This document shows, piece after piece, positions 1 to 64,000 of a DNA stretch of 64,000 nt; within the stretch, counting starts at the first letter, position 1, and each line of letters opens with the position of its first letter. Source of the stretch: Shimia isoporae (GTDB lineage Bacteria; Pseudomonadota; Alphaproteobacteria; Rhodobacterales; Rhodobacteraceae); NCBI RefSeq assembly GCF_004346865.1, contig NZ_SMGR01000001.1, forward strand, positions 1,736,001-1,800,000, given 5' to 3'. The notes beneath the pieces are model-generated. The model was given only the letters and a program-made list of their open reading frames with translations. It was not told the origin of the DNA and ran no database searches. A program made the translations under genes and the position numbers.

Positions 1-1
1 G

Positions 2-160
2 ACTGCCGGAGCCGACAGAAAGATCAAAGCGACCTATGGCACGGGTGTGCGCTACAGGATCGCACGGCGTCTGGGTATTGATCTGGGTCTCGACATTGCA
101 CGCGGCCCCGAAGAAACGGTTTTTTATTTTCAATTCGGTCGCGCATGGCGCCGTTTCTAG
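2..160 (+). CDS. Outer-membrane beta-barrel protein, C-terminal end (BamA/TamA/D15-like)
   Basis: Partial gene entering from the left edge; only the last 52 residues are present. The frame reads GTGVRYRIARRLGIDLGLDIARG and similar amphipathic strands and ends in an aromatic residue (FGRAWRRF), as expected for the last strands of a surface-antigen (D15/Omp85-like) barrel inserted by the BAM machinery. The glycine- and arginine-rich 'GIDLGLDIARGPE' strand is typical of that family. With the N-terminus outside the window I cannot say whether POTRA domains exist, so BamA/TamA itself versus a smaller D15-like protein stays open. Confidence 0.55.
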   Translation, partial: TAGADRKIKATYGTGVRYRIARRLGIDLGLDIARGPEETVFYFQFGRAWRRF

Positions 161-254
161 CGACCTCAAACTTGCTGCAAGCATTTCAACCTGAACAAAT
201 TGCGATCATCCCCTACCCCTATTTCCTCTATCTTTACGCATCGTAAGCCTCTAT

Positions 255-298
255 GTGGCAAGGACTGATTATCTCGAGGTCATAAGACCTCCCGCCAC
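255..298 (+). promoter_or_regulatory. Stem-loop in the leader of the acyltransferase gene
   Basis: An outer GTGGC/GCCAC pair (255-259 with 294-298) encloses a perfect GAGGTC-ATAA-GACCTC hairpin (276-291). It lies 12 nt before the start codon at 311. There is no T-run, so it is not an obvious terminator; it may structure the 5' leader. Role is inferred only. Confidence 0.35.
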
Positions 299-310
299 AG
301 GACCACTTCC

Positions 311-1063
311 ATGCTCGCCACCTTTATCAAGCGCTGCCTTTTGGTCCTCCTAGGTCCCTTCATTTTCCTTTTCGTGGCTTTCATCCCTACGCTTTGCGGC
401 AAGCGCCCCGGCTTTCGCGGCTGGTTCTGGCGGACTGTGTCGCGCTGCTGTACGTGGCTTCTCTGGTTTCTTGATGTCGACGTTGAAATCTCTGACGAAG
501 CCCGCGAAGCGCTACGCACTGACACAAACTCGGTCATTGCGGTTAACCACCGCAGCCACCTCGACGGGTTTTCAATGCTGCACGTAATTCCCAACAAAAA
601 ATGGGTCACGTTCGGTGCCAAAAAAGAGCTTTGCGAAGCTGCCTTGCTCCGACGCGGTTTCGAGGGCGCAGGTCTGCTCAAGATTGACCGCGACAAGGGC
701 CGGGATGCGCTTGCCTCTCTGACTGACGCGGTTGATGCGATGCCGCAGCGTCGGTCGCCGATCCTGTTTGTGGAAGGCACCCGTGCTACAAAACCGGGTC
801 TGCCACCGTTCAAGGCTGGCGCGGTTCTGATCGCGCAGAAAACCGGCCGCGCCGTCCGCCCCTTTGTTATCAGCCACTCCGATAAACTCCTTCCTCGCGG
901 CAAATTCTTTCCATTCAAGGGAACGATCCACATCGACGTATTGGACCAGATGCACTTTGGCGCGGATGAGAACACCGATGCCTGCGTCGCCAAACTTCGT
1001 GCAGCGATGGCAGCGGCCTACGATGCGCAAACCGGTGAAACCACCGACCTAGACAAGATGTAG
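311..1063 (+). CDS. Lysophospholipid acyltransferase family protein (PlsC-like, 1-acylglycerol-3-phosphate acyltransferase)
   Basis: A 250-aa membrane-associated acyltransferase predicted to acylate a lysophospholipid such as 1-acylglycerol-3-phosphate. An N-terminal hydrophobic helix (about residues 8-28) is followed by the family signature NHRSHLDG (motif I, the HX4D catalytic pair) near residue 80 and FVEGTR (motif III) near residue 155. Both are intact, so the enzyme should be active. Length is normal for the family. The 3' end overlaps the convergent beta-helix gene by 15 nt. The exact acceptor (LPA, or an ornithine or other lipid) cannot be told from sequence. Confidence 0.85.
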   Translation: MLATFIKRCLLVLLGPFIFLFVAFIPTLCGKRPGFRGWFWRTVSRCCTWLLWFLDVDVEISDEAREALRTDTNSVIAVNHRSHLDGFSMLHVIPNKKWVTFGAKKELCEAALLRRGFEGAGLLKIDRDKGRDALASLTDAVDAMPQRRSPILFVEGTRATKPGLPPFKAGAVLIAQKTGRAVRPFVISHSDKLLPRGKFFPFKGTIHIDVLDQMHFGADENTDACVAKLRAAMAAAYDAQTGETTDLDKM

Positions 1064-2641
1064 TTTCCAGTCTGCCCCAGTGGCCTCGACGGCGGACTTT
1101 TCCCGTTCGATAACGACCTTGGAAACCGCCATATCCTCAAACGGCCAACCCGACAGCCCAAAGGCTGCCATGTCCTGTGCACCTACACCAAAGCCCGCCT
1201 CAAAAATCATGTTGGAGCCCGCCGCACGGTCAATCTCGATACGCTCTGAAACAACCTTTGGCACACTATCCGAGGTTGGCAACATGCCGTCCCAACCTCC
1301 CAAAGGTGCATAAGGAACAGCGTTGAACGATTTGATTTCAAAAGCTTTATCAAACCCACCAACACAATCAACAAAGTTGCCCTTGTCCGGAAATCCATCT
1401 TGCGTGCAGGCCATGCCCTTCACGACCATGCCGTCCAGCCACTTCATCTTGTGGAACGCCATGCGCGGTTTGCTTAGATCTTCCGGATACTGTTCAGGAT
1501 AAAGCCCCAAAAGCGTGTAGCCGTCGAACCATTGCGAACTGATGCCTTTTTTGGAGTAAGCAGTCCGCGACTGCACCGAATTGAACAAACTGTAGAAGTT
1601 GTGTCTGGGTTGCGGCGTCTCGTCAGATCCCTTTTTCAGAAATTTGAAAATCTTGCCGCCTTGATACTCCTGATATCCCGGTCGCCCGGGTCGACGGTCG
1701 TTCAGGGTTCGGTTGCCAATAATGAACACGTCCCGCATCGCCACCAGATCGGTCGAATAGGTTGCGTGGTTGTTGTAGAACCGGTTCTCCAACACATACC
1801 AGTTCTGCGCGCCCTTCTCCGGCTCAACGGCGTTGTCGCGAATGAACGAAAACCGGTTTCGATAAATCGCGACATCCTTGTTTCGCGCTATTGACGGCCG
1901 TTGCCGCCTGACAGTCACATGGGTCTTGTTCACTTCCATGCGGACCACATTGAATGCGTGGCTTACGTCACAATCACGGATCACCAGCCCGCCTTCAATG
2001 TTGTAGCTCCCGAAAAATCCACCGTTGAGATGGCTGTGATCGCGATACCCCGGCCACGCTTTGACCTCTTCCCAGGTTACGCGCCCTTCCCACATGTCAA
2101 AATCGGGATCCTGCACCCATTGGCAGCGTTCGATCAGAATATCCCGCGTTGGAAAATCATCCAATTGACGCGCATAAACAAAAAACCGGCCCCGAAGTGC
2201 GTGACATTTCGCAATCGTGACATGCTCGGCCGAACGCAGGAAAAACGCCGACGGCCAGCAACGATCCAGTTTCAAGTTTTTGAAAACAATATGCTTTGCA
2301 CGGATCACCTTGAAAAAAGCGAAGTCACCGTCCAGCGGTTCCATACCCGCATGCCGTCCGTCCGCGGGTGTTCGGCGACCATCCAGCAACGGTGGCTGTG
2401 TTTCGTCAAACGCCCGAATGCATATCGGTTTCCCACTCGTACCCGATACATTTACCACCACCGGTTCGTAGTAGTTTCCGGCAAGCAGGAGCACCTCATC
2501 GCCCGGCTTTGCGCGATTTATGGCAGTCTGAAGCTCGTCAATCCAAATTTGCCGTTTGTGCCCTTTCGGATTCTTGGTGTCGTGCGGATCGTCGTAATAC
2601 CCTTCGACCGGTGCTGCCAAGATGGTCTGACACTCACTCAT
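1049..2641 (-). CDS. Right-handed parallel beta-helix repeat protein
   Basis: A 530-aa protein. The N-terminal part has the pattern of pectate-lyase/DUF1565-like beta-helix proteins: 'LQTAINRAKPGDEVLLLAGNYYEPV' followed by short strand repeats such as KHIVFKNLKLDRC and EHVTIAKCHALRG. That fold usually binds or cleaves polysaccharides. I see no signal peptide (it begins MSECQTILAAP), no lipobox and no clear catalytic signature, so it may be cytoplasmic or use a non-classical export route. The start at 2641 is supported by an upstream GAGGGTGAG. It stands alone, with no sugar-metabolism neighbours, so the substrate is unknown. Confidence 0.6.
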   Translation of the reverse strand: MSECQTILAAPVEGYYDDPHDTKNPKGHKRQIWIDELQTAINRAKPGDEVLLLAGNYYEPVVVNVSGTSGKPICIRAFDETQPPLLDGRRTPADGRHAGMEPLDGDFAFFKVIRAKHIVFKNLKLDRCWPSAFFLRSAEHVTIAKCHALRGRFFVYARQLDDFPTRDILIERCQWVQDPDFDMWEGRVTWEEVKAWPGYRDHSHLNGGFFGSYNIEGGLVIRDCDVSHAFNVVRMEVNKTHVTVRRQRPSIARNKDVAIYRNRFSFIRDNAVEPEKGAQNWYVLENRFYNNHATYSTDLVAMRDVFIIGNRTLNDRRPGRPGYQEYQGGKIFKFLKKGSDETPQPRHNFYSLFNSVQSRTAYSKKGISSQWFDGYTLLGLYPEQYPEDLSKPRMAFHKMKWLDGMVVKGMACTQDGFPDKGNFVDCVGGFDKAFEIKSFNAVPYAPLGGWDGMLPTSDSVPKVVSERIEIDRAAGSNMIFEAGFGVGAQDMAAFGLSGWPFEDMAVSKVVIEREKSAVEATGADWKLHLV

Positions 2642-2711
2642 CTCACCCTCTAAAATACGCTCAATTTATGCGCGTATTGGGCAGCGAGCGACCAAAAAAA
2701 TCAAGAGCGTC

Positions 2712-3686
2712 TCAATGCGCAGCTCCCTTGCCTGTCACCTTGGCAACCAAAGGTCCAATCACTTTGGTCGCCACAGGTATCAATACGATCCCCAGTGCCA
2801 GACCGAAAACGCCATCCATCGCAGCTTTTGAAATCCACTCCACCGCCGCGGTCCACCCTTCAGGCACTGCATGCCCAATAGCATAAGCCCAATCGTGAAT
2901 GTGATGCCCGAGCCAGCCGAAACCCAACTCTTCCAAGCCGTGGATCACAATTGACCCGCCAACCCACAGCATGGCCGCCGTCCCGACAATGGTCAGTAGC
3001 TTCATAAACCCCGGCATTGCCCGCACAAGCCACTTGCCAAAAGCCCGTGTCGGCGCGAGACGCCCCTTCACATAAAGCATCAGGCCAAAGTCATCGGCCT
3101 TCACGATCAAGGCAACAGAACCATAAACCGCGACTGTGATCCCGACACCGGCCATCGCCAGCGTTGATGCCTCCATCCAGAAATTGCTCTCCGGAATTGC
3201 ACTCAGAATGATGGTCATGATTTCAGCGGATAGGATAAAGTCCGTCTTGATGGCGCCAGCTGCTTTCTTCTCCTCCAGAATTGCCGCATCAACAGGGACC
3301 TCTTCTGTCTCTTCATGATGCGCATCATGGGGCACCAGCACATGATAGACCTTTTCGGCGCCCTCAAAACACAGGTACGCACCGCCAATCATCAGCAATG
3401 GCGAAATCAGCCATGGTGCAAAATTCGCCAGCAAAAGGGCCGCCGGCAAGAGGATCAGCAACTTGTTTTTGATTGAGCCCTTGGCAATCTTCCAGATGAT
3501 CGGCAGTTCACGCTCGGCGCGAAATCCCTGAACGTATTTTGGCGTCACCGCAGCATCGTCAATTACTGCTCCGGCGGCCTTTGCCCCTGCTTTGGCTGCT
3601 TGGGCGGCCACATCGTCAATAGACGCCGCCGCGACTTTTGCAATTGACGCCACATCGTCCAGTAACGCCAGCAAACCACCTGCCAT
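2712..3686 (-). CDS. DUF808 family inner-membrane protein (YedI-like)
   Basis: About 324 aa when started at MAGGLLALLDDVA, which has AAAGGA upstream; the ORF could extend 18 codons further but those look unrelated. The N-terminal Asp/Ala-rich helix (LDDVASIAKVAAASIDDVAAQAAKA), 'TPKYVQGF..ERELPII' and several hydrophobic helices match the YedI/DUF808 family, whose biochemical function is unknown. A His/Glu-rich cytoplasmic loop (VPHDAHHEETEEV) might bind metal. A near-perfect 20-mer shared with another intergenic region lies 85-105 nt upstream and may be an operator. Confidence 0.8.
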   Translation of the reverse strand: MAGGLLALLDDVASIAKVAAASIDDVAAQAAKAGAKAAGAVIDDAAVTPKYVQGFRAERELPIIWKIAKGSIKNKLLILLPAALLLANFAPWLISPLLMIGGAYLCFEGAEKVYHVLVPHDAHHEETEEVPVDAAILEEKKAAGAIKTDFILSAEIMTIILSAIPESNFWMEASTLAMAGVGITVAVYGSVALIVKADDFGLMLYVKGRLAPTRAFGKWLVRAMPGFMKLLTIVGTAAMLWVGGSIVIHGLEELGFGWLGHHIHDWAYAIGHAVPEGWTAAVEWISKAAMDGVFGLALGIVLIPVATKVIGPLVAKVTGKGAAH

Positions 3687-3771
3687 CAAAAAATCCTTTC
3701 CGTTCTCGCACCAACAGGCTGCATCGGAGCGACAGAACAATCAAGAAATTGCGTTCAAACGATACCGACGG

Positions 3772-3791
3772 AATACCGACGTTTTGCCGAC
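3772..3791. promoter_or_regulatory. Shared 20-mer, copy 1 (candidate operator)
   Basis: The sequence AATACCGACGTTTTGCCGAC lies in the gap between the YedI-like gene and uup. It differs by one base from a 20-mer at 36950-36969. Just to its left is another ATACCGACG (3762-3770), giving three direct repeats about 10-11 bp apart, one helical turn. Position and spacing suit binding by a regulator acting on the YedI-like gene. The regulator is unknown. Confidence 0.45.
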
Positions 3792-3805
3792 ATCTTGCAG
3801 AACCC

Positions 3806-5614
3806 TTACCCTTCGGCCTTTTCTTCAAGCATGAGCCACTCTTCTTCGGCATCTGCCAAAGCCGTCTGCCGCTCCACGAGAGCCTCAGTCGCCTTCTGAA
3901 ATTTCACCGGCTCCTTCGTAAACAGGTCCGGATCTGCCATGAATTCTTCGAGCTTCGCGATCTCGGCTTCGAGCCGCTCCATAATGCTCGGAAGCGCTTC
4001 AAGCCTGTGTTTTTCAGTAAAGCTCAAACCCTCTGACGGAGCTTTCTCTTGCTTTACCTTCTCAGCCTTAGGCTTTGTTTTTTCTGATTTTTCCCTGAAT
4101 TCATCAGGTTGTCTCTGAGCACGGTAGTCCGACCATCCACCGGCATAAACCGTCGCCCTGCCATTGCCTTCCATTGCCACCGTAGTTGTGGCCACACGGT
4201 CAAGAAAATCGCGATCGTGGCTGACCAACAGAACGGTGCCGTCATAATCGTCTAGCAATTCTTGCAGAAGATCGAGTGTCTCAACATCAAGATCGTTCGT
4301 CGGTTCGTCCATAACCAGAAGGTTGCTTTCCTTTGCCATCAATTTTGCCAGCAACAGGCGCGCTTTTTCGCCTCCTGACAATGACCGCACCGGTGCTCTT
4401 GCTTGACGGTCGTCAAACAGAAATTCCTTCAGATACCCAACGACATGGCGCGGTTGCCCTCGAACCATCACCTGATCTGCCTTGCCGGACACCCGCATGT
4501 CGGGATCACCGGTCAAACTGTCCCAAAGGGTCATATCAGGATCGAGCTGTGCCCGCGCCTGATCGAACACGGCTGGCAAAAGATTCGTTCCCAAAGTTAC
4601 CGAGCCTGAGTCCGGCGCTTCCTCTCCCATCAGCATTTTGATCACGGTGGTTTTGCCAACGCCATTTGGCCCGACAAAGGCCACCCGATCCCCCCTCTGT
4701 ATCGTCAGAGAGAAGTTCTGAACAATCGGCTTGTCGTCAAAAGACTTCACCAACCCTTTGGCATCAATAACTTTTTTGCCGGACTTCGGCCCCGCCGACA
4801 ATTCCATCGCAGCCGCGCCTTGACGTTTGATCATCGAAGCCCTTTCGGCCCGAAGATCCTTCAGAGCCCGCACGCGACCCATGTTGCGTTTGCGTCGCGC
4901 TGAAATACCTTCAACCGCCCATCGGGCCTCAGCCTTGATTTTGCGATCCATTTTGTGCCGGGCGACGTCTTCTTCTTCCCAAACCTTGTCGCGCCAGACC
5001 TCGAAGGCATCAAAACCCTTCTCCTGTCGTCGCACCATTCCCCTGTCTATCCAAAGAGTTGCACGGCTAAGCTCGCGTAAAAACGCACGGTCGTGACTGA
5101 TTAGAACAAACCCCGCCCGCGTTGCCTTGAGCTCTTCTTCGAGCCAGCCAATTGCCTCAATATCCAGGTGGTTGGTCGGTTCGTCCAAGAGCATCAAATC
5201 CGGTGCTTCCGCCATCAGACGCGCCAAAGCTGCTCTCCGTCGCTCACCGCCGGAAGCGGTTTCAACCGGCCTCGCGGGATCAAATTTCAAACCCTCACCG
5301 GCTCTTTCGACTTTGTACATCTCGCCCGGCTCCAGCCCTGCGGATGCGAATTCACCAAGCGTTGAAAACCCAGACATATCAGGGTCTTGATCCATATACC
5401 CAACGGAAACGCCAGCGGGGACAACAATTTCTCCCCGATCAGGCTCCACCAGACCGGCCATAACTTTCATCAATGTCGACTTGCCGGAACCGTTCCGTCC
5501 GACAAGGGCAACCCGGTCGCCTGGTTGCACAACCAAGCCCAACTGGTCAAATACAGGATCCCCGCCAAACGTCAGGGAAATGTCGCTCATCTGCAAAAGA
5601 GGTATACGTGCCAT
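3806..5614 (-). CDS. uup: ABC-F family ATPase, Uup-like
   Basis: A 602-aa soluble tandem ABC ATPase without membrane segments. First domain: Walker A GRNGSGKST, signature ASGGERRRAAL, Walker B LLDEPTNHLD. Second domain: Walker A GPNGVGKTT, signature SLSGGEKARLL, Walker B VMDEPTNDLD. A charged linker and a C-terminal coiled coil (LEAEIAKLEEFM...EEEWLML) follow, as in Uup. Family members act on ribosomes or on branched DNA intermediates; Uup limits precise transposon excision in E. coli. All catalytic motifs are intact. The start codon has a weak ribosome site. Confidence 0.88.
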   Translation of the reverse strand: MARIPLLQMSDISLTFGGDPVFDQLGLVVQPGDRVALVGRNGSGKSTLMKVMAGLVEPDRGEIVVPAGVSVGYMDQDPDMSGFSTLGEFASAGLEPGEMYKVERAGEGLKFDPARPVETASGGERRRAALARLMAEAPDLMLLDEPTNHLDIEAIGWLEEELKATRAGFVLISHDRAFLRELSRATLWIDRGMVRRQEKGFDAFEVWRDKVWEEEDVARHKMDRKIKAEARWAVEGISARRKRNMGRVRALKDLRAERASMIKRQGAAAMELSAGPKSGKKVIDAKGLVKSFDDKPIVQNFSLTIQRGDRVAFVGPNGVGKTTVIKMLMGEEAPDSGSVTLGTNLLPAVFDQARAQLDPDMTLWDSLTGDPDMRVSGKADQVMVRGQPRHVVGYLKEFLFDDRQARAPVRSLSGGEKARLLLAKLMAKESNLLVMDEPTNDLDVETLDLLQELLDDYDGTVLLVSHDRDFLDRVATTTVAMEGNGRATVYAGGWSDYRAQRQPDEFREKSEKTKPKAEKVKQEKAPSEGLSFTEKHRLEALPSIMERLEAEIAKLEEFMADPDLFTKEPVKFQKATEALVERQTALADAEEEWLMLEEKAEG

Positions 5615-5664
5615 GCCGATGCGCTAGCCCGCCTCGCGCCAAGCGTCAACCGGAACGGTTCAAT

Positions 5665-6420
5665 TCAGGCACTGATCGCCCGCAACAAGCGCTTTCTCCC
5701 TGGCGGAATCGCCTTTATTTCCAAACCGGTAAACACATGCAACGTGTTCATCTGCTTGTCGACGACAGCATGGTCGCTGACCCAGCCACCCATCATCAGA
5801 TAAGTGCGAAGCAACGGAGGCATCCGAAGTTGAGCCAGCTTGAGATTCGGCTTTTTCCGGAGGCGCGAGGCAAAGCGGAAAACATCAGGAGCCTTTACCT
5901 TGGGTTGCCATCGCGAAGGCGCAATGTGCCGGTCTCGCAGCATTGCAAATGCATCCAGATAAAGTGCCTCGTCCGTTCCTGCAAAAGACGAACACCCAAA
6001 AAGCATTTCAATATTGTTTTCGTCCACATACACGGTTAGCGCACCCCAAGCGACACGCAGAATGTCAGGATCGGTCCAGTCAGGATGGATGCAAAAGCGC
6101 CCGACCTCTATCATCTGCCCCTCAAAAGACCTCAGCGCGTCAAGTTCATAAAACTGGGCAGAATAGGCGCGATCGATTTCGAAACCACCACTCAGTCGCA
6201 TGAATCGGAAGCAACACACCAGTTTGCCGGTTGATTTGTCTTCCACGAGAATATGCTGACACAGTCGGTCATACGCGTCAGCGTCCAAAGAGGCCTGGCC
6301 ATCTTCGCCGCGAAACGCGAGACAGCGCAGCTTCTGCGCCGCCAGAACATCATCAGCATTTTGCGCCAAACGCGCGGAATACCGACCTTTTTTCAGCATA
6401 AGCATAACCGGCTCACCCAT
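5665..6420 (-). CDS. olsB: Ornithine-acyl-ACP N-acyltransferase family protein (OlsB-like GNAT)
   Basis: About 251 aa. Likely makes lyso-ornithine lipid by N-acylating ornithine with 3-hydroxyacyl-ACP, the first step of ornithine lipid synthesis in Rhodobacteraceae membranes. 'RYSARLAQNADDVLAAQKLRCLAFRG' at the N-terminus, 'CCFRFM', 'EVGRFCIHPDW' and 'FGCSSFAGTD' are characteristic of the OlsB/hemolysin-like acyltransferase family. The start is uncertain: ATGs at 6420, 6405 and 6399 are all possible, and GGGTGAG precedes the one at 6405. The longer frame upstream to 6582 looks non-coding. No OlsA lies adjacent; the PlsC-like gene at 311 is a possible partner. Confidence 0.78.
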   Translation of the reverse strand: MGEPVMLMLKKGRYSARLAQNADDVLAAQKLRCLAFRGEDGQASLDADAYDRLCQHILVEDKSTGKLVCCFRFMRLSGGFEIDRAYSAQFYELDALRSFEGQMIEVGRFCIHPDWTDPDILRVAWGALTVYVDENNIEMLFGCSSFAGTDEALYLDAFAMLRDRHIAPSRWQPKVKAPDVFRFASRLRKKPNLKLAQLRMPPLLRTYLMMGGWVSDHAVVDKQMNTLHVFTGLEIKAIPPGRKRLLRAISA

Positions 6421-6499
6421 CAGGTTTCGCCACATATTACCAAATCGGCGGTAACATCCGAATGACAAAATGCTCCGCCACGACCGGCTTGGGTCCATT

Positions 6500-6958
6500 T
6501 TACTGCGAAGTAATTGTACTCGGATCGAAGTTCCCGATGTTTGACAACAGCTGACGGAGGAACCCGCTCGACTGAATACCATTGTCGGTAATCCGGCGGG
6601 TCAAAGGCACAGCTTGGCCATCTTCCAATGAATAGTACTGCAAGTTGCGCGCCACACCGCGACTGTCAAAATCAATCGCAACGACCTGACGTTCCACAAC
6701 TTCCGGCGCCCGCGCGCCGTAGTGCTTCACTTTAGAGCGCACATAGACATACGAACTGTCCGACAGCATACCCGTTGCAGAAGGCGAGCCGATCGCCTCG
6801 GCGATCGTATCACGGGTATCTACACCCAATTTGACTTCCTCGAGTTCCGCCGGCGTTGGGACGTAGCCATGGTTGCGATACCGCGTCGTACACGCGACTG
6901 TGGTTGCCAAAAGCACACCCAAGACCGCGTATTTGATCGCTTTATTTCCTCGTGCCAT
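6500..6958 (-). CDS. bamE: Outer-membrane assembly lipoprotein BamE (SmpA/OmlA)
   Basis: A 152-aa lipoprotein of the BAM complex. The signal peptide ends in the lipobox TVAC (Cys23). The mature part has 'LEEVKLGVDTRDTIAEAIGSPSATG' and 'YYVRSKV'-like strands of the SmpA/OmlA fold, then a C-terminal extension after the core domain (about residues 110-152), common in alphaproteobacteria. It is divergent from yceD with 79 nt between start codons, which must hold both promoters. Confidence 0.85.
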   Translation of the reverse strand: MARGNKAIKYAVLGVLLATTVACTTRYRNHGYVPTPAELEEVKLGVDTRDTIAEAIGSPSATGMLSDSSYVYVRSKVKHYGARAPEVVERQVVAIDFDSRGVARNLQYYSLEDGQAVPLTRRITDNGIQSSGFLRQLLSNIGNFDPSTITSQ

Positions 6959-7037
6959 GCCTGCCCTCTTGTGTTGGCCTTTACTGCCTTCTATCTCGCT
7001 TACAGAATGAACGCCATCGGTTCAAGAATGTAAGATT

Positions 7038-7595
7038 ATGACAAACCCGCAAGAATACGGCCGCATTTTCAAAGTACGCGCGCTCTCTCAAAACCAACCG
7101 ACCGACATCGAACTGCGACCATCCAAGGCAGAAATGGCGCAGATCGCGTCCGAACTGGATTTGATTGACGTGCGAAAAGTTCTGTTCTCAGGACAACTCA
7201 AGGCCGCAGGAAAGAATGACTGGACGCTATCTGCACACCTTGGTGCGACAGTTGTGCAACCGTGTGTGGTTACTCTGGAACCGGTCACAACGCGCATCGA
7301 GACGGATGTGACCCGTCACTACCTGGCGGAGATGCCTGAACTGGGTGACGAAGAAGAAGTCGAAATGCCGGAAGACGAGAATGCTGAGCAGCTTGGCAGT
7401 GAAATTGACGTCTCAGCGGTTCTTTTCGAGGCTCTTGCACTGAACCTTCCGCTTTTTCCACGGGCTGAGGGCGCAAAAATAGACAGTGCGGTCTTTACTG
7501 AGCCGGGAAAAAAGGCCATGACCGACGAAGAGGCACGGCCTTTCGCCTCGCTTGCGGCGCTTCGGGACAAACTCGGACCGGCAGACGAAGAATAG
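7038..7595 (+). CDS. yceD: YceD/DUF177 family protein
   Basis: A 185-aa acidic protein upstream of rpmF, the conserved position for this family, which is linked to 23S rRNA/ribosome assembly in bacteria and plastids. It has the core 'VVQPCVVTLEPVTTRIETDV' around residues 75-95, including the family Cys, an acidic middle segment (GDEEEVEMPEDENAEQ), and 'ALNLPLFPRA' near the C-terminus. The start is ATG with only a weak ribosome site. Confidence 0.85.
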   Translation: MTNPQEYGRIFKVRALSQNQPTDIELRPSKAEMAQIASELDLIDVRKVLFSGQLKAAGKNDWTLSAHLGATVVQPCVVTLEPVTTRIETDVTRHYLAEMPELGDEEEVEMPEDENAEQLGSEIDVSAVLFEALALNLPLFPRAEGAKIDSAVFTEPGKKAMTDEEARPFASLAALRDKLGPADEE

Positions 7596-7733
7596 GGCTT
7601 GCGCCGCGCGCAAATAACAGTATTTTCGCGCGCTCATTGGGAATTTATGTCGACTCGGGTGCGCGATGCGCGATTTGGCCCGGGACGCTCACGGAAACGG
7701 GCACCACGCCCCAGTAAATCGAAGGTTGCGACA

Positions 7734-7940
7734 ATGGCTGTCCAGCAGAACAAAGTATCGAAATCGCGCCGCAACAACCGCCGTGCACATGACGCGCTGG
7801 TTGCCGGCAACCCGAACGAATGCCCCAACTGTGGTGAGCTTAAGCGCCCCCACCACGTTTGCGCATCCTGCGGCCACTACGACGACCGCGAAGTCGTTGC
7901 CATGGTTGACGACGTCGACCTGGACGAAGACGCAGCTTAA
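7734..7940 (+). CDS. rpmF: 50S ribosomal protein L32
   Basis: A 68-aa basic protein beginning [17 protein letters not shown], with four zinc-finger cysteines as [17 protein letters not shown], then GYYDDREV-like residues. The true start is at 7734, preceded by GAAGG; the longer in-frame extension to 7599 is not coding. It carries the Cys4 (zinc-binding, C+) form of L32. It is followed after 21 nt by plsX. Confidence 0.96.
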
Positions 7941-7961
7941 TATCCTGAGATTAGCGTCCGC

Positions 7962-9062
7962 ATGTCAGGTTTGACTCCATCTGCAAACTCCGACTCCGGA
8001 CGTACGGTTATCTCAGTTGACGCCATGGGTGGCGATCGCGGGCCGGCAGCAGTAGTTGCCGGCATTTCGCTGTCTGCGAAAAAGAATCCAGACATTGCCT
8101 TTATCTTGCACGGACCTGAGGCGAAGCTGCGTCGGCTTGTTGCCAAACGCCGCAATCTCGAAGGCCGTGTCGAATACCGCGACATGCCCGACGTCGTTTC
8201 CATGGACGATAAACCCACGCAGGTAATGCGCAATGGCAAAGACACCTCGATGTGGTCCGCCATCGATTCGGTGCGCAATGGCGAAGCTGCCGCCTGTGTG
8301 AGCTGCGGCAACACCGGTGCTCTGATGATGCTGTCAGTCGTGCGCCTGCGGAAATTGCCTGGCGTAAACCGCCCCGCCATCGCGGTTCTTTGGCCTTCCA
8401 AGAGCCCGCAAGGCTTTAACATTATGCTCGATGTCGGCGCAGACATCCGCGCCGATGAGCAAGACCTTCTGCAATATGCACTGATGGGCGCGAGCTATGC
8501 CCGCAACGGTATGGAGCTGGTTCGCCCCCGAGTCGGCCTACTCAACGTCGGAACAGAAGAATTCAAAGGCCGCGCTGAACTAAAAGCAGCCCACGACCTT
8601 GTGGCACAGAACGCAGAAAACGCCAATTTCGAGTTTGTCGGCTTTGTCGAAGGCACCGACCTTCCAGGGAACAAAGCAGATGTCATCGTAACCGATGGAT
8701 TCACCGGCAATGTCGCCATCAAAACCGGCGAAGGGACGGCAAGCCTGATCGGCTCGCTATTGCGCGAGGCGTTCAAGTTTTCACCCTTGTCACGACTCGC
8801 CGCTGTGATGGCCTACACATCCCTCAATCGACTGAACAAGCGCATCGACCCACGGCGAGTTAATGGCGGTGTGTTTCTCGGTTTGAACGGCACCGTGGTA
8901 AAGTCCCACGGTTCTTCAGATGCAACCGGTGTCAGCGCAGCGGTGAAACTCGCGTTCAAACTCGGCCAGTCGGGTTTCTCGGAAAGGCTTGCAGCGCGGG
9001 TTGCATCCGCTGTATCCCTGCCGCAAGATGACGCTACGTCGGCATCCGACGAAAACGAATAA
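7962..9062 (+). CDS. plsX: Phosphate acyltransferase PlsX
   Basis: A 366-aa enzyme that converts acyl-ACP to acyl-phosphate for membrane phospholipid synthesis. Recognised by SVDAMGGDRGP near the N-terminus, 'ACVSCGNTGALMM' in the middle, 'GVNRPAIAVLWPS', and 'VTDGFTGNVAIKTGEG' in the last third. Full length. It sits between rpmF and fabH as in most proteobacteria, and probably shares a transcript with them. Confidence 0.95.
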   Translation: MSGLTPSANSDSGRTVISVDAMGGDRGPAAVVAGISLSAKKNPDIAFILHGPEAKLRRLVAKRRNLEGRVEYRDMPDVVSMDDKPTQVMRNGKDTSMWSAIDSVRNGEAAACVSCGNTGALMMLSVVRLRKLPGVNRPAIAVLWPSKSPQGFNIMLDVGADIRADEQDLLQYALMGASYARNGMELVRPRVGLLNVGTEEFKGRAELKAAHDLVAQNAENANFEFVGFVEGTDLPGNKADVIVTDGFTGNVAIKTGEGTASLIGSLLREAFKFSPLSRLAAVMAYTSLNRLNKRIDPRRVNGGVFLGLNGTVVKSHGSSDATGVSAAVKLAFKLGQSGFSERLAARVASAVSLPQDDATSASDENE

Positions 9063-9083
9063 ACAAAAAAGCTAGGCACCGAT

Positions 9084-10058
9084 ATGACGACACGCGCCGT
9101 AGTGATTGGCGTTGGCCACTATTTGCCGGAACGGGTCGTTCCCAACTCGGAATTTGAAAAAACCCTCGACACAAGCGACGAATGGATTCGGACCCGATCG
9201 GGGATCGAGCGCCGCCACTTTGCCGCTGAAGACGAAACCACTTCTATGCTCGGCGCTAAAGCTGCCCAATCGGCTTTGGAAAATGCAGGGCTAGCTCCCG
9301 ACGACGTCGATGCCATCGTTGTGGCAACTTCCACACCAGACCTGACCTTTCCGTCAGTTGCGACGATGATCCAGGAAAAAATCGGCATGACCCGAGGCTT
9401 CGGCTTTGATGTTCAAGCTGTGTGCGCAGGCTTCATCTACGCTCTGACCAACGCGAATGCTCTCGTTGTGTCTGGTCAGGCCAAACGCGTTCTGGTGATC
9501 GGTGCAGAAACTTTCTCCCGGATCATGGATTGGGAAGACCGCGCAACTTGTGTTCTCTTTGGTGACGGCGCTGGCGCGATCATTCTAGAGGCACAGGATC
9601 AAGCCGGCACCAATGCGGATCGCGGCGTTCTTTCCAGCGACCTCAATAGCGACGGGCGTTACCGCGACATGCTCTATGTTGACGGCGGCGTCAGTTCGAC
9701 CGGCTCCTCCGGCAAGCTGCGAATGCAGGGAAATGCCCTTTTCCGTCAAGCGGTTGAAAAACTAACTTCAACAGCCCACACGGCCCTTACCAAAATTGGC
9801 CTCAACGATGACGCCGTTGACTGGATCGTTCCACATCAGGCCAACATTCGTATTATCCAGGGCACCGCAAAGAAACTCGGTGTGCCAATGGATCGTGTCA
9901 TTGTGACCGTTCAGGACCACGGCAACACGTCCGCAGCATCCATCCCTCTTGCGATGTCAGTTGGCGTTTCCGAGGGTAAGATCAAGAAGGGTGATCTCCT
10001 TGTGGCTGAGGCGATCGGCGGCGGTTTGGCTTGGGGTGCCGTTGTCTTGCGCTGGTGA
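9084..10058 (+). CDS. fabH: 3-oxoacyl-ACP synthase III
   Basis: A 324-aa condensing enzyme that starts fatty-acid synthesis from acetyl-CoA and malonyl-ACP. The catalytic triad is visible: Cys in 'FDVQAVCAGFIYAL' (about residue 113), His in 'DWIVPHQANIRII' (about residue 252) and Asn in 'DHGNTSAASIP' (about residue 282). The C-terminal 'AIGGGLAWGAVVLRW' is typical. It starts 21 nt after plsX and is probably cotranscribed with it. Confidence 0.96.
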   Translation: MTTRAVVIGVGHYLPERVVPNSEFEKTLDTSDEWIRTRSGIERRHFAAEDETTSMLGAKAAQSALENAGLAPDDVDAIVVATSTPDLTFPSVATMIQEKIGMTRGFGFDVQAVCAGFIYALTNANALVVSGQAKRVLVIGAETFSRIMDWEDRATCVLFGDGAGAIILEAQDQAGTNADRGVLSSDLNSDGRYRDMLYVDGGVSSTGSSGKLRMQGNALFRQAVEKLTSTAHTALTKIGLNDDAVDWIVPHQANIRIIQGTAKKLGVPMDRVIVTVQDHGNTSAASIPLAMSVGVSEGKIKKGDLLVAEAIGGGLAWGAVVLRW

Positions 10059-10150
10059 ACCACTGGTAAAAACACCACCGCCACGCCCATAACGCCCCCT
10101 AACCCATTGTGAAATCGCGCAGATAATCGCTTACGGCGGCCTTCTGGTCA

Positions 10151-10180
10151 TTGACTCACAATTTCCCTTGCCCCTATTCT
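10151..10180 (+). promoter_or_regulatory. Candidate sigma-70 type promoter for ihfA
   Basis: TTGACT (10151-10156) and TATTCT (10175-10180) are separated by 18 bp, 32 nt before the ihfA start codon. The -35 is close to consensus and the -10 matches 4 of 6. It lies in the 153-nt gap after fabH, suggesting ihfA and the MerR-like gene can be transcribed separately from the plsX-fabH unit. Confidence 0.4.
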
Positions 10181-10211
10181 TGCTCATTGGATGGAAAAAT
10201 AGGGGGAGAAG

Positions 10212-10514
10212 ATGACCGGCAAGACATTGACCCGCATGGATCTCAGTGAAGCGGTGTTTCGCGAAGTGGGCCTGTCCCGCAATGACTCGGCCCAGCTTGT
10301 AGAGAGCGTGCTCAACCACATGTCTGACGCGCTTGTTCGCGGCGAACAGGTCAAAATTTCTTCCTTCGGCACATTCAGCGTCCGTGACAAGGCGGCACGC
10401 GTGGGTCGAAACCCGAAAACCGGCGAAGAGGTTCCGATCAACCCTCGCCGCGTTCTGACATTCCGGCCCTCGCACCTGATGAAAGACCGCGTGGCAGCCG
10501 GCAACAAGAAGTAA
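10212..10514 (+). CDS. ihfA: Integration host factor subunit alpha
   Basis: A 100-aa DNA-bending protein of the HU/IHF family. It starts [20 protein letters not shown] and has the intercalating-arm region '[19 protein letters not shown]' with the conserved Pro at the tip, then 'TFRPSHLMK'. GGGGGAG precedes the start. It would pair with an IHF-beta encoded elsewhere and act in nucleoid architecture and in sigma-54 or recombination complexes. Confidence 0.94.
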
Positions 10515-10541
10515 CAGGTTAACACCGAGGCGGCAGTAGCT

Positions 10542-11318
10542 ATGGCCAAATCCCGCGATGCGTTTCGCACAATCAGCGAAGTCGCCGAGTGGCTTGATAT
10601 CCAAGCGCATGTTTTGCGGTTCTGGGAAAGCAAATTCACGCAAGTGAAACCGGTCAAACGCGCCGGCGGTCGTCGCTATTATCGTCGGCAGGATATGTTG
10701 CTGCTGGGTGGTATCAAGAAACTGCTGCATGACGATGGTATGACCATCAAAGGCGCTCAGAAACTGTTGCGGGAAGAAGGCATCAAATACGTCGCTTCCC
10801 TGTCTCGGCCTGTGGACTCCGACGAAGCAGACATTATCGACGCCGTCGCGATTCCTACCCCAGCCGACGAAAACGTTGCTGAGACCGCGCCGGAGATTGG
10901 CGAAACCGCTTCGGAAAACGCCAATGAACCAGAGGCTTTGGAAGCACAAGCGGACGACGTTTCACCGGAGCCGACACCAAGCGTTGCTGATACAGCCGAA
11001 ACTGTCGAGGAAATCGCGCCAGTACCGGCTCAAGGAATTGCGGAACAGCAAGACGCTGTCACCGGAGCGTTTGAGCAGCCGTCATTGGAACCCGCTTTGA
11101 CGTCGTCAGAAGACAGCACGACCGAAGCTTCCGCCGATGAAGACGACTTCACTCCGGATACGGCGTCCTCAGACTTCGATGAAGAAGTACTGGAAAACTT
11201 CCTCGTAAACCTTCGTCACGTCTCGCATATCCACCCGGCGCAAGCCGCGGAAGCCTCATCGCTCGTTGCCCGTTTTGCCAAGCTGTTCCAGGCGACGCAG
11301 GAAAGCGAACAGGCCTGA
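10542..11318 (+). CDS. MerR-like HTH regulator with long acidic tail
   Basis: A 258-aa protein. Residues about 8-80 form a MerR-type winged helix ('[25 protein letters not shown]', '[21 protein letters not shown]'). Residues about 100-210 are a disordered acidic Glu/Ala/Pro/Thr-rich region, followed by a short conserved C-terminus ([24 protein letters not shown]). No effector domain or metal-binding cysteines are visible. This ihfA-adjacent gene is common in alphaproteobacteria; its regulon is not known to me. It starts 27 nt after ihfA and is probably cotranscribed. Confidence 0.8.
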
Positions 11319-11377
11319 CCAAAGTTGCGTTTTTTGACTTGCCCCCGCCCGCAATTTCGTTATGAACAGCCCATCGT

Positions 11378-11454
11378 CGGGCTATGGCGCAGCCTGGTAG
11401 CGCGTCCGTCTGGGGGACGGAAGGTCGCAGGTTCGAGTCCTGCTAGCCCGACCA
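11378..11454 (+). tRNA. tRNA-Pro(GGG)
   Basis: A 77-nt cloverleaf. Acceptor arm CGGGCTA pairs with TAGCCCG, discriminator A, CCA encoded (11452-11454). The anticodon stem TCCGT/ACGGA closes the loop CTGGGGG, giving anticodon GGG. The T arm is GCAGG-TTCGAGT-CCTGC. Confidence 0.97.
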
Positions 11455-11462
11455 TAGAAAAC

Positions 11463-11494
11463 CGCCCGTGTGCCGCAAGGCCCGGGCGATTTTT
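11463..11494 (+). terminator. Rho-independent terminator after tRNA-Pro
   Basis: CGCCCG (11463-11468) pairs with CGGGCG (11483-11488), followed by ATTTTTG. It lies 8 nt after the tRNA 3' end and just upstream of the dcd-like gene. Confidence 0.6.
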
Positions 11495-11512
11495 GTATCC
11501 TGAGGGACCATA

Positions 11513-12589
11513 ATGACCGGCGTATTGCCCAGCCAAACCATTGAAAACATGCTGACAACCGGCGAGATTTCGGTTTCGCAACCGGTTGTAGAAGGACAGG
11601 TTCAACCCGCTTCTCTCGACCTGCGTCTCGGTGGGGTAGCCTACCGGGTACGCGCGTCTTTCCTTGCCGGACAGGACCGCACCGTCGCAGACCGACTGTC
11701 AGAGTTCGAAATGCATCGCATTGATCTGACAAATGGCGCAGTTCTTGAAAAGGGATGTGTCTATGTTGTGCCTCTGATGGAAAGTCTTGACCTTCCTGAA
11801 GGTGTTCAAGCTGTCGCCAATGCCAAAAGTTCCACCGGACGCCTCGATCTGCTGACCCGCACCATCACTGATGGTGGTACAGAGTTTGACCGAATTGCAC
11901 CTGGCTACAGCGGTCCTTTGTATGCCGAGATTTGCCCTCGCAGCTTTTCGGTTCTCGTCCGTCCGGGAATGCGTCTCAACCAGATTCGCTTCCGAAAAGG
12001 TCAGAGCATTCTAACCGATGCGGATCTGCGTACATTGCATGATCGCAGCCCGCTTGTGGATGGTGACGCCGTTATCGACGACGGACTGGGCTTCTCGGTT
12101 GATCTGAAACCCGCTTCTGGCTCGTTGGTAGGCTATCGGGCAAAGCCACACACTGGCGTGATCGATCTCGACAACATCGGTCACTATGACCCTGCTGACT
12201 ACTGGGAAGAACTGCACAGTGCCGATGGAAAGATCATTCTGGATCCTGGCGCCTTCTACATCCTGGTGAGCCGTGAGGCTGTTCACATTCCACCGGCCTA
12301 TGCCGCTGAAATGGCGCCGTTCTTAGCGATGGTGGGTGAGTTCCGTGTTCACTATGCTGGCTTTTTCGATCCCGGTTTCGGACACGACGCTGCCGGCGGT
12401 GCAGGTTCACGCGGTGTGCTGGAAGTACGGTGCCACGAGGCTCCCTTTGTTTTGGAGCACGGTCAGGTGGTCGGACGACTGGTCTATGAGCGCATGGCAG
12501 ACGTGCCCGATCAGCTCTACGGCGCGGGTATTTCGTCAAACTACCAGGGTCAGGGGTTGAAATTGTCCAAGCACTTCAAAAGCGCCTGA
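11513..12589 (+). CDS. dcd: 2'-deoxycytidine 5'-triphosphate deaminase, long form
   Basis: A 358-aa protein, roughly twice the length of classical Dcd (about 190 aa). 'QPASLDLRLGGVAYRVRASFL' near residue 30 is the Dcd/dUTPase beta-barrel start; 'AKSSTGRLDLLTRTITDGGTEFD' near residue 105 is the nucleotide-binding motif. The C-terminal half repeats the fold, with 'FDPGFGHDAAGGAGSRGVLEVRCHE' echoing the same core, so this is a tandem-barrel form. It should supply dUTP from dCTP. A tandem arrangement of this kind occurs in other alphaproteobacteria. Confidence 0.85.
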   Translation: MTGVLPSQTIENMLTTGEISVSQPVVEGQVQPASLDLRLGGVAYRVRASFLAGQDRTVADRLSEFEMHRIDLTNGAVLEKGCVYVVPLMESLDLPEGVQAVANAKSSTGRLDLLTRTITDGGTEFDRIAPGYSGPLYAEICPRSFSVLVRPGMRLNQIRFRKGQSILTDADLRTLHDRSPLVDGDAVIDDGLGFSVDLKPASGSLVGYRAKPHTGVIDLDNIGHYDPADYWEELHSADGKIILDPGAFYILVSREAVHIPPAYAAEMAPFLAMVGEFRVHYAGFFDPGFGHDAAGGAGSRGVLEVRCHEAPFVLEHGQVVGRLVYERMADVPDQLYGAGISSNYQGQGLKLSKHFKSA

Positions 12590-12595
12590 CAATCC

Positions 12596-12814
12596 TCAGA
12601 ATTTGTTCATGCGGCGCATCACGCGCATCGCCTGTTTCGCCTGTTTCGCGCTGTTCTGACCCTGAGGGCGGCTTTGACCGCCCTGCCCGTTACCGTTGCG
12701 CGCCTGCTTCTGACCTTTGCCAGATACTGCGTTCATGCCGGCGTTGATGCCGCCATTTACCGCACGGCGCGTGATCTGCCGGATAATCATGTTGATGATA
12801 CGGTCGAGGTTCAT
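12596..12814 (-). CDS. Small basic Gly/Gln/Asn-rich protein, unknown function
   Basis: 72 aa from MNLDRIINMIIRQITRRAVN. An N-terminal amphipathic helix (DRIINMIIRQI) is followed by a low-complexity Gly/Gln/Asn/Lys linker and a basic Met/Arg-rich C-terminal helix (AMRVMRRMNKF). No named domain. The composition and the complete, short ORF suggest a real gene, possibly membrane- or nucleic-acid-associated. It is convergent with dcd, 6 nt apart. Confidence 0.55.
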   Translation of the reverse strand: MNLDRIINMIIRQITRRAVNGGINAGMNAVSGKGQKQARNGNGQGGQSRPQGQNSAKQAKQAMRVMRRMNKF

Positions 12815-12902
12815 GCCTTCGCTCCCAGTCTGCTCATGCGAAAACATAAGTGGCAATTGTGCCGAATTTAAGGCTCACACGCCGGAAAACGAAGGATTGT
12901 TC

Positions 12903-13592
12903 TCAATCCTCGAACATTTCCGACTGTCCCTCAATGACCTCGTCGTCCTCTTCGTCGTCCTCTGGCTGACCCAGCGGCATCGTTCCGGGCGGTGGGCGGT
13001 TCTCTAGCAAACCGGCGGCGCGCAGTTCCTTGAGCCCTGGCAAGTCTCGCGCACTGGCCAAACCGAAGTGGTCCAGAAATTCGGATGTCACGACAAACGT
13101 CACAGGACGACCTGGAGTCATTTTGCGTCGCCCGAACCGGATCCATTCCATTTCCAGCAATTGGTCGACGGTGCCTCGGCTAACACTTACGCCGCGGATC
13201 TCTTCGATTTCTGCACGCGTGACCGGTTGATGATAGGCAATGATGGCCAATGTTTCGATCGCAGCCCGCGAGAGTTTCCGCGTCTCTACTGTTTCTTTTT
13301 GCATAAGAAAGCCAAGATCGCCTGCCGTGCGCATCGCCCAGGAGTCGCCGACTTTTACCAGTTGAACACCGCGCCCTTCATAACGCTTTCTTAGGTGTAC
13401 CAACGCCTCTGCCGCGTCGCATCCGTGCGGCATCCGCGCGTTCATATCCTTGATTGTTACAGGCTCAGCCGAAGCAAAAAGGATGGCTTCGCACATCCGT
13501 TCCTGCTCGCCCATTGGCGGCGCCTCGAACAGGCTTTCTTCTTTTTCTTCAGATACTTGTGCCTCTATCTTTTCGTCGTTTTCTTCAATCAT
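12903..13592 (-). CDS. scpB: Segregation and condensation protein B
   Basis: About 229 aa from MIEENDEKIEAQ; the ORF can be extended upstream but the extension lies inside scpA. ScpB is the kite subunit of the SMC-ScpAB condensin complex. Winged-helix motifs are visible: 'CEAILFASAEPVTIKDMNARMP', 'SRAAIETLAIIAYHQPVTRAEIEEIRGVSVSRGTVDQLLE' and 'TFVVTSEFLDHFGL'. The start overlaps the scpA stop by 8 nt, implying translational coupling. A long acidic tail ends the protein. Confidence 0.92.
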   Translation of the reverse strand: MIEENDEKIEAQVSEEKEESLFEAPPMGEQERMCEAILFASAEPVTIKDMNARMPHGCDAAEALVHLRKRYEGRGVQLVKVGDSWAMRTAGDLGFLMQKETVETRKLSRAAIETLAIIAYHQPVTRAEIEEIRGVSVSRGTVDQLLEMEWIRFGRRKMTPGRPVTFVVTSEFLDHFGLASARDLPGLKELRAAGLLENRPPPGTMPLGQPEDDEEDDEVIEGQSEMFED

Positions 13593-14409
13593 CTCTGTCT
13601 TCCCGTCGTCGCACTTGGATCGGCGCGAATGTGTCTGATTGCCGGATAAGCACCTTGCCTTCCTTGGCGAGCTCAAGCGAGGCAGCAAAGGTGGCGGCGG
13701 TCGCTGACCGGCGTTTCACGGGATCATTCTCCCATCCTTGCGGCAGATAACTCATGATGTCTGTCCACGTGCCAGCAAAACCAATCAGGCCGCGCATCCG
13801 CTCAAGCGCTTCCTCCATGGTAAACACCGACTCTCGGTCCATCACGAAAGGCCTGAATTCGTCACGTGTCCGCAACCGCGCATAGCCCTGCATTAAATCA
13901 AGCAGCGTCGCGGAATAGGTCACGCGACGTACGCGTTCAACGCTCTCCGGAATTCCGCGCGCAAAAAAATCCCGCCCCAATCGGTCACGCGCCATCAACT
14001 TGGCAGCCGCATCGCGCATGGCCTGCAAGCGTTCCAACTGAAACGCAAGGTGTGCTGCCAACTCTTCGCCGGACGGCCCTTCTTCACTGGGATCAGGGGG
14101 GAGAAGCAACCTGGATTTCAAAAACGCCAGCCATGCCGCCATCACAAGATAGTCTGCCGCCAGTTCCAGTCGGAGCGCCTTCGCTTTCTCGACAAACGCC
14201 AGATACTGCTGCGCGAGATGTAAAATGGAGATCTTGCGCAGGTCCACCTTTTGCGTACGGGACAACGTCAACAAAAGATCCAAAGGCCCCTCAAATCCGT
14301 CGACATCAACGATCAAGGCTTCCGCCGCAAGGCGATCAGCCACAGAGACTCCGCCCACCAGCGTGTCCGCACCTTCCGGTGCCGTGTCATCAAAGAGGTT
14401 TTCGGCCAT
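13585..14409 (-). CDS. scpA: Segregation and condensation protein A
   Basis: A 274-aa kleisin subunit bridging SMC heads and ScpB. The signature 'VDGFEGPLDLLLTLSRTQKVDLRKISILHLAQQYLAFVE' sits at about residues 35-72, followed by 'AADYLVMAAWLAFLKSRLLLP'. The C-terminal winged helix is present. It is coupled to scpB and lies 12 nt downstream of nagZ. Confidence 0.92.
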   Translation of the reverse strand: MAENLFDDTAPEGADTLVGGVSVADRLAAEALIVDVDGFEGPLDLLLTLSRTQKVDLRKISILHLAQQYLAFVEKAKALRLELAADYLVMAAWLAFLKSRLLLPPDPSEEGPSGEELAAHLAFQLERLQAMRDAAAKLMARDRLGRDFFARGIPESVERVRRVTYSATLLDLMQGYARLRTRDEFRPFVMDRESVFTMEEALERMRGLIGFAGTWTDIMSYLPQGWENDPVKRRSATAATFAASLELAKEGKVLIRQSDTFAPIQVRRREDRDD

Positions 14410-14421
14410 ATGCTCGCCTGT

Positions 14422-15405
14422 TCAGAACGTCTTAAGTTCCGCAGTGAGCGCTTCAATGTCAACAGTATCAGGCGTTTTGCGCGCCGCCAGAGCCGCCTCC
14501 GCGCGCGCTTGCGCCGCAACTGTCATCAAGCCACAAGCCTGCGCAACCTCCCGCATTTCTGCAAGGTCGCCGTTGCAGTGCAAAACAACATCACATCCCG
14601 CAGCAATACTGGCAGCGGATTTTTCTGCCAGAGGCGCCGTTAGTGCTTTCATGGATATGTCGTCCGTCATGACCAAACCGTCAAAGCCAATGTGCTCTCG
14701 AATGAGTTGCATCATCTTCGGCGACGTCGTTGCAGGTCGATTATCGAATGCGGTGTAGACCAGATGTGCGGTCATCCCCATTGGCAGGTCATTCAATGCT
14801 TTGAACGGCGCGAAATCTGCAGCCAGTTCTGCTTCGGCTGCGGTTACTGTCGGCAGGTCAAAATGGCTATCCACCACGGCGCGGCCATGGCCTGGCATAT
14901 GCTTCATGACTGGCAGAACACCGCCATCCGACAACCCGTCTGCCATTGCACGACCAATAGAAGAAATTTCTTCTGGATCAGTACCATAGCACCGGTTCTT
15001 CAAGAACGGATGCGTGCCGTCTCGGGCCACATCCAGCATCGGCGCGCAATTTGCATCGACCCCCATGCCATGCAGTTCATGCGCGATGATGCGACCTCGC
15101 AGATACATTGCACGTGATGCATTCGCACCAGCCCGTTCAACCTCCTCAAGTGGTGGAACGAACTCAGTGGCCAACGGCGCACGGAACCGTTGCACCCGCC
15201 CGCCCTCCTGATCGATCAGGATCGGGGCGTGATGATCAACACAGGATCGCAATTCGGCGCACAAAGCCCGAACCTGATCTGCGGTTTCAATATTACGCGC
15301 GAAAAGAATAAATCCGAATGGGCGCGCGTTTCGGAAGAACGCGCGCTCACCTGCGCTTAGACGCAGTCCTTCACAGCCAAAAATCGTTGCGCCGAATGGG
15401 CTCAT
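14422..15405 (-). CDS. nagZ: Beta-N-acetylhexosaminidase NagZ (GH3)
   Basis: A 327-aa cytoplasmic enzyme that removes GlcNAc from anhydro-muropeptides in cell-wall recycling. GH3/NagZ landmarks are 'LIDQEGGRVQRFR' (about residue 65), the mobile-loop catalytic dyad in 'KHMPGHGRAVVDSHFDLP' (about residue 170) and the nucleophile Asp in 'FDGLVMTDDISMKAL' (about residue 245). Full length. It lies between the SPOR-domain protein and scpA, all in one orientation. Confidence 0.93.
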   Translation of the reverse strand: MSPFGATIFGCEGLRLSAGERAFFRNARPFGFILFARNIETADQVRALCAELRSCVDHHAPILIDQEGGRVQRFRAPLATEFVPPLEEVERAGANASRAMYLRGRIIAHELHGMGVDANCAPMLDVARDGTHPFLKNRCYGTDPEEISSIGRAMADGLSDGGVLPVMKHMPGHGRAVVDSHFDLPTVTAAEAELAADFAPFKALNDLPMGMTAHLVYTAFDNRPATTSPKMMQLIREHIGFDGLVMTDDISMKALTAPLAEKSAASIAAGCDVVLHCNGDLAEMREVAQACGLMTVAAQARAEAALAARKTPDTVDIEALTAELKTF

Positions 15406-15412
15406 GCCTGAG

Positions 15413-16420
15413 TCACCGTGTCGTCACCGGAATACAATCCGCATTTTCCGCCTTCAAAGCAGAACACAGGCGGCGTGAATCGGACACATCAGCAAACCCC
15501 ATTGCCCGCAAACGATAGAACGTGCGACCGCCGCTGCTGGCTTTCTGGATGACACGCGTTTTGTCGCTCAAATAGGCATCAAACCGTCCCAGCAGTTTGT
15601 CCCATTCCTTTGCAGCAATCTCCGGGCTCGCAAAGGCCCCCAGTTGCACCATACGGGTTCCTGCTGGAATATCCGCTGCATCCATTGTCTTTGGAGCCAC
15701 GTCAATCGTCGGCGAAGCCGAGGCCGTACGGGTCGAAAGATCCGCAGGACGCAGTTTCGGACGCAGAGAACGCTTCAGGCCACCGACGATCTCCTGCTTT
15801 GGCGCTTGCGCCGCTTCCTTGACTGCTTCATCCACGGCAGACAAAGACACTTGGACTGGCTTTGCTTCCGCAACCTCTTCCCGGCTCAAAGGTTTTGCTC
15901 CGGCTGCAAGCTGCGCGGCCAATTCTTCAACGCTCAAGGGCTTGCTCGTGTCTATCGGTTCCGGAGCGACAATGGGCGCTGCGGCTGATACCTCGACTTC
16001 CTGAAGATCATCGGACCGGACATTTGGCACAACTGTACTGCGCGCACGTGGCGTTTCGCTATCAATCGAAATCGGAGGCGGCGCAACAACCAGCCTGTCG
16101 GCCGGTTTGGCAGCTGAACCGACTGCTGCCACATCGTTGACAGCGAGACCTTGGTGATCCGCCTGACTTCCACCTGGGTCTTCAGGCTGAACGCGCATTG
16201 GTCCTTCCAAAGCACGCACCACCGGAACGCCGCTCACATCTCGCGACAGGATTTGATAACCCCAAACGCACGCACCGACCACAAGGCCAATTGAAAGAAG
16301 GCCACCGGCCCGGTTTACCAGATTAGTCGCACCATTGCCGCTTGCGGGCGCTTCGTACGCCGCATCAACAGGCCGCGCAACTTCGCGCCTGATCATGCCA
16401 TCCACGGGATAGTCTGCCAT
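15413..16420 (-). CDS. SPOR domain cell-envelope protein
   Basis: 335 aa from MADYPVDGMIRREVARP, chosen because GTGAGG lies 7 nt upstream. One TM helix (about residues 40-60, LLSIGLVVGACVWGYQIL) separates a short cytoplasmic tail from a long periplasmic Ala/Pro/Val/Glu-rich linker. A C-terminal SPOR domain (about residues 260-335, 'RMVQLGAFASPEIAAKEWDKLLGRF', 'GRTFYRLRAMGF', 'CSALKAENADCIPV') binds denuded glycan at division septa. Likely a divisome-associated protein; FtsN-like architecture, but I would not assign ftsN. Confidence 0.82.
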   Translation of the reverse strand: MADYPVDGMIRREVARPVDAAYEAPASGNGATNLVNRAGGLLSIGLVVGACVWGYQILSRDVSGVPVVRALEGPMRVQPEDPGGSQADHQGLAVNDVAAVGSAAKPADRLVVAPPPISIDSETPRARSTVVPNVRSDDLQEVEVSAAAPIVAPEPIDTSKPLSVEELAAQLAAGAKPLSREEVAEAKPVQVSLSAVDEAVKEAAQAPKQEIVGGLKRSLRPKLRPADLSTRTASASPTIDVAPKTMDAADIPAGTRMVQLGAFASPEIAAKEWDKLLGRFDAYLSDKTRVIQKASSGGRTFYRLRAMGFADVSDSRRLCSALKAENADCIPVTTR

Positions 16421-16502
16421 GTTCGCCTCACTGCCCACGCCGATGCTTTGCCGGCGGGGTCGTCTTGCCTAGTTCCTCAAAAACCGGCGACGTGCAGCTT
16501 GA

Positions 16503-18245
16503 CTACCGCATCTCCTGCGCCGGAGTTACGCCCAGAATACCAAGACCTGCAGAAATAACAACGGCCACGGACCGCGCGAGCGCAATTTTGGCTTGCGAAG
16601 TCGCCACATTGTCCTGAATGAACCGAAGAGACGTGTCTTCATTGCCCTTGTTCCAGAGACCGTGAAGCTCGCTTGCCAGCTCATACAGATAGAATGCGAC
16701 GCGGTGCGGTTCATTTGTTCGGCCCGCAATTTCCACCAGACGCGGCCATTCCGCCAGCTTTCTGGCAACAGTGATTTCCGCGTCATGATCCAACTGCGCA
16801 ATGTCCGCGCGTGCCAGAACCTCGTCTGCCGCTGCAATACCGGCCTCTTCCGCCTTGCGGATCACCGAGCACACACGCGCATGGGCATATTGCACGTAGA
16901 AGACCGGATTGTCCTTCGATTGCTCTAGGACTTTGTCAAAGTCGAAATCCAGAGGCGCGTCATTTTTCCGGGTCAGCATGACGAAACGCGTCACATCAGA
17001 ACCGACCTGATCCACAACATCGCGCAAAGTCACAAACGTGCCTGCGCGTTTGGACATTTTGAACGGCTCCCCGTTTTTGTACAACTTCACCAACTGCGTG
17101 AGCTTGATATCCAACGGGACCTGTCCATCTGACAGCGCCGAAACGGCTGCTTTCATACGTTTGACATAGCCGCCATGGTCCGCACCAAACACATCAATAA
17201 GCTCGTCGAAGCCTCTGGAAACCTTATCATAATGATAAGCGATGTCCGGCGCGAAATAGGTCCAGCTTCCATCGGATTTCTTCACCGGACGGTCCACGTC
17301 GTCTCCGTGATCGGTCGAGCGGAATAGGGTCTGTTCACGCGGTTCCCAGTCTTCGGGCTTTTTGCCTTTCGGCGGTTCCAGAACACCTTCGTAAATCAAC
17401 CCCTTGCTCTGCAAGGATTCCAGGGCGCTCTCAATCCGACCGGTGCCGTACAGCGACTTTTCGGAGAAAAAGAGGTCCATCTCGACGCCCAGAGCTTTCA
17501 GGTCCTCTCGGATCAAGTCCATCATAGCCGCGGTGGAAAACTCGCGCACATCGACTAGCCAAACGCTTTCGTCCTGCCCGACATAGGCTTCGCCAACCTT
17601 GTCCTTCAGCGCTTCTCCGACCGGGATCAGATAGTCACCCGGATAAGTGCCGTCCTCGAATGCAACATCTTGACCGTGCGCTTCAAGATACCGCAAATAA
17701 ACCGAACGCGCGAGCACATCCACCTGCGCACCGCCGTCATTGATGTAATATTCGCGCGTCACATCATAACCGACAAAATCCAGCAAAGACGCGAGCGCAT
17801 CTCCAAACACCGCGCCGCGGGTGTGTCCAACGTGCAGCGGCCCGGTCGGGTTCGCAGACACATATTCCACATTCACTTTCTTGCCCGTTCCCATATCGGA
17901 ACGACCAAAATCGTTGCCCGCTTCCAAAGCCGCTTTGACTACGCCCTGCCAAAGAGCTGCCGACAACCGCATGTTCAAAAAGCCCGGCCCTGCGACCTCT
18001 GCAATTTCCACACGGGTGTCTTCGGCAAGCTTGCCGGCAAGTACGTCTGCTATGTCCCGCGGCTTCATTTTCGCGGGCTTTGCCAGCACCATCGCCGCGT
18101 TGGTGGCCATATCACCGTGCAGCGCATCACGCGGCGGCTCGACGGCCACGTTTTTGAAATCCAGTCCCTCGGGCAGAACGCCTTCGGCTTGCATCGCTGT
18201 CAGCGCGTCGATCACCAGCCCGCGCATCTCGGTGAATAGGTTCAT
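16503..18245 (-). CDS. argS: Arginyl-tRNA synthetase
   Basis: A 580-aa class I synthetase. The HIGH-type motif is [14 protein letters not shown] (about residue 135), the KMSKS-type motif is '[15 protein letters not shown]' (about residue 400), and the C-terminal DALR anticodon-binding domain ends in '[24 protein letters not shown]'. Length is normal. It is transcribed with the downstream SPOR protein, nagZ and scpAB. Confidence 0.97.
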
Positions 18246-18307
18246 CAGACCTGTCCTTTATAGGTTTGAGTGGGGTTTACCACCAATCGCTGCCACGTCA
18301 ATGACAC

Positions 18308-19456
18308 TTACTCGGAACCCTTGCCAAGAAGTCTCGCGTGTACCTGAAGGGCATAGCGATCCGTCATGCCCGAAATGTAATCCGATACAATTCGGGCAAT
18401 AGCAGTCTCGTCGCGGCAAGCCGCCAGGTCTGCGTGCCAGCGGTCGGGCAAAAGAGTCGGATCAGACATAAATAGTGGAAAAAGATCGTTTACCACGACT
18501 GTCACTTTCTCGCGCATCTCCACTACCGAGGGCGCGCGGTACATCCGCGTGAAAAGAAACGCACGTATCACCTTCAGATCGCCCCAGATTGCATCGCTGA
18601 ACCGGATCACTGGCGTGCCATTGTGCCGGATTTCTTCTACAGACTCCGCTCCTGACTCCGACAGCAAAGCAGTCGATGTATCGATCACGTCACCGACCAT
18701 GACGCCAAAAACCCGCCGCAGCGCTTCGTGCCGGCGCCGGATCAGATCAAGCCCGGGGTACTTCTCATCTACGCGCGCAAAGCAGTCACCGACGATCGGC
18801 AATTCACAAATCGCGTCCTCGTCAAACAACCCGGCGCGAAGACCGTCGTGCAAATCATGGTTGTTGTAGGCGATGTCATCACTGAGCGCAGCCACCTGTG
18901 CTTCGGCGCTTGCATGAGTGTGCAGTTCCAGATCATGCGCGGCGTTGTAGTCTGCCAGCGCATAAGGCAGTTCACCAAGCACCGGACCGTTATGTTTCGC
19001 AATACCTTCAAGGGTTTCCCAAGTGAGGTTCAACCCGTCAAACTCGGCGTAGTGTCGTTCCAGAGAGGTGACAATCCGAACCGCCTGCGCATTGTGATCA
19101 AAGCCACCATAAGGCTGCATCAACAAGTCCAGAGCATCCTCGCCGGTATGCCCGAAAGGCGTGTGACCAAGGTCATGCGCCAAAGCAACGCCTTCAGTAA
19201 GTTCCTGATTGAGCCCCAACGCGCCGGCAATCGTGCGCGCAACCTGCGCGACTTCAATGGAATGTGTCAGGCGCGTGCGAAAATAGTCGCCCTCATGCTC
19301 CACAAAAACCTGCGTTTTGTGTTTCAAGCGCCTAAAGGCGCTGGCGTGAATTATCCGGTCCCGGTCCCGCTGAAAGCTGGAACGAAACCCGCTCTCTTCT
19401 TCCGCAAACAGCCGTCCCCTGGCAGTCATTGGATCAGAGGCATAGGGCGCTCGCAT
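18308..19456 (-). CDS. dgt: Deoxyguanosinetriphosphate triphosphohydrolase-like protein
   Basis: A 382-aa HD-domain protein that should hydrolyse dNTPs to deoxynucleoside and triphosphate. HD metal ligands: His in 'RTRLTHSIEVAQVARTI', the HD pair in 'GVALAHDLGHTPFGHTGE', and a later Asp in 'VAALSDDIAYNNHDL'. The substrate may be broader than dGTP in this short-form clade. It lies 62 nt upstream of argS in the same orientation and diverges from erpA. Confidence 0.9.
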   Translation of the reverse strand: MRAPYASDPMTARGRLFAEEESGFRSSFQRDRDRIIHASAFRRLKHKTQVFVEHEGDYFRTRLTHSIEVAQVARTIAGALGLNQELTEGVALAHDLGHTPFGHTGEDALDLLMQPYGGFDHNAQAVRIVTSLERHYAEFDGLNLTWETLEGIAKHNGPVLGELPYALADYNAAHDLELHTHASAEAQVAALSDDIAYNNHDLHDGLRAGLFDEDAICELPIVGDCFARVDEKYPGLDLIRRRHEALRRVFGVMVGDVIDTSTALLSESGAESVEEIRHNGTPVIRFSDAIWGDLKVIRAFLFTRMYRAPSVVEMREKVTVVVNDLFPLFMSDPTLLPDRWHADLAACRDETAIARIVSDYISGMTDRYALQVHARLLGKGSE

Positions 19457-19549
19457 GGCGATGGTCCTTGTAGCCTGTTCTTTGCCTTTCTATATTGCAC
19501 TCACGCGCCGGATTGAACCGGCCAATTGAGCGACTTTTCAGGTGACACT

Positions 19550-19873
19550 ATGCAACTGCCTCCAAAAGTAACCGAACGTGCCTTTGAACGTCTTGCCGAA
19601 ATCGGAGCATCCGACAATGGTCAGGCCCTTCGTGTTGCGGTCGAAGGCGGCGGATGCTCGGGTTTCCAGTATGAAATCAAACTGGACACTCCAAAGGACG
19701 ACGACCTCGTGCTCGAAGGCGCCGGCGAAAAGGTGCTGGTCGACAGCATCTCCCTTCCCTTCCTTGCAGATGCAGTAATCGACTTTACGGAAGAGCTCAT
19801 CGGCGCCCGGTTTGTAATCAACAACCCGAACGCGACCAGCTCCTGCGGCTGCGGCACCAGCTTCTCTATGTAA
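19550..19873 (+). CDS. erpA: Iron-sulfur cluster insertion protein (ErpA/IscA, A-type)
   Basis: 107 aa from MQLPPKVTERAFERLAE; AGGTGA precedes this ATG, while an in-frame TTG at 19526 is less likely. The three cluster-binding cysteines of A-type carriers are present: Cys in 'VEGGGCSGFQYE' and the CGC pair in 'ATSSCGCGTSFSM' at the C-terminus. It delivers Fe-S clusters to client enzymes. Its 3' end overlaps the convergent DMT transporter gene by 8 nt. Confidence 0.92.
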   Translation: MQLPPKVTERAFERLAEIGASDNGQALRVAVEGGGCSGFQYEIKLDTPKDDDLVLEGAGEKVLVDSISLPFLADAVIDFTEELIGARFVINNPNATSSCGCGTSFSM

Positions 19874-20747
19874 CAGCCATTTGCCGGGTACGCGGAGCAA
19901 TCCGCTGCCACACAAGAACAAAGCTCGCCGCGATCATAATCGCAGCTCCGGCGAACACTTGTGGTACGGGCGTCTCGTCAAAGAAATGCCCCCCCAACCA
20001 GACTGCCCAGAGAAATTGCAAACTCATGAACATTGTCGCCACATGTACGGGCAACAGCCTGAGCGCGGCCATACACAACCAGCGTGCGGCAAACAGGGCC
20101 ACCGAATAAGCCACAACAAGCGCAATGTCCGCCCAACTCATGGGTTGCCAGACAAATGGCAAAGCCAAACACATCACGATCCCGAGAGACAAATTGGGAT
20201 AGAACACCTGCCCCAACGCCCCCTCCCCCCGGTTTGACAAATATCGCGCCAAAACAAGAGACAACGAGCCTATTACTGCAGCCGCAAGAGCAATAACGTG
20301 TCCTGAACCGACGTCTGACAGACCGTTTGGAAACAGAACGAGTAAGCCGACACAGCCAAGCCCCAACGCCGCCCAGGTTCCCGATTTCACAGGTTCACCC
20401 AGCACTTTGCCAGACAAAGCCGCCGAAAGGATTGGCATCAAAGCAATGAACAAGAAAACTTCAGCCATCGGCAGCAACCTGAATGAAAGGAAAAACGCCA
20501 ACGAACCCGCGATACCCAACGCGCATCGCGCCGCTGTAACCCCGACATAGTCCGTCTTCGGTACTACGCCAGCTGGGCGAGACATCAAAAAGCAGAAACC
20601 TCCGACCAAAAGGCCGGATAAACCAAATAGCTGCGGAGCTGCATAACCTGTAGCGACATGTTTGGTGATCGCGTCTGCCGCAGAAATCGCTGCCGAGTAC
20701 GCAACGATCAAAACGACACCCCAAAGGGTCTCTCTACGCCCGTTCAT
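19866..20747 (-). CDS. DMT superfamily transporter, EamA-type
   Basis: About 293 aa with ten predicted TM helices in two EamA repeats (first around 'LFGLSGLLVGGFCFLM', second around 'ALAAAVIGSLSLVLARYLS'). EamA proteins export metabolites, amino acids or small compounds. The ATG at 20747 overlaps the preceding gene's TGA by one base (TGATG), so translation is coupled; an ATG at 20762 is the alternative. Coupling to the unknown 363-aa gene and the FSSGL-repeat peptide suggests it may export a product of that unit, but this is inference. Confidence 0.82.
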   Translation of the reverse strand: MNGRRETLWGVVLIVAYSAAISAADAITKHVATGYAAPQLFGLSGLLVGGFCFLMSRPAGVVPKTDYVGVTAARCALGIAGSLAFFLSFRLLPMAEVFLFIALMPILSAALSGKVLGEPVKSGTWAALGLGCVGLLVLFPNGLSDVGSGHVIALAAAVIGSLSLVLARYLSNRGEGALGQVFYPNLSLGIVMCLALPFVWQPMSWADIALVVAYSVALFAARWLCMAALRLLPVHVATMFMSLQFLWAVWLGGHFFDETPVPQVFAGAAIMIAASFVLVWQRIAPRTRQMAVT

Positions 20748-21838
20748 CACGCCCACTCCCAACGCAAGTCAACTCGCGCGAAATGCGAGAAGAATTCGCC
20801 AAACCGCGGCGAAGAGGCCTCTGCCAGAGCGAGCTTATCCTTGGCGCCATCAGACACTTTCGACACAATGGCCGGTCGCATGTCGCGCCAGTTCGCTGTG
20901 CGTGCGCTCGCCATGTTGTAGATTGTTTCTGAAAGCTCGCGCAGCGGCGCGCACATGGGTTTGGGTCTCTTAAATGTCGTCGCGCCCCCCATCGGCGGCA
21001 AGCGGTCAATTCCCTCCGCCCCCTCGACGATCAAACGCGCCCATTGGCACATCAAAAACTCATGATAGTCATCGGCAGCGACCCCCATAGAGTTAGGTTC
21101 GACGGAAAACCGATCCGTGTGACGCCTCAACCATTGTCGCCAAATTTCAGGTGGACGCATCCGCGCAAAGCGCATCGCCACGCAAACCTCTGACAACAGG
21201 TCGGCATTCTGTTCGACAAAGGCCCATAGACCCAAAAATTCGAGAGATTTGCGAGCACCTCGGTCGAGATCCGGATCAACACGTCCATAATCTGACAAAT
21301 AGAAAATCGCATGCGTAAGTTCGTAAGCGATCTTTTTATTTGGCAAAGCAAACTGCGCAGACAAGGCCATAAAGCGCCGCACACGATCAAGCAATGCGGC
21401 ATTCCTCTTTTGCCGGACGCGCCTGCGACGGGCAAACAGCCGGAGTGCCTCAAGCCTTTGCAAATCCGACAATTCTGCCTCAGCAAGTCCCTTTTGACGC
21501 GCCCAGTCGACGAGGCGCTCTCCCTTTTCCGAGACCCCGCTCAGGTCTTCAAAGTCCAGACAGATTGACAAAATAAAGCGGTAGTACTGCGGAAAAAACT
21601 CGATCCGGGACTCTACGGTCTCGTAAAAAGCCTCATACGCTGGCGCCACATCAGAGGTTTCCGGCAGCGATGTGTGCACGACGTTGAGAAACTCGGCGTT
21701 CTCCTTGAGCCAAAAGACATCATTGATCCCGCGACGTTCGTTAGAAAATGTATTCGCAAGCCGCTCAGTCGCGGAGGACGTGCGCGCGAGATACGCGGCA
21801 CGCCACTTCGGAGCAGCCAGAGTGATGACGTTGGACAT
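20747..21838 (-). CDS. Unknown soluble helical protein downstream of the FSSGL-repeat peptide
   Basis: 363 aa from MSNVITLAAPKW; a run of G (AAGGGGGG) serves as ribosome site. I recognise no named domain. It appears all-alpha and soluble, with no signal peptide or TM helix. Visible landmarks: 'GINDVFWLKENAEFLNV' near residue 40, 'EFFPQYYRFILSICLDFEDL' near residue 90, a very basic helix 'FARRRRVRQKRNAALLDRVRR' near residue 140 and 'KKIAYELTHAIFYLSDYGR' near residue 180. It lies 54 nt after the repeat-peptide gene and is coupled to the DMT transporter. It could modify, bind or chaperone the peptide, or be unrelated to it. Confidence 0.7.
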   Translation of the reverse strand: MSNVITLAAPKWRAAYLARTSSATERLANTFSNERRGINDVFWLKENAEFLNVVHTSLPETSDVAPAYEAFYETVESRIEFFPQYYRFILSICLDFEDLSGVSEKGERLVDWARQKGLAEAELSDLQRLEALRLFARRRRVRQKRNAALLDRVRRFMALSAQFALPNKKIAYELTHAIFYLSDYGRVDPDLDRGARKSLEFLGLWAFVEQNADLLSEVCVAMRFARMRPPEIWRQWLRRHTDRFSVEPNSMGVAADDYHEFLMCQWARLIVEGAEGIDRLPPMGGATTFKRPKPMCAPLRELSETIYNMASARTANWRDMRPAIVSKVSDGAKDKLALAEASSPRFGEFFSHFARVDLRWEWA

Positions 21839-21892
21839 GGTCCCCCCCTTGAAACTGCAGCCCATCCGGCTGCTCCAGTTCTCGAGCCTCGA

Positions 21893-22150
21893 TCAGAGGC
21901 CGGAGGAGAACATCTCGACGCCATCGCCTTCTACTATGCGAAGGCCAGAGGCTTTTGGAGAAAGGCCGCTTGAAAACAGCTGTACCAATCCGCTGGAAAA
22001 CAGCTCAGCGCCATCGCCCGAGAACGCATCGGTGCTGCGGGCTTCTAGACCCGACGAGAACAGAGCAACGCCCTCGCCAACGAACGGATCTGAAGGCGCC
22101 TCGGAGGTTAAGAAGTCATTAATTGTTTCGGTGGTTTTGTAAGCAAACAT
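21893..22150 (-). CDS. 85-aa peptide with repeated [L/M]FSSGL motifs (candidate precursor peptide)
   Basis: 85 aa from MFAYKTTETINDFL, with GGGAGAG upstream. Residues 1-23 look like a leader with no export signal. Then three 12-residue units share the form xG[E/D]G[V/A]x[L/M]FSSGL (residues 24-35, 44-55, 74-85), and an extra LFSSGL stands at 59-64. The last unit ends exactly at the stop codon. This repeat layout resembles multi-core precursors of modified peptides, though no recognisable modifying enzyme is adjacent. Ser/Gly/Phe/Leu-rich units with acidic spacers could equally be a protein-binding repeat. It is the first gene of a unit with the 363-aa protein and the DMT transporter. Confidence 0.7.
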   Translation of the reverse strand: MFAYKTTETINDFLTSEAPSDPFVGEGVALFSSGLEARSTDAFSGDGAELFSSGLVQLFSSGLSPKASGLRIVEGDGVEMFSSGL

Positions 22151-22522
22151 TGGGTCTCTCCCTTTTAGGTTACAGTTCGAAGAGCATACCCGCAAAACGT
22201 GTTTTGCTAAACCTCAACTCTACTTATAGGTGTTTTTCTCCAAGCCACTCGCCTTTAAGTTCAGTGCCGAACGCCCGTTAACTCTCTGAACAAAGCGAAC
22301 TTTCCCATTCAAAGGTCAGGACATATTTTTCTGATATTTTCTGTGTGTCTTGTCTCGCAAAAGCGGGAAAACCGCGCAGAAAACTGCGAATCAACTCTTC
22401 AAGACCAAGAGAAAAGAAGGCTCAAACGCGCGCAAATCTCGGCGTCGATTCAGGTCAAAGCAGCTTGCTCCTGCGAGTAATTGCTGCCTAGATGGCCGCA
22501 CCAATTGGATCGGACGGCAGAC
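22151..22522. other. 372-nt intergenic region between the repeat-peptide unit and xthA
   Basis: Divergent promoter region for the minus-strand peptide unit and plus-strand xthA. It holds an operator-like palindrome at 22192-22207 and several AT-rich patches, but no convincing -10/-35 pair. I find no convincing gene or RNA in it. Confidence 0.5.
22192..22207. promoter_or_regulatory. Operator-like palindrome upstream of the repeat-peptide gene
   Basis: GCAAAAC (22192-22198), GT spacer, GTTTTGC (22201-22207): seven-base perfect arms, 42 nt before the peptide start codon on the minus strand. Size and position fit a dimeric repressor site or the core promoter region. Its regulator is unknown. Confidence 0.45.
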
Positions 22523-23302
22523 ATGAAAATCGCAAGTTTCAACATCAACGGCGTCAAAGCCCGCATCGAAACCCTGCCGCGTTGGCTTGATGAGGCGCAA
22601 CCGGATGTTGCGTTGCTACAAGAAATTAAGTCCGTCGACGAAAACTTCCCGCGCGAAATTTTCGAAGAACGAGGATACAGAGTAGAAACGCACGGCCAGA
22701 AGAGTTTCAACGGCGTTGCGATCCTCTCCAAACTACCACTGGAGGACGTCACCCGAGGCCTTCCCGGCGACGACGAAGACGAACAAGCCAGATACATTGA
22801 GGCGACGGTCATGGGCGAAGTCCCGATCCGTGTGTGCGGCCTCTATCTGCCCAACGGCAACCCCACGCCCGGCCCAAAGTATGATTACAAGCTCGCATGG
22901 ATGAAACGGCTTGAATCACGCGCCGTAGAACTTCTCTCGGCCGAAGAACCTTTCCTTATGGCAGGCGACTACAATGTTATTCCGCAGGACGAAGACGCGA
23001 AACGACCGGAAGTTTGGCAAGAGGACGCCCTTGCCCGCCCCGAAAGCCGCGCTGCGTTTCGCAGGTTGCTCAACCTTGGTCTGACCGAGGCTTTCCGCGC
23101 TAGAAATTCCGCATCTGGCCAATTCACTTTTTGGGACTATCAGGCCGGAGCGTGGAACAAAGACGATGGCATTCGCATCGACCACTTCCTCCTTAGCCCG
23201 CAGTGCGCTGACCTGTTACAGGACGTACAAATTGACAAAGAGGAACGCGGCCGCTCCAAACCCTCTGATCATGTCCCGATCTGGGTCGATCTGGCCGCCT
23301 AA
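22523..23302 (+). CDS. xthA: Exodeoxyribonuclease III (AP endonuclease)
   Basis: 259 aa from MKIASFNINGVKAR. A Mg-dependent AP endonuclease/3'-exonuclease for base excision repair. Motifs: 'SFNINGVKAR' (active-site Asn), 'LLQEIKSVDENFP' (metal Glu), 'LMAGDYNVIPQDEDA', and the catalytic 'DDGIRIDHFLLS' and 'PSDHVPIWVDL' at the C-terminus. The upstream in-frame extension is not needed. The end overlaps the convergent monooxygenase by 4 nt. Confidence 0.94.
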   Translation: MKIASFNINGVKARIETLPRWLDEAQPDVALLQEIKSVDENFPREIFEERGYRVETHGQKSFNGVAILSKLPLEDVTRGLPGDDEDEQARYIEATVMGEVPIRVCGLYLPNGNPTPGPKYDYKLAWMKRLESRAVELLSAEEPFLMAGDYNVIPQDEDAKRPEVWQEDALARPESRAAFRRLLNLGLTEAFRARNSASGQFTFWDYQAGAWNKDDGIRIDHFLLSPQCADLLQDVQIDKEERGRSKPSDHVPIWVDLAA

Positions 23303-24474
23303 AGCTCTTTGGTGACGTCGTAGCGATATATCCAGTCAAAGTGAGACATCATCGACTTGGGAGCCAGCATCGAGGCCAAAGACAACCCGAAGTGCGCCGC
23401 CAGACGCACCGGCGCAGCGCTTAGATGATATCGACCGGCATTTTTCGAAGCCGTATCCACCACGCGTCTAACTCGATCATGACGTCGGGCCTGATAGGCC
23501 GAGAGGCCGGTATTTATGTCATCTGCCTTGACCAGTGCATCCCCGAGCACCCAAGCGTCTTCCATCGCCATAACCGCGCCCTGCGCCATGAATGGAAGCG
23601 TGGGGTGCGCTGCATCACCGAGCAGGACAGTATTGTCTCTGTACCACGTCGGTGCCACAGGATGTCGGAACAGCCCCCACTTGCGGACATCCTGAATTTC
23701 GGCCAACAAGTCTTTGGTTTCACCTTGAAAATCCGAAAAGTAAGACCGAAGGTTTTCTGGGTTGTCGGCTATATGCCACCCTTCTTCGTGCCAACCGGTG
23801 CGCTCTTGAACCGCCACGATGTTGACCAACTTACCATCTCGCAATGGATAGCTCACCACGTGCCTGTGCGGACCCATATGAACCTTTGCCACAGGTGGAT
23901 GGTTGATCGTGTTTGGCACTGTCGCCCGCCAAGCCACTTGCCGTGTGAAAAATGGTGCAACAGTGCCATTCAAAACCGATCTCAGCTGCGAATGGAGCCC
24001 GTCTGCACCGACAACAAGATCAGCTTTCGCGCTCTGTCCGTGTGCCAGCACAATCCGGGGGCGTTCGCCTGGCTCGATATCTTCTACTTTTTGCAGCAAC
24101 AGGATTTTGACCCCCGCGGCCCGAACCGCATCGGCCAGAACATTGATCAGATCCGCCCTATGAATGAAATGGTAAGGCGCATCCGGTCCAAGCGTTGTAA
24201 GATCAAGCCGTGAGACCAATCTTCCTCGGGCATAGTCCCGCAGTTCCACAGCCGTGCCCCGAACCGCGTTGGCCTGCAGCTCGGACTCCAATCCAAGCGC
24301 TCTCAATACCACCATCCCGTTGGGTGACACCTGCAGGCCAGCACCTACTTCCGTGATGGCTTCAGCCTGTTCCAGCACAGTTACGCTGGCGCCGCGTTGA
24401 CGCAGAACCAGCGCCGCAGTCAGGCCTCCGATCCCCGCGCCAATTACGGTGACTTTCAATCCGTTCAGATCCAT
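23299..24474 (-). CDS. FAD-dependent monooxygenase (aromatic hydroxylase family)
   Basis: 391 aa from MDLNGLKVTVIGAG. Class A flavoprotein monooxygenase: dinucleotide motif GAGIGG near residue 10, 'VVGADGLHSQLR' near residue 160, and 'LLGDAAHPTLPFMAQGAVMAMEDA' near residue 285 (ribityl-binding). It resembles salicylate or 3-hydroxybenzoate hydroxylases that use NAD(P)H and O2. No ring-cleavage genes lie nearby, so the substrate is open. An upstream ATG at 24510 is possible. Confidence 0.85.
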   Translation of the reverse strand: MDLNGLKVTVIGAGIGGLTAALVLRQRGASVTVLEQAEAITEVGAGLQVSPNGMVVLRALGLESELQANAVRGTAVELRDYARGRLVSRLDLTTLGPDAPYHFIHRADLINVLADAVRAAGVKILLLQKVEDIEPGERPRIVLAHGQSAKADLVVGADGLHSQLRSVLNGTVAPFFTRQVAWRATVPNTINHPPVAKVHMGPHRHVVSYPLRDGKLVNIVAVQERTGWHEEGWHIADNPENLRSYFSDFQGETKDLLAEIQDVRKWGLFRHPVAPTWYRDNTVLLGDAAHPTLPFMAQGAVMAMEDAWVLGDALVKADDINTGLSAYQARRHDRVRRVVDTASKNAGRYHLSAAPVRLAAHFGLSLASMLAPKSMMSHFDWIYRYDVTKEL

Positions 24475-24521
24475 TCTGTCTCTATATCCCGTTGCCTTCG
24501 GCAAACCCACGGTTGACGCAT

Positions 24522-24552
24522 AAAAAAACGCCGGGCTGTGGCAGCCCGGCGT
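24522..24552 (-). terminator. Rho-independent terminator for dksA
   Basis: A strong 11-bp stem ACGCCGGGCTG / CAGCCCGGCGT with loop TGG (24528-24552), followed on the minus strand by a seven-T run (24522-24528). It lies just past the dksA stop codon and before the monooxygenase gene. Confidence 0.9.
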
Positions 24553-24576
24553 CTCTATGTTACTTGATCACAGGGA

Positions 24577-24999
24577 TCAATCGTCACGGTGGACCTTTTC
24601 ACGGCGCTCATGGCGCTCTTGGGCCTCAAGGCTCATGGTTGCGATAGGACGGGCATCAAGCCGTTTGAGTGAAATCGGTTCGCCGGTCACTTCACAATAT
24701 CCATATTCGCCTTCGTCAATGCGACGCAGCGCACTGTCGATCTTGAGCACCAGCTTGCGCTGGCGATCACGCGTCCGAAGCTCCAGCGCCCGGTCAGTCT
24801 CCTCACTGGCCCGGTCAGCCACATCCGGAATATTACGCGTGCTGTCCTGCAGACCCTCGATGGTGTCGCGGCTCTCGGCCAACAGCTCGTTTTTCCAGTT
24901 GATCAGTTTGCGTCGGAAGTATTCGGTCTGCCGCTCATTCATGAACGGCTCATCTTCTGCGGGACGGTAGTCGTCGGGCAGGAAAGTCTCGGCCTTCAT
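24577..24999 (-). CDS. dksA: DksA-family RNA polymerase-binding regulator with degenerate zinc finger
   Basis: 140 aa from MKAETFLPDDYRPAEDEPF, with AAGGGAG upstream; an ATG at 25050, also with a good ribosome site, would add 17 residues. The coiled-coil tip carries 'DVADRAS', the DxxDxA signature needed for RNA polymerase action with ppGpp. The C-terminal region has only one Cys ('YGYCEVTGEPI', about residue 102) where E. coli DksA has four, so it cannot make the classical zinc finger. Similar non-zinc DksA proteins are known in Rhodobacterales. A strong terminator follows. Confidence 0.88.
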   Translation of the reverse strand: MKAETFLPDDYRPAEDEPFMNERQTEYFRRKLINWKNELLAESRDTIEGLQDSTRNIPDVADRASEETDRALELRTRDRQRKLVLKIDSALRRIDEGEYGYCEVTGEPISLKRLDARPIATMSLEAQERHERREKVHRDD

Positions 25000-25181
25000 T
25001 TCTGCTCCCTTATCGTGGGTCACGTCCACCGTGGTAGTTAAGTCAGACATGTAACCCCCCTTTACTGGCCTGCAGATAACCCCTTCGTGACGTAATGTCC
25101 ACCACCCCTAGCACTGCATTGCGGACAAATTATGTTCACGCTAGGGTCGCCGCCGAAACAGGGAACGTTCAGGACAATTTT

Positions 25182-26021
25182 ATGAAATTTGCAGGCACCA
25201 AAGACTATGTCGCCACAGACGATCTGACTGTCGCGGTCAACGCCGCCGTGGCACTGGAACGCCCGCTGCTCGTCAAAGGCGAGCCTGGCACCGGCAAGAC
25301 CGAACTTGCTCTTCAAGTGGCGCAGTCCCTGGGCCTTCGTATGATTGAGTGGAACATCAAATCCACAACGAAAGCGCAGCAGGGTCTGTACGAATACGAT
25401 GCTGTTTCTCGCTTACGTGACAGTCAGTTGGGCGACGAACGCGTGCATGACATCGGCAACTACATCAAGCGCGGCAAACTCTGGGAGGCCTTCGATTCCG
25501 ACGAGCGTGTCGTCCTGCTGATTGATGAAATCGACAAGGCAGATGTCGAGTTTCCAAACGACCTGCTGCAGGAACTCGACAAGATGGCGTTCCACGTCTA
25601 CGAAACTGGTGAGACCGTTTCGGCCAAACACCGACCGATCATCATTATCACGTCGAACAATGAGAAGGAGCTTCCCGACGCCTTCCTGCGACGCTGCTTC
25701 TTCCACTACATCCGCTTCCCGGAAATCGACACTTTGAAACAGATTGTCGAGGTCCACCATCCCGGAATCAAGGAATCGCTTCTCACCACCGCGTTGACCC
25801 AGTTTTACGAAATCCGCGATACACCCGGCCTCAAGAAGAAACCGTCAACATCCGAAGTGATTGACTGGTTGAAACTGCTTCTCGCAGAAGACCTCTCACC
25901 AGAAGACCTCAAGCGCGACGGCGCTAGCGCGCTCCCGAAACTGCACGGAGCACTTCTGAAGAACGAGCAGGACGTGCATCTGTTTGAACGGCTGGCCTTC
26001 ATGGCGCGCTCAGGCCGCTGA
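25182..26021 (+). CDS. MoxR family AAA+ ATPase
   Basis: 279 aa from MKFAGTKDYVATDDL; an in-frame upstream ATG at 25095 exists but its extra residues look unlike the family. Walker A GEPGTGKTE (about residue 38), Walker B 'VVLLIDEIDKAD', sensor-1 'IIITSNNEKELPDAFLRRC' with the arginine finger. MoxR ATPases work with vWA-domain partners to mature or insert cofactors into client complexes. A vWA partner is encoded at 28150, four genes downstream on the same strand. Confidence 0.9.
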   Translation: MKFAGTKDYVATDDLTVAVNAAVALERPLLVKGEPGTGKTELALQVAQSLGLRMIEWNIKSTTKAQQGLYEYDAVSRLRDSQLGDERVHDIGNYIKRGKLWEAFDSDERVVLLIDEIDKADVEFPNDLLQELDKMAFHVYETGETVSAKHRPIIIITSNNEKELPDAFLRRCFFHYIRFPEIDTLKQIVEVHHPGIKESLLTTALTQFYEIRDTPGLKKKPSTSEVIDWLKLLLAEDLSPEDLKRDGASALPKLHGALLKNEQDVHLFERLAFMARSGR

Positions 26022-26152
26022 AGACCAAAAAACCACGGTCACCTGAAAACCGGCCTGATGCCTGCGAATTCTTGCCCCAATTACAGGGCAGAATGCTAGC
26101 ATCCAAGCCCAGTATAGGCCCGCGCCCGGCAGAGGCACCATAGGGAGGCCGC

Positions 26153-26608
26153 ATGACGCAGAACTCGACTGTAACGGTACGCCCGTTGACCGCCTCGGAT
26201 GAAACCGACTGGCGCCGTCTCTGGACGGACTATCTCACTTTCTATGAGTCTTCAGTAACGGAAGAAGTGTACCGATCCACATTTGAACGCCTGCTTGGGG
26301 ACGACCCCCAAGACTACACCTGTCTGATTGCCGAGGTGGAGGGAAAACCCGTGGGCCTGACGCACTACCTCTTTCACCGCCATGCGTGGAAAGTCGAAAA
26401 CGTCTGCTACCTGCAAGATCTGTTTGCTGACCCTGACGTCAGGGGCAAGGGCATTGGCCGCGCCCTGATCGAGGCAGTATACGCCGCCGCAGATGCCGCG
26501 GGTTCACCTACAGTTTATTGGCTTACTCAGGATTTCAATACGACAGCGCGTCAGCTTTACGACCGCGTTGCAGCCAAAACACCCTTTATCAAATATCAGC
26601 GTCCATAA
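26153..26608 (+). CDS. GNAT family N-acetyltransferase
   Basis: A 151-aa single-domain acetyltransferase. The acetyl-CoA motif is 'LFADPDVRGKGIGRALIEAVYAAAD' (about residues 88-112), with 'WLTQDFNTTARQLYDRVA' after it. A strong AGGGAGG lies upstream. Its stop overlaps the next gene's start by one base (TAATG), so translation is coupled. The acceptor is unknown. Confidence 0.85.
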   Translation: MTQNSTVTVRPLTASDETDWRRLWTDYLTFYESSVTEEVYRSTFERLLGDDPQDYTCLIAEVEGKPVGLTHYLFHRHAWKVENVCYLQDLFADPDVRGKGIGRALIEAVYAAADAAGSPTVYWLTQDFNTTARQLYDRVAAKTPFIKYQRP

Positions 26609-27972
26609 TGATGTTCCGGTTCCTTCTTCCAATTGCATTAGCCTTGTCCGCTTGCGGCCCCGTCCAGCACTCGAGCACACCCACGCGAGCAGCAATCAGC
26701 GATACCACGCTGCCTCCTGTCAAAAGCTTTGCGACACCGCGCCCAACACCGCCCGCAAGATCAAACCGCGAAATCACCCGGGATTTTCTCGACCTGAGTT
26801 TCGCCCTCGAAAGTGGACGTGCCCTGCCCTATTTCACGCGCTTTGAGGGCCCCATCACCGTGCGTGTCACCGGCAAACCGCCAGCCAACTTGATGGCCGA
26901 TCTGAACAGCCTTCTTACCCGTCTGCGCAACGAAGCCCGGATCAACATCAAACTGACCAACAGCGCGGACGCCAATATCACAATCGAGGCAGTTACCCGC
27001 CGCGACATACGCCGGACGCTGCCGCAAGCCGCATGTTTCGTCGTTCCCAACATCACAGCTCTGCGTGAATACAAAGGCGCACGGCGCAGCGGCGCCGCCA
27101 ACTGGGCGGATCTGCAAAAGCGCGAGAAGATCGCGATTTTCGTTCCCAACGACACCACCCCCCAGGAAACGCGCGATTGCCTGCATGAAGAACTGGCACA
27201 AGCGCTTGGTCCACTCAACGACCTCTACCGACTGCCCGACAGCGTATTTAACGACGATGATGTTCATGCGGTTCTGACCGGTTTCGACATGACCGTGCTG
27301 CGCGCGTACTACGATCCATCCCTCAAGAGCGGCATGACGCGCGAAGAAGTTGCTGCCCGACTTCCTGCGATCTTGGCGCGCATCAATCCGCGCGGCGAAC
27401 GCTTGTCTCCAAGATATCTCAAGGCGACACCACGTACCTGGATCGACGCAATTCAGGTTGCACTTGGCCCCGGCACCAGCGCCGATGGCCGGCGCCGCGC
27501 CGCCACCCGTGCCCTGCAAATTGCACTTCAAGAAGGCTGGGAAGATCATCGCCTTGGGTTTTCCCACTACGCGCTTGGCCGCATAATGCTGCCCAGCGAC
27601 GTAAATACGGCGCACACTCACTTTCTGTATGCAGATCAGGTTTTTGCCCGCTTCCCAAATTATGGCCCACATCGGGCCCATGTTTCCGTGCGGCTGGCGG
27701 CTCATGCCGTTGCCTCGGGCCGTGGACAAGAAGCCATAAACCTGACCTCCCCGCATCTTGCGACTGCCGCGCGCTATGAAAACGCTGTCTTGCTTTCCAA
27801 CCTCATGCTTCTTCAAGCAGAAGCGCTGGAACTCGAAGGACGCCAGCAAGAGGCCGGAGAGCTGCGACTGGACAGTCTCGGCTGGGCGCGATACGGGTTC
27901 GGACCGGACTGGGCCGTGCGTGAAAAATTGCGCGACATCTCTTCGCTCAGCCCGCTGAAAGGGAGCTCGTAA
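26608..27972 (+). CDS. DUF2927 domain lipoprotein
   Basis: 454 aa from MMFRFLLPIALALSAC, with a lipobox LSAC. Residues about 45-260 match the DUF2927 pattern: 'RDFLDLSFALESGRALPYFTRFEGPITVRVTG', 'CFVVPNITALREYK', and 'DCLHEELAQALGPLNDLY', the last resembling the HExxQ-type zinc-site neighbourhood of secreted proteases. A helical C-terminal part (about 290-440) looks like TPR-type repeats. It sits inside the MoxR-vWA cluster and is a plausible client or partner. Function is unproven. Confidence 0.78.
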   Translation: MMFRFLLPIALALSACGPVQHSSTPTRAAISDTTLPPVKSFATPRPTPPARSNREITRDFLDLSFALESGRALPYFTRFEGPITVRVTGKPPANLMADLNSLLTRLRNEARINIKLTNSADANITIEAVTRRDIRRTLPQAACFVVPNITALREYKGARRSGAANWADLQKREKIAIFVPNDTTPQETRDCLHEELAQALGPLNDLYRLPDSVFNDDDVHAVLTGFDMTVLRAYYDPSLKSGMTREEVAARLPAILARINPRGERLSPRYLKATPRTWIDAIQVALGPGTSADGRRRAATRALQIALQEGWEDHRLGFSHYALGRIMLPSDVNTAHTHFLYADQVFARFPNYGPHRAHVSVRLAAHAVASGRGQEAINLTSPHLATAARYENAVLLSNLMLLQAEALELEGRQQEAGELRLDSLGWARYGFGPDWAVREKLRDISSLSPLKGSS

Positions 27973-27978
27973 GAAACC

Positions 27979-28146
27979 ATGATCGTAATTCTGGGAGCCA
28001 TCGTCGGGGCAATCTCTGGCGGTTTTCTAGCCAAAAGACGTGGCGGCAAAAGACTGGATATTCTGCAATATGCAGTGATTTACGCCATGATTTTTGCCAT
28101 CCTCGGGCTGTTCGCAACGCTCACGATCCACCGTCTGTCTATCTGA
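27979..28146 (+). CDS. 55-aa membrane peptide in the MoxR-vWA cluster
   Basis: Too short for most gene callers: MIVILGAIVGAISGGFLAKRRGGKRLDILQYAVIYAMIFAILGLFATLTIHRLSI. Two hydrophobic helices flank a basic KRRGGKR loop, an apparent hairpin with the positive loop in the cytoplasm. It starts 7 nt after the DUF2927 gene and ends 3 nt before the vWA gene, so the tight packing and membrane character argue it is real. It could anchor the vWA protein. Function inferred only. Confidence 0.7.
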   Translation: MIVILGAIVGAISGGFLAKRRGGKRLDILQYAVIYAMIFAILGLFATLTIHRLSI

Positions 28147-28149
28147 TCC

Positions 28150-29334
28150 ATGTTTCTACGCTTCTTTGAAAACCTCCGTGCCGCTCGCGTGCCCGTTTCG
28201 CTGCGGGAATTTCTCGGCTTTCTGGAGGCGCTCAAAGCAGGTCTGTCGACATATGACATCGACGCCTTCTACTACCTCGGTCGCACGATCATGGTCAAAG
28301 ACGAGCGCAATATCGACAAGTACGATCGCGCATTTGCCATGACATTTGACGGCCTCGCGGAAATCTCCGCTCAGGATGTGCTGGACGCGGTCGACATACC
28401 TGAAGAATGGCTTCGCAAAATGGCGGAGAAACACCTCAGCGCTGAGGAAATGGCAGAGATCGAAGCGCTTGGAGGCTTTGACAAGCTGATGGAGACGCTC
28501 AAAGAGCGCCTCAAGGAGCAAGAAGGTCGTCACCAGGGTGGCAACAAGTGGATCGGCACCGCCGGCACCTCTCCGTTCGGCGCCTACGGCTACAATCCGG
28601 AAGGTGTCCGCATCGGCCAAAAAGAAAGCAGGCACCAAAAAGCCACCAAAGTCTGGGACAAACGGGAATTCCGCAATTTGGACGACGGCGTGGAGCTCGG
28701 CACCCGCAATATCAAGGTCGCCCTCAAACGTTTGCGCCGCTGGGCACGCGAAGGGGCCGCAGAAGAACTGGATTTGTCCGGTACAATTCGCTCCACTGCG
28801 GAAAACGGCTATCTTGACGTGAAAACCCGCCCGGAGCGTCACAATGCTGTGAAAGTTCTCCTCTTTCTTGATGTTGGCGGCTCAATGGACCCTCACGTTA
28901 AAGTTGTAGAAGAACTCTTTTCAGCAGCTCGCGCCGAATTTAAACATCTCGAGTATTATTACTTCCACAATTGCCTCTATGAAGGTGTTTGGCGCGACAA
29001 CAAACGCCGCTGGAACGACCAGACTTCCACGCACGAAGTGATGCGCACCTACGGCCCGGACTACAAATGCATCTTTGTTGGGGACGCGTCGATGTCGCCT
29101 TACGAAATCGCTTATGCGGGCGGCGCCAACGAACACTGGAATGCGGAGCCGGGTCAGATTTGGCTCGAACGTGCTCGGGAACAGTGGAGCTCAAACCTCT
29201 GGATCAACCCAACACCAGAGAGCCATTGGCAATACACGCATTCGATTCAGATGATCCGCGAGATTTTCGAAAACCGCATGGTGCCAATGACATTGGCAGG
29301 CCTCGAACAAGGCATGCGAGAGCTGGTGCGCTAG
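28150..29334 (+). CDS. vWA domain protein (CoxE-like, MoxR partner)
   Basis: 394 aa. N-terminal half: 'MFLRFFENLRAARVPVSLREFLGFLEALKAGL' followed by a low-complexity helical region. The vWA domain (from about residue 230) has a modified MIDAS, 'VLLFLDVGGSMD' (DxGxS in place of DxSxS), and 'EYYYFHNCLYEGVW'. These pair with MoxR ATPases. It is the last gene of the cluster; its 3' end overlaps the convergent membrane gene by 4 nt. Confidence 0.85.
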   Translation: MFLRFFENLRAARVPVSLREFLGFLEALKAGLSTYDIDAFYYLGRTIMVKDERNIDKYDRAFAMTFDGLAEISAQDVLDAVDIPEEWLRKMAEKHLSAEEMAEIEALGGFDKLMETLKERLKEQEGRHQGGNKWIGTAGTSPFGAYGYNPEGVRIGQKESRHQKATKVWDKREFRNLDDGVELGTRNIKVALKRLRRWAREGAAEELDLSGTIRSTAENGYLDVKTRPERHNAVKVLLFLDVGGSMDPHVKVVEELFSAARAEFKHLEYYYFHNCLYEGVWRDNKRRWNDQTSTHEVMRTYGPDYKCIFVGDASMSPYEIAYAGGANEHWNAEPGQIWLERAREQWSSNLWINPTPESHWQYTHSIQMIREIFENRMVPMTLAGLEQGMRELVR

Positions 29335-29792
29335 ATCCCGCGGGAACTTTGCCCGAATACGGCGCGACTCCCGGATACATCCTTGAAAAAGCACACTATA
29401 ATTCCTGTGATCCCCGCTACTGTGCCAAGCGACATGGCCACGGACCACAGCGCGATTGTCATTCTCTGAGCCGTCGCGAGTTTCATGTCTGACATCATAA
29501 CGGCTTTGGCGGAAAGTTCGCCCGCACCGAAACCGACAACCACAAGAGTCAAAAAAATCAGCAACCCCTGCTGAAAGCCCAGAGGCCGATCAACCCATTT
29601 GGGACGCAATCCTTTGAAGATAAGTGCACAGCCGGACAACGTCAGCAAAAGGTAAAAAATCGTGGCATGAGGCAGCGCCCCGATGGACAAACGCGCCAAC
29701 AAACCCGGCATCGTGACCAAAACCATGAGGGCAGAAAACCCACCCAAAGCCCGCAGCATCCCCCGATAGCTGAGATAGATCCAAAAGTGCAT
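29331..29792 (-). CDS. Membrane protein of unknown function
   Basis: 153 aa with four predicted TM helices (e.g. 'ALMVLVTMPGLLARL', 'FYLLLTLSGCALIF', 'LLIFLTLVVVGFGAG', 'VAMSLGTVAGITGIIVCFF'). No named domain and no operon partner. An AT-rich region (ATTAATTAA) upstream looks like its promoter. Confidence 0.65.
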   Translation of the reverse strand: MHFWIYLSYRGMLRALGGFSALMVLVTMPGLLARLSIGALPHATIFYLLLTLSGCALIFKGLRPKWVDRPLGFQQGLLIFLTLVVVGFGAGELSAKAVMMSDMKLATAQRMTIALWSVAMSLGTVAGITGIIVCFFKDVSGSRAVFGQSSRGI

Positions 29793-29960
29793 ATTAATTA
29801 ACCTATCTACTAGAAATAGAAATTGAGTTCTTAATTTTCATCTTCCGCCCAATTACGTCCGAACTGGGGCAGTATCGGGAAAAATACCTGCCACCGTCGC
29901 GGGAAAAGGTCCAGTCTTATCACAGCATCCGGTATTGTTCTTTTTTTGAAGCCAACCATA

Positions 29961-29976
29961 TTGATCACATGATCAA
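29961..29976. promoter_or_regulatory. Palindrome straddling the M48 protease start codon
   Basis: TTGATCA (29961-29967), CA, TGATCAA (29970-29976): seven-base perfect arms with the ATG inside. The six-base core gap rules out a classic FNR box (TTGAT-N4-ATCAA). No Shine-Dalgarno is seen upstream of the ATG. Could be a repressor site or coincidence. Confidence 0.25.
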
Positions 29977-30661
29977 ATTCGCGCCTATTCTCATTGCCTT
30001 ACTCTACGGTGTTCTGATGGTCCGCTTTTCGGCGTGGCGTACTGCGCGATCGCTGGACGACAACTCAACCACGTTGGATGATCCGCATCTGAACAGGCTG
30101 ATCAACAAGATGGCGAATGCCCTCGACCTGCCCCGCATCAAAGTCCATGTCTACGAAATTGAGCCGATCAACGGACTTGCGGCTCCGGATGGCCGCATTT
30201 TCCTAACTCGCGGTTTTATCGACCGCTACGAGGCCGGTCAGGTCACGCCGTCGGAACTGGCTTCAGTCATTGCCCACGAGCTTGGGCACGTGGCTTTGGG
30301 CCACACGCGCCGCCGCATGATTGATTTCTCGGGACAGAATGCGGTTCGTACAGCACTGGCGATGGTGTTGAACCGTTTCCTACCCGGTGTTGGGTTGATC
30401 ATCGCCAATTCCGTCATGAGTCTGCTCATGGCCCGCCTGTCGCGCGTGGACGAATACGAAGCGGATGCATACGCCTCCGCCCTGCTTGTCAAATCCGGCA
30501 TCGGAACCAGCGCCCAGAAGAGTCTGTTGGAACGCCTGCCTCACATCACGGGGGCGCATGGCGCAACAACACCGGCGTGGCTGTTGAGCCACCCGAAACC
30601 TGAGGAGCGGGTCAAGGCAATTGAAAAGCTGGAAAACGACTGGGGAATTGCATCAAACTAG
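29969..30661 (+). CDS. M48 family zinc metallopeptidase
   Basis: 230 aa. One N-terminal TM helix (about residues 3-20), then a peptidase domain with 'VIAHELGHVALGHTRRR' (HExxH zinc site, about residue 95) and the third ligand region 'VDEYEADAYASALL' (about residue 155). HtpX/Oma1-like membrane proteases of this kind handle misfolded or unstable proteins. No ribosome site is visible, so the start codon is less certain than usual. Confidence 0.85.
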   Translation: MIKFAPILIALLYGVLMVRFSAWRTARSLDDNSTTLDDPHLNRLINKMANALDLPRIKVHVYEIEPINGLAAPDGRIFLTRGFIDRYEAGQVTPSELASVIAHELGHVALGHTRRRMIDFSGQNAVRTALAMVLNRFLPGVGLIIANSVMSLLMARLSRVDEYEADAYASALLVKSGIGTSAQKSLLERLPHITGAHGATTPAWLLSHPKPEERVKAIEKLENDWGIASN

Positions 30662-30691
30662 GTCGAAGTTCAGGCGTCATGGTCGGTTCAT

Positions 30692-31231
30692 CTAACCAAC
30701 CGCCTTCGCCAGTCTTGGCAATCGCGCTTTCTTTAGCAAACTTCGCATAGCCCATTCTCGGCCACTCAGACGCTCCGCTTCTTGGCGAACCTTCTCGCAC
30801 ACGGATTCCACAGCAAGCGGGTTTTCAAGCCAAATCCTATGAAGCAAGCCGTCAGGTTCCATCCGCTCGAGCCCTTCTTCGGCCAACAAATGCCTTGGAA
30901 AGTCTTTGGCATTCACCGTTACGATAGCGTCGGCTGATCCGCTGACCGCGGCGGCCAAAACGTGTACGTCATTGGCGTCTGGCAAGTAAAGCCGGTCTTC
31001 AAGCGAAGGATTCCAGGTAACTTCCGCCTTTGGCCAAGCAGCCTGAACCAGCGCGATCTCGCCCCGTGCCTGCGCTTCTCCAGTCGGGCCGATTTTTCGT
31101 GCTGCCCGCGCCCATTCTTCCAGAATGCGTGCCGACCATTGCGGTTCAAACGCGCCTGTCTTGGCCACGCCCAACAGAACTTCCCGCATCACCGTCGGAT
31201 ACAGAACACAGGTATCAAGCAACAGCCTCAC
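30692..31231 (-). CDS. PIN domain protein (putative ribonuclease)
   Basis: 179 aa from GTG (VRLLLDTCVLYP), overlapping the upstream gene's TGA as GTGA, so translation is coupled; the longer frame to 31405 lies inside that gene. PIN acidic residues are visible: Asp in 'LLLDTCVLYP', Asp in 'PDANDVHVLAAA', and 'SGSADAIVTVNAKDF'. PIN proteins are RNases, often toxins, but no antitoxin-sized ORF is adjacent. It is paired with an rRNA methyltransferase, which hints at RNA metabolism. Confidence 0.72.
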   Translation of the reverse strand: MRLLLDTCVLYPTVMREVLLGVAKTGAFEPQWSARILEEWARAARKIGPTGEAQARGEIALVQAAWPKAEVTWNPSLEDRLYLPDANDVHVLAAAVSGSADAIVTVNAKDFPRHLLAEEGLERMEPDGLLHRIWLENPLAVESVCEKVRQEAERLSGREWAMRSLLKKARLPRLAKAVG

Positions 31232-32427
31232 AGCCGGAAAAACAGCGACTTGAGATAACCGCTTTCTGCAAGTTGCGGCATCAGCGGATGATCCGGACCG
31301 GCATAACCGGTGTGGATCAATTGAGCCTGCCGCCCTGCCCGTCCGATGCCGCGCAAGCTTGCGCCGCGGAACCGCGTCACATCCGCCGCATGGGAACAGG
31401 AACAAAGTCCCAAATACCCGCCTTCGGTCACCAAGGGCGCCGCCAATCGCGCAACCCGCTCATACGCGCGCAGACCTTTTTCCAACGCGGGCTTGCTCGG
31501 TGCGAACGCGGGAGGGTCGCAGATCACAACGTCAAATCGCGCTCCTTCCTCATTCAAGGCGGTCAAAACATCAAAAGCATCGCCCTTGCGAGTGGAGAAC
31601 CGATCTTCGACACCGGCGGCCGCCGCACCGGAAAAAGCCAATTCCAAAGCGGCTGCAGAACCGTCTACCGCGGTCGCTTCTGCCGCGCCCCCAGCCAAAG
31701 CTGCAAGACTGAAGCCCCCAACATGGCTAAAAACATCGAGCACCTTTGCATCTTTGCAAAGCGACGCGGCAAACCCGTGGTTTGGTCTTTGGTCATAGAA
31801 CAGCCCGGTCTTCTGTCCGCCGGTCAAATCCGCCATATAGGTCGCGCCGTTCATCACAACCGGCACAGGTGCCGCCGGAGCTGTGCCAATCAGTACAGCG
31901 CTGTCTTCCTCCAGACCTTCCAATCCCCGCGCACGTCCCGAGCCGTTCTTGATCACATTGGAAACACCTGTGACCTCGACCAGAGCTGCCACCATCGGTT
32001 CAAGCAACGCGTCGGCCCATGCCGCGTTGGGCTGCACCACAGCTGTCGCGCCAAACCGGTCCACAACCACCCCAGGCAGCCCATCCGCCTCAGCATGGAT
32101 CAACCGATAAAACGGCGTTTCGTATAGCCGTTCCCGCATTTGCAATGCTTTTGTAAATTTCGCGGCAAACCAAGTCTGATCAATCGACGCACCGACGTTC
32201 CGGTCCAGCATTCGGCAGAAAATCCGGCTTTTGCTATTTGTCGCGACGAGGCCCATTGGCTGCCGTTTGTCGTCTTCCAGAACGGCCAACGTGCCGGGGG
32301 CCAACCCCTTGGTACGTCGGTCAGTCACCAGTTCATTGTCATAAACCCACGGGAAACCATGACGGATCGCGCGGGCATTGGCTTTGGGTTTAAGGCGCAC
32401 AACAGGCAAAGAGGACGGCATATTCAT
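31228..32427 (-). CDS. Class I SAM-dependent rRNA methyltransferase (RlmI-like)
   Basis: 399 aa. An N-terminal PUA domain ('AIRHGFPWVYDNELV', residues about 15-85) precedes a Rossmann methyltransferase: 'LDVFSHVGGFSLAALAGG' (SAM motif I), 'VDGSAAALELA', 'RFDVVICDPPAFAPSK' (motif IV, DPPxF), and 'LGLCSCSHAADV'. It resembles RlmI, which makes m5C1962 in 23S rRNA. Full length. Coupled to the PIN protein downstream. Confidence 0.85.
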   Translation of the reverse strand: MNMPSSLPVVRLKPKANARAIRHGFPWVYDNELVTDRRTKGLAPGTLAVLEDDKRQPMGLVATNSKSRIFCRMLDRNVGASIDQTWFAAKFTKALQMRERLYETPFYRLIHAEADGLPGVVVDRFGATAVVQPNAAWADALLEPMVAALVEVTGVSNVIKNGSGRARGLEGLEEDSAVLIGTAPAAPVPVVMNGATYMADLTGGQKTGLFYDQRPNHGFAASLCKDAKVLDVFSHVGGFSLAALAGGAAEATAVDGSAAALELAFSGAAAAGVEDRFSTRKGDAFDVLTALNEEGARFDVVICDPPAFAPSKPALEKGLRAYERVARLAAPLVTEGGYLGLCSCSHAADVTRFRGASLRGIGRAGRQAQLIHTGYAGPDHPLMPQLAESGYLKSLFFRL

Positions 32428-32469
32428 GCCGCCCTCCTAATCAATTATGCTGTCGCTGAAAAGGTCCGA

Positions 32470-33126
32470 TCAGAGCGGCTTCACCGCGGTCAGCGGTACG
32501 ACCTGCGCAGTCACGCCACCTTTGGGAGGCACAAAACCTGTCGCAGTGGTCATCTCTTCCAGAACGACGCGAGCGAGGTGTTGTGTAATGCGGTACTTCT
32601 GGGTCAGGCCCCGCGCCTCGGCTTGCAGAGCTTTCTCGCCGCCGTAGCCAACAAGGTTCGCATTGATTTCTTTCGGGCCTCGCAGAACGGCGCCGGTGAC
32701 CGGATCAGAGATGGTCATCACGAAATCGATCGAGTGAATACCGCCAACACTGTAGCGGGTTTTCTCGGTCAGGGCATGGAAGCGCTTGAGTTCGATGTTC
32801 ACCACAACCGGGATCTCGCCCTGCGCCAAACCGCCACCAAGCTCAACTGCATCTTCAAAGATCGCTTTGACTTGCTCGTAGCGGTTACCATAAGCGTCAC
32901 CGCGCCAGACGATGTCCCCGCCCGGGTAATAGCTGTTGCGCTCGGACACAGTCAGGGTCGTGGGCACAGCCACGTTCATGCCAACCAGCTGGAACGACGG
33001 CGCCGGGGCCGTCACTTGTGACGGGGTGTTTTCATACGGTGCGTTCCGGGTCGCGGTATCTACCGAGCTGCATGCCGCCGCGCTCATTCCCAAAACCATC
33101 GCTGCAATCAGTCGAACACGTTTCAT
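32470..33126 (-). CDS. Lipoprotein of unknown function (Rhodobacterales DUF type)
   Basis: 218 aa from MKRVRLIAAMVLGMSAAAC, with GAGGAG upstream and a lipobox SAAAC. The mature protein has 'LTVSERNSYYPGGDIVWRGDAYGNRYEQVKAIFEDAVELG' and 'YSVGGIHSIDFVMTISDPVTGAVLRGPKEINANLVGYGG', suggesting a soluble periplasmic alpha/beta fold. I do not know its role. A CtrA-type site lies about 98 nt upstream. Confidence 0.75.
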   Translation of the reverse strand: MKRVRLIAAMVLGMSAAACSSVDTATRNAPYENTPSQVTAPAPSFQLVGMNVAVPTTLTVSERNSYYPGGDIVWRGDAYGNRYEQVKAIFEDAVELGGGLAQGEIPVVVNIELKRFHALTEKTRYSVGGIHSIDFVMTISDPVTGAVLRGPKEINANLVGYGGEKALQAEARGLTQKYRITQHLARVVLEEMTTATGFVPPKGGVTAQVVPLTAVKPL

Positions 33127-33223
33127 GTCCATCTCCTCGGGCCTTCGGCCTCTGCTGTCATGCAAGGAGAATCGCTTTGAAATGGGGCGGGAATGCGTCA
33201 CTGGCCGGACGATTCAGGGGAAT

Positions 33224-33239
33224 TTAACGCTTCGTTAAC
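33224..33239. promoter_or_regulatory. CtrA-type site TTAA-N7-TTAAC
   Basis: TTAACGCTTCGTTAAC (33224-33239) matches the alphaproteobacterial CtrA consensus TTAA-N7-TTAAC exactly. It lies upstream of the lipoprotein gene starting at 33126. It is also a partial inverted repeat (TTAACG-CTT-CGTTAA), so a hairpin end of the preceding gene is an alternative reading. Confidence 0.45.
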
Positions 33240-33261
33240 CCTAAAAACCCTTGTTTTGCTT

Positions 33262-33531
33262 TTAGTTGCGCTGGCGAGCGCGCCATCCTCCACGACGCTT
33301 GGGCGCCTGCATCTGGACCAAACCTTGCTCAAGAACGGCGCTCATCGGGTGGTCAGGCTCACTCCGCGCATAGGCGGAAATCAGCGTCGGAAGCGCATCC
33401 TTCGGGTCAATGTCTCCCCCAAGGCTCAACGCCCAGTCCAGGAAAATCGAACGGCACTCCGGAGCACCGATGCCTTCGATCTTGTAGCTTTCCGCGATCA
33501 AACCCTTCGGATCAAATCTGTCTTTGCCCAA
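33262..33531 (-). CDS. Small conserved-looking protein, unknown function
   Basis: 89 aa starting at TTG (MGKDRFDPKGLIAESY), chosen because GAGGAG sits 7 nt upstream; the longer frame to 33726 is within glnE. It reads 'GIGAPECRSIFLDWALSLGGDIDPKDALPTLISAYAR...HPMSAVLEQGL', a compact helical protein with a basic tail. No named family recognised. It follows glnE by 25 nt, so it is probably translated from the same transcript. Confidence 0.6.
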   Translation of the reverse strand: MGKDRFDPKGLIAESYKIEGIGAPECRSIFLDWALSLGGDIDPKDALPTLISAYARSEPDHPMSAVLEQGLVQMQAPKRRGGWRARQRN

Positions 33532-33556
33532 CTTCAGTCTCCTCGCCAGCCCCGGT

Positions 33557-36343
33557 TCAGCTTGTCCTCGGCGCGCGCGCCAGAGCATCTGAAATGATCT
33601 CCGCTGCCCGTGTCGACCCCGCGTCCATGTCGGCGAGCAACCCTTCAATGTCTTCATGACCTGTTTCCCGCAACAAAAACGCTGTTCCACCGGCCCCAAT
33701 CGCTTCTGGATCAATCGTCGATCCACTTAGCAGCTTTGACGCCAATTGTACCTGCCAGCAAAGCGCGTATGCGGCCTCAAGCTCTGCCGCTTCTGCGGCG
33801 CTCATCCATTCAATTGCGACACCGGCCTGTAACCCCTCGGAAACAGCGCGTCTGGCATGACCTGCCAACAGTGCCCCCGCCTGGGAAACAAGTTCAATAT
33901 CTTGCAGTCGCCCGGCGCCGATCTTGGCATCCCAGGGCCCGTCAGGATGTTTCGCAGCCGCAATCCTCGCGCGCATCTCAGAGACGTCGATCCGCACCTG
34001 CGCTTCATCGCGCGGCCTGGCCAGAACTTCACAGCGGAATGCCTCGACTTCTTGCATCAGCGAGTCTTCTCCGGCGATAGGCCGCGCACGCGTCAACGCG
34101 AGATGCTCCCAAGTCCATGCCTCGTTGATCTGATAGTTCTTGAACGAGGCCAAAGAGGTTGCGACCGGCCCCTGTGTACCCGAGGGTCGCAACCGCATGT
34201 CCACCTCATAAAGCCGTCCCTGCGCCATCGGCGCAGACAATGCCGTCACAAGGGCCTGCGTCAGACGCGCGTAATACGCTCGAGCGGCCAATGGGCGTCG
34301 TCCGTCAGAAAACTCAACGCCGTCCGCATCATAGATCACTATGAGGTCCAGGTCTGACGTTGCATTCAGCCTCCGCGCACCCAAACTGCCCATCCCGAGC
34401 ACCATCGCGCCTCGCCCCGGTTGTGGGCCATGTTTCTCCGCGAACTGCGCCGCCACCGACGGCCACACACCAGCCACAACCGCCTGTGCAAGATCGGCAT
34501 ACTGCGCACCTGCTTCTTGCGCATCGATTAGCCCCCGCAACAAATGCACGCCAATACGGAACTGCCACTCCTTGCCCCACCGCCGTGCAGCGTCCAGCGA
34601 ATGCTCATAGTCCACCTCTGCTTGCAAACGTAGGTTAAGCTCATCCGACAATCCGCCAACACCCGGCCAGTCCGTAAAGAACGCCCCACCGATCACAGCA
34701 TCAAAAACGCCTGAATTTCGCGACAGATGCTGCGCCAAGGCGGGAGCCGTCCCGACAATGTCAGCCAAAAGGTCAATCAGATGCGTGTTTGCCTCAAACA
34801 GAGAAAACAACTGCACACCTGCTGGTAGCCCCTTCAGAAACCCGTCCAAAGCCAGCAAGGCTTCGTCAGGTCGTGCAGTGTCTGCGAGGCGTCGCAATAT
34901 TTCCGGCTTCACACGCTCGAATATTTCCACCGCCCGTGGACTGCGCAATGCGGGATAAGTGGCCCAGCGGTCGATGACCGCTTGGTCCAGAGCCTCGCTG
35001 GACTCAGGTTCTGACGTACCGGCATCTGGTGCAAAGAAGCCTTCGGTCAACTCGTGCACTTCAGTCAGCCTTTCCTGCAAGTCCTCCTGAAGCTCCGCCA
35101 CATTTCGCCCCATTAATCCTGCCACCCGCGCCCATCCATCAGGCGTCTTCGGCAAGCGGTGCGTTTGTGCATCGTTGACCATCTGAACCCTGTGCTCGAC
35201 CTCGCGGTGGAACCGGTAGTGATTTGACAAAGTGGCTGCCGCGCCTTCGGGCACCCAGCCCTTCTCTGCCAGATGTCCCAGCGCCGGCACAGTCCGCCGA
35301 TCTCGCAGGTCCCGATCACGCCCCCCTGCAATGATCTGGCGCGTCTGCGTGAAAAACTCGATCTCGCGAATGCCACCGCGGCCCAGCTTCATGTCATGCC
35401 CGTCAAGCGTGATCGGCCCACCGAGGCCTTTGTGTTCTCGAATGCGCAGCCGCATGTCGTGGGCGTCCTGTATTGCCGCGAAATCCAGATGCTTTCGCCA
35501 CACAAACGGTTTCAAAGTATCCAGAAACTTTTGCCCTGCCGCGAGATCTCCAGCGGAAGGGCGCGCCTTGATGTAGGCTGCCCGTTCCCAAGTACGCCCT
35601 AGACTTTCGTAATACCGCTCCGCGGTCTCCATCGCGATACAGACCGGCGTCACGGACGGATCGGGGCGCAACCTCAGATCGGTACGGAACACATACCCGT
35701 CGCCGGTAATGTCGCTCAGCATCGCCGCCATCTTGCGCGTCGCACGAATGAAACTAGCGCGCGCGTCATGATAGTCGTCGGGGTCAAAGCGCGTCTCATC
35801 GAAGAGGCAGATGAGATCGATGTCAGAACTGTAGTTCAGTTCATGCGCCCCCATTTTGCCCATCGCAATCGACACCATGCCACCCGCACTCGGAATGTCA
35901 TCTACGGTCGCGCCCGGCAACTTGCCGCGCCTGATTTCAGCTCCGATCGTGGTTTCAAGCGCCAGCTGGCTCGCCAGGTCGGCAAAGTCGGTTAGGGCCC
36001 CCGTGACGTTTTCCAATGCCCAGACACCGCTCAGGTCGGCCAATGCAGTCAGCAACGCGATCCGCCGCTTACCCTGTCGCAGAGCCGCAGGCATTTGATC
36101 CGGCGCAACCGCCCTCAAATCAGCAAACACCTCGGCCAGCGCCGTTTCGGGCGCGTGCAGCCCTGACGGTAGCCAGTCCGCTTCGCGTGCAACCAACCCC
36201 TTGAGGTATGGGGAACTTCCTGCAGCACCCGCAACCAGCTTTTTAAGGTCACCGGAGAGCGCAGGTACCAGAGCGGCAGCCTCTGCACCTAGGTCGGGAT
36301 CAAAAGCAATTGGGAGGCGGGTTATGCGGCTGGCAAATGTCAT
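33557..36343 (-). CDS. glnE: Glutamine synthetase adenylyltransferase/deadenylyltransferase
   Basis: 928 aa from MTFASRITRLPIAFDP. A bifunctional enzyme that adenylylates and deadenylylates glutamine synthetase in response to nitrogen. Two nucleotidyltransferase domains carry the expected acidic pairs: 'LNYSSDIDLICLFD' (about residue 190) and 'LNATSDLDLIVIYD' (about residue 665), each followed by its GlnD-type helical partner. The N-terminal 27 residues of the raw ORF are excluded. Length is normal. Confidence 0.93.
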   Translation of the reverse strand: MTFASRITRLPIAFDPDLGAEAAALVPALSGDLKKLVAGAAGSSPYLKGLVAREADWLPSGLHAPETALAEVFADLRAVAPDQMPAALRQGKRRIALLTALADLSGVWALENVTGALTDFADLASQLALETTIGAEIRRGKLPGATVDDIPSAGGMVSIAMGKMGAHELNYSSDIDLICLFDETRFDPDDYHDARASFIRATRKMAAMLSDITGDGYVFRTDLRLRPDPSVTPVCIAMETAERYYESLGRTWERAAYIKARPSAGDLAAGQKFLDTLKPFVWRKHLDFAAIQDAHDMRLRIREHKGLGGPITLDGHDMKLGRGGIREIEFFTQTRQIIAGGRDRDLRDRRTVPALGHLAEKGWVPEGAAATLSNHYRFHREVEHRVQMVNDAQTHRLPKTPDGWARVAGLMGRNVAELQEDLQERLTEVHELTEGFFAPDAGTSEPESSEALDQAVIDRWATYPALRSPRAVEIFERVKPEILRRLADTARPDEALLALDGFLKGLPAGVQLFSLFEANTHLIDLLADIVGTAPALAQHLSRNSGVFDAVIGGAFFTDWPGVGGLSDELNLRLQAEVDYEHSLDAARRWGKEWQFRIGVHLLRGLIDAQEAGAQYADLAQAVVAGVWPSVAAQFAEKHGPQPGRGAMVLGMGSLGARRLNATSDLDLIVIYDADGVEFSDGRRPLAARAYYARLTQALVTALSAPMAQGRLYEVDMRLRPSGTQGPVATSLASFKNYQINEAWTWEHLALTRARPIAGEDSLMQEVEAFRCEVLARPRDEAQVRIDVSEMRARIAAAKHPDGPWDAKIGAGRLQDIELVSQAGALLAGHARRAVSEGLQAGVAIEWMSAAEAAELEAAYALCWQVQLASKLLSGSTIDPEAIGAGGTAFLLRETGHEDIEGLLADMDAGSTRAAEIISDALARAPRTS

Positions 36344-36429
36344 GGCGCGACTTTGCGCAGGACTGCCAATGAGGTCAATCGGCCCGACCGCCGCACTGGC
36401 ACAAAACGACGGCGCATGGCACACGACGC

Positions 36430-36816
36430 CTAAACAACTGTCTCACCGGTCAAAGGCGTATCCTGACTGAACGTATTGATCCACGCGCCAGCTCGACGCT
36501 CCCACAAAGAACTGACAAGCATCGTCTCCCATTCGTGGTTCCCAACCCGCAGATAGTCCGCCCGATAGATCAAGATCGAGGCCGTTTCGCCCAGATACCG
36601 AATTTGCACATCACTCAACTTGTACTGCGCCACCGTACCGCCGCCGTCGAGTTGACCGACATGCGCGTCTTTGCCTGCGAAGCCATCGGGGTAAACGCCG
36701 ACGAAATCTTCAGACAACAATGCGGCGTCAGAGCTGCTGTCCCCCGTGACTAGTGCGCCCCAAACGCGGGTTTCCAACTTCAGCAACTCGGACAGTGCAA
36801 GAACTCGGTCAGTCAT
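36430..36816 (-). CDS. NTF2/SnoaL-like protein (DUF4440-type)
   Basis: 128 aa from MTDRVLALSELLKLETRVW. The pattern 'LLKLETRVWGALVTGD..ALLSEDFVGVYPDGFAGKDAHVGQL' and 'ETMLVSSLWERRAGAWINTFSQDTPL' fits a small NTF2-like alpha+beta cone, used for ligand binding or catalysis. No partner gene. Upstream sequence to 36885 is not needed. Confidence 0.7.
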   Translation of the reverse strand: MTDRVLALSELLKLETRVWGALVTGDSSSDAALLSEDFVGVYPDGFAGKDAHVGQLDGGGTVAQYKLSDVQIRYLGETASILIYRADYLRVGNHEWETMLVSSLWERRAGAWINTFSQDTPLTGETVV

Positions 36817-36949
36817 TCGAGAACCTTCAACTCTTCCCTCGTGAAAGGCAATGCAAAGGCCGAATCCCTCGTTCGAAACCACCAAAAAATTCGCTCACGA
36901 AACGAACTTTGCTTTAACTTTTGAGATCATCGCCGGCATGCACAGTCGC

Positions 36950-36969
36950 AATACCGACGTATTGCCGAC
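36950..36969. promoter_or_regulatory. Shared 20-mer, copy 2 (candidate operator)
   Basis: AATACCGACGTATTGCCGAC, one mismatch from the copy at 3772-3791. Extended by one base to the left and compared with the complementary arms, it also forms a palindrome GCAATAC-CGAC-GTATTGC (36948-36965). It could serve the DUF4440-type gene (131 nt away) or the DUF2852 gene (167 nt away). Confidence 0.45.
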
Positions 36970-37086
36970 GCAAAACAGAACCAGGAAACCCTTAAAAAAC
37001 ATCAATTATTAAAAGGCGAAACACAAAAATGTAAAAAACATTCACATACCCTCTTGCATTGCTCTCAAACAATGACAATCTTGGAT

Positions 37087-37105
37087 ATGTAAACACGATT
37101 TACAT
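37087..37105. promoter_or_regulatory. Dyad upstream of the DUF2852 gene
   Basis: ATGTAAA (37087-37093), CACGA, TTTACAT (37099-37105): seven-base perfect arms ending 31 nt before the start codon, where a -10 region would lie. An operator is plausible. The spacing does not match the TGT-N12-ACA PpsR/CrtJ motif exactly. Confidence 0.35.
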
Positions 37106-37135
37106 TCAACGTCACACCGAACACCGGAGATACAA

Positions 37136-37564
37136 ATGACACCTGCCGCTACCGCCCAACATGCCGACACCCAGCACATGAGCTGGCTTGGCAAGTCCGA
37201 GGCCTGGCTCGACAGCAAAGGCAAAGGCGCCTGGATCGCTGCCATGGTCCTTGGTTTTGTCTTCTTCTGGCCCGTTGGTCTGGCCCTTCTGTTCTACATG
37301 ATCTGGAGCAAGGAAATGTTCAAGAAAAGCCACCGCAGCTGCGGCCGGTCCCGTCGCATGCATATGATGCAATCGTCCGGCAACACCGCCTTTGACAGCT
37401 ACCGCGACGAAACACTGCGTCGCCTCGAAGACGAGCAGCGCAGCTTTGAAGACTTCCTGCAGCGTCTGCGCGAGGCCAAGGACAAAGCCGAATTCGACCA
37501 GTTCATGGACGAGCGCGCCAAAAAGGCCGCCGAACCGAGAGAACCGGAGACCGAGGACGCCTAA
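37136..37564 (+). CDS. DUF2852 domain membrane protein
   Basis: 142 aa. One TM helix (about residues 34-58, 'GAWIAAMVLGFVFFWPVGLALLFYMIWS') after a short N-terminus, then a cytoplasmic-looking coiled-coil tail ('YRDETLRRLEDEQRSFEDFLQRLREAKDKAEFDQFMDER'). This matches the DUF2852 family, function unknown. A clear terminator follows at 37587. Confidence 0.82.
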   Translation: MTPAATAQHADTQHMSWLGKSEAWLDSKGKGAWIAAMVLGFVFFWPVGLALLFYMIWSKEMFKKSHRSCGRSRRMHMMQSSGNTAFDSYRDETLRRLEDEQRSFEDFLQRLREAKDKAEFDQFMDERAKKAAEPREPETEDA

Positions 37565-37586
37565 GTCCGCCTGTGCTATGATGACT

Positions 37587-37613
37587 GGAGCGGCGCAACC
37601 GCCGCTCCTTTTT
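37587..37613 (+). terminator. Rho-independent terminator after the DUF2852 gene
   Basis: GGAGCGGCG (37587-37595), loop CAAC, CGCCGCTCC (37600-37608), then TTTTT. Nine-base perfect stem. Confidence 0.92.
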
Positions 37614-37644
37614 CTGTTTTCCAGTATCTTAGGAAGAAAACTCC

Positions 37645-38094
37645 ATGTCGCAACGCAGCTTCACCCTGCCTGATCCTGAGCTCCAATCGGAGTTCTATGC
37701 CGACGTTCCATTCAAGCGCTTCATGGCTTGGATCATCGACACAATACTTGTCACGGTAGTTTGTGTTCTGATTGTTCCGCTCACAGCCTTCACAGGTATT
37801 TTCTTCTTTGGTTTCCTGCTTCTCGTTGTGGGGTTCGCTTACCGCGCCATCACGCTGGCCAACAATTCGGCTACGTGGGGTATGCGGCTCACATCCATCG
37901 AAATGCGCCGCATGGATGGCAATCGCTTTGATCTGGGAACGGCGTTCCTGCACACGCTGGGCTACCACATCAGCTTTACGTTCTTTATCATTCAGGTTGT
38001 TTCAATCGTTCTGATGATGACGACCGCCCGCGCCCAAGGCCTAACAGATCATCTGCTCGGCACCGTCGCGATCAACCGTGCCGCACGTTACTGA
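37645..38094 (+). CDS. RDD family membrane protein
   Basis: 149 aa. The family signature '[17 protein letters not shown]' (Arg-Asp version of the RDD motif) is at residues 25-41, followed by '[17 protein letters not shown]'. Three TM helices are predicted. RDD proteins include proposed ion/proton transporters, but the substrate is unknown here. Confidence 0.85.
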
Positions 38095-38102
38095 AGCCCC
38101 TC

Positions 38103-38125
38103 GTTAACCACAAAGATGTTAACCA
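38103..38125. repeat. Direct repeat of GTTAACCA
   Basis: GTTAACCA at 38103-38110 and 38118-38125, spaced 15 bp apart start to start, in the gap between the RDD gene and bpt. The two TTAAs are 11 nt apart, which is not the N7 CtrA spacing. Purpose unclear; possible weak half-sites. Confidence 0.3.
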
Positions 38126-38201
38126 ACGGAGCAGAATCCGGGGCTTGGCGCTCCAACAACCTATTGCTATCGTGGAAAGTGACCCTATTTTCCGGAGCGC
38201 A

Positions 38202-39023
38202 ATGCGCCACACCTTACCATTAACGCCCCAGTTTTACGTGACGGCCCCACAACCTTGTCCTTACTTGGCCGGGCGGATGGAACGTAAACTGTTCACGGCG
38301 CTGCAGGGAGACAGCGCCGGAGCGTTGAACGACGCCCTCAGCCATCAAGGCTTCCGCCGGTCCCAGAACGTGCTCTACCGTCCGTCATGCACCGATTGTG
38401 CAGCCTGCCTGTCGGCGCGGATCGACGTTTCCAAGTTCAAGCCCAACAAAAGTCAGCGCCGCACCATGCGCCGAAACCTTGGGCTCCAACGCCGCGCAAC
38501 CTCGCCTTGGGCCACCGAAGAGCAGTACGAGCTTTTCCGCTCATATCTTGATCGGCGTCATGCCGATGGCGGCATGGCGGATATGGATGTGTTCGAGTTT
38601 GCCGCGATGATCGAAGAGACACCGATCCGGTCGCGCGTCGTAGAATACACGGACAGCCAGAGTCGGGATCTGATCGGCGTATCGCTGACCGATGTGCTGG
38701 AGGACGGCTTGTCGATGGTCTACTCGTTCTACACGCCGGATCGTCAACAGCAGTCGCTCGGAACATATCTGATCCTCGATCACATCGAAATCGCGCGCGA
38801 AGCTGGCCTGCCTTATGTATATCTCGGCTATTGGGTGCCAGGCAGCGAGAAGATGCACTACAAGTCCCGGTTCTCGGGCCTCGAAGTTTATCATGGCGGC
38901 GAATGGCAGCCCATCGGTGATCCGACGCGCTTCGAGGATACACAGCATCCGCTGAACGCCGACCCGATCGCCGAACAGGTTGCCAATATCCAGCTCCCCG
39001 ACATTCTCGGTACCCGAAAGTAA
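38202..39023 (+). CDS. bpt: Aspartate/glutamate leucyltransferase (Bpt, arginyltransferase-like)
   Basis: 273 aa from [14 protein letters not shown], with CGGAGCG upstream. N-end rule enzyme that adds Leu from tRNA to proteins starting in Asp or Glu, marking them for ClpAP. Family motifs: '[17 protein letters not shown]', '[24 protein letters not shown]' (the Cys-rich substrate region), and '[22 protein letters not shown]', '[20 protein letters not shown]' of the ATE_C acyltransferase fold. Some databases call it an arginyltransferase. Confidence 0.9.
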
Positions 39024-39024
39024 T

Positions 39025-39414
39025 ATGACGCGCCACCTGCACGCTGTCGCGATCGTTGTCCCCGACTACGACGAGGCGCTGTCATTCTATGTTGGAAAGC
39101 TCGGCTTTGTCTTGCGCGAGGATCGACGGGTTACCTCTGAGAAACGCTGGGTTGTTATCGCTCCTGACACGCGCAGCCAAACGACCATTCTTTTGGCACG
39201 TGCCGCCACGTGTGAGCAGCGCGCCATAGTTGGAAGACAATTTGGTGGACGGGTTGGCCTCTTTCTCCACACTGACGACTTCGCCCGCGATCATGCCGCG
39301 ATGCTCGATGGTGGTGTGCAGTTTGAAGAGTCCCCCCGCCAAGAGGAATACGGCTTGGTCGCTGTCTGGCGCGATCCCTTTGGTAACCGTTGGGACCTTC
39401 TGCAACTGACATAG
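39025..39414 (+). CDS. VOC superfamily protein (glyoxalase/bleomycin-resistance fold)
   Basis: 129 aa from MTRHLHAVAIVVPDYDEALSFYVGKLGF, one base after the bpt stop, so likely cotranscribed. Metal-ligand-type positions H5, 'FLHTDDF' and 'DPFGNRWDLLQL' are visible. Substrate unknown. Confidence 0.85.
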   Translation: MTRHLHAVAIVVPDYDEALSFYVGKLGFVLREDRRVTSEKRWVVIAPDTRSQTTILLARAATCEQRAIVGRQFGGRVGLFLHTDDFARDHAAMLDGGVQFEESPRQEEYGLVAVWRDPFGNRWDLLQLT

Positions 39415-39428
39415 TCCACAAATTGGGA

Positions 39429-39456
39429 CGGGGGCCCGTAGGCCCCCGCTCTTTCT
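39429..39456. terminator. Hairpin between VOC gene and TRAP dctM (probable terminator)
   Basis: CGGGGGCC (39429-39436), loop CGTA, GGCCCCCG (39441-39448), then CTCTTTCT on the plus side, 15 nt after the VOC stop. The T-run is imperfect. It may terminate both convergent units. Confidence 0.6.
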
Positions 39457-39468
39457 CAATATCTAGGA

Positions 39469-41823
39469 TCAGTTCCCGATCAGGGCCGGCAGGATCGTCA
39501 CGATACTCGGGAAGTACCAAAGGATCCCCAAACCAACGACCTGGATCAGCACGAAGGGAATGATGCCCTTGTAGATGTGGCCGGTTGTGACCTCTTTTGG
39601 AGCAACCCCTCTGAGGTAGAAGAGTGCAAATCCAAACGGAGGCGTCAGGAACGACGTCTGCAAGTTCACGGCAATCATGATCGTCACCCATTTAGGATCA
39701 AATGTACCGCCGTAGATCACCGGACCAACGATCGGAATTACGATGTAGATGATCTCAAGGAAGTCGAGCACGAAGCCGAGAATGAAGAGCACAAGCATCA
39801 CAATCAGGAAGACCGTCAATTCGTTGTCAAACGAACGCAGGAACTGCTGAATGTAGTGCTCGCCACCGAAACTGATCACAACAAGGTTCAGAAGCTGTGA
39901 ACCGATCAGGATGGTGAACACCATCGAGGTCACCTTCGCGGTTTCCCGAACAATAGGTGTCAGCACCTTGCCGCGCATCAGAACCCAACAGCCATAAAGG
40001 AAACCAAACATTGCAAAGAGATATGCAATCTTGGCCACCGCGAAGGCGATCAGGTTTTCAAGCGCCACATCTTCCTGGTTGATGCGCAGATCAAAATTCA
40101 CCCCGACAAGGATCATGATGATGATCGCAAAAGTCGCCCAGATGATCAGCCCACCGGATTTGCCTTGATCGTGCAGCTTGCGATAGGCCGCCAGCAGGAT
40201 CGCACCGCCCGCACCCAACGCCGCAGCAGGCGTCGGATTGGTGATGCCACCCAAAATGGAACCAAGCACGGCAACAATCAAAACCAGCGGCGGGAACACA
40301 ACGCGTAAGAGTTCGTTCTGTCCCAGACGACGGGTCGCCTCACGACACCCATAGAGTGTCAACGCCAGCGGCACCGCCAGATAGATCAGGGTCCAGCCCG
40401 GTGTGGTGGTCGGCCGGATGAACAGGATGTCCACCAGAATAGCCAGCAGAACGCCAGCCCCACCAATCAAGAGCGGTTTTGGATCCTTACTCGGGGCCAC
40501 GCCGCGAGCCGTGGTCAAAACCAGACCCAACAGAAGGAAACCAATCGCAATTCCGGAACCAATCGGAGCGGCAGCGGCGACCTTCTCAGCGAAGCGTTCC
40601 TGACGCTCCTCATCGGTCAACGCACGGGCCTGAGCCACGCCCCCGGCTTCGTCAATTGCGGCTTGTTCAGCCAGAGCAGTATTCCACGCCTCTTCACCAT
40701 GCAGATCAATCATAGACGCCGAACACTCTTCGCTTACGTTGGTACGCAAGCTCGCTGTTTTGCCGGCATCCGAGAAGCTGTCCACAACGATGTGCTGGTT
40801 GCCAATCAAGTTGACCTGACCCATCAGGATCACACCACCGATCAGAGCAGCAGGCACGAAGAGGAACCAAGTCATGCTCTCGCGCTTTGTCACCGCTTCG
40901 CCGCTGCTTTCGCCGAACTCAACCGCGGGGGCTTCCTTCGGATTAATCAGCGCGTAACCGAAGGCATAGAGGCCATACAGCACTGCGAGCATAATACCCG
41001 GCAACAAAGCCGCCTGGAACAACGTACCAACCGAGACAACCGCCGGCTCACCCAGATAGGTCAACGCGTCGGAACAACCAGCCACCTGAGCACGTGTTTC
41101 CTGTGCCGCCGAATAGAGGTCGCCCGCCAGTGTTCCCAAAAGAACGATCACGATAGACGGCGGAATGATCTGGCCCAGCGTACCGGAAGCCGCAATCACG
41201 CCGGTTGCCAGCTTAGGGTTGTAACCGTGCTTAAGCATGGTTGGCAGCGACAGCAGGCCCATGGTCACCACTGTAGCGCCCACAATACCCGTGGAGGCCG
41301 CAAGGAACGCACCCACAACCACAACCGACACAGCCAAACCACCAGGCAGCGGACCAAAGACGCGCGCCATCGTTGTCAGAAGGTCGTTTGCAATTTTAGA
41401 GCGTTCCAGTGTGATGCCCATAAGGACAAACATCACAACCGCCAGGAGGGTTTCGATTGACTGACCCGCCAACACACGTTCGTTCATACGGTTCACGATG
41501 AACGAAATGTTGCGATCCATGGCGGTTTCCCAACCGCCTTTGAAAACAGGCTCCGCATAAGTCGGCAAATCCGGATACCTGAATATCGAGATCGTATCCG
41601 CCTTGATCCCTTGCGCGATCAAATCGGCGTACATGGCCGAGCCCGTGTCAATGGCCTGGTGCACGAGAATACCAGCGCTATCGAGCGCGGCAATAATACC
41701 AAACGAGATTACACCTGCGCCACCGATGGCAAACGCCACTGGAAAGCCCGAGAGAATGCCTCCGAAGAGGCAGAGAAAGACGATAATCAGGCCGATTTCG
41801 ACCCCATCAAGTCCAAATAGCAT
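39469..41823 (-). CDS. dctM: TRAP transporter large permease DctM, extended form
   Basis: 784 aa, far longer than the usual DctM of about 430 aa. Both ends are recognisable: 'LTTMARVFGPLPGGLAVSVVVVGAFLAASTGIVGATVVTMGLLSLP' near residues 150-195, and 'IMIAVNLQTSFLTPPFGFALFYLRGVAPKEVTTGHIYKGIIPFVLIQ' at the C-terminus. An extra N-terminal loop (about 55-115) and a large middle insertion (about 330-560, with a hydrophilic Glu/Ala-rich part then more TM helices) account for the length. TakM-type DctM proteins are often large. It carries the solute through the membrane using Na+. Confidence 0.88.
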   Translation of the reverse strand: MLFGLDGVEIGLIIVFLCLFGGILSGFPVAFAIGGAGVISFGIIAALDSAGILVHQAIDTGSAMYADLIAQGIKADTISIFRYPDLPTYAEPVFKGGWETAMDRNISFIVNRMNERVLAGQSIETLLAVVMFVLMGITLERSKIANDLLTTMARVFGPLPGGLAVSVVVVGAFLAASTGIVGATVVTMGLLSLPTMLKHGYNPKLATGVIAASGTLGQIIPPSIVIVLLGTLAGDLYSAAQETRAQVAGCSDALTYLGEPAVVSVGTLFQAALLPGIMLAVLYGLYAFGYALINPKEAPAVEFGESSGEAVTKRESMTWFLFVPAALIGGVILMGQVNLIGNQHIVVDSFSDAGKTASLRTNVSEECSASMIDLHGEEAWNTALAEQAAIDEAGGVAQARALTDEERQERFAEKVAAAAPIGSGIAIGFLLLGLVLTTARGVAPSKDPKPLLIGGAGVLLAILVDILFIRPTTTPGWTLIYLAVPLALTLYGCREATRRLGQNELLRVVFPPLVLIVAVLGSILGGITNPTPAAALGAGGAILLAAYRKLHDQGKSGGLIIWATFAIIIMILVGVNFDLRINQEDVALENLIAFAVAKIAYLFAMFGFLYGCWVLMRGKVLTPIVRETAKVTSMVFTILIGSQLLNLVVISFGGEHYIQQFLRSFDNELTVFLIVMLVLFILGFVLDFLEIIYIVIPIVGPVIYGGTFDPKWVTIMIAVNLQTSFLTPPFGFALFYLRGVAPKEVTTGHIYKGIIPFVLIQVVGLGILWYFPSIVTILPALIGN

Positions 41824-41840
41824 TGTTTCTGCCCCTTAGA

Positions 41841-42764
41841 TTAGTGCGTGCCTTCATAGGCTTCTTCGCCTTCGCCCAGCGAGTCGCGGTCAAGATACTT
41901 GCCCTCGCTCTCCGGACCTTCCTTGCGCTCGAGATAGGAGCGATAGAAGAAGGCGATGGATTGCAGGAACACCATGCCTGCGAAAGCCACCAGTAGGATT
42001 TTGAAAAGGAAATAGGCGTTGAACCCGTTCGGCGAAAAGCCGATTGTTTCCACGTTCCACTTGAGGATACGCGCCTTTTTCATAAGCAGTTCGAGCTTGT
42101 CGGAAGCGGATACCTTCGGTGTCACGAGGTGACGCCATAGGAAGTACCAGCCATACATCCACGTCAGTACAGCAGCAGGCATCATGAAGACCAGCGCCCC
42201 GAACATGTCGACCGAGCGCTTGGCACGATAGCTGATGGCTGAATATACAAGGTCCACTCGAACGTGGCCGCCTTGAACGAATGTGTAGGTCGCACACAGG
42301 CTCACAATCATGGCGTTGTAGAGCTTCAGTTCTTCGGCCCACCAGCTGACGTCCTTTGTGAGCCAATCCACGCCAAAGATCAGCGAAATCTCCGCCACGG
42401 TGAAGATACGCTGCATGAAAATGATCATGATCTGCTGCAGAACCATGAGCAGGCCTGCCCAGGCAAAGAAGCGTCCAACCGTGTTGGCAAAGCCTTCCAG
42501 CACCCGGACACACCCCCACATGAAGGAGTTTCGCCACAGGCCGATCGCCGTGATGATCAGGAAGGTCGTAAAGACCACGAAAAAGAATTCTGTCGAGCCG
42601 CCATAGTAGACGAAGCGCATGAGTGCTTGCTTGTCCTCGGTGGTCTCAAGACCGCCAATCCAGCTCAGCCATTGGCCCGGGTGCGAGATCGCATACCCTG
42701 TATTGATGAAAGCCTGGCCGATGTTGGAAAAGAACCAGACGATTGCGTCCAGCATTGTCCCCAC
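41841..42764 (-). CDS. dctQ: TRAP transporter small permease DctQ, extended form
   Basis: 307 aa; typical DctQ is about 170-200 aa. Four TM helices are visible, with the 'VQGGHVRVDLVYSAISYRAKRSVDMFG' motif of DctQ around residues 165-190, and additional N- and C-terminal segments. It lies 17 nt upstream of dctM. It helps couple the binding protein to DctM. Confidence 0.85.
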   Translation of the reverse strand: MGTMLDAIVWFFSNIGQAFINTGYAISHPGQWLSWIGGLETTEDKQALMRFVYYGGSTEFFFVVFTTFLIITAIGLWRNSFMWGCVRVLEGFANTVGRFFAWAGLLMVLQQIMIIFMQRIFTVAEISLIFGVDWLTKDVSWWAEELKLYNAMIVSLCATYTFVQGGHVRVDLVYSAISYRAKRSVDMFGALVFMMPAAVLTWMYGWYFLWRHLVTPKVSASDKLELLMKKARILKWNVETIGFSPNGFNAYFLFKILLVAFAGMVFLQSIAFFYRSYLERKEGPESEGKYLDRDSLGEGEEAYEGTH

Positions 42765-42825
42765 ATCCCCTTATTGAGTTTTTGCGGAACCGCGTCGTTC
42801 GTGCACTGGTTCCCTTTAGGAATAT

Positions 42826-42850
42826 GGCCCCCCGAAATCTCCGGAGGGCC
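42826..42850 (-). promoter_or_regulatory. Intercistronic hairpin between dctP and dctQ
   Basis: GGCCCTCCG/CGGGGGGCC (nine pairs, one G-U, minus strand) with a seven-base loop, in the 111-nt gap after dctP. It lacks a strong T-run. Such hairpins commonly protect the binding-protein mRNA 3' end or attenuate read-through, giving more DctP than DctQM. Confidence 0.55.
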
Positions 42851-42875
42851 ACATTATTCTTTTCAGCGCAAGGCC

Positions 42876-43958
42876 TTAGCCCATTACGCGGTCACGCTGG
42901 GCACGGTAGGTCCCTTCGGACTTAACCAGCCAGCCGGAAGACGCGCGCATGCTTTCTTCAACGGACGCACGGATCTTGGCGAACAGTTCGTCGTCCATGT
43001 AGCCGTCCATGGTTTCTTTCGCGGCTGCGCCCATTGCGTCCCAAACGCTGTCCGGGAATTCCAGAGTTTTCACGCCACCGGCCTGCAGACGCTGCAGAGC
43101 TGCACCGTTGTTGTTCAGGAACTGCGCGAGGTTCCACTGGTGGGTGGCTGCAGCTGCGGTTTCGATGATCTTCTGGTGTGCAGGAGACAGGCTGTCGAAC
43201 ACTTCGCGGTTGGTCGCGAGGGTCAGTGCAGCGCCCGGCTCGTGGAAACCAGCGGTGTAGTAGAACTTGGTGATTTCCTGGAAACCAGCCTTTTCGTCTG
43301 CCCACGGACCGATCCACTCGGTACCGTCGATCGCGCCGGACGCCAGCGCCTGATACACTTCGGAACCAGGAAGGTTCTGAACGGACGCGCCCATTTTGCC
43401 CAGTGCTTGACCGCCGAGGCCAGGCATACGGAACTTCAGACCTTGGAAGTCTTCCGGACCATTGATTTCTTTGGAGAACCAGCCACCAGCCTGTGCACCT
43501 GTGTTACCTGCAATGAACGATTTCAAGCCGAAAATTTCGCCCAGCTCGTCGTGCAGGCCCATGCCTTCACCATGGTAGTACCAGTTCACCAGTTCCTGCG
43601 CGGTCATGCCGAAAGGAACAGCAGTGAAGTAGGCATAGCCTGGGTGCTGGCTCACAAAGTAGTAGTCAGCGGCGTGATACATATCGGCCTGACCTGCGGT
43701 CACGGCGTCAAACACTTCGAACGCACCAACCAGCTCGCCGGCTGCTTTGATGTCCACGGTCAGCTGACCGTCAGACATTGCGTTGATGGTGTCTGCAGCG
43801 TGCTGTGCCGCGTCAAACACACCTGCCAGACCACGACCCCAAGAGGTCACCATGGTCAGAGTGCGCTTGCCCTGTGCGTATGCCGGAGCTGCCAGAGTGG
43901 TAGCTGCTGCGGCGGAACCACCAAGTGCAGTTGTTTTAAGAAAAGAACGACGATCCAT
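42876..43958 (-). CDS. dctP: TRAP transporter solute-binding protein DctP (TakP-like)
   Basis: 360 aa. Tat signal peptide MDRRSFLKTTALGGSAAAA (RR motif) with cleavage after PAYA. The mature protein has 'AGELVGAFEVFDAVTAGQADMYHAADYYF', 'GNTGAQAGGWFSKEINGPEDFQGLKFRMPGLGG' and 'GAIDGTEWIGPWADEKAGF', close to the TakP clade of Rhodobacter that binds 2-oxo (alpha-keto) acids. So a keto-acid or similar organic acid is the likely ligand. First gene of the operon, divergent from a two-component system. Confidence 0.9.
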   Translation of the reverse strand: MDRRSFLKTTALGGSAAAATTLAAPAYAQGKRTLTMVTSWGRGLAGVFDAAQHAADTINAMSDGQLTVDIKAAGELVGAFEVFDAVTAGQADMYHAADYYFVSQHPGYAYFTAVPFGMTAQELVNWYYHGEGMGLHDELGEIFGLKSFIAGNTGAQAGGWFSKEINGPEDFQGLKFRMPGLGGQALGKMGASVQNLPGSEVYQALASGAIDGTEWIGPWADEKAGFQEITKFYYTAGFHEPGAALTLATNREVFDSLSPAHQKIIETAAAATHQWNLAQFLNNNGAALQRLQAGGVKTLEFPDSVWDAMGAAAKETMDGYMDDELFAKIRASVEESMRASSGWLVKSEGTYRAQRDRVMG

Positions 43959-43984
43959 AAAAGTATTCCTCCCAGAATTGTTCA

Positions 43985-44015
43985 GCCCGGGGCTCTCCCT
44001 CCAGAGAGTCCGGGC
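43985..44015 (-). promoter_or_regulatory. 5' leader hairpin upstream of dctP
   Basis: GCCCGG...CCGGGC outer stem (43985-43990 with 44010-44015) and CTCTC/GAGAG inner stem, starting 27 nt before the dctP start and next to its GGGAGG ribosome site. May stabilise the message or modulate translation. Inference from structure only. Confidence 0.4.
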
Positions 44016-44075
44016 GGATCGTTTCAGTGCCCAAACCCTAACTTCCGACCCGACGTCATGGAATACCCACTACCG

Positions 44076-44134
44076 CGTAGAAACCCGTCACCTGGGTAGA
44101 AAATCAGACCAATTTGCTCCGTAGAACTGCGTAG
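44076..44134. promoter_or_regulatory. Cluster of GTAG motifs between dctP and the histidine kinase gene
   Basis: GTAG occurs four times in 58 nt at 44077, 44096, 44121 and 44131, three preceded by C and three followed by A. CTACCGCGTAG (44070-44080) is palindromic. The last pair is 10 bp apart. They lie 70-130 nt from each divergent start and suit a dimeric LuxR-type response regulator such as the one at 45637. Confidence 0.35.
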
Positions 44135-44206
44135 TTAGCGCTCACAATTTCGGGTTTTAGCGATTCGAGCCTTTGATTCGTCTAAAATCTTACGTAACGA
44201 ATCGCT

Positions 44207-45640
44207 ATGCGCCGTTTTCTTCCGCATCTGGGCCTGTCTTATGGGCAAAAGCTGTTTTTGCTGGCCACCGTCCCGCTTTTGCTTGCGGTGGCGGCCATCT
44301 CCGTGCTGGTGGCCAATCAGTCCCGCCAATTGGCGGATCGGGAAATTCGCGCCCTTGAGGAACAATTGATCGAAGCCAAGAAGGCCGAGCTCAAAAACTA
44401 TATCTCAATCGCGCGAACCGCTTTCGTGAATATCTACGGGCGTGCGGCACCTGATGACGAAGAAGCAAAACTCGCAGTCACTCAGATTCTGTCGTCGATG
44501 CTCTATGGGCAAGATGGCTACTTCTTTGTTTTCGACTATGACGGCAACAACCTGGTTAGCCCACGGCAGACCTATTTGATCGGAAAAAACTGGCGCGGTT
44601 TGCACGATCTAAACGGTGTGGCAATCACCGACCCCTTAATCGAAATCGCCCGCGAAGGCGGTGGTTATCACAGTTTCGACTGGACCAAGCCCAGCACCCG
44701 AGAAACCGCGCGAATGGTGACTTACGTGGTCGGCCTTCAGGATTGGAAATGGGCGGTCGGAACGGGAATATTTATCGATGATGTCCTCGAAACCGTCGCC
44801 ACCGCGCGCGCCGATGTGGAAGAACGTGTCCAGCGCACATCGTTCTACATACTTGTAATCACAGTCGCTGCGCTCACCCTCGTGTTTTTGTCCGGCTTTG
44901 TCATCACGGTCCGCGAGCGCCGCCTCGCCGATGCCAAGCTCAAAGCACTTACCCAACGTGTATTTGACGCGCAGGAAGAAGAACGCGGACGCGTTGCCCG
45001 AGAACTACACGATGGTATCTCGCAGCTTTTGGTAGGTGTGCGTTATGCGTTAGACAGCGCGCGCCGCCGCCTGAAAACAGGTGATGCCAGAGGACTCGAC
45101 AGCCTAGACAAGGGGATCGACCACCTTTCCGGAGCCATTCAAGAAGTACGCCGTATTTCTCGTGATCTGCGTCCGGGCGTGCTCGATGATCTTGGCCTCG
45201 GCCCTGCCCTGAAAGCGCTGACTGACGATTTTGGCGAACGCACGGGTATTGAAACTGAATTCAACACCGTCGTGTTCCGCAACCGCCTCGATCAGGAAAG
45301 TAAGATCGCGCTTTATCGCATTGCACAGGAGGCGCTCACCAACATCGAGCGTCACGCAAAGGCGACGCGGGTCACCATCGACGTGCGCGGCCACAAAAAG
45401 GGCGCGACCATGCGGATTGCAGACAATGGACAGGGTCTGCCACAAGATACACAAGACAGCCGTCGAAGCACTGGTGGTCTTGGTTTGCGCAACATGCAGG
45501 AACGGGTAGAACAGCTCGACGGCACGCTGCGGATATTCTCCTCTCGTAGTGGCACAGTGATCGTGGCAGAAGTCCCGCTGAGCCATATACTGAAGCCCGA
45601 GTCGGACGGCTCAGACAAATCAAGAAAGGCCAGCGCATGA
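44207..45640 (+). CDS. Sensor histidine kinase with periplasmic Cache domain
   Basis: 477 aa. TM1 (about 14-37), a single Cache (sCache_2-type) sensor domain (about 40-205: 'YGQDGYFFVFDYDGNNLVSP', 'DWKWAVGTGIFIDDV'), TM2 (about 212-236), HisKA_3 dimerisation domain with His268 ('RVARELHDGISQLLVGVRYALD') and a HATPase_c domain ('EALTNIERHAKATRV', 'DNGQGLP', 'GGLGLRNMQERVEQLDG'). It would sense a small periplasmic ligand and phosphorylate the overlapping response regulator. Divergent placement next to the TRAP operon suggests it controls it. Confidence 0.9.
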   Translation: MRRFLPHLGLSYGQKLFLLATVPLLLAVAAISVLVANQSRQLADREIRALEEQLIEAKKAELKNYISIARTAFVNIYGRAAPDDEEAKLAVTQILSSMLYGQDGYFFVFDYDGNNLVSPRQTYLIGKNWRGLHDLNGVAITDPLIEIAREGGGYHSFDWTKPSTRETARMVTYVVGLQDWKWAVGTGIFIDDVLETVATARADVEERVQRTSFYILVITVAALTLVFLSGFVITVRERRLADAKLKALTQRVFDAQEEERGRVARELHDGISQLLVGVRYALDSARRRLKTGDARGLDSLDKGIDHLSGAIQEVRRISRDLRPGVLDDLGLGPALKALTDDFGERTGIETEFNTVVFRNRLDQESKIALYRIAQEALTNIERHAKATRVTIDVRGHKKGATMRIADNGQGLPQDTQDSRRSTGGLGLRNMQERVEQLDGTLRIFSSRSGTVIVAEVPLSHILKPESDGSDKSRKASA

Positions 45641-46296
45641 CACTCGATGCCCAAGCCTCCCCCATTCGGGTCGCTATCGTTGACGACCACCCCATGGTTG
45701 CCGAAGGCATCCAATCCATATTGGAAAGTTACGACGACATCTCTGTGGTCGGCACACTCACAAATGGTCGCGAAGCCGTGGACCGGCTACCGGTTCTGCG
45801 CCCGGACGTTGTGCTTATGGATTTGAATATGCCGGAAATCGGCGGCCTGACGGCGACCGAAATGCTTCTGGAACTGGATCCTGATCTGCGTGTTCTCATC
45901 CTGTCCATGCACGACAGCCCCGAATATATCTCGACAGCCCTTAGCCACGGCGCAATGGGATATGTCCTCAAGGACGTTCAAACCGAAGAGATCAAAACCG
46001 CGATCGATGAAGTTATGCAGGGCAACCGATATCTCTGTACCGGCGCCAAAGGTTCGCTCGAACCGACCGACGGTGGAGAGCGCGAACCGCTGACAAGTCG
46101 CGAGCAAACCGTGCTTCTCCAGCTTGCACAGGGCAAATCCAACAAAGAAGTGGCTATTGAACTGGATATCTCCGTGCGGACTGTGGAAACCCACCGCAAG
46201 AACATCAAGCGAAAGCTGGGCATCAGCAGCACCGCCGGCCTCACCCGTTACGCGATGGAACACGGCGTTCTGCAAGGTACTGGCGTTGGTCTTTGA
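45637..46296 (+). CDS. NarL/LuxR-family response regulator
   Basis: 219 aa. Receiver with phospho-acceptor Asp62 ('PDVVLMDLNMPEIGG') and conserved Lys in 'AMGYVLKDV'; C-terminal GerE helix-turn-helix 'LTSREQTVLLQLAQGKSNKEVAIELDISVRTVETHRKNIKRKLGI'. Start overlaps the kinase stop by 4 nt (ATGA). Likely target: the TRAP promoter region. Confidence 0.93.
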   Translation: MTLDAQASPIRVAIVDDHPMVAEGIQSILESYDDISVVGTLTNGREAVDRLPVLRPDVVLMDLNMPEIGGLTATEMLLELDPDLRVLILSMHDSPEYISTALSHGAMGYVLKDVQTEEIKTAIDEVMQGNRYLCTGAKGSLEPTDGGEREPLTSREQTVLLQLAQGKSNKEVAIELDISVRTVETHRKNIKRKLGISSTAGLTRYAMEHGVLQGTGVGL

Positions 46297-46309
46297 GACC
46301 ACCGAAGGA

Positions 46310-46681
46310 TCAAGCCAGCGACTGACCAAAAAACACCAGAGTGCAATCCTCGTCCGCGACGTGAAATTCCCGCTGGCCATAGTCCTGATTAAATGGAGCA
46401 CGCACCCGCTCCCTGGGCAACTTGTCTAACTGGGCTTTCATTTCCGCATAAAGCGCGTCGAGGTCTGCTACATCGATGTAAAAGCTGCCTTCACGTTCTG
46501 GATGACCGAGATCTACCTCTGGAAAAACTTCAACCAACCGTACAGCAACGCAATCCCGCCGCAGGAACGCGTAGTTGTCGGCTTGGAAACCGACTTCGAA
46601 CCCTAAAACATCCCGATAGAACCCGATCTGGCGCTCCAAATTGCTGCAGGGCACGAATGGCGTGATCTGTTGAAGCTGCAT
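46310..46681 (-). CDS. VOC superfamily protein (bleomycin-resistance-like)
   Basis: 123 aa. 'ITPFVPCSNLERQIGFYRDVLGFEVGFQADNYAFLRRDCVAVRLVE' and 'VADEDCTLVFFGQSLA' show the beta-alpha-beta-beta-beta VOC pattern. Metal ligands are partly substituted, as in antibiotic-binding members. Convergent with the response regulator, 13 nt apart. Substrate unknown. Confidence 0.8.
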   Translation of the reverse strand: MQLQQITPFVPCSNLERQIGFYRDVLGFEVGFQADNYAFLRRDCVAVRLVEVFPEVDLGHPEREGSFYIDVADLDALYAEMKAQLDKLPRERVRAPFNQDYGQREFHVADEDCTLVFFGQSLA

Positions 46682-46841
46682 TTCACCCTCAATATTTCGT
46701 CAAATTTCACAAACAACCCCACGTCGCGCAACTTTCGCAAAGAAAATGTGCGCAAAACCATGCTTTTGCATCGGTTTCGCTGTTGACGCCGCGATGCAGC
46801 GCCCATAAGGTCCGGTCCGAACCCATTAAAGGACCTCGACG

Positions 46842-46889
46842 ATGCACAGGCTAGTCGTAATTGTAGGAAAATGGCGCATGGGCCGGTAA
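46842..46889 (+). CDS. ilv leader peptide
   Basis: 15 codons reading MHRLVVIVGKWRMGR, with AAAGGA upstream. Five of the first eight residues are Leu, Val, Val, Ile, Val, the regulatory residues expected for control of acetolactate synthase. Ribosome stalling at these codons would select between the alternative hairpins downstream. Confidence 0.8.
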   Translation: MHRLVVIVGKWRMGR

Positions 46890-46942
46890 CGGACACCATT
46901 ACGGTACCCCATGCGCCCTCGCCCAACAGCGGGGGCTTTTTT
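46873..46942 (+). promoter_or_regulatory. ilv transcription attenuator (antiterminator/terminator switch)
   Basis: GGCGCATGGG (46873-46882) pairs with CCCATGCGCC (46908-46917), ten perfect pairs. This overlaps the first bases of the terminator stem GCCCTCGC/GCGGGGGC (46915-46922 with 46929-46936), which has a six-T run at 46937-46942. The two folds exclude each other. When the ribosome reaches the leader stop at 46887 it covers the 5' antiterminator arm, so the terminator forms; stalling at Leu/Val/Ile codons leaves it free. Confidence 0.8.
46915..46942 (+). terminator. Attenuator terminator of the ilv operon
   Basis: Eight-base stem (one G-U pair) with loop CCAACA and six T residues, 43 nt before the ilvB start codon; the leader stop lies 26 nt earlier. 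Confidence 0.85.
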
Positions 46943-46984
46943 GTGGAACGTGAAATAGACGACGTCGATAAGCGGAGAACTCGG

Positions 46985-48739
46985 ATGACACGTCAAATGA
47001 CCGGAGCGAAAATGGTGGTTCAAGCCCTGAAGGATCAGGGTGTGGACACAGTCTTTGGCTACCCCGGAGGCGCCGTCCTTCCAATTTATGACGAGATCTT
47101 TCAGCAGAACGACATTCGCCATATTCTGGTGCGCCACGAACAAGGCGCCGTTCACGCTGCAGAAGGCTATGCTCGATCAACTGGCAAGGTAGGTGTGGCA
47201 CTTGTTACCTCGGGCCCAGGTGCGACAAACGCTGTCACCGGCCTGACGGACGCGCTGCTGGACTCGATTCCGATCGTTGTCCTGACAGGTCAGGTCCCAA
47301 CCTTTATGATCGGTTCGGACGCCTTTCAGGAGGCTGACACCGTAGGCATCACTCGCCCGTGCACCAAACACAACTGGCTCGCCAAGGATACCGATACACT
47401 TGCGGAAACACTGCATCAGGCGTTTCACGTGGCCCGCTCAGGTCGCCCCGGCCCGGTGCTGATCGACATCCCGAAGGATGTACAGTTCGCCAACGGCAAT
47501 TACACAGCTCCAGAGAAGTCGGACACCACAATCTATCAGCCGCAAACCAAGGGCGACATCGAAGCCATCAACGAATTGGTCGAGGCCATCGCTGTGGCCG
47601 AACGCCCGGTTTTCTACACAGGCGGCGGTGTTATCAGTTCCGGTCCGCAGGCGTCCAAACTGCTGCGTGAGTTGGTTGAGGCAACCAACATCCCGATCAC
47701 GTCTACCTTGATGGGACTGGGCGCCTACCCCGCATCTGGCCCCAACTGGCTGGGCATGCTGGGTATGCACGGCCTGTATGAGGCCAACATGGCGATGCAT
47801 GACTGTGATCTGATGATCAACATTGGTGCCCGTTTTGACGACCGGATCACCGGTCTGATCTCTGCCTTCTCGCCCGGGTCTAAGAAGGCGCACATCGATA
47901 TTGATCCGTCTTCGATCAACAAAGTGATCAAAGCCGATATTCCGATCGTTGGCGACGTGACCTCTGTGCTGACCGATCTCTTGAAAGTCTTTAAGGCGCA
48001 AGGCAAACGCACCAACAAGGACGCCATCGCCAAGTGGCACGATCAAATCAACGACTGGCGCAAAGTCGAATGCCTCAAATATGTACAGGAAGGCAAAACG
48101 ATCAAACCGCAATATGCGCTGGCTCGCCTTGAGGCGTTGACCAAAGACATGGATCGCTATGTCACCACCGAAGTCGGCCAACACCAGATGTGGGCCGCAC
48201 AATACCTCGGCTTTGAAGATCCCAACCGTTGGATGACCTCCGGTGGTCTCGGCACTATGGGTTACGGTTTTCCTGCGTCTATCGGTGTGCAGATGGCACA
48301 TCCCGATAGCCTCGTGATCAACGTTGCGGGCGAAGCCAGTTGGTTGATGAACATGCAGGAAATGGGCACCGCAGTGCAATTCCGCCTGCCGGTGAAACAG
48401 TTCATTCTTAACAACGAGCGCCTCGGCATGGTGCGTCAGTGGCAGGAACTGCTGCATGGCGAACGCTACAGCCACAGCTGGTCCGAAGCCCTGCCCGACT
48501 TCGTGAAACTCGCCGAGGCCTTTGGCGCCAAAGGCATACTTTGCTCGGACCCTGACGATCTGGACGACGCGATCATGGAAATGATCAATCATGATGGCCC
48601 GGTGATCTTCGACTGTCTGGTCGAGAAACACGAGAACTGCTTCCCGATGATCCCGTCAGGCAAACCGCACAACGAAATGCTTTTGGGCGAGGCCAACACG
48701 CAGGGCGTCATCCAGTCCGGCGGCGCGGTATTGGTGTAA
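46985..48739 (+). CDS. ilvB: Acetolactate synthase large subunit
   Basis: 584 aa from MTRQMTGAKMVVQALK; the longer ORF to 46871 runs through the attenuator and is not the gene. ThDP enzyme for the first step of Val/Leu/Ile synthesis. 'VFGYPGGAVLPIYD' and 'RHEQGAVHAAEGYAR' (catalytic Glu) lie near the N-terminus, with the C-terminal ThDP/Mg motif region 'GEASWLMNMQEMGTAVQFRLPVKQFILNN' around residues 450-480. Note Ala-Ser in 'VAGEASWLMN' where GDGSF-type sequences are common. Controlled by the attenuator upstream. Confidence 0.95.
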   Translation: MTRQMTGAKMVVQALKDQGVDTVFGYPGGAVLPIYDEIFQQNDIRHILVRHEQGAVHAAEGYARSTGKVGVALVTSGPGATNAVTGLTDALLDSIPIVVLTGQVPTFMIGSDAFQEADTVGITRPCTKHNWLAKDTDTLAETLHQAFHVARSGRPGPVLIDIPKDVQFANGNYTAPEKSDTTIYQPQTKGDIEAINELVEAIAVAERPVFYTGGGVISSGPQASKLLRELVEATNIPITSTLMGLGAYPASGPNWLGMLGMHGLYEANMAMHDCDLMINIGARFDDRITGLISAFSPGSKKAHIDIDPSSINKVIKADIPIVGDVTSVLTDLLKVFKAQGKRTNKDAIAKWHDQINDWRKVECLKYVQEGKTIKPQYALARLEALTKDMDRYVTTEVGQHQMWAAQYLGFEDPNRWMTSGGLGTMGYGFPASIGVQMAHPDSLVINVAGEASWLMNMQEMGTAVQFRLPVKQFILNNERLGMVRQWQELLHGERYSHSWSEALPDFVKLAEAFGAKGILCSDPDDLDDAIMEMINHDGPVIFDCLVEKHENCFPMIPSGKPHNEMLLGEANTQGVIQSGGAVLV

Positions 48740-48750
48740 GGAGAGAAAGA

Positions 48751-49314
48751 ATGTCTGCTCTAAAAATCAAAAAAGGCTCCACGAGCCACTCCGCCTACAA
48801 CCTGCGCCCGACTTTCTCGGACGAGCCGGAAACCCACACGTTGGCCGTGCTGGTGGACAACGAACCTGGTGTCTTGGCCCGCGTGATCGGGTTGTTTTCC
48901 GGCCGCGGCTACAACATCGAAAGCCTGACGGTGGCCGAAGTTGATCACACTGGCCACCTCTCGCGGATCACCGTCGTAACCACCGGCACGCCGCAGGTCA
49001 TTGAACAGATCAAGGCCCAACTTGGCCGGATCGTACCAGTTCATGCTGTGCACGACCTCACCGTCGAAGGCGCATCTGTAGAGCGTGAACTTGCGCTCTT
49101 CAAAGTGGCCGGTACCGGGGACAAACGCGTTGAGGCTTTGCGCCTTGCCGATATCTTCCGCGCGAATGCAGTTGATAGCACATTGGAGAGCTTTGTGTTT
49201 GAACTTACGGGCGCTCCAGAGAAAATCGACGCCTTCGCGGATCTTATGCGCCCCCTTGGACTGATTGAAGTAGCCCGTACCGGCGTTGCTGCGCTGTCGC
49301 GCGGCGCAGAGTAG
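48751..49314 (+). CDS. ilvN: Acetolactate synthase small (regulatory) subunit
   Basis: 187 aa, 11 nt after ilvB. N-terminal ACT domain 'HTLAVLVDNEPGVLARVIGLFSGRGYNIESLTVAEVDHTGHLSRITVV' and a C-terminal regulatory domain 'REVALFKV'-like segment ('VERELALFKVAGTGDKRVEALRLADIFRANAVD'). It confers valine feedback inhibition on IlvB. A terminator follows. Confidence 0.95.
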   Translation: MSALKIKKGSTSHSAYNLRPTFSDEPETHTLAVLVDNEPGVLARVIGLFSGRGYNIESLTVAEVDHTGHLSRITVVTTGTPQVIEQIKAQLGRIVPVHAVHDLTVEGASVERELALFKVAGTGDKRVEALRLADIFRANAVDSTLESFVFELTGAPEKIDAFADLMRPLGLIEVARTGVAALSRGAE

Positions 49315-49341
49315 TTACAAATCAGACAATTTATGTTGTCA

Positions 49342-49368
49342 GAGGTCGCTTCGGCGGCCTCATTTTTT
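49342..49368 (+). terminator. Rho-independent terminator of the ilvBN operon
   Basis: GAGGTCGC (49342-49349), TTCG tetraloop, GCGGCCTC (49354-49361), then ATTTTTT. Eight pairs with one G-U. Confidence 0.92.
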
Positions 49369-49383
49369 GGTCACCCAAGGACG

Positions 49384-49764
49384 CTATTCAACGACCGCCA
49401 ACTTGTCCGATCTGGGTCGAAAATTCAGCACGTTGCTGTGCTGATGCGTGGCCCCGCGGATTGGTTTTCGTTGTTTCGGTGATTTCGCTGTCTGATGCCG
49501 GTCTCCGTTCTGCACACCCGATGCCCGCACGATCGCGGGCAGACCGTAGCCGACTCCGCGCTGCACTGTCGTGGGATTTCTCGCGTATCTCAGAGTCCGT
49601 TCTTCACTGACGTCAAAGCGCACCAGATCGCCTTCTCCAAGTGTGTTGGAATCGCAGCCTTGCAAGGCTTCATTTCCGTTGAAATAGGCCAGTTTTCCGT
49701 GATCTTCGCACCAAATCACCGCCCTGTTTCGCTTCTTGTCATGCCACAAAACGACACCAAGCAT
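49384..49764 (-). CDS. Cold-shock-like (OB-fold) protein, uncertain
   Basis: 126 aa from MLGVVLWHDKKRNRAVIWCED, with GGAGAGA upstream. The first 65 residues, 'GVVLWHDKKRNRAVIWCEDHGKLAYFNGNEAL...LGEGDLVRFDVSEERTLRYARNPTTV', follow the strand spacing of a cold-shock domain (G.V.W....G.I....G...F......L..G..V.F.V....A.N), although the RNP motifs are weak. The C-terminal half is basic and disordered. An RNA- or DNA-binding role is only suggestive. Confidence 0.5.
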   Translation of the reverse strand: MLGVVLWHDKKRNRAVIWCEDHGKLAYFNGNEALQGCDSNTLGEGDLVRFDVSEERTLRYARNPTTVQRGVGYGLPAIVRASGVQNGDRHQTAKSPKQRKPIRGATHQHSNVLNFRPRSDKLAVVE

Positions 49765-49989
49765 TTGATCTGTCTCTCCTTTTCCCCCGTATCCCAAGTG
49801 TCACAAATGTATTTCGTGTCGAACATGGTTAATTGGATCAGGAAACCAACGAAATTGTGTCGATTACCCTTGGCTTCGGCGCGAAATTGCGTCACGATGA
49901 CGCCAGTTAGCGTCAATGCAAGACCTATTTTGGATCAAGCAAAACCCAAGCGGGAAATATTAAAGTGAATTACTCGGAGGAGGTGAATT

Positions 49990-50805
49990 TTGGCTGAGGC
50001 GCTCTGGACCCACGGCAATGGCAAATCTCCAGCCGAATTGCGCCAGATGTTCGGTCACAATTTGCGCACGCTTGCCCGTGAATACCCTTCGGTTTCTAAA
50101 CTGTGCCGAGACCTTGGCATTAACCGCACCCAGTTCAATCGCTACTTGGCCGGCGAGAGCTTTCCGCGCCCCGATGTGCTTTATCGGATCTGCGAGTTTT
50201 TCGGCACAGATGCTCGCATCCTTCTGGAACCCATCGACAACATCGAGCCTGACAACGGCATTCTCAATCATCCTTATTTGGCTGACTACGTGGGATCTGG
50301 TGCCACAGACATTCCGCAGGATGTATTTCCGGACGGATTTTACCACTTCTCTCGTCGCAGTTTCATCGAAAGCGAGCTCATCATCACTGGGCTTGTCTAT
50401 GTATTCCGGAAAGACAATCACTGCTTCATCCGCGCCTATGAAGCCAAAAAGGCAATGGAGGAGCAGGGCTTACCTACAGATGCGGAGACCCGTGAGTTTC
50501 GCGGCGTTGTCCTGCCACAGGAAGACGGCGTTGCAGCCGTTTTGAGTCACCGCCGTACAATGGCGACGTCCTTCAACTATCTCAGCCGCGTGGCCAGCTT
50601 CCAAAACCACTACTGGATTGGATACGCCACGCGCACGGTGCGCGAAACAGTCACCGGACGACGCGCGGCGCGCCTGGTTTACGAACATCTGGGACGGGAC
50701 ATCTCTACAGCTTTGAAGGTCGCCCGCACTGTCGGGTTCCGGCGTCCCGAAGACCTACCTCCCTACCACCGAAAGCTGTTGCAACTGGGCCGTCCCTTTG
50801 CGTGA
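49990..50805 (+). CDS. Helix-turn-helix transcriptional regulator (XRE type)
   Basis: 271 aa from a TTG start with a very strong GGAGGAGG ribosome site. N-terminal HTH 'SVSKLCRDLGINRTQFNRYLAGESFPRPDVLYRICEFFGTD' (about residues 33-75), then a C-terminal domain of about 180 aa without a name I recognise (possible ligand sensor, 'YHFSRRSFIESELIITGLVYVFRKDNHCFIRAYEAKKA'). It lies 95 nt before the Rieske oxygenase gene, which it may regulate. Confidence 0.8.
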   Translation: MAEALWTHGNGKSPAELRQMFGHNLRTLAREYPSVSKLCRDLGINRTQFNRYLAGESFPRPDVLYRICEFFGTDARILLEPIDNIEPDNGILNHPYLADYVGSGATDIPQDVFPDGFYHFSRRSFIESELIITGLVYVFRKDNHCFIRAYEAKKAMEEQGLPTDAETREFRGVVLPQEDGVAAVLSHRRTMATSFNYLSRVASFQNHYWIGYATRTVRETVTGRRAARLVYEHLGRDISTALKVARTVGFRRPEDLPPYHRKLLQLGRPFA

Positions 50806-50900
50806 CGGCATGCCGCTCTGCGTCACTGCAAGTCGCTCTTGGACAAGTGAAGCGCCCCTGCCCGCGCCTAGGCTTTTGAAAGCCACTGCGGAGAATCGCC

Positions 50901-52064
50901 ATGACCAGCACCCCGACCGACCTCGACGCCGTCCGCCGTCCTGTTGAAAAGGCCAAAGGCCTGCCAAACCCGCACTACACGGACGCAGCCGTCTTTGCCG
51001 AGGAAACACAGGCAGCGCTTCTATCGACTTGGGCTGGTCTCGCCGTCGCAGCGGATGTTCCGGAAGCCGGCGACGCAAAGCCAATCTCGTTTCTGGGAAT
51101 GCCGCTTTTGCTTCTCCGGGATCGTGAAGGCATCGTGCGCGTGTTCAACAACACTTGTCGTCACCGAGGCATGATCCTCGTCGAAGAGCCACGAAAGATC
51201 GAAGGCGCAATTCGCTGCCCCTATCATTCTTGGTGCTACGCAACTGATGGTCGTCTGGTCACAACCCCTCACGTTGGCGGTCCAGGTCAAAACAAGCACG
51301 ACGCCATGAAGCGTGAGGATCTTGGCCTGATTGAGGTCCGAACCCACATCTGGCGCGACGTTGTTTTCGTCAATATCTCTGGCGATGCGCCCGCTTTTGA
51401 GGATGTGCACGAAGACCTTCTTGATCGCTGGAAAGAATTCGATCAGCCACATCACCACGGTGGGCCGGACAGCCGATTTGAGTTGCGCGTCAAAACCAAT
51501 TGGAAACTTGCCGTCGAAAATTACTGCGAAAGCTATCACCTGCCGTGGGTCCATCCTGGCCTGAACAGCTATTCTCGTCTCGAAGACCACTACAATATCA
51601 ATGAATTGGGACGCTATTCGGGACAAGGCACCAACGTTTACAGGCAACTCACAGGCGAAAATGGCGCTACCTTCCCTGACTTTGCAGGGCTGTCCGACTT
51701 CTGGAACGAAGGTGCCGAATATATTGCCGTCTATCCCAACGTGTTGCTCGGCGCGCAACGCGACCATGCCTTCGCAATTGTGCTTGAACCCGTTGATACG
51801 GAAAACACGGTGGAACACATCCACCTTTATTACGCGACCGAAGAAACCGACGCAGAACTGCGCGCCAGAAACACTGCGCAATGGAAAGAAGTTTTCGAGG
51901 AAGACGTATTTGTTGTCGAAGGCATGCAGCGTGGGCGACATGCGCCGGGCTTTGACGGTGGACGTTTTTCACCCGCAATGGATGGACCAACCCACTGTTT
52001 CCACGATTGGGTTGCTCAGCGGTTGCAAATGCACCGCGCGTCAAATTCCAACGCCGCCGAATGA
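50901..52064 (+). CDS. Rieske ring-hydroxylating oxygenase alpha subunit
   Basis: 387 aa. The Rieske site CRHRG...CPYHSW (about residues 86-110) and the mononuclear iron region 'NWKLAVENYCESYHLPWVHPGL' (about residues 200-222, two His) are intact. Typical substrates are aromatic or quaternary-amine (e.g. betaine/carnitine) compounds. No reductase or ferredoxin gene is adjacent, so electrons must come from elsewhere. Its stop overlaps the next small gene. Confidence 0.88.
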   Translation: MTSTPTDLDAVRRPVEKAKGLPNPHYTDAAVFAEETQAALLSTWAGLAVAADVPEAGDAKPISFLGMPLLLLRDREGIVRVFNNTCRHRGMILVEEPRKIEGAIRCPYHSWCYATDGRLVTTPHVGGPGQNKHDAMKREDLGLIEVRTHIWRDVVFVNISGDAPAFEDVHEDLLDRWKEFDQPHHHGGPDSRFELRVKTNWKLAVENYCESYHLPWVHPGLNSYSRLEDHYNINELGRYSGQGTNVYRQLTGENGATFPDFAGLSDFWNEGAEYIAVYPNVLLGAQRDHAFAIVLEPVDTENTVEHIHLYYATEETDAELRARNTAQWKEVFEEDVFVVEGMQRGRHAPGFDGGRFSPAMDGPTHCFHDWVAQRLQMHRASNSNAAE

Positions 52065-52273
52065 GCGACACATTGGACGCGCGCCTGCTCGCTGCACATG
52101 CGGCAGGCGACAAATTCGCTTTGGTGTCGCTCTATGCCGAGGCGGCCGAAAGCGCGGCTGACGACAAGACGAGAGGTTTCTATCTCACCCACGCCTATGT
52201 TTTCGCTTTGGAAACCGGCGACCAACGTGCAGCCAAGCTGCACGAAATACTCAAAGGTATGGGGCGAGACTAA
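52061..52273 (+). CDS. Small protein overlapping the oxygenase gene
   Basis: 70 aa (MSDTLDARLLAAHAAGDKFALVSLYAEAAESAADDK...), starting in an ATGA overlap with the oxygenase stop. Helical, TPR-like spacing (L..A.....AL..LY..AA.....D....FYLTHAYVFALE.GD..AA). No named function. Coupling suggests it supports the oxygenase. Confidence 0.65.
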   Translation: MSDTLDARLLAAHAAGDKFALVSLYAEAAESAADDKTRGFYLTHAYVFALETGDQRAAKLHEILKGMGRD

Positions 52274-52276
52274 CCC

Positions 52277-53089
52277 CTATCCTTGAGCGCCTGCAGCCTT
52301 CAACTGCGCATACAAATGCCAACTTGCGTGGCCCAGAATCGGCAGTGAAACAAAAAGACCCAAAAAGCCTGGCATCATCGAAAGGAAGGTCACAACAGCC
52401 AGCAATGCGCCCCAAGCGAACATGACCTTGAAATTGTCTTGCACGAATTTGAAGCTCGAAATCATCGCGGTGACAAAATCCACCTCGCGATCCAACAACA
52501 GTGGCAAGCTTACAACGGTAATCATGTAAAGCAGCAGCGCAAAACCCGCTCCGACCACAGTCCCCATTGCCAGCATCTGCAATCCGTTGATCGTAAAATA
52601 GATATCGAGCGAGCTCGACACGTTCGTCATTGTAGAGAGTCCCAAAAAAAGCGCGAAAATCATGTGTGCCAAGAAAAACCAGAACAAGAACACGATGATA
52701 ATAACCGCACAGATTGACGGTAGCTGCCGTTTGCTTTGTCGTATCACCACGCCGGTGATATCTCCCCATGTCATTGGACTTTTGTTTTCCAGTCGGCGGC
52801 TAACCTCATAAAGACCAACGGCGGCAAATGGACCGATCAAAGGAAAACCAATCGCCGCAAAGGTCAGCCAGTAACTCTGCCCACTGACCCACGTCAGCCA
52901 CAACATGGCCCAGCCTCCGATCACGTAAAACAGAGAGAAGGCGATTCCATAAAGTGGCTTTTTGACGAAATCCCGCGCTCCGCGACGCAGCGCTTCCTTC
53001 AACATCGGAAATTCGGCCGCACCCAGAGGCGGAACTCCCATTTCCGGCGAAATGCCGGTGTCCGTTGGTGCTGCCGCCTCCTGCGTCAT
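52277..53089 (-). CDS. DUF2189 membrane protein
   Basis: 270 aa with several TM helices (about six). 'LKEALRRGARDFVKKPLYGIAFSLFYVIGGWAMLWL' and 'GFPLIGPFAAVGLYEVSRRLE' are characteristic of the DUF2189 family, often near cytochrome-oxidase genes; function unknown. Convergent with the small gene before it, 3 nt apart. Confidence 0.85.
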   Translation of the reverse strand: MTQEAAAPTDTGISPEMGVPPLGAAEFPMLKEALRRGARDFVKKPLYGIAFSLFYVIGGWAMLWLTWVSGQSYWLTFAAIGFPLIGPFAAVGLYEVSRRLENKSPMTWGDITGVVIRQSKRQLPSICAVIIIVFLFWFFLAHMIFALFLGLSTMTNVSSSLDIYFTINGLQMLAMGTVVGAGFALLLYMITVVSLPLLLDREVDFVTAMISSFKFVQDNFKVMFAWGALLAVVTFLSMMPGFLGLFVSLPILGHASWHLYAQLKAAGAQG

Positions 53090-53187
53090 GCGCGCTTCTC
53101 CCTTTCGTCTCCTCTCAAAGGATCAAAGCCGCTTTCGCACACCCAATCAAGCTATTGATAAACCGGTATTTCCCGAGGCGCTCACAA

Positions 53188-54597
53188 CTATGGTCGTTTC
53201 TCCGGCCAGTTCGTTGCCTTGTGATAGGCCTGAGCAATCTCCAGAACCGTCCTGTCAGCGCCTTTAGCGCCGATGATCTGCATCCCCATCGGCAGGCCCT
53301 GCGCGCTAAATCCTACGGGCACACTGACGACCGGCAGCCCCAAAAGGCTGGCAGGCACCATCACTTGCATCCAGCGGTGGTAGGTATCCATTGCCGCCCC
53401 TGAGATTTCCTTTGGCCAATCCCACTCCGCGGGAAACGGCCAACACTGAGCCACGGGCAGCACCACCGCATCAACAGTGTCAAACATTCTCGCCGCGGCC
53501 GCGAACCAATCGGAACGAACTTTGGTGGCCCGATGCAGGTCCATCGCAGGCATATCCATGCCACGTTTGACTTCCCACTGAGCCTCAGGCTTAAGCCGGT
53601 CTCGCTTGGTGTCGTCCGCATAGAGTGGCGCCAATTCGCCAGCCAACGCAAAAGACCGCAAATCCGCCCAACTCTGGAACATGTCTTCGGCTTCGAACGG
53701 CGGGGCCAGATCGCACAGTTCAGCGCCCAGGCCATCAAGGACTTCGAACCCTCTCCTGCAGAGCTCCAGCACTCCGCCTTCCATGGGCATCGCCCCACCC
53801 CAGTCACCTAACCAGCCGATCCGTCGACCTGAAGCAGCCCCTTCCTCCGGCAATTCCCAATCCTGAGCGGGCATGTTGAAAGGCACTTGTCCCTCGGGTT
53901 GCGCAATAACGTCTAACATCACAGCCATATCGCGCGGGCTGCGCGCCATCGGGCCGATTGTGCTCAACTGCTGCCAAAAACTTTCGCTGCCCGGCTCCCG
54001 CGGCACCACGCCCCAGCTTGGCCGGAACCCATACACATTGTTCCACGCCGCTGGATTGCGCAGGCTGCCCATCATGTCGCTGCCATCCGCCAGCGCCACC
54101 ATGCCCGTGGCCAGCGCAACCGCAGCGCCACCGGAACTGCCGCCAGCCGTGCGGCTATGGTCATACGGATTGCGCGTCACCCCATGCACAGGGTTGTAGC
54201 TGTGGCTGCCCAGCCCGAACTCCGGCACATTGGTTTTGCCAATAAAAATAGCGCCTTCCTCGCGCATCAGCGCCACAAACCGGCTGTCTTGGGCGGAGAT
54301 ATTGTCGGCAAACAAAGATGAGCCTTGCGTATTGCGCGTGCCCTTAACGTCCGCCAACGCCTTGATCGCAATTGGCAGCCCATGCAGCTTGCCGCGCTCA
54401 TTCTCAGGCACCGCGTCCGCCGCCCGCGCCTCCGCCAGCAATTCCTCATCTGCCCGCAAATCGACAATCGCATTCACTGCCGGATTACGCTCAGCAATCC
54501 GCGCCAATGTCGCTTGCATCACGGTTTCCGCACTCAGGCGCCCGCCCCGCAGCGCCGCAATCAAGTCGACTGCATCCCAATCAAGAAATTCGCTCAT
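53188..54597 (-). CDS. Amidase family hydrolase (amidase signature)
   Basis: 469 aa. Ser-cis-Ser-Lys machinery: Lys in 'LPIAIKALADVKGTRNTQGS' (about residue 76), 'HSRTAGGSSGGAAVALATGMVALADGSDMMGSLRNPAAW' (nucleophile Ser in the second half of the GGSSGG run, cis-Ser in the GSLRNPA stretch). It hydrolyses amides, substrate undefined. Not GatA: no GatBC neighbours. The 'GSDMMGS' has Met where most family members have Gly. Confidence 0.88.
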   Translation of the reverse strand: MSEFLDWDAVDLIAALRGGRLSAETVMQATLARIAERNPAVNAIVDLRADEELLAEARAADAVPENERGKLHGLPIAIKALADVKGTRNTQGSSLFADNISAQDSRFVALMREEGAIFIGKTNVPEFGLGSHSYNPVHGVTRNPYDHSRTAGGSSGGAAVALATGMVALADGSDMMGSLRNPAAWNNVYGFRPSWGVVPREPGSESFWQQLSTIGPMARSPRDMAVMLDVIAQPEGQVPFNMPAQDWELPEEGAASGRRIGWLGDWGGAMPMEGGVLELCRRGFEVLDGLGAELCDLAPPFEAEDMFQSWADLRSFALAGELAPLYADDTKRDRLKPEAQWEVKRGMDMPAMDLHRATKVRSDWFAAAARMFDTVDAVVLPVAQCWPFPAEWDWPKEISGAAMDTYHRWMQVMVPASLLGLPVVSVPVGFSAQGLPMGMQIIGAKGADRTVLEIAQAYHKATNWPEKRP

Positions 54598-54686
54598 GTC
54601 CGTCTCCCCAGAATAGAAGAAACGCTACATCAGAGCGGCAGGAACACAAGGCCCGGAATACAACGAGCGCAATTTGCGCGGTCGCG

Positions 54687-55811
54687 TTATTCCTCGCTCT
54701 GCGCGTCCGCCCGGCTCTTTCCAGCCACGTTCATCGCCAGTGTCGCCGCCATGAACCCGTCAAGGTCGCCGTCCAGTACGCCTTTGGTATCCGCGGTTTC
54801 ATAGTTCGTACGAAGGTCTTTGACCATCTGATATGGCTGCATCACATACGAACGGATTTGCGCGCCCCAACCAGCATCACCTTTAGCTTCGTGCAGAGCA
54901 TTCACCTCAGCGCTACGGCGATCAAGTTCGAGTTGGTAAAGCCGCGATTTCAGCGCTTTCATCGCGATATCACGGTTCTGGTGCTGCGATTTTTCCGAGC
55001 TGGTAACAACGATACCCGTCGGGTGGTGCGTGATCCGCACCGCCGAGTCGGTGGTGTTCACGTGCTGCCCACCTGCACCGGACGACCGATAGGTATCGAT
55101 CCGAATATCGGCTGGGTTCACTTCCACCTCGATGTTGTCGTCAATCACAGGATAAGCGCCAACGGCTGCAAATGATGTCTCCCGTGTGCCTTTGCCAAAG
55201 GGGGAAATCCGCACCAAACGGTGCGTACCACTTTCTGACTTCAACCAACCGTAAGCATTGTGGCCCTTGATCTGATAGGTCGCAGATTTGATTCCAGCTT
55301 CCGTACCTGCCTGCTCTTCCTGCAACTCAACAGAAAAACCGCGGCTTTCAGCCCATCGCACATACATACGCGCCAGCATGCTGGCCCAGTCGCAAGCTTC
55401 TGTTCCGCCTGCGCCGGATTTGATTTCAAGAAAGGCGTCATTCCCATCTGTTTCGCCGTTCAGAAGCGCTTCAAGCTCCTTCTTCGCCGCCTTTTCTTTG
55501 AGCGCGGCCAAGGCTGTCTCGGCTTCTTCCACGACCTCTTCGTCTTCTTCCATCTCGCCCAGTTCAATGAGTTCGACATTGTCACGCATCTCGGTTTCGA
55601 TGGCTTTGACGGTATCCAGTGCATCAACAAGCATCTGGCGCTCGCGCATCAGCTTTTGAGCCGCTGCCGGATCATTCCACAGGTCAGGGTCCTCCACCCG
55701 CGCGTTGAACTCTTCCAAACGGAAAGCTGCAGTTTCAAATCCCATCCGCTGACGCAACAGCTCCAGGGATTTTTCGATATCTGCAACAAGGTTCTGTGCT
55801 TCAGCGCGCAT
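54687..55811 (-). CDS. prfB: Peptide chain release factor 2
   Basis: 374 aa from MRAEAQNLVADIEKS with AGGA upstream. The GGQ motif 'SSGAGGQHVNTTDSAVRI' (about residue 250) and the SPF codon-recognition tripeptide ('RISPFGKGTRETSF', about residue 205) are present. The gene is one continuous frame, with no programmed +1 frameshift as in E. coli, so autoregulation of that kind is absent. Confidence 0.95.
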   Translation of the reverse strand: MRAEAQNLVADIEKSLELLRQRMGFETAAFRLEEFNARVEDPDLWNDPAAAQKLMRERQMLVDALDTVKAIETEMRDNVELIELGEMEEDEEVVEEAETALAALKEKAAKKELEALLNGETDGNDAFLEIKSGAGGTEACDWASMLARMYVRWAESRGFSVELQEEQAGTEAGIKSATYQIKGHNAYGWLKSESGTHRLVRISPFGKGTRETSFAAVGAYPVIDDNIEVEVNPADIRIDTYRSSGAGGQHVNTTDSAVRITHHPTGIVVTSSEKSQHQNRDIAMKALKSRLYQLELDRRSAEVNALHEAKGDAGWGAQIRSYVMQPYQMVKDLRTNYETADTKGVLDGDLDGFMAATLAMNVAGKSRADAQSEE

Positions 55812-55946
55812 GGTCAATCCTGCTTCTTACGGTTCAGACATGGGTGATAAACCAGCAGGCAGGAGGGGGCAAGTTGGACCAACCCATTTCCTTGCCGACG
55901 CTTTCATTCCTTAGAAACACCGCTTCCGCTTCGCGATCCTCATTTA

Positions 55947-55970
55947 CAGGCATCGCGCGAACGATGCCTG
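55947..55970. repeat. Perfect inverted repeat between prfB and the amidohydrolase fragment
   Basis: CAGGCATCG (55947-55955), CGCGAA loop, CGATGCCTG (55962-55970). Nine-base perfect arms without a T-run, in a 250-nt stretch that has lost its genes. REP-like element or leftover hairpin. Confidence 0.4.
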
Positions 55971-56059
55971 CTCGTGTGTTAAGGTTCACAATAGTCCGGG
56001 CCACAGCCTCTCCTGCGCTCGATGAAGCAGTCCGGTGGCTATACGGTCTTACACAGCGC

Positions 56060-56683
56060 TCACTCTCGATGGTCGTAGACCACCTCTCCCCCCATCATCG
56101 TGAACAGAACATCGACTTCGGAAATGTCATTAGGGTCAATTTCATACAAATCCTTGTCCAGCACGACGATTTCGGCTTTTTTCCCGACCTCCAGGCTTCC
56201 AATCTCGTCATCCATGTTCAGGTTCCAGGCGGCATTGATTGTTGCTGCCCGTATTGCAACATCGACATCCACTCCTGCGCCGGCTCCTCCAAGCGGATCA
56301 ATGTGTTTGCGGCCGTCAATCGTACGGGTCATTGCAGTTGCGATGGCAACCAAGGGGCGGTACTCGGAAATCCACCCGGACACCGGCCAGTCCGAACCGA
56401 GTGACACCCGCCCACCCTTCTCGGCGATCATTTGCATGGGGACCATTTCTTGAACCCGAGCTTTGCCTAACCGCAAATCAGAAGGCGCAGACAAGTTCGG
56501 ATCATAGCTCATACAAGCGCCTGAGCTATCGTAAACCACGTTCAATTCCGCAAACCGCGGGAACCACTCTTCGATGCCACTCAGTGTATATTCAGGAGAT
56601 ACATTCACGACTTGAGTGAACACCTGCATTTGGGCGTTCAACACGACGCAGCCCTCCGTCCCCACTGACGAGGCCGCCGTCAC
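56060..56683 (-). pseudogene. Amidohydrolase (YtcJ/Amidohydro_3 type), C-terminal fragment
   Basis: About 200 residues that match only the last third of the family: 'HAELV'-like start replaced, then 'GSDWPVSGWISEYRPLVAIATAMTR' (metal-site Asp), 'AATINAAWNLNMDDEIGSLEVGKKAEIVVLDKDLYEIDPNDISEVDVLFTMMGGEVVYDH'. The N-terminal half with the HxH metal ligands is missing, and full-length members are around 550 aa. I read this as a truncated remnant; it cannot be a complete enzyme. Confidence 0.6.
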
Positions 56684-56689
56684 CCGCGC

Positions 56690-56935
56690 ATGGTCTATTG
56701 CCGGTCAGGCGGACATCGTTGCCAGTACTGGCGCTGGGTCAACGACGACCCGCAGTTCTCCTCTTACCTGACGGTGGCTGACGTAAACAATGGCGTCTAC
56801 TACGTGCGCACATATGACAACTACAACATCCAGAAAATCACCCTGTCCGATGTAAACTTCAACACCGAGGGCGTGGTCTGCGTTGGCGCCTTCTCTGAAG
56901 CACCAGAGTATCAGGAATTTGACTTCGGCGACTAA
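56690..56935 (+). pseudogene. Fragment of an unknown protein
   Basis: 81 aa with a possible start at 56690, seven nt from the divergent amidohydrolase fragment. 'CQYWRWVNDDPQFSSYLTVADVNNGVYYVRTYDNYNIQKITLSDVNFNTEGVVCVGAFSEA' reads like well-formed coding sequence with aromatic strands, but there is no ribosome site. It may be the C-terminal tail of a gene whose 5' part was lost in the same deletion as the amidohydrolase. Confidence 0.4.
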
Positions 56936-57007
56936 ACCGACCGGCCAAAAACCAAAAACGGGCGCGCAGCGCAAGTTTTGTTGTCAGATCTCCAGCAACT
57001 GATGAGA

Positions 57008-59608
57008 TTAATACAACCCGCCCGAACTGACTGTGCCAAAGTCCGCCTTGGGTCCCACAATCACCTCACGTCCCGAAGACGTCGTCACCTCACGGCCCTG
57101 ACTAACTTCGTCAAACAGTGGCAAGTTGGCCCCCATTCCGAAACCACCATCATAGGTGATACCAAAGACCGGTTCCTCACCGTCACGGAAGTACTCGGCA
57201 ACCACATGAGCCCCGCTTGCGTCATTGTCGAGACGCGCGCCAGTGTAGCGGTCGATCTTGATAAAATGACCACCCGGAGGCACGCGGAACTTGCCACCCC
57301 CGTACTTCTTTATCGCTTCTTCCATGAACTCCTGGAACACCGGGCCGCACGTGGTGCCACCATATGCGCCTCGACCGAGAGGACGCGGACGGTCGTGGCC
57401 GATATAGCATCCCGCCGCGATATTGGAGGTAAAACCGACAAACCAGACATCCTTTGCCTCGTTCGTGGTACCGGTCTTGCCAGCAACCGGAACAGGCAGC
57501 TTGATCTGGCTCGACGCAGTCCCGCGTGTCACAACACCTTCCATCATCGAAGTCAGCTGATAGGCAGTTACAGGGTCCATAACCCGTTCGCGGTTGGTGA
57601 CAATACGCGGGCTGCGGCTCTCCGGAATCGCCGGATCAGCACAATCGGTACAATCACGTTGATCATGACGATAGATCGTCTTGCCGTAGCGATCCTGAAC
57701 ACGGTCCACCAGCGTCGGCTCAACCCGTTCGCCGCCGTTGGCGAACATCGCATAGGCAGCGACCATCTGGTAAAGTGTGGTTTCGTCCGCACCCAGTGAA
57801 TTGGCGAGGAACTGACCCATGTTCTCGTATACACCGAACCGTTCCGCGTAACGGGCGACGGTATTCATACCGACTTCCTGCGCGAGACGGATGGTCATCA
57901 GGTTCCGGCTCATCTCGATGCCGGTGCGCATGGGCGTCGGACCATAAAACTTATTCGTCGAATTTTTCGGCCGCCACACACCCTGCGGGGTGTCGATCTC
58001 GATGGGCGCATCGATCACGATCGTTGCAGGCGAATACCCGCTGTCCAACGCAGAGGCATATACAAACGGTTTAAAACTGGAGCCTGGCTGACGCTTCGCC
58101 TGTGTTGCGCGGTTAAACACCGTGTCCTGATAACTGAAGCCACCCTGCATGGCGATCACACGTCCGTTGTTGACGTCCATCGCCATGAAACCACCCTGCA
58201 CTTCAGGCACCTGACGCAAAGACCAGCGCACGAACTCACCACCGTCGTCTTTGGTGATAGCACGCACCAGAACAACGTCGCCCTTGGAGACCAGATCGCC
58301 GGCCACCTTGGCCTTTCGTCCAAGCGAGCCGTCTTCAAGCTGCTTGCGCGCCCATTGCGCGTCTTTTGCCGGAATCCAATGGCCGTCCTCGTCCTCGTCA
58401 ATTCCTTCGATGCCAACGCGAGCGTCATTGTTGCCAACCGCCAAAACCACAGCCGGATGCCATTGGCCTTCGAGGTCTACATCACGAGGGACTTCAACGG
58501 CTGCCAGAGCTTCGCGCCACGCGACCTCATCCTCGAGAACTTCGTCTGGCAGGGTGAATTTTGTGCCGCGCCAAACGCCGCGAGAGCGGTCGTATTTCTC
58601 TAAGGCACGACGCAGAGCCTTTGCCGCAATCTCCTGCATTTCCGGATCGGCTGTCGCACGCACGGTCATACCCCCAGAGAAGAACTCTTCTTCGCCAAAA
58701 TCCCGGCTCAGTTGGCGGCGGATTTCATCGGTGAAGTAATCGCGAGGCGGCAGCGCCGTCTTGTAGCTTTCGTAGTCGCCATTCTGCACGGATTTCAGAG
58801 GCAGGTCCTTTTCGGAGAGATACACCTCCTCGCTGATGTAGCCGTTTTCCGACATCTCTTTCAGAACAAAATTCCGACGCGCCAGAACTCTCTCCATGTT
58901 GCGCACCGGATGGAACCGGCCCGGAGCTTTGGGCATTGAAGCCAGTGTCGCAGCCTCATGGGGCTCCAACTGGTCCAGATTTTTGTTGAAATATGTTTGC
59001 GCAGCAGCAGCTACACCATATGAGTTCTGACCGAGGAAAATCTCGTTCATGTAGAGCTCGAGAATCTGGTCCTTGGTGAGCGTTTCCTCGACCCGCGTCG
59101 CCAGTATGATTTCCTTGATCTTGCGCTCCACCTTACGGTCACCAGACAAGAGGAAGTTTTTCATAACCTGCTGCGTGATCGTCGATGCCCCCCGCACGCT
59201 CTCGCCACGTGTCGCGACAGCCTCATAAGCCGCCGCCGCGATACCTCGCGCATCAAAGCCCGAGTGCTCGTAGAAGTTCTTGTCTTCCGCCGAAATGAAC
59301 GCCTGCTTCACTAGATCCGGAATTTCGTCCGCAGGCACGAACAAGCGCCGCTCTTTGGCAAATTCGTCGATAATTTCGCCTTCGCCAGAGTAAATCCGGC
59401 TGATCGTGGGAGGCTTGTATTGGGCAAGGTTCTCGTGACTCGGAAGCTCCTGACCATACAGCCAGAAGATACCACCAATCGTCAGCGCAATGACGAAAAG
59501 GCCCATTGTGACAAAGGTGAAAATCGTCCCGAAGAACGAAGCGATGAATCTCAGCACGCGCGCGAACCCCAATAGAGCGTCTTTGAAGCCTCTATATAGC
59601 TTAGGCAC
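57008..59608 (-). CDS. mrcA: Penicillin-binding protein 1A
   Basis: 866 aa. N-terminal TM (about residues 25-50), GT51 transglycosylase ('ISAEDKNFYEHSGFDARGI', 'GASTITQQVMKNFLL'), an OB-like insertion, and the transpeptidase: SxxK in 'RQPGSSFKPFVYAS', SxN in 'MSRNLMTIRLAQ', KTG in 'VAGKTGTTNEAKD'. Makes glycan strands and crosslinks them. All catalytic motifs intact. It lies downstream of the interrupted lipoprotein gene, same strand. Confidence 0.95.
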   Translation of the reverse strand: MPKLYRGFKDALLGFARVLRFIASFFGTIFTFVTMGLFVIALTIGGIFWLYGQELPSHENLAQYKPPTISRIYSGEGEIIDEFAKERRLFVPADEIPDLVKQAFISAEDKNFYEHSGFDARGIAAAAYEAVATRGESVRGASTITQQVMKNFLLSGDRKVERKIKEIILATRVEETLTKDQILELYMNEIFLGQNSYGVAAAAQTYFNKNLDQLEPHEAATLASMPKAPGRFHPVRNMERVLARRNFVLKEMSENGYISEEVYLSEKDLPLKSVQNGDYESYKTALPPRDYFTDEIRRQLSRDFGEEEFFSGGMTVRATADPEMQEIAAKALRRALEKYDRSRGVWRGTKFTLPDEVLEDEVAWREALAAVEVPRDVDLEGQWHPAVVLAVGNNDARVGIEGIDEDEDGHWIPAKDAQWARKQLEDGSLGRKAKVAGDLVSKGDVVLVRAITKDDGGEFVRWSLRQVPEVQGGFMAMDVNNGRVIAMQGGFSYQDTVFNRATQAKRQPGSSFKPFVYASALDSGYSPATIVIDAPIEIDTPQGVWRPKNSTNKFYGPTPMRTGIEMSRNLMTIRLAQEVGMNTVARYAERFGVYENMGQFLANSLGADETTLYQMVAAYAMFANGGERVEPTLVDRVQDRYGKTIYRHDQRDCTDCADPAIPESRSPRIVTNRERVMDPVTAYQLTSMMEGVVTRGTASSQIKLPVPVAGKTGTTNEAKDVWFVGFTSNIAAGCYIGHDRPRPLGRGAYGGTTCGPVFQEFMEEAIKKYGGGKFRVPPGGHFIKIDRYTGARLDNDASGAHVVAEYFRDGEEPVFGITYDGGFGMGANLPLFDEVSQGREVTTSSGREVIVGPKADFGTVSSGGLY

Positions 59609-59669
59609 GCGCGGATCAAAACACGATACCGCGCGTCACAGTCTCAGCAGTCCATTTCGCGAGACCGGA

Positions 59670-60389
59670 CTAGGGAACAACGAAGCTACTGATCAAACGG
59701 ATTTGTTGACCACTATCCAACGTAACGGGCGGCGCATTGGGATCGCTCAACCCTTTCTCACGGCTTCGGCCAGCGATTTCATCCAGCATTTCTCGTGGAG
59801 GCAACATCTCTGAGCACTTGGTGCGCTGTTCCCATTTCGCGTGGCTGATCGGTCCAGCTGTAAACGACGAAATGACGCCTCCGGGGCCTCCCGAGGTGCT
59901 GTCGTTCAACAGCGTTTTGATGCCTTCCGCCAACACTCGAGCGCTTTCACCAAAACGCATGTGGGAAATCCGGCGCATCTCTTCTGTGATGTCTTTATCC
60001 GGTTTGCCCGTTTCTTTCTCATAATTCAGGCACCTACGGGCTACAAAGACCCAATCGTGGATCACATAAGCAGGCCCAAAGGCTCAAGCATTGAAGCCAG
60101 GCACGCTTTGTACAACCCGGGGAACCGAGCCGCCATCAGTGAAGAATGAATTTGGGGTTATGACGCCGCTCTCGCCAGACGGCGCATTCGCGTCATCACG
60201 TAAAAACCTGAGCGGCTGCAACTCATCCTCATAGTAGAGGAATTTGCCATCGCCAACGGCTGACCCCGCGCCGCCGCTGATCCAGTAAAGACGCACGACA
60301 CCTTCAAAACTGCCCTTAGTCACCGCGTCATAATCAACCGGCGTACAGGCCCCCAGCAAAACAACTATACCGGCAAAAATCCGCCACAT
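59670..60389 (-). pseudogene. Lipoprotein (DUF1353-like) interrupted by an in-frame TGA
   Basis: Two segments on the same frame read as one gene. 60084-60389 encodes a lipoprotein start (MWRIFAGIVVLLGACTPVDYD, lipobox LGAC) ending 'SVPRVVQSVPGFNA' at a TGA (60084-60086). Translation past it continues in frame as 'AFGPAYVIHDWVFVARRCLNYEKET' to 59670. 'DGGSVPR' then 'IHDWVF' is the DUF1353 pattern, in which the two lie close in one domain. A TGG (Trp) to TGA change would explain it. It is either a recent nonsense mutation, a sequencing error or a readthrough/selenocysteine-like case. Confidence 0.65.
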
Positions 60390-60443
60390 CCCAAATACTC
60401 CTCAAGAATATTCGACCATTTGGCGATATTTCTGCGCGAAACA

Positions 60444-60881
60444 TCAACCCTTGGCTGTTTTGCGGATTTCAAGATACTCCGCCAACCGCGATTTCAGATG
60501 CGGCACAGCGTTGTCCATGCGCAAAAACCGCTCAACATCGATCAGGCGCCAAGCCTGTCCCTCATTGCCAAGACGCATACAGCCATCGTCAAGGTCCGGC
60601 ACCTCGGCCACAAAAAACCACGTGACACGCTCGCCTTGTCGCCCTTCGGAATACCGCCTTTTCCAATTGAGTTGCGTGGGCAGCAATGTCAGCGACAACT
60701 CCTCAAGCAATTCGCGCAATACGCACGCTTCGGCGGATTCGCCGTTTTCCCGCCCACCTCCAGGCAAATCCCACATATTTGGAAATACAATGTCGGGACG
60801 GTCATCACGCAAAATGGTCACAACGCGATCCCCTTTGAGGATAGCGACCTTTGCCCCGTCAAAATCGCTGAACTCGCGCAT
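60444..60881 (-). CDS. NUDIX hydrolase
   Basis: 145 aa. The Nudix box GGGRENGESAEACVLRELLEE (about residues 40-62) is intact, giving a pyrophosphatase that cleaves nucleoside diphosphates linked to another moiety. Substrate unknown. N-terminal 'MREFSDFDGAKVAILKGDRVVTILRDDRP' is typical of ADP-ribose or mutator-type members. Confidence 0.88.
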   Translation of the reverse strand: MREFSDFDGAKVAILKGDRVVTILRDDRPDIVFPNMWDLPGGGRENGESAEACVLRELLEELSLTLLPTQLNWKRRYSEGRQGERVTWFFVAEVPDLDDGCMRLGNEGQAWRLIDVERFLRMDNAVPHLKSRLAEYLEIRKTAKG

Positions 60882-60943
60882 TTACCCCTTACTCGCCTCC
60901 ATCAGAACTCCGTTTCCAACTCGGGCGTCATCAGTACGGATGT

Positions 60944-62164
60944 CTACTGGCGCACAAGAGCTTTGTTGGCCTTGTCCTCAATCACCCAAGCGTTCAGACC
61001 GTCCCGAATGCCGGAAGCCATCGACGCACGCCATCCCGCATCCTGTAGATTTGCAAGATCACGCTCCGATGACATGAACCCCAGCTCGATCAGGATGGAA
61101 GGCACATCAGCCGCCTTCAGAACCGAAAACGCGCCCTCTCGACGCGGCTTTTTGTTCACAGATCCTGTCGCGGCACGGATGGAATTGACCATGACATTGG
61201 CGAGCACCTCTGTTCGCGGTTCGGTTTCCTGCCTCGCCAGATCAAGCAGCACGTCGGTGACTTCGTCGTCCGCGCCCGAGAGATCCACGCCGGACAGAAT
61301 ATCCGCGCGATCGTGCCGCTCTGCCAGCAAAGCCGAAGCCGCATCCGATGCTTCTTCAGACAACGTGTATATGGCCGCGCCCTGCGCATGCCCCTGGCTC
61401 AAACTGTCCGCATGTAAGGAAATGAACACATCTGCCCCAAGTTGATGCGCCATTGCAACCCGCCCCTCAAGGGACACAAACACATCCGCATCCCGTGTCA
61501 TATGCACCTCGAAACCGCCGGCGCGGCGCAACGTGTCGCGCAGTTCACGCGAAAAACTCAGCATAAGCTGTTTTTCTTGAACATCACCACGCTCGGCGCC
61601 GGGATCGATACCGCCATGCCCCGGATCAAGGAGAACCACGGTCGGCGCCCATTCAGGTTTTTGTTCGCGTGCAACTCCGATTACTTCAGGTTCCGGCAAA
61701 TCCCAACGCGGATCGTGTGGTGCGCCCGAAGACGCCGCGAAAGCCGCTGCTTCAACCGGTGTCAGCACCACTTTCAGACGCGCAGCCCCTGCCCCTGAGT
61801 CGACTGACATTTCGGCGGTGTCAACGATCATCGGCTTAGCCAGATCCAGAACCATCCGGCTCCATCCCTGGCGATATCCACCGAACCGCAGCCCCTCCAC
61901 ACCATCAACGCGCCCGAAATCCTCTGTCTTCGCACTACCCCAATCGACTTCGCGGAAGTCGATCACCAAACGCCGTGGCTCATCCAAATGGAACAGACGC
62001 CAAGGAACGCCCTGACTCAAATCAAGATGCAACTCAACCGCGCCTCGGCGCCCTTCGTGTAATCCACTGGTTGCGGGATCCAGACGCGCCAAAGCGGTGA
62101 ATTCCTGCGCCATTGCCGCGCCAGCGACGAAAAGAGCCGCAATCAATCCAAGAAGCCTGCCCAT
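60944..62164 (-). CDS. amiC: N-acetylmuramoyl-L-alanine amidase (AmiC type)
   Basis: 406 aa from MGRLLGLIAALFVAGAAMAQE, with signal peptide ending AMA. An AMIN domain (about residues 25-130) targets the septum; the Amidase_3 domain has the zinc ligands in 'VLLDPGHGGIDPGAE' (His), 'QEKQLMLSFSREL' (Glu) and 'DVFISLHADSLSQ' (His), plus the catalytic Glu in 'ILIELGFMSSERD'. It separates daughter cells by cleaving stem peptides from glycan. The ORF extends upstream to 62290, but that region lacks signal-peptide character. Confidence 0.92.
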   Translation of the reverse strand: MGRLLGLIAALFVAGAAMAQEFTALARLDPATSGLHEGRRGAVELHLDLSQGVPWRLFHLDEPRRLVIDFREVDWGSAKTEDFGRVDGVEGLRFGGYRQGWSRMVLDLAKPMIVDTAEMSVDSGAGAARLKVVLTPVEAAAFAASSGAPHDPRWDLPEPEVIGVAREQKPEWAPTVVLLDPGHGGIDPGAERGDVQEKQLMLSFSRELRDTLRRAGGFEVHMTRDADVFVSLEGRVAMAHQLGADVFISLHADSLSQGHAQGAAIYTLSEEASDAASALLAERHDRADILSGVDLSGADDEVTDVLLDLARQETEPRTEVLANVMVNSIRAATGSVNKKPRREGAFSVLKAADVPSILIELGFMSSERDLANLQDAGWRASMASGIRDGLNAWVIEDKANKALVRQ

Positions 62165-62330
62165 GTTCCCTCTCTCGTTCCCTCTAGCGGGGTCATTGCG
62201 CCGAACCTTACACCACCTGACAGAATGAGACCACATCACGAAGTGTTGCTCCGAAAAATCCCTGACCGTTTGGCAAAAATCTGCTGGCATTAACCTACAC
62301 CTAAACTCTGGGCGCTATGTCCGGCCCGAA

Positions 62331-64000
62331 ATGTCAATTGGGACTCAGGCTTTGCAAGTGACCGGAAAACATATTTGGATTTGGTGCGCAGCGCTTTTTT
62401 GCGCCTTGTTGTCGTGGGCCGAAACCACGCAGGCCGAGTACAGCAGCTTTGATGCTGGCGCAATTCTGGAAGAAGACATCTACCGCTACCCTTTGAAGGG
62501 CGATTGGATGTTTGCGTGGGATCGGTTCCTGACACCTGAAGAAGCCGTCACAGCCTTCAAGGAGCAGTCATTGCCTTCCAAAGCCGTTCCGTCGAACTGG
62601 TTTGGCACTGTACCGAGTGCCGAAGACAATCCCCATGACCACGGCATTGCTTCCTATGTCGCGCCGCTGACGCTGCCCGAGATACCAAATTCCGATCTGG
62701 TTCTGCACGTTGGCGAAATTCACGATGCCTATCGCCTGATTTGGGTGCCTCTTGATGCCCCCGAAGATGCCGTCGAAATTGCAACCCGCGGAAACCTAGC
62801 GGGACCAGAACTGGTTGCGCACCGCAATCTGCGTCACTCCCTGCCCTTTTCCGGCGATGGTCTGCTGCTCGTCCATGTGCGCAAATCTATGTTTGACTGG
62901 GGTGGGATCACGCTTGCTCCATATGTGGCCACCGCCGACAAGGAAGGTTTTGCCTTTTACGTCAAAAGCATGATCGGCGGAATCACCATTGGTGCACTCC
63001 TGCTCATCATGCTGCGCAACGGTATGTTGTACCTGTCCGGTCTGCGCGACGTGGCGGCAGGTGTTCTCGCCATGATCACCATGATGATCATCGTTCGCGC
63101 AGTTGCCGTGGAAAACATGGTTGAAATGCTCTTCGGCACGCAATGGCATGCGACCCGGATGCGCATAGAGGTCGGCTTGGTCGCCGTGATGTCCTCTTGG
63201 ACGTTCCGCATGCTCGAAGTCCTCTTTCCGCGTCCCATGCCGCAAATTGTCCGGCTGCCCATTCACATCGGCGCGCACTTGATCGGCCTTGCAACGCTGC
63301 TTGTGCCGCTACACAACGTGTCGGACATGCTCATTCTGGCGCAAATCATCGCCCTGATCAGCTTTATCCCGGGCGGTGTGCATATCGTGAGCGCACTTCG
63401 AACACACTCCAACGAGGCGCGCCTGCTGGCAATCTCCGCCGCGCTTTGTCTGGCAGCGGGGCTGAACGACATCTACGCGTCCAACAGCGATAACTACAAC
63501 GTGCATCTCATTCCGGTCAGTGTTGTGGTTTTGGTCATGTTCCTGAGCCAAGTCATCGGTAACCGCGCAGCTTTGGCAATCGCGAGGTCAGACCTGCTGG
63601 AACAGGAAAAAGAACAACTCGAGCGAGCACACGACGACGCAGTTCACATGGCCCGTCACGACCATCTCACGGGTCTTTTGAACCGTCAGTCCTTTGACCA
63701 TTACTGGGCACAAAGCTGGCTCGACTCGATCGAAAACCAAACACCGCTGACTGTCGTCCTTTTTGACATCGACCATTTCAAATCAATCAACGACAATCAC
63801 GGCCACCCGATTGGCGATGCGGTTCTCAAATCGCTGGCAGAGCGCCTTACGTCCTGCAATTTGCGCAAATCGGACCGTTTGTGCCGTTACGGCGGCGAAG
63901 AATTCGCATTGATCCTGCCAAACAGCACCCAACGGGATGGAGAAGCCATGGCTGAACGTCTGCGCAAAGCCATCGCCGCAAATCCATTGCATGCCTCTGA
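62331..64000 (+). CDS. Diguanylate cyclase with 7TM-DISM-like sensor, cut by the window end
   Basis: At least 556 aa, no stop before the window edge. Start at 62331 chosen as the first ATG in frame (MSIGTQALQVTGKHIW), with signal-peptide-like hydrophobic sequence after it. A periplasmic beta-rich domain (about residues 40-200), seven hydrophobic helices (about 205-415) and a GGDEF domain ('DHLTGLLNRQSFDHYW', 'VVLFDIDHFKSINDNHGHPIGD', 'RYGGEEFALILPN') follow. GGEEF is an active-site variant that still makes c-di-GMP. Confidence 0.85.
   Translation, partial: MSIGTQALQVTGKHIWIWCAALFCALLSWAETTQAEYSSFDAGAILEEDIYRYPLKGDWMFAWDRFLTPEEAVTAFKEQSLPSKAVPSNWFGTVPSAEDNPHDHGIASYVAPLTLPEIPNSDLVLHVGEIHDAYRLIWVPLDAPEDAVEIATRGNLAGPELVAHRNLRHSLPFSGDGLLLVHVRKSMFDWGGITLAPYVATADKEGFAFYVKSMIGGITIGALLLIMLRNGMLYLSGLRDVAAGVLAMITMMIIVRAVAVENMVEMLFGTQWHATRMRIEVGLVAVMSSWTFRMLEVLFPRPMPQIVRLPIHIGAHLIGLATLLVPLHNVSDMLILAQIIALISFIPGGVHIVSALRTHSNEARLLAISAALCLAAGLNDIYASNSDNYNVHLIPVSVVVLVMFLSQVIGNRAALAIARSDLLEQEKEQLERAHDDAVHMARHDHLTGLLNRQSFDHYWAQSWLDSIENQTPLTVVLFDIDHFKSINDNHGHPIGDAVLKSLAERLTSCNLRKSDRLCRYGGEEFALILPNSTQRDGEAMAERLRKAIAANPLHAS

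Follow-up and report, generated by a model that had tools for sequence, protein, structure and literature searches.

A conserved array of short peptide cores adjoins DUF6902, a probable peptide-modifying enzyme, in Shimia isoporae and other Rhodobacteraceae

What does a bacterium make from a small gene that encodes the same short peptide several times over, and which of the neighbouring genes act on the product? This question is raised by a locus of Shimia isoporae, analysed here within a window of 64,000 nucleotides (contig NZ_SMGR01000001.1, positions 1,736,001 to 1,800,000 of the forward strand). A preliminary description had placed three genes in one minus-strand unit, and the open reading frames are as it claimed: a precursor-like peptide gene of 85 aa (21893..22150; ATG start, TGA stop, four [LM]FSSGL cores), a gene for a 363-aa protein, by its sequence a candidate peptide epimerase (20747..21838), and an EamA/DMT transporter gene of 293 aa (19866..20747; PF00892, E 1.8e-12). 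The ATG of the transporter gene and the TGA stop of the 363-aa frame have one base in common (the A of TGATG), and a GGGAG lies, as judged by eye, just 5' of the start of the peptide frame. Two housekeeping genes on the plus strand, a HesB/ErpA-type Fe-S biogenesis gene (19526..19873; PF01521) and an xthA-like exonuclease/endonuclease gene (22481..23302; PF03372), form the borders of this island and stand outside the system. A promoter and terminator scan of the region gave matches no commoner than in shuffled sequence.

The peptide starts with a leader of about 24 aa, MFAYKTTETINDFLTSEAPSDPFV, followed by the units VGEGVALFSSGL and SGDGAELFSSGL, an extra VQLFSSGL and EGDGVEMFSSGL, which ends at the TGA stop; it thus holds three units of the form G[ED]G[VA]x[LM]FSSGL and one short unit. 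On the minus strand, the cores lie at 22046..22063 (LFSSGL, residues 30-35, with GEGVA before it), 21986..22003 (LFSSGL, residues 50-55, with GDGAE before it), 21962..21979 (LFSSGL of the short unit, residues 58-63) and 21896..21913 (MFSSGL, residues 80-85, at the stop codon). No two of these four copies share one codon spelling, and TRF detected no DNA tandem repeat within the gene, so the repetition is kept at the protein level. The window has 703 frames that reach 50 aa, and this is the only one of them in which a pentapeptide occurs at least three times, and none of 20,000 shuffled versions of the peptide reached three copies (0/20,000). Frame census, shuffles, codon spellings and TRF together rule out an origin by chance or by DNA tandem repetition, and bear out the FSSGL repeats, the last at the stop codon, that had been noticed at the outset. 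The peptide has one match in the Shimia isoporae genome (E up to 1); a plasmid search gave no match to it or to the 363-aa protein, and the precursors tested matched no Pfam or NCBIfam family.

The 363-aa protein, at first considered unassignable, proved to belong to the Pfam family DUF6902 (PF21843; E 1.7e-130, 435.5 bits against a cut-off of 27, profile positions 1-351 of 351). Of 295 Rhodobacteraceae genomes sampled, 81 have DUF6902; in a phylum-wide sample it is present in 6 of 398 genomes, all six of which belong to that family, and it is also found in three of four genomes of one gammaproteobacterial order. We analysed 80 family loci, leaving out of the 81 genome G139, where a DUF6902 fragment sits at a contig end (further family loci in G613 and G646 are outside the 80). 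A repeat peptide of 2 to 20 units lies close upstream of DUF6902 on the same strand in 78 of these 80 loci, a count obtained from an automatic table (at least two units in 76/80, rows L072 and L073 being spurious) and from additions made by eye (L030, partly masked, L072, L078 and L082). Two DUF6902 loci, L073 and L089, have no array. At L085, the array stops about 0.5 kb short of the DUF6902 frame. An apparent single frame at L030 had suggested a substrate-enzyme fusion; it spans a run of N and is an artefact of unread sequence. Among nine named loci (Shimia, Marinibacterium, Lentibacter, Roseovarius, Tritonibacter and others), eight carry a repeat peptide; in the ninth, L040, which has none, the DUF6902 frame is broken. 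The array and DUF6902 are thus linked, as expected of the peptide-producing unit with a dedicated partner that had been proposed, and the number of repeats varies between genomes. Two outcomes that had been named in advance as refuting the proposal, DUF6902 genes never next to such peptides and a constant repeat count, are thus not what the loci show.

Linkage of this kind could, in principle, be mere vertical inheritance of a fixed xthA-hesB spot, with no functional tie between its occupants. Synteny is indeed strong: the set is flanked by xthA in 72/80 loci and by a hesB/erpA gene in 67/80, some of the misses being contig ends or short flanks. Against this, when the best xthA-type match and about 1.5 kb of flank were inspected in 20 DUF6902-negative genomes, hesB was found in 15, EamA only in G210 and an array in none (0/20). 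G210, with its EamA near xthA, is from the same genus as the source genome. A search of the same 20 genomes for orphan arrays returned only two weak, unconvincing matches, with a low-sensitivity query that convincingly recovered only G000 and G009 among four positive genomes; within that sensitivity, no array was found without DUF6902. The set also occurs in a gammaproteobacterium, where DUF6902 and an EamA gene accompany a peptide that has three GTELFGCYT-like units, contradicting the predicted lack of co-transfer outside the family; of three gammaproteobacterial genomes, two have an array (L123/L141 and L142), and the examined flank of L143 shows none. DUF6895 genes of other phyla, discussed below, likewise have a small upstream ORF. 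Vertical inheritance without functional linkage is therefore, in our judgement, very unlikely.

Comparison of the arrays points to selection on the core. Statistics were computed on those arrays, 66 of 80, in which one search pattern recovers three units or more (3 to 20 units per array, median 7, 465 in total); some loci beyond the 66 hold two units. The cores are mostly F-x-S-x-x, rich in Ser and Thr and some with Cys (types include FSSGS, FTSWS, FTSGL, FSSGL, FTSCA, FITSC, FTTSM and FTNWC), and are usually preceded by G[DE]xx[EQ][LM], with variable linkers. Identity over the five core residues is 0.98 within a precursor vs 0.56 between precursors, reaching 1.00 vs 0.36 at position 2 and 0.99 vs 0.35 at position 4; over the seven residues that follow the core, identity within precursors is 0.59. 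In 992 diverged unit pairs, core codons differ by 2252 synonymous and 147 non-synonymous changes (94% synonymous) and the seven linker codons after the core by 1178 and 5187 (18.5% synonymous). Because the search pattern fixes core positions 1-3, positions 4-5 were recounted alone, giving 1046 synonymous vs 31 non-synonymous changes. Identical cores together with synonymous core codon changes show, at the level of sequence, selection on the array to encode many copies of one core within a genome, and the synonymous pattern argues for translation of the peptide. Between lineages the core switches, as read from the sequences. Two of its positions follow an enzyme tree of 65 rows (truncated L081 dropped; support mostly weak): this tree requires at least 17 changes at core position 4 and at least 20 at position 2, and 0/200 shuffles were as low. 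Position 5 does not track this tree (22 changes, 62/200 shuffles as low). The median leader is 24 aa long; leaders often read M[TSN]A[LQ]xK with MTALRK- or MSAQLK-like starts, and by eye are unlike signal peptides.

How DUF6902 may act on such cores is suggested by its relatives. The 363-aa protein also matches DUF6895 (PF21836; E 1.8e-24, above the curated cut-off), and hhalign aligned nine DUF6902 with eight DUF6895 proteins over residues 85-232 (probability 96.9, E 1.5e-10). The two families are distant, with 17% identity over 145 aligned columns, and DUF6895 proteins score weakly against DUF6902 profiles, below the Pfam cut-off; these profile comparisons nevertheless establish their kinship. 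Four motifs, YxxxH, G, DxxxE and YH, are invariant in the eight DUF6895 proteins (8/8) and correspond in the 363-aa protein to Y172, H176, G185, D213, E217, Y258 and H259, where the YH pair, outside the hhalign block, was equated by motif and a weak HMM alignment. In an alignment of 87 DUF6902 rows, each of these seven residues is kept in 84 to 87; the rows stand for eight named loci and, after removal of L081, 79 of the 80 family loci, and some species may be represented in both sets. H176, E217 and H259, which DUF6895 has in common, are candidate acid/base residues. An AlphaFold model of DUF6902 built with nine sequences is nearly all helical (pLDDT 83, pTM 0.85), and neither its fold (Foldseek) nor its sequence has a significant match in the PDB. 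Rfam, PDB-sequence, Pfam and NCBIfam searches with the precursors, the enzyme and the region returned only DUF6902, DUF6895 and EamA.

A DUF6895 epimerase has been reported in lasso-peptide modification (Shi et al., ACS Catal 2026, as given in the reference list of PMC13352647). Because DUF6902 is kin to this family, we regard it as a probable peptide-modifying enzyme and as itself the probable maturase of the locus, which had been described as having no known one. Six plasmid proteins tested were all above the DUF6895 cut-off (6/6; three from Streptomyces and one each from Kitasatospora, Pseudalkalibacillus and Gemmatirosa). Pseudalkalibacillus is a member of the Bacillota and Gemmatirosa of the Gemmatimonadota. 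Together, DUF6902 and DUF6895 are seen in four phyla (Pseudomonadota, Actinomycetota, Bacillota and Gemmatimonadota). Thirteen loci over the DUF6895 cut-off lie outside DUF6902 (L091, L092, L094, L100, L124-L126 and L128-L133; L101, L102 and L127, of DUF6895 type and below the cut-off, were left out), and seven of them (L091, L092, L094, L128, L129, L131 and L132) are immediately preceded, as read by eye, by a small ORF resembling a leader plus core, with a helix motif like that of a leader and an aromatic core-like end, sometimes in duplicate. The sequence read at L130 and L100 has no such small upstream ORF. The upstream ORF of L133 is doubtful, and the count of 13 includes L124-L126, which were outside the ORF reading. 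Three of the DUF6895-upstream ORFs were tested and matched no Pfam or NCBIfam family over the cut-off.

Altogether, we favour, at roughly even odds (about 0.5), a multi-core RiPP-like locus in which DUF6902 modifies the cores, most likely by epimerisation, and proteases and EamA then release and export them. A leader of about 24 aa and a repeated core stand beside a candidate modifying enzyme, as in RiPP loci, the role of the enzyme being predicted. The repeat peptide would be the precursor, in which a short leader precedes one core in 2 to 20 copies; the DUF6902 protein would bind this precursor and modify each core. The most likely reaction would be L-to-D epimerisation at a site within the core, by acid/base chemistry through H176, E217 and H259. 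The D-residues would then shield the cores from cellular peptidases, which would break down the unmodified linkers and so free the peptide for export by EamA. None of the three locus genes matched a protease family (Pfam, NCBIfam), which we propose is because D-residues would protect the cores from housekeeping proteolysis.

The reaction itself might be a different one. Enzyme families often change reaction, and DUF6902 and DUF6895 are separate Pfam families; the linkage and selection data would also fit a multi-core RiPP-like system in which DUF6902 makes some other change, e.g. to the backbone or side chains of a core with Phe, Ser, Thr or Cys, and Ser and Thr are indeed abundant in the cores, some of which also contain Cys. 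Such a reaction seems doubtful to us, because the candidate residues are common to DUF6902 and DUF6895 and because no reported activity other than epimerisation was found for the wider family, as far as the reference list of PMC13352647 goes.

We also considered that the cores might not be modified at all: DUF6902 would then be a peptide-binding or peptide-processing protein (a solenoid-like chaperone or a peptidase), and the product an unmodified linear pentapeptide signal, as from a multi-copy pheromone precursor. One core per genome and switching between lineages are what a lineage-specific signal would predict, and many of the Foldseek matches of DUF6902, all weak and non-significant, are helical peptide-binding solenoids. 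The lack of a protease family match speaks against this, as do the kinship to DUF6895 with its reported epimerase (known to us from that reference list) and the six flanking genes, among which a Pfam scan found no receptor-like gene. We therefore consider an unmodified signal rather doubtful.

A further alternative dispenses with a released product: the array could be an intracellular, disordered, multivalent scaffold or sponge whose motifs bind one pocket, of DUF6902 or of another partner, with nothing excised. A check of the peptide with the 363-aa protein in AlphaFold had been suggested; in a one-chain model in which the stop of the peptide is read through into the enzyme, the peptide is disordered (pLDDT about 25) and no docking on DUF6902 is seen, so that the model gave docking no support. 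Disorder would suit a scaffold, as would a leader unlike a signal peptide (by eye), an EamA that is not obligatory and the residues that follow the last core in 26/66 arrays. Yet the other 40/66 arrays stop right after their last core, the polar residues of DUF6902 are conserved as in an enzyme, and related bacteria can have different cores even though their enzymes are near neighbours on the tree. On balance, a scaffold is unlikely.

Within the favoured reading, that of a modified and released core, the transporter has a looser place than the other two genes. EamA adjoins DUF6902 downstream in 61 of the 79 loci with enough sequence and is missing in 18/79, in 14 of which hesB comes next (14/18). 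An obligatory partnership of EamA is thereby ruled out, and export is not tied to EamA. The exporter of the preliminary description is thus frequent without being obligatory; the co-occurrence of three genes which it wished to see holds for the array and DUF6902 (78/80) and only in part for EamA (61/79). With its domain and its genetic linkage, EamA is a putative exporter of the peptide.

What would follow if the favoured reading is true? DUF6902 and DUF6895 would add to the known peptide epimerases a group that differs in fold from MslH, and two or three genes would give the Roseobacter group, whose members are important in the sea, a simple peptide system with products that differ from lineage to lineage. 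Open-licence PMC literature yielded no description of these repeat arrays, which apparently represent an undescribed, conserved multi-core peptide system of the RiPP kind. The core can be read from each array, and therefore both the sequence of the product and a test of the enzyme are predictable for each genome, including the eight named array-carrying strains. More tentatively, and with less confidence than in the locus itself, the cores may be put to a signalling-type use, as a widespread chemical language of the Roseobacter group: each lineage would produce in many copies a single "barcode" pentapeptide (FSSGL, FTSWS, FTSCA, FITSC and others) given a D-residue by a helical epimerase without radical SAM, the D-residue would decide survival in proteolysis and make a protease gene unnecessary, and whole arrays would switch barcode together.

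Several known systems resemble these loci in part. Some graspetides are multi-core RiPPs, their precursors holding several cores beside one modifying enzyme. DUF6902 loci likewise combine several cores per precursor with a single adjoining candidate enzyme; they differ in that the cores of a precursor are nearly identical and that scans of the three genes and of six flanking genes gave no match to ATP-grasp, LanM, YcaO or radical SAM families. Yeast alpha-factor is made from a multi-copy pheromone precursor with many identical short copies, and many identical short copies per precursor and a lineage-specific sequence are found here too, whereas the DUF6902 arrays are bacterial, show by eye no signal for secretion, come with no dedicated protease that we could see, and have DUF6902 adjoining. 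MslH, the epimerase of the lasso peptide MS-271, has a calcineurin-like fold with Ca(II) and acid/base residues (PMC10406935); it is an acid/base peptide epimerase, as proposed for DUF6902, whose model, in contrast, is nearly all helical and which has no calcineurin-like Pfam match. Lasso-peptide systems differ from the DUF6902 locus in their cyclase and leader peptidase genes, neither of which was found here (Pfam and NCBIfam on the three genes, Pfam on six flanking genes). The DUF6895 lasso epimerase, to the extent that the reference list of PMC13352647 describes it, is similar in that its family has profile homology to the 363-aa protein, the YxxxH, DxxxE and YH motifs and, at several loci, an upstream precursor-like ORF, whereas DUF6902 is a separate Pfam family whose precursors carry many short identical cores.

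The cores of arrays linked to DUF6902, the candidate peptide epimerase, are of types other than F-x-S-x-x at several loci read in other genomes (L numbers; G numbers denote the genomes sampled). Upstream of DUF6902 at L086 (G283), cores of the ALSPSC[AG]V type replace the usual F-x-S-x-x in a divergent array. The precursors of L074 and L076 each carry two units with Met/Cys-rich cores, MMCCS and MMSCS. Seven STSSF-type cores make up the array of L098 (G613), which is followed by a DUF6902 gene split over two contigs. In the window's genus, one locus (L103, G210) retains the EamA transporter gene between the housekeeping genes xthA and hesB, the array and DUF6902 both being absent.

Precursor-like ORFs were also observed beside genes for the related DUF6895. 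At L094 (G634; 925-1407 and 1444-2685), a 138-aa ORF precedes the DUF6895 gene and contains DWTF[VI]SxNYVYKGS twice after a leader-like GIINK motif; this ORF is possibly a further precursor family. A 143-aa ORF lies upstream of DUF6895 on the minus strand of L092 (G475); two of its stretches, AELAGPWYIYKE and GELVGPWFVLKE, are core-like. On Streptomyces and Kitasatospora plasmids, the DUF6895 genes (L131, 6941-8674; L132, 6755-8509) encode proteins whose second half, at the C-terminus, is unassigned, and each gene is adjoined by a small ORF ending in GYVLAW[ED][RK]YVLVV.
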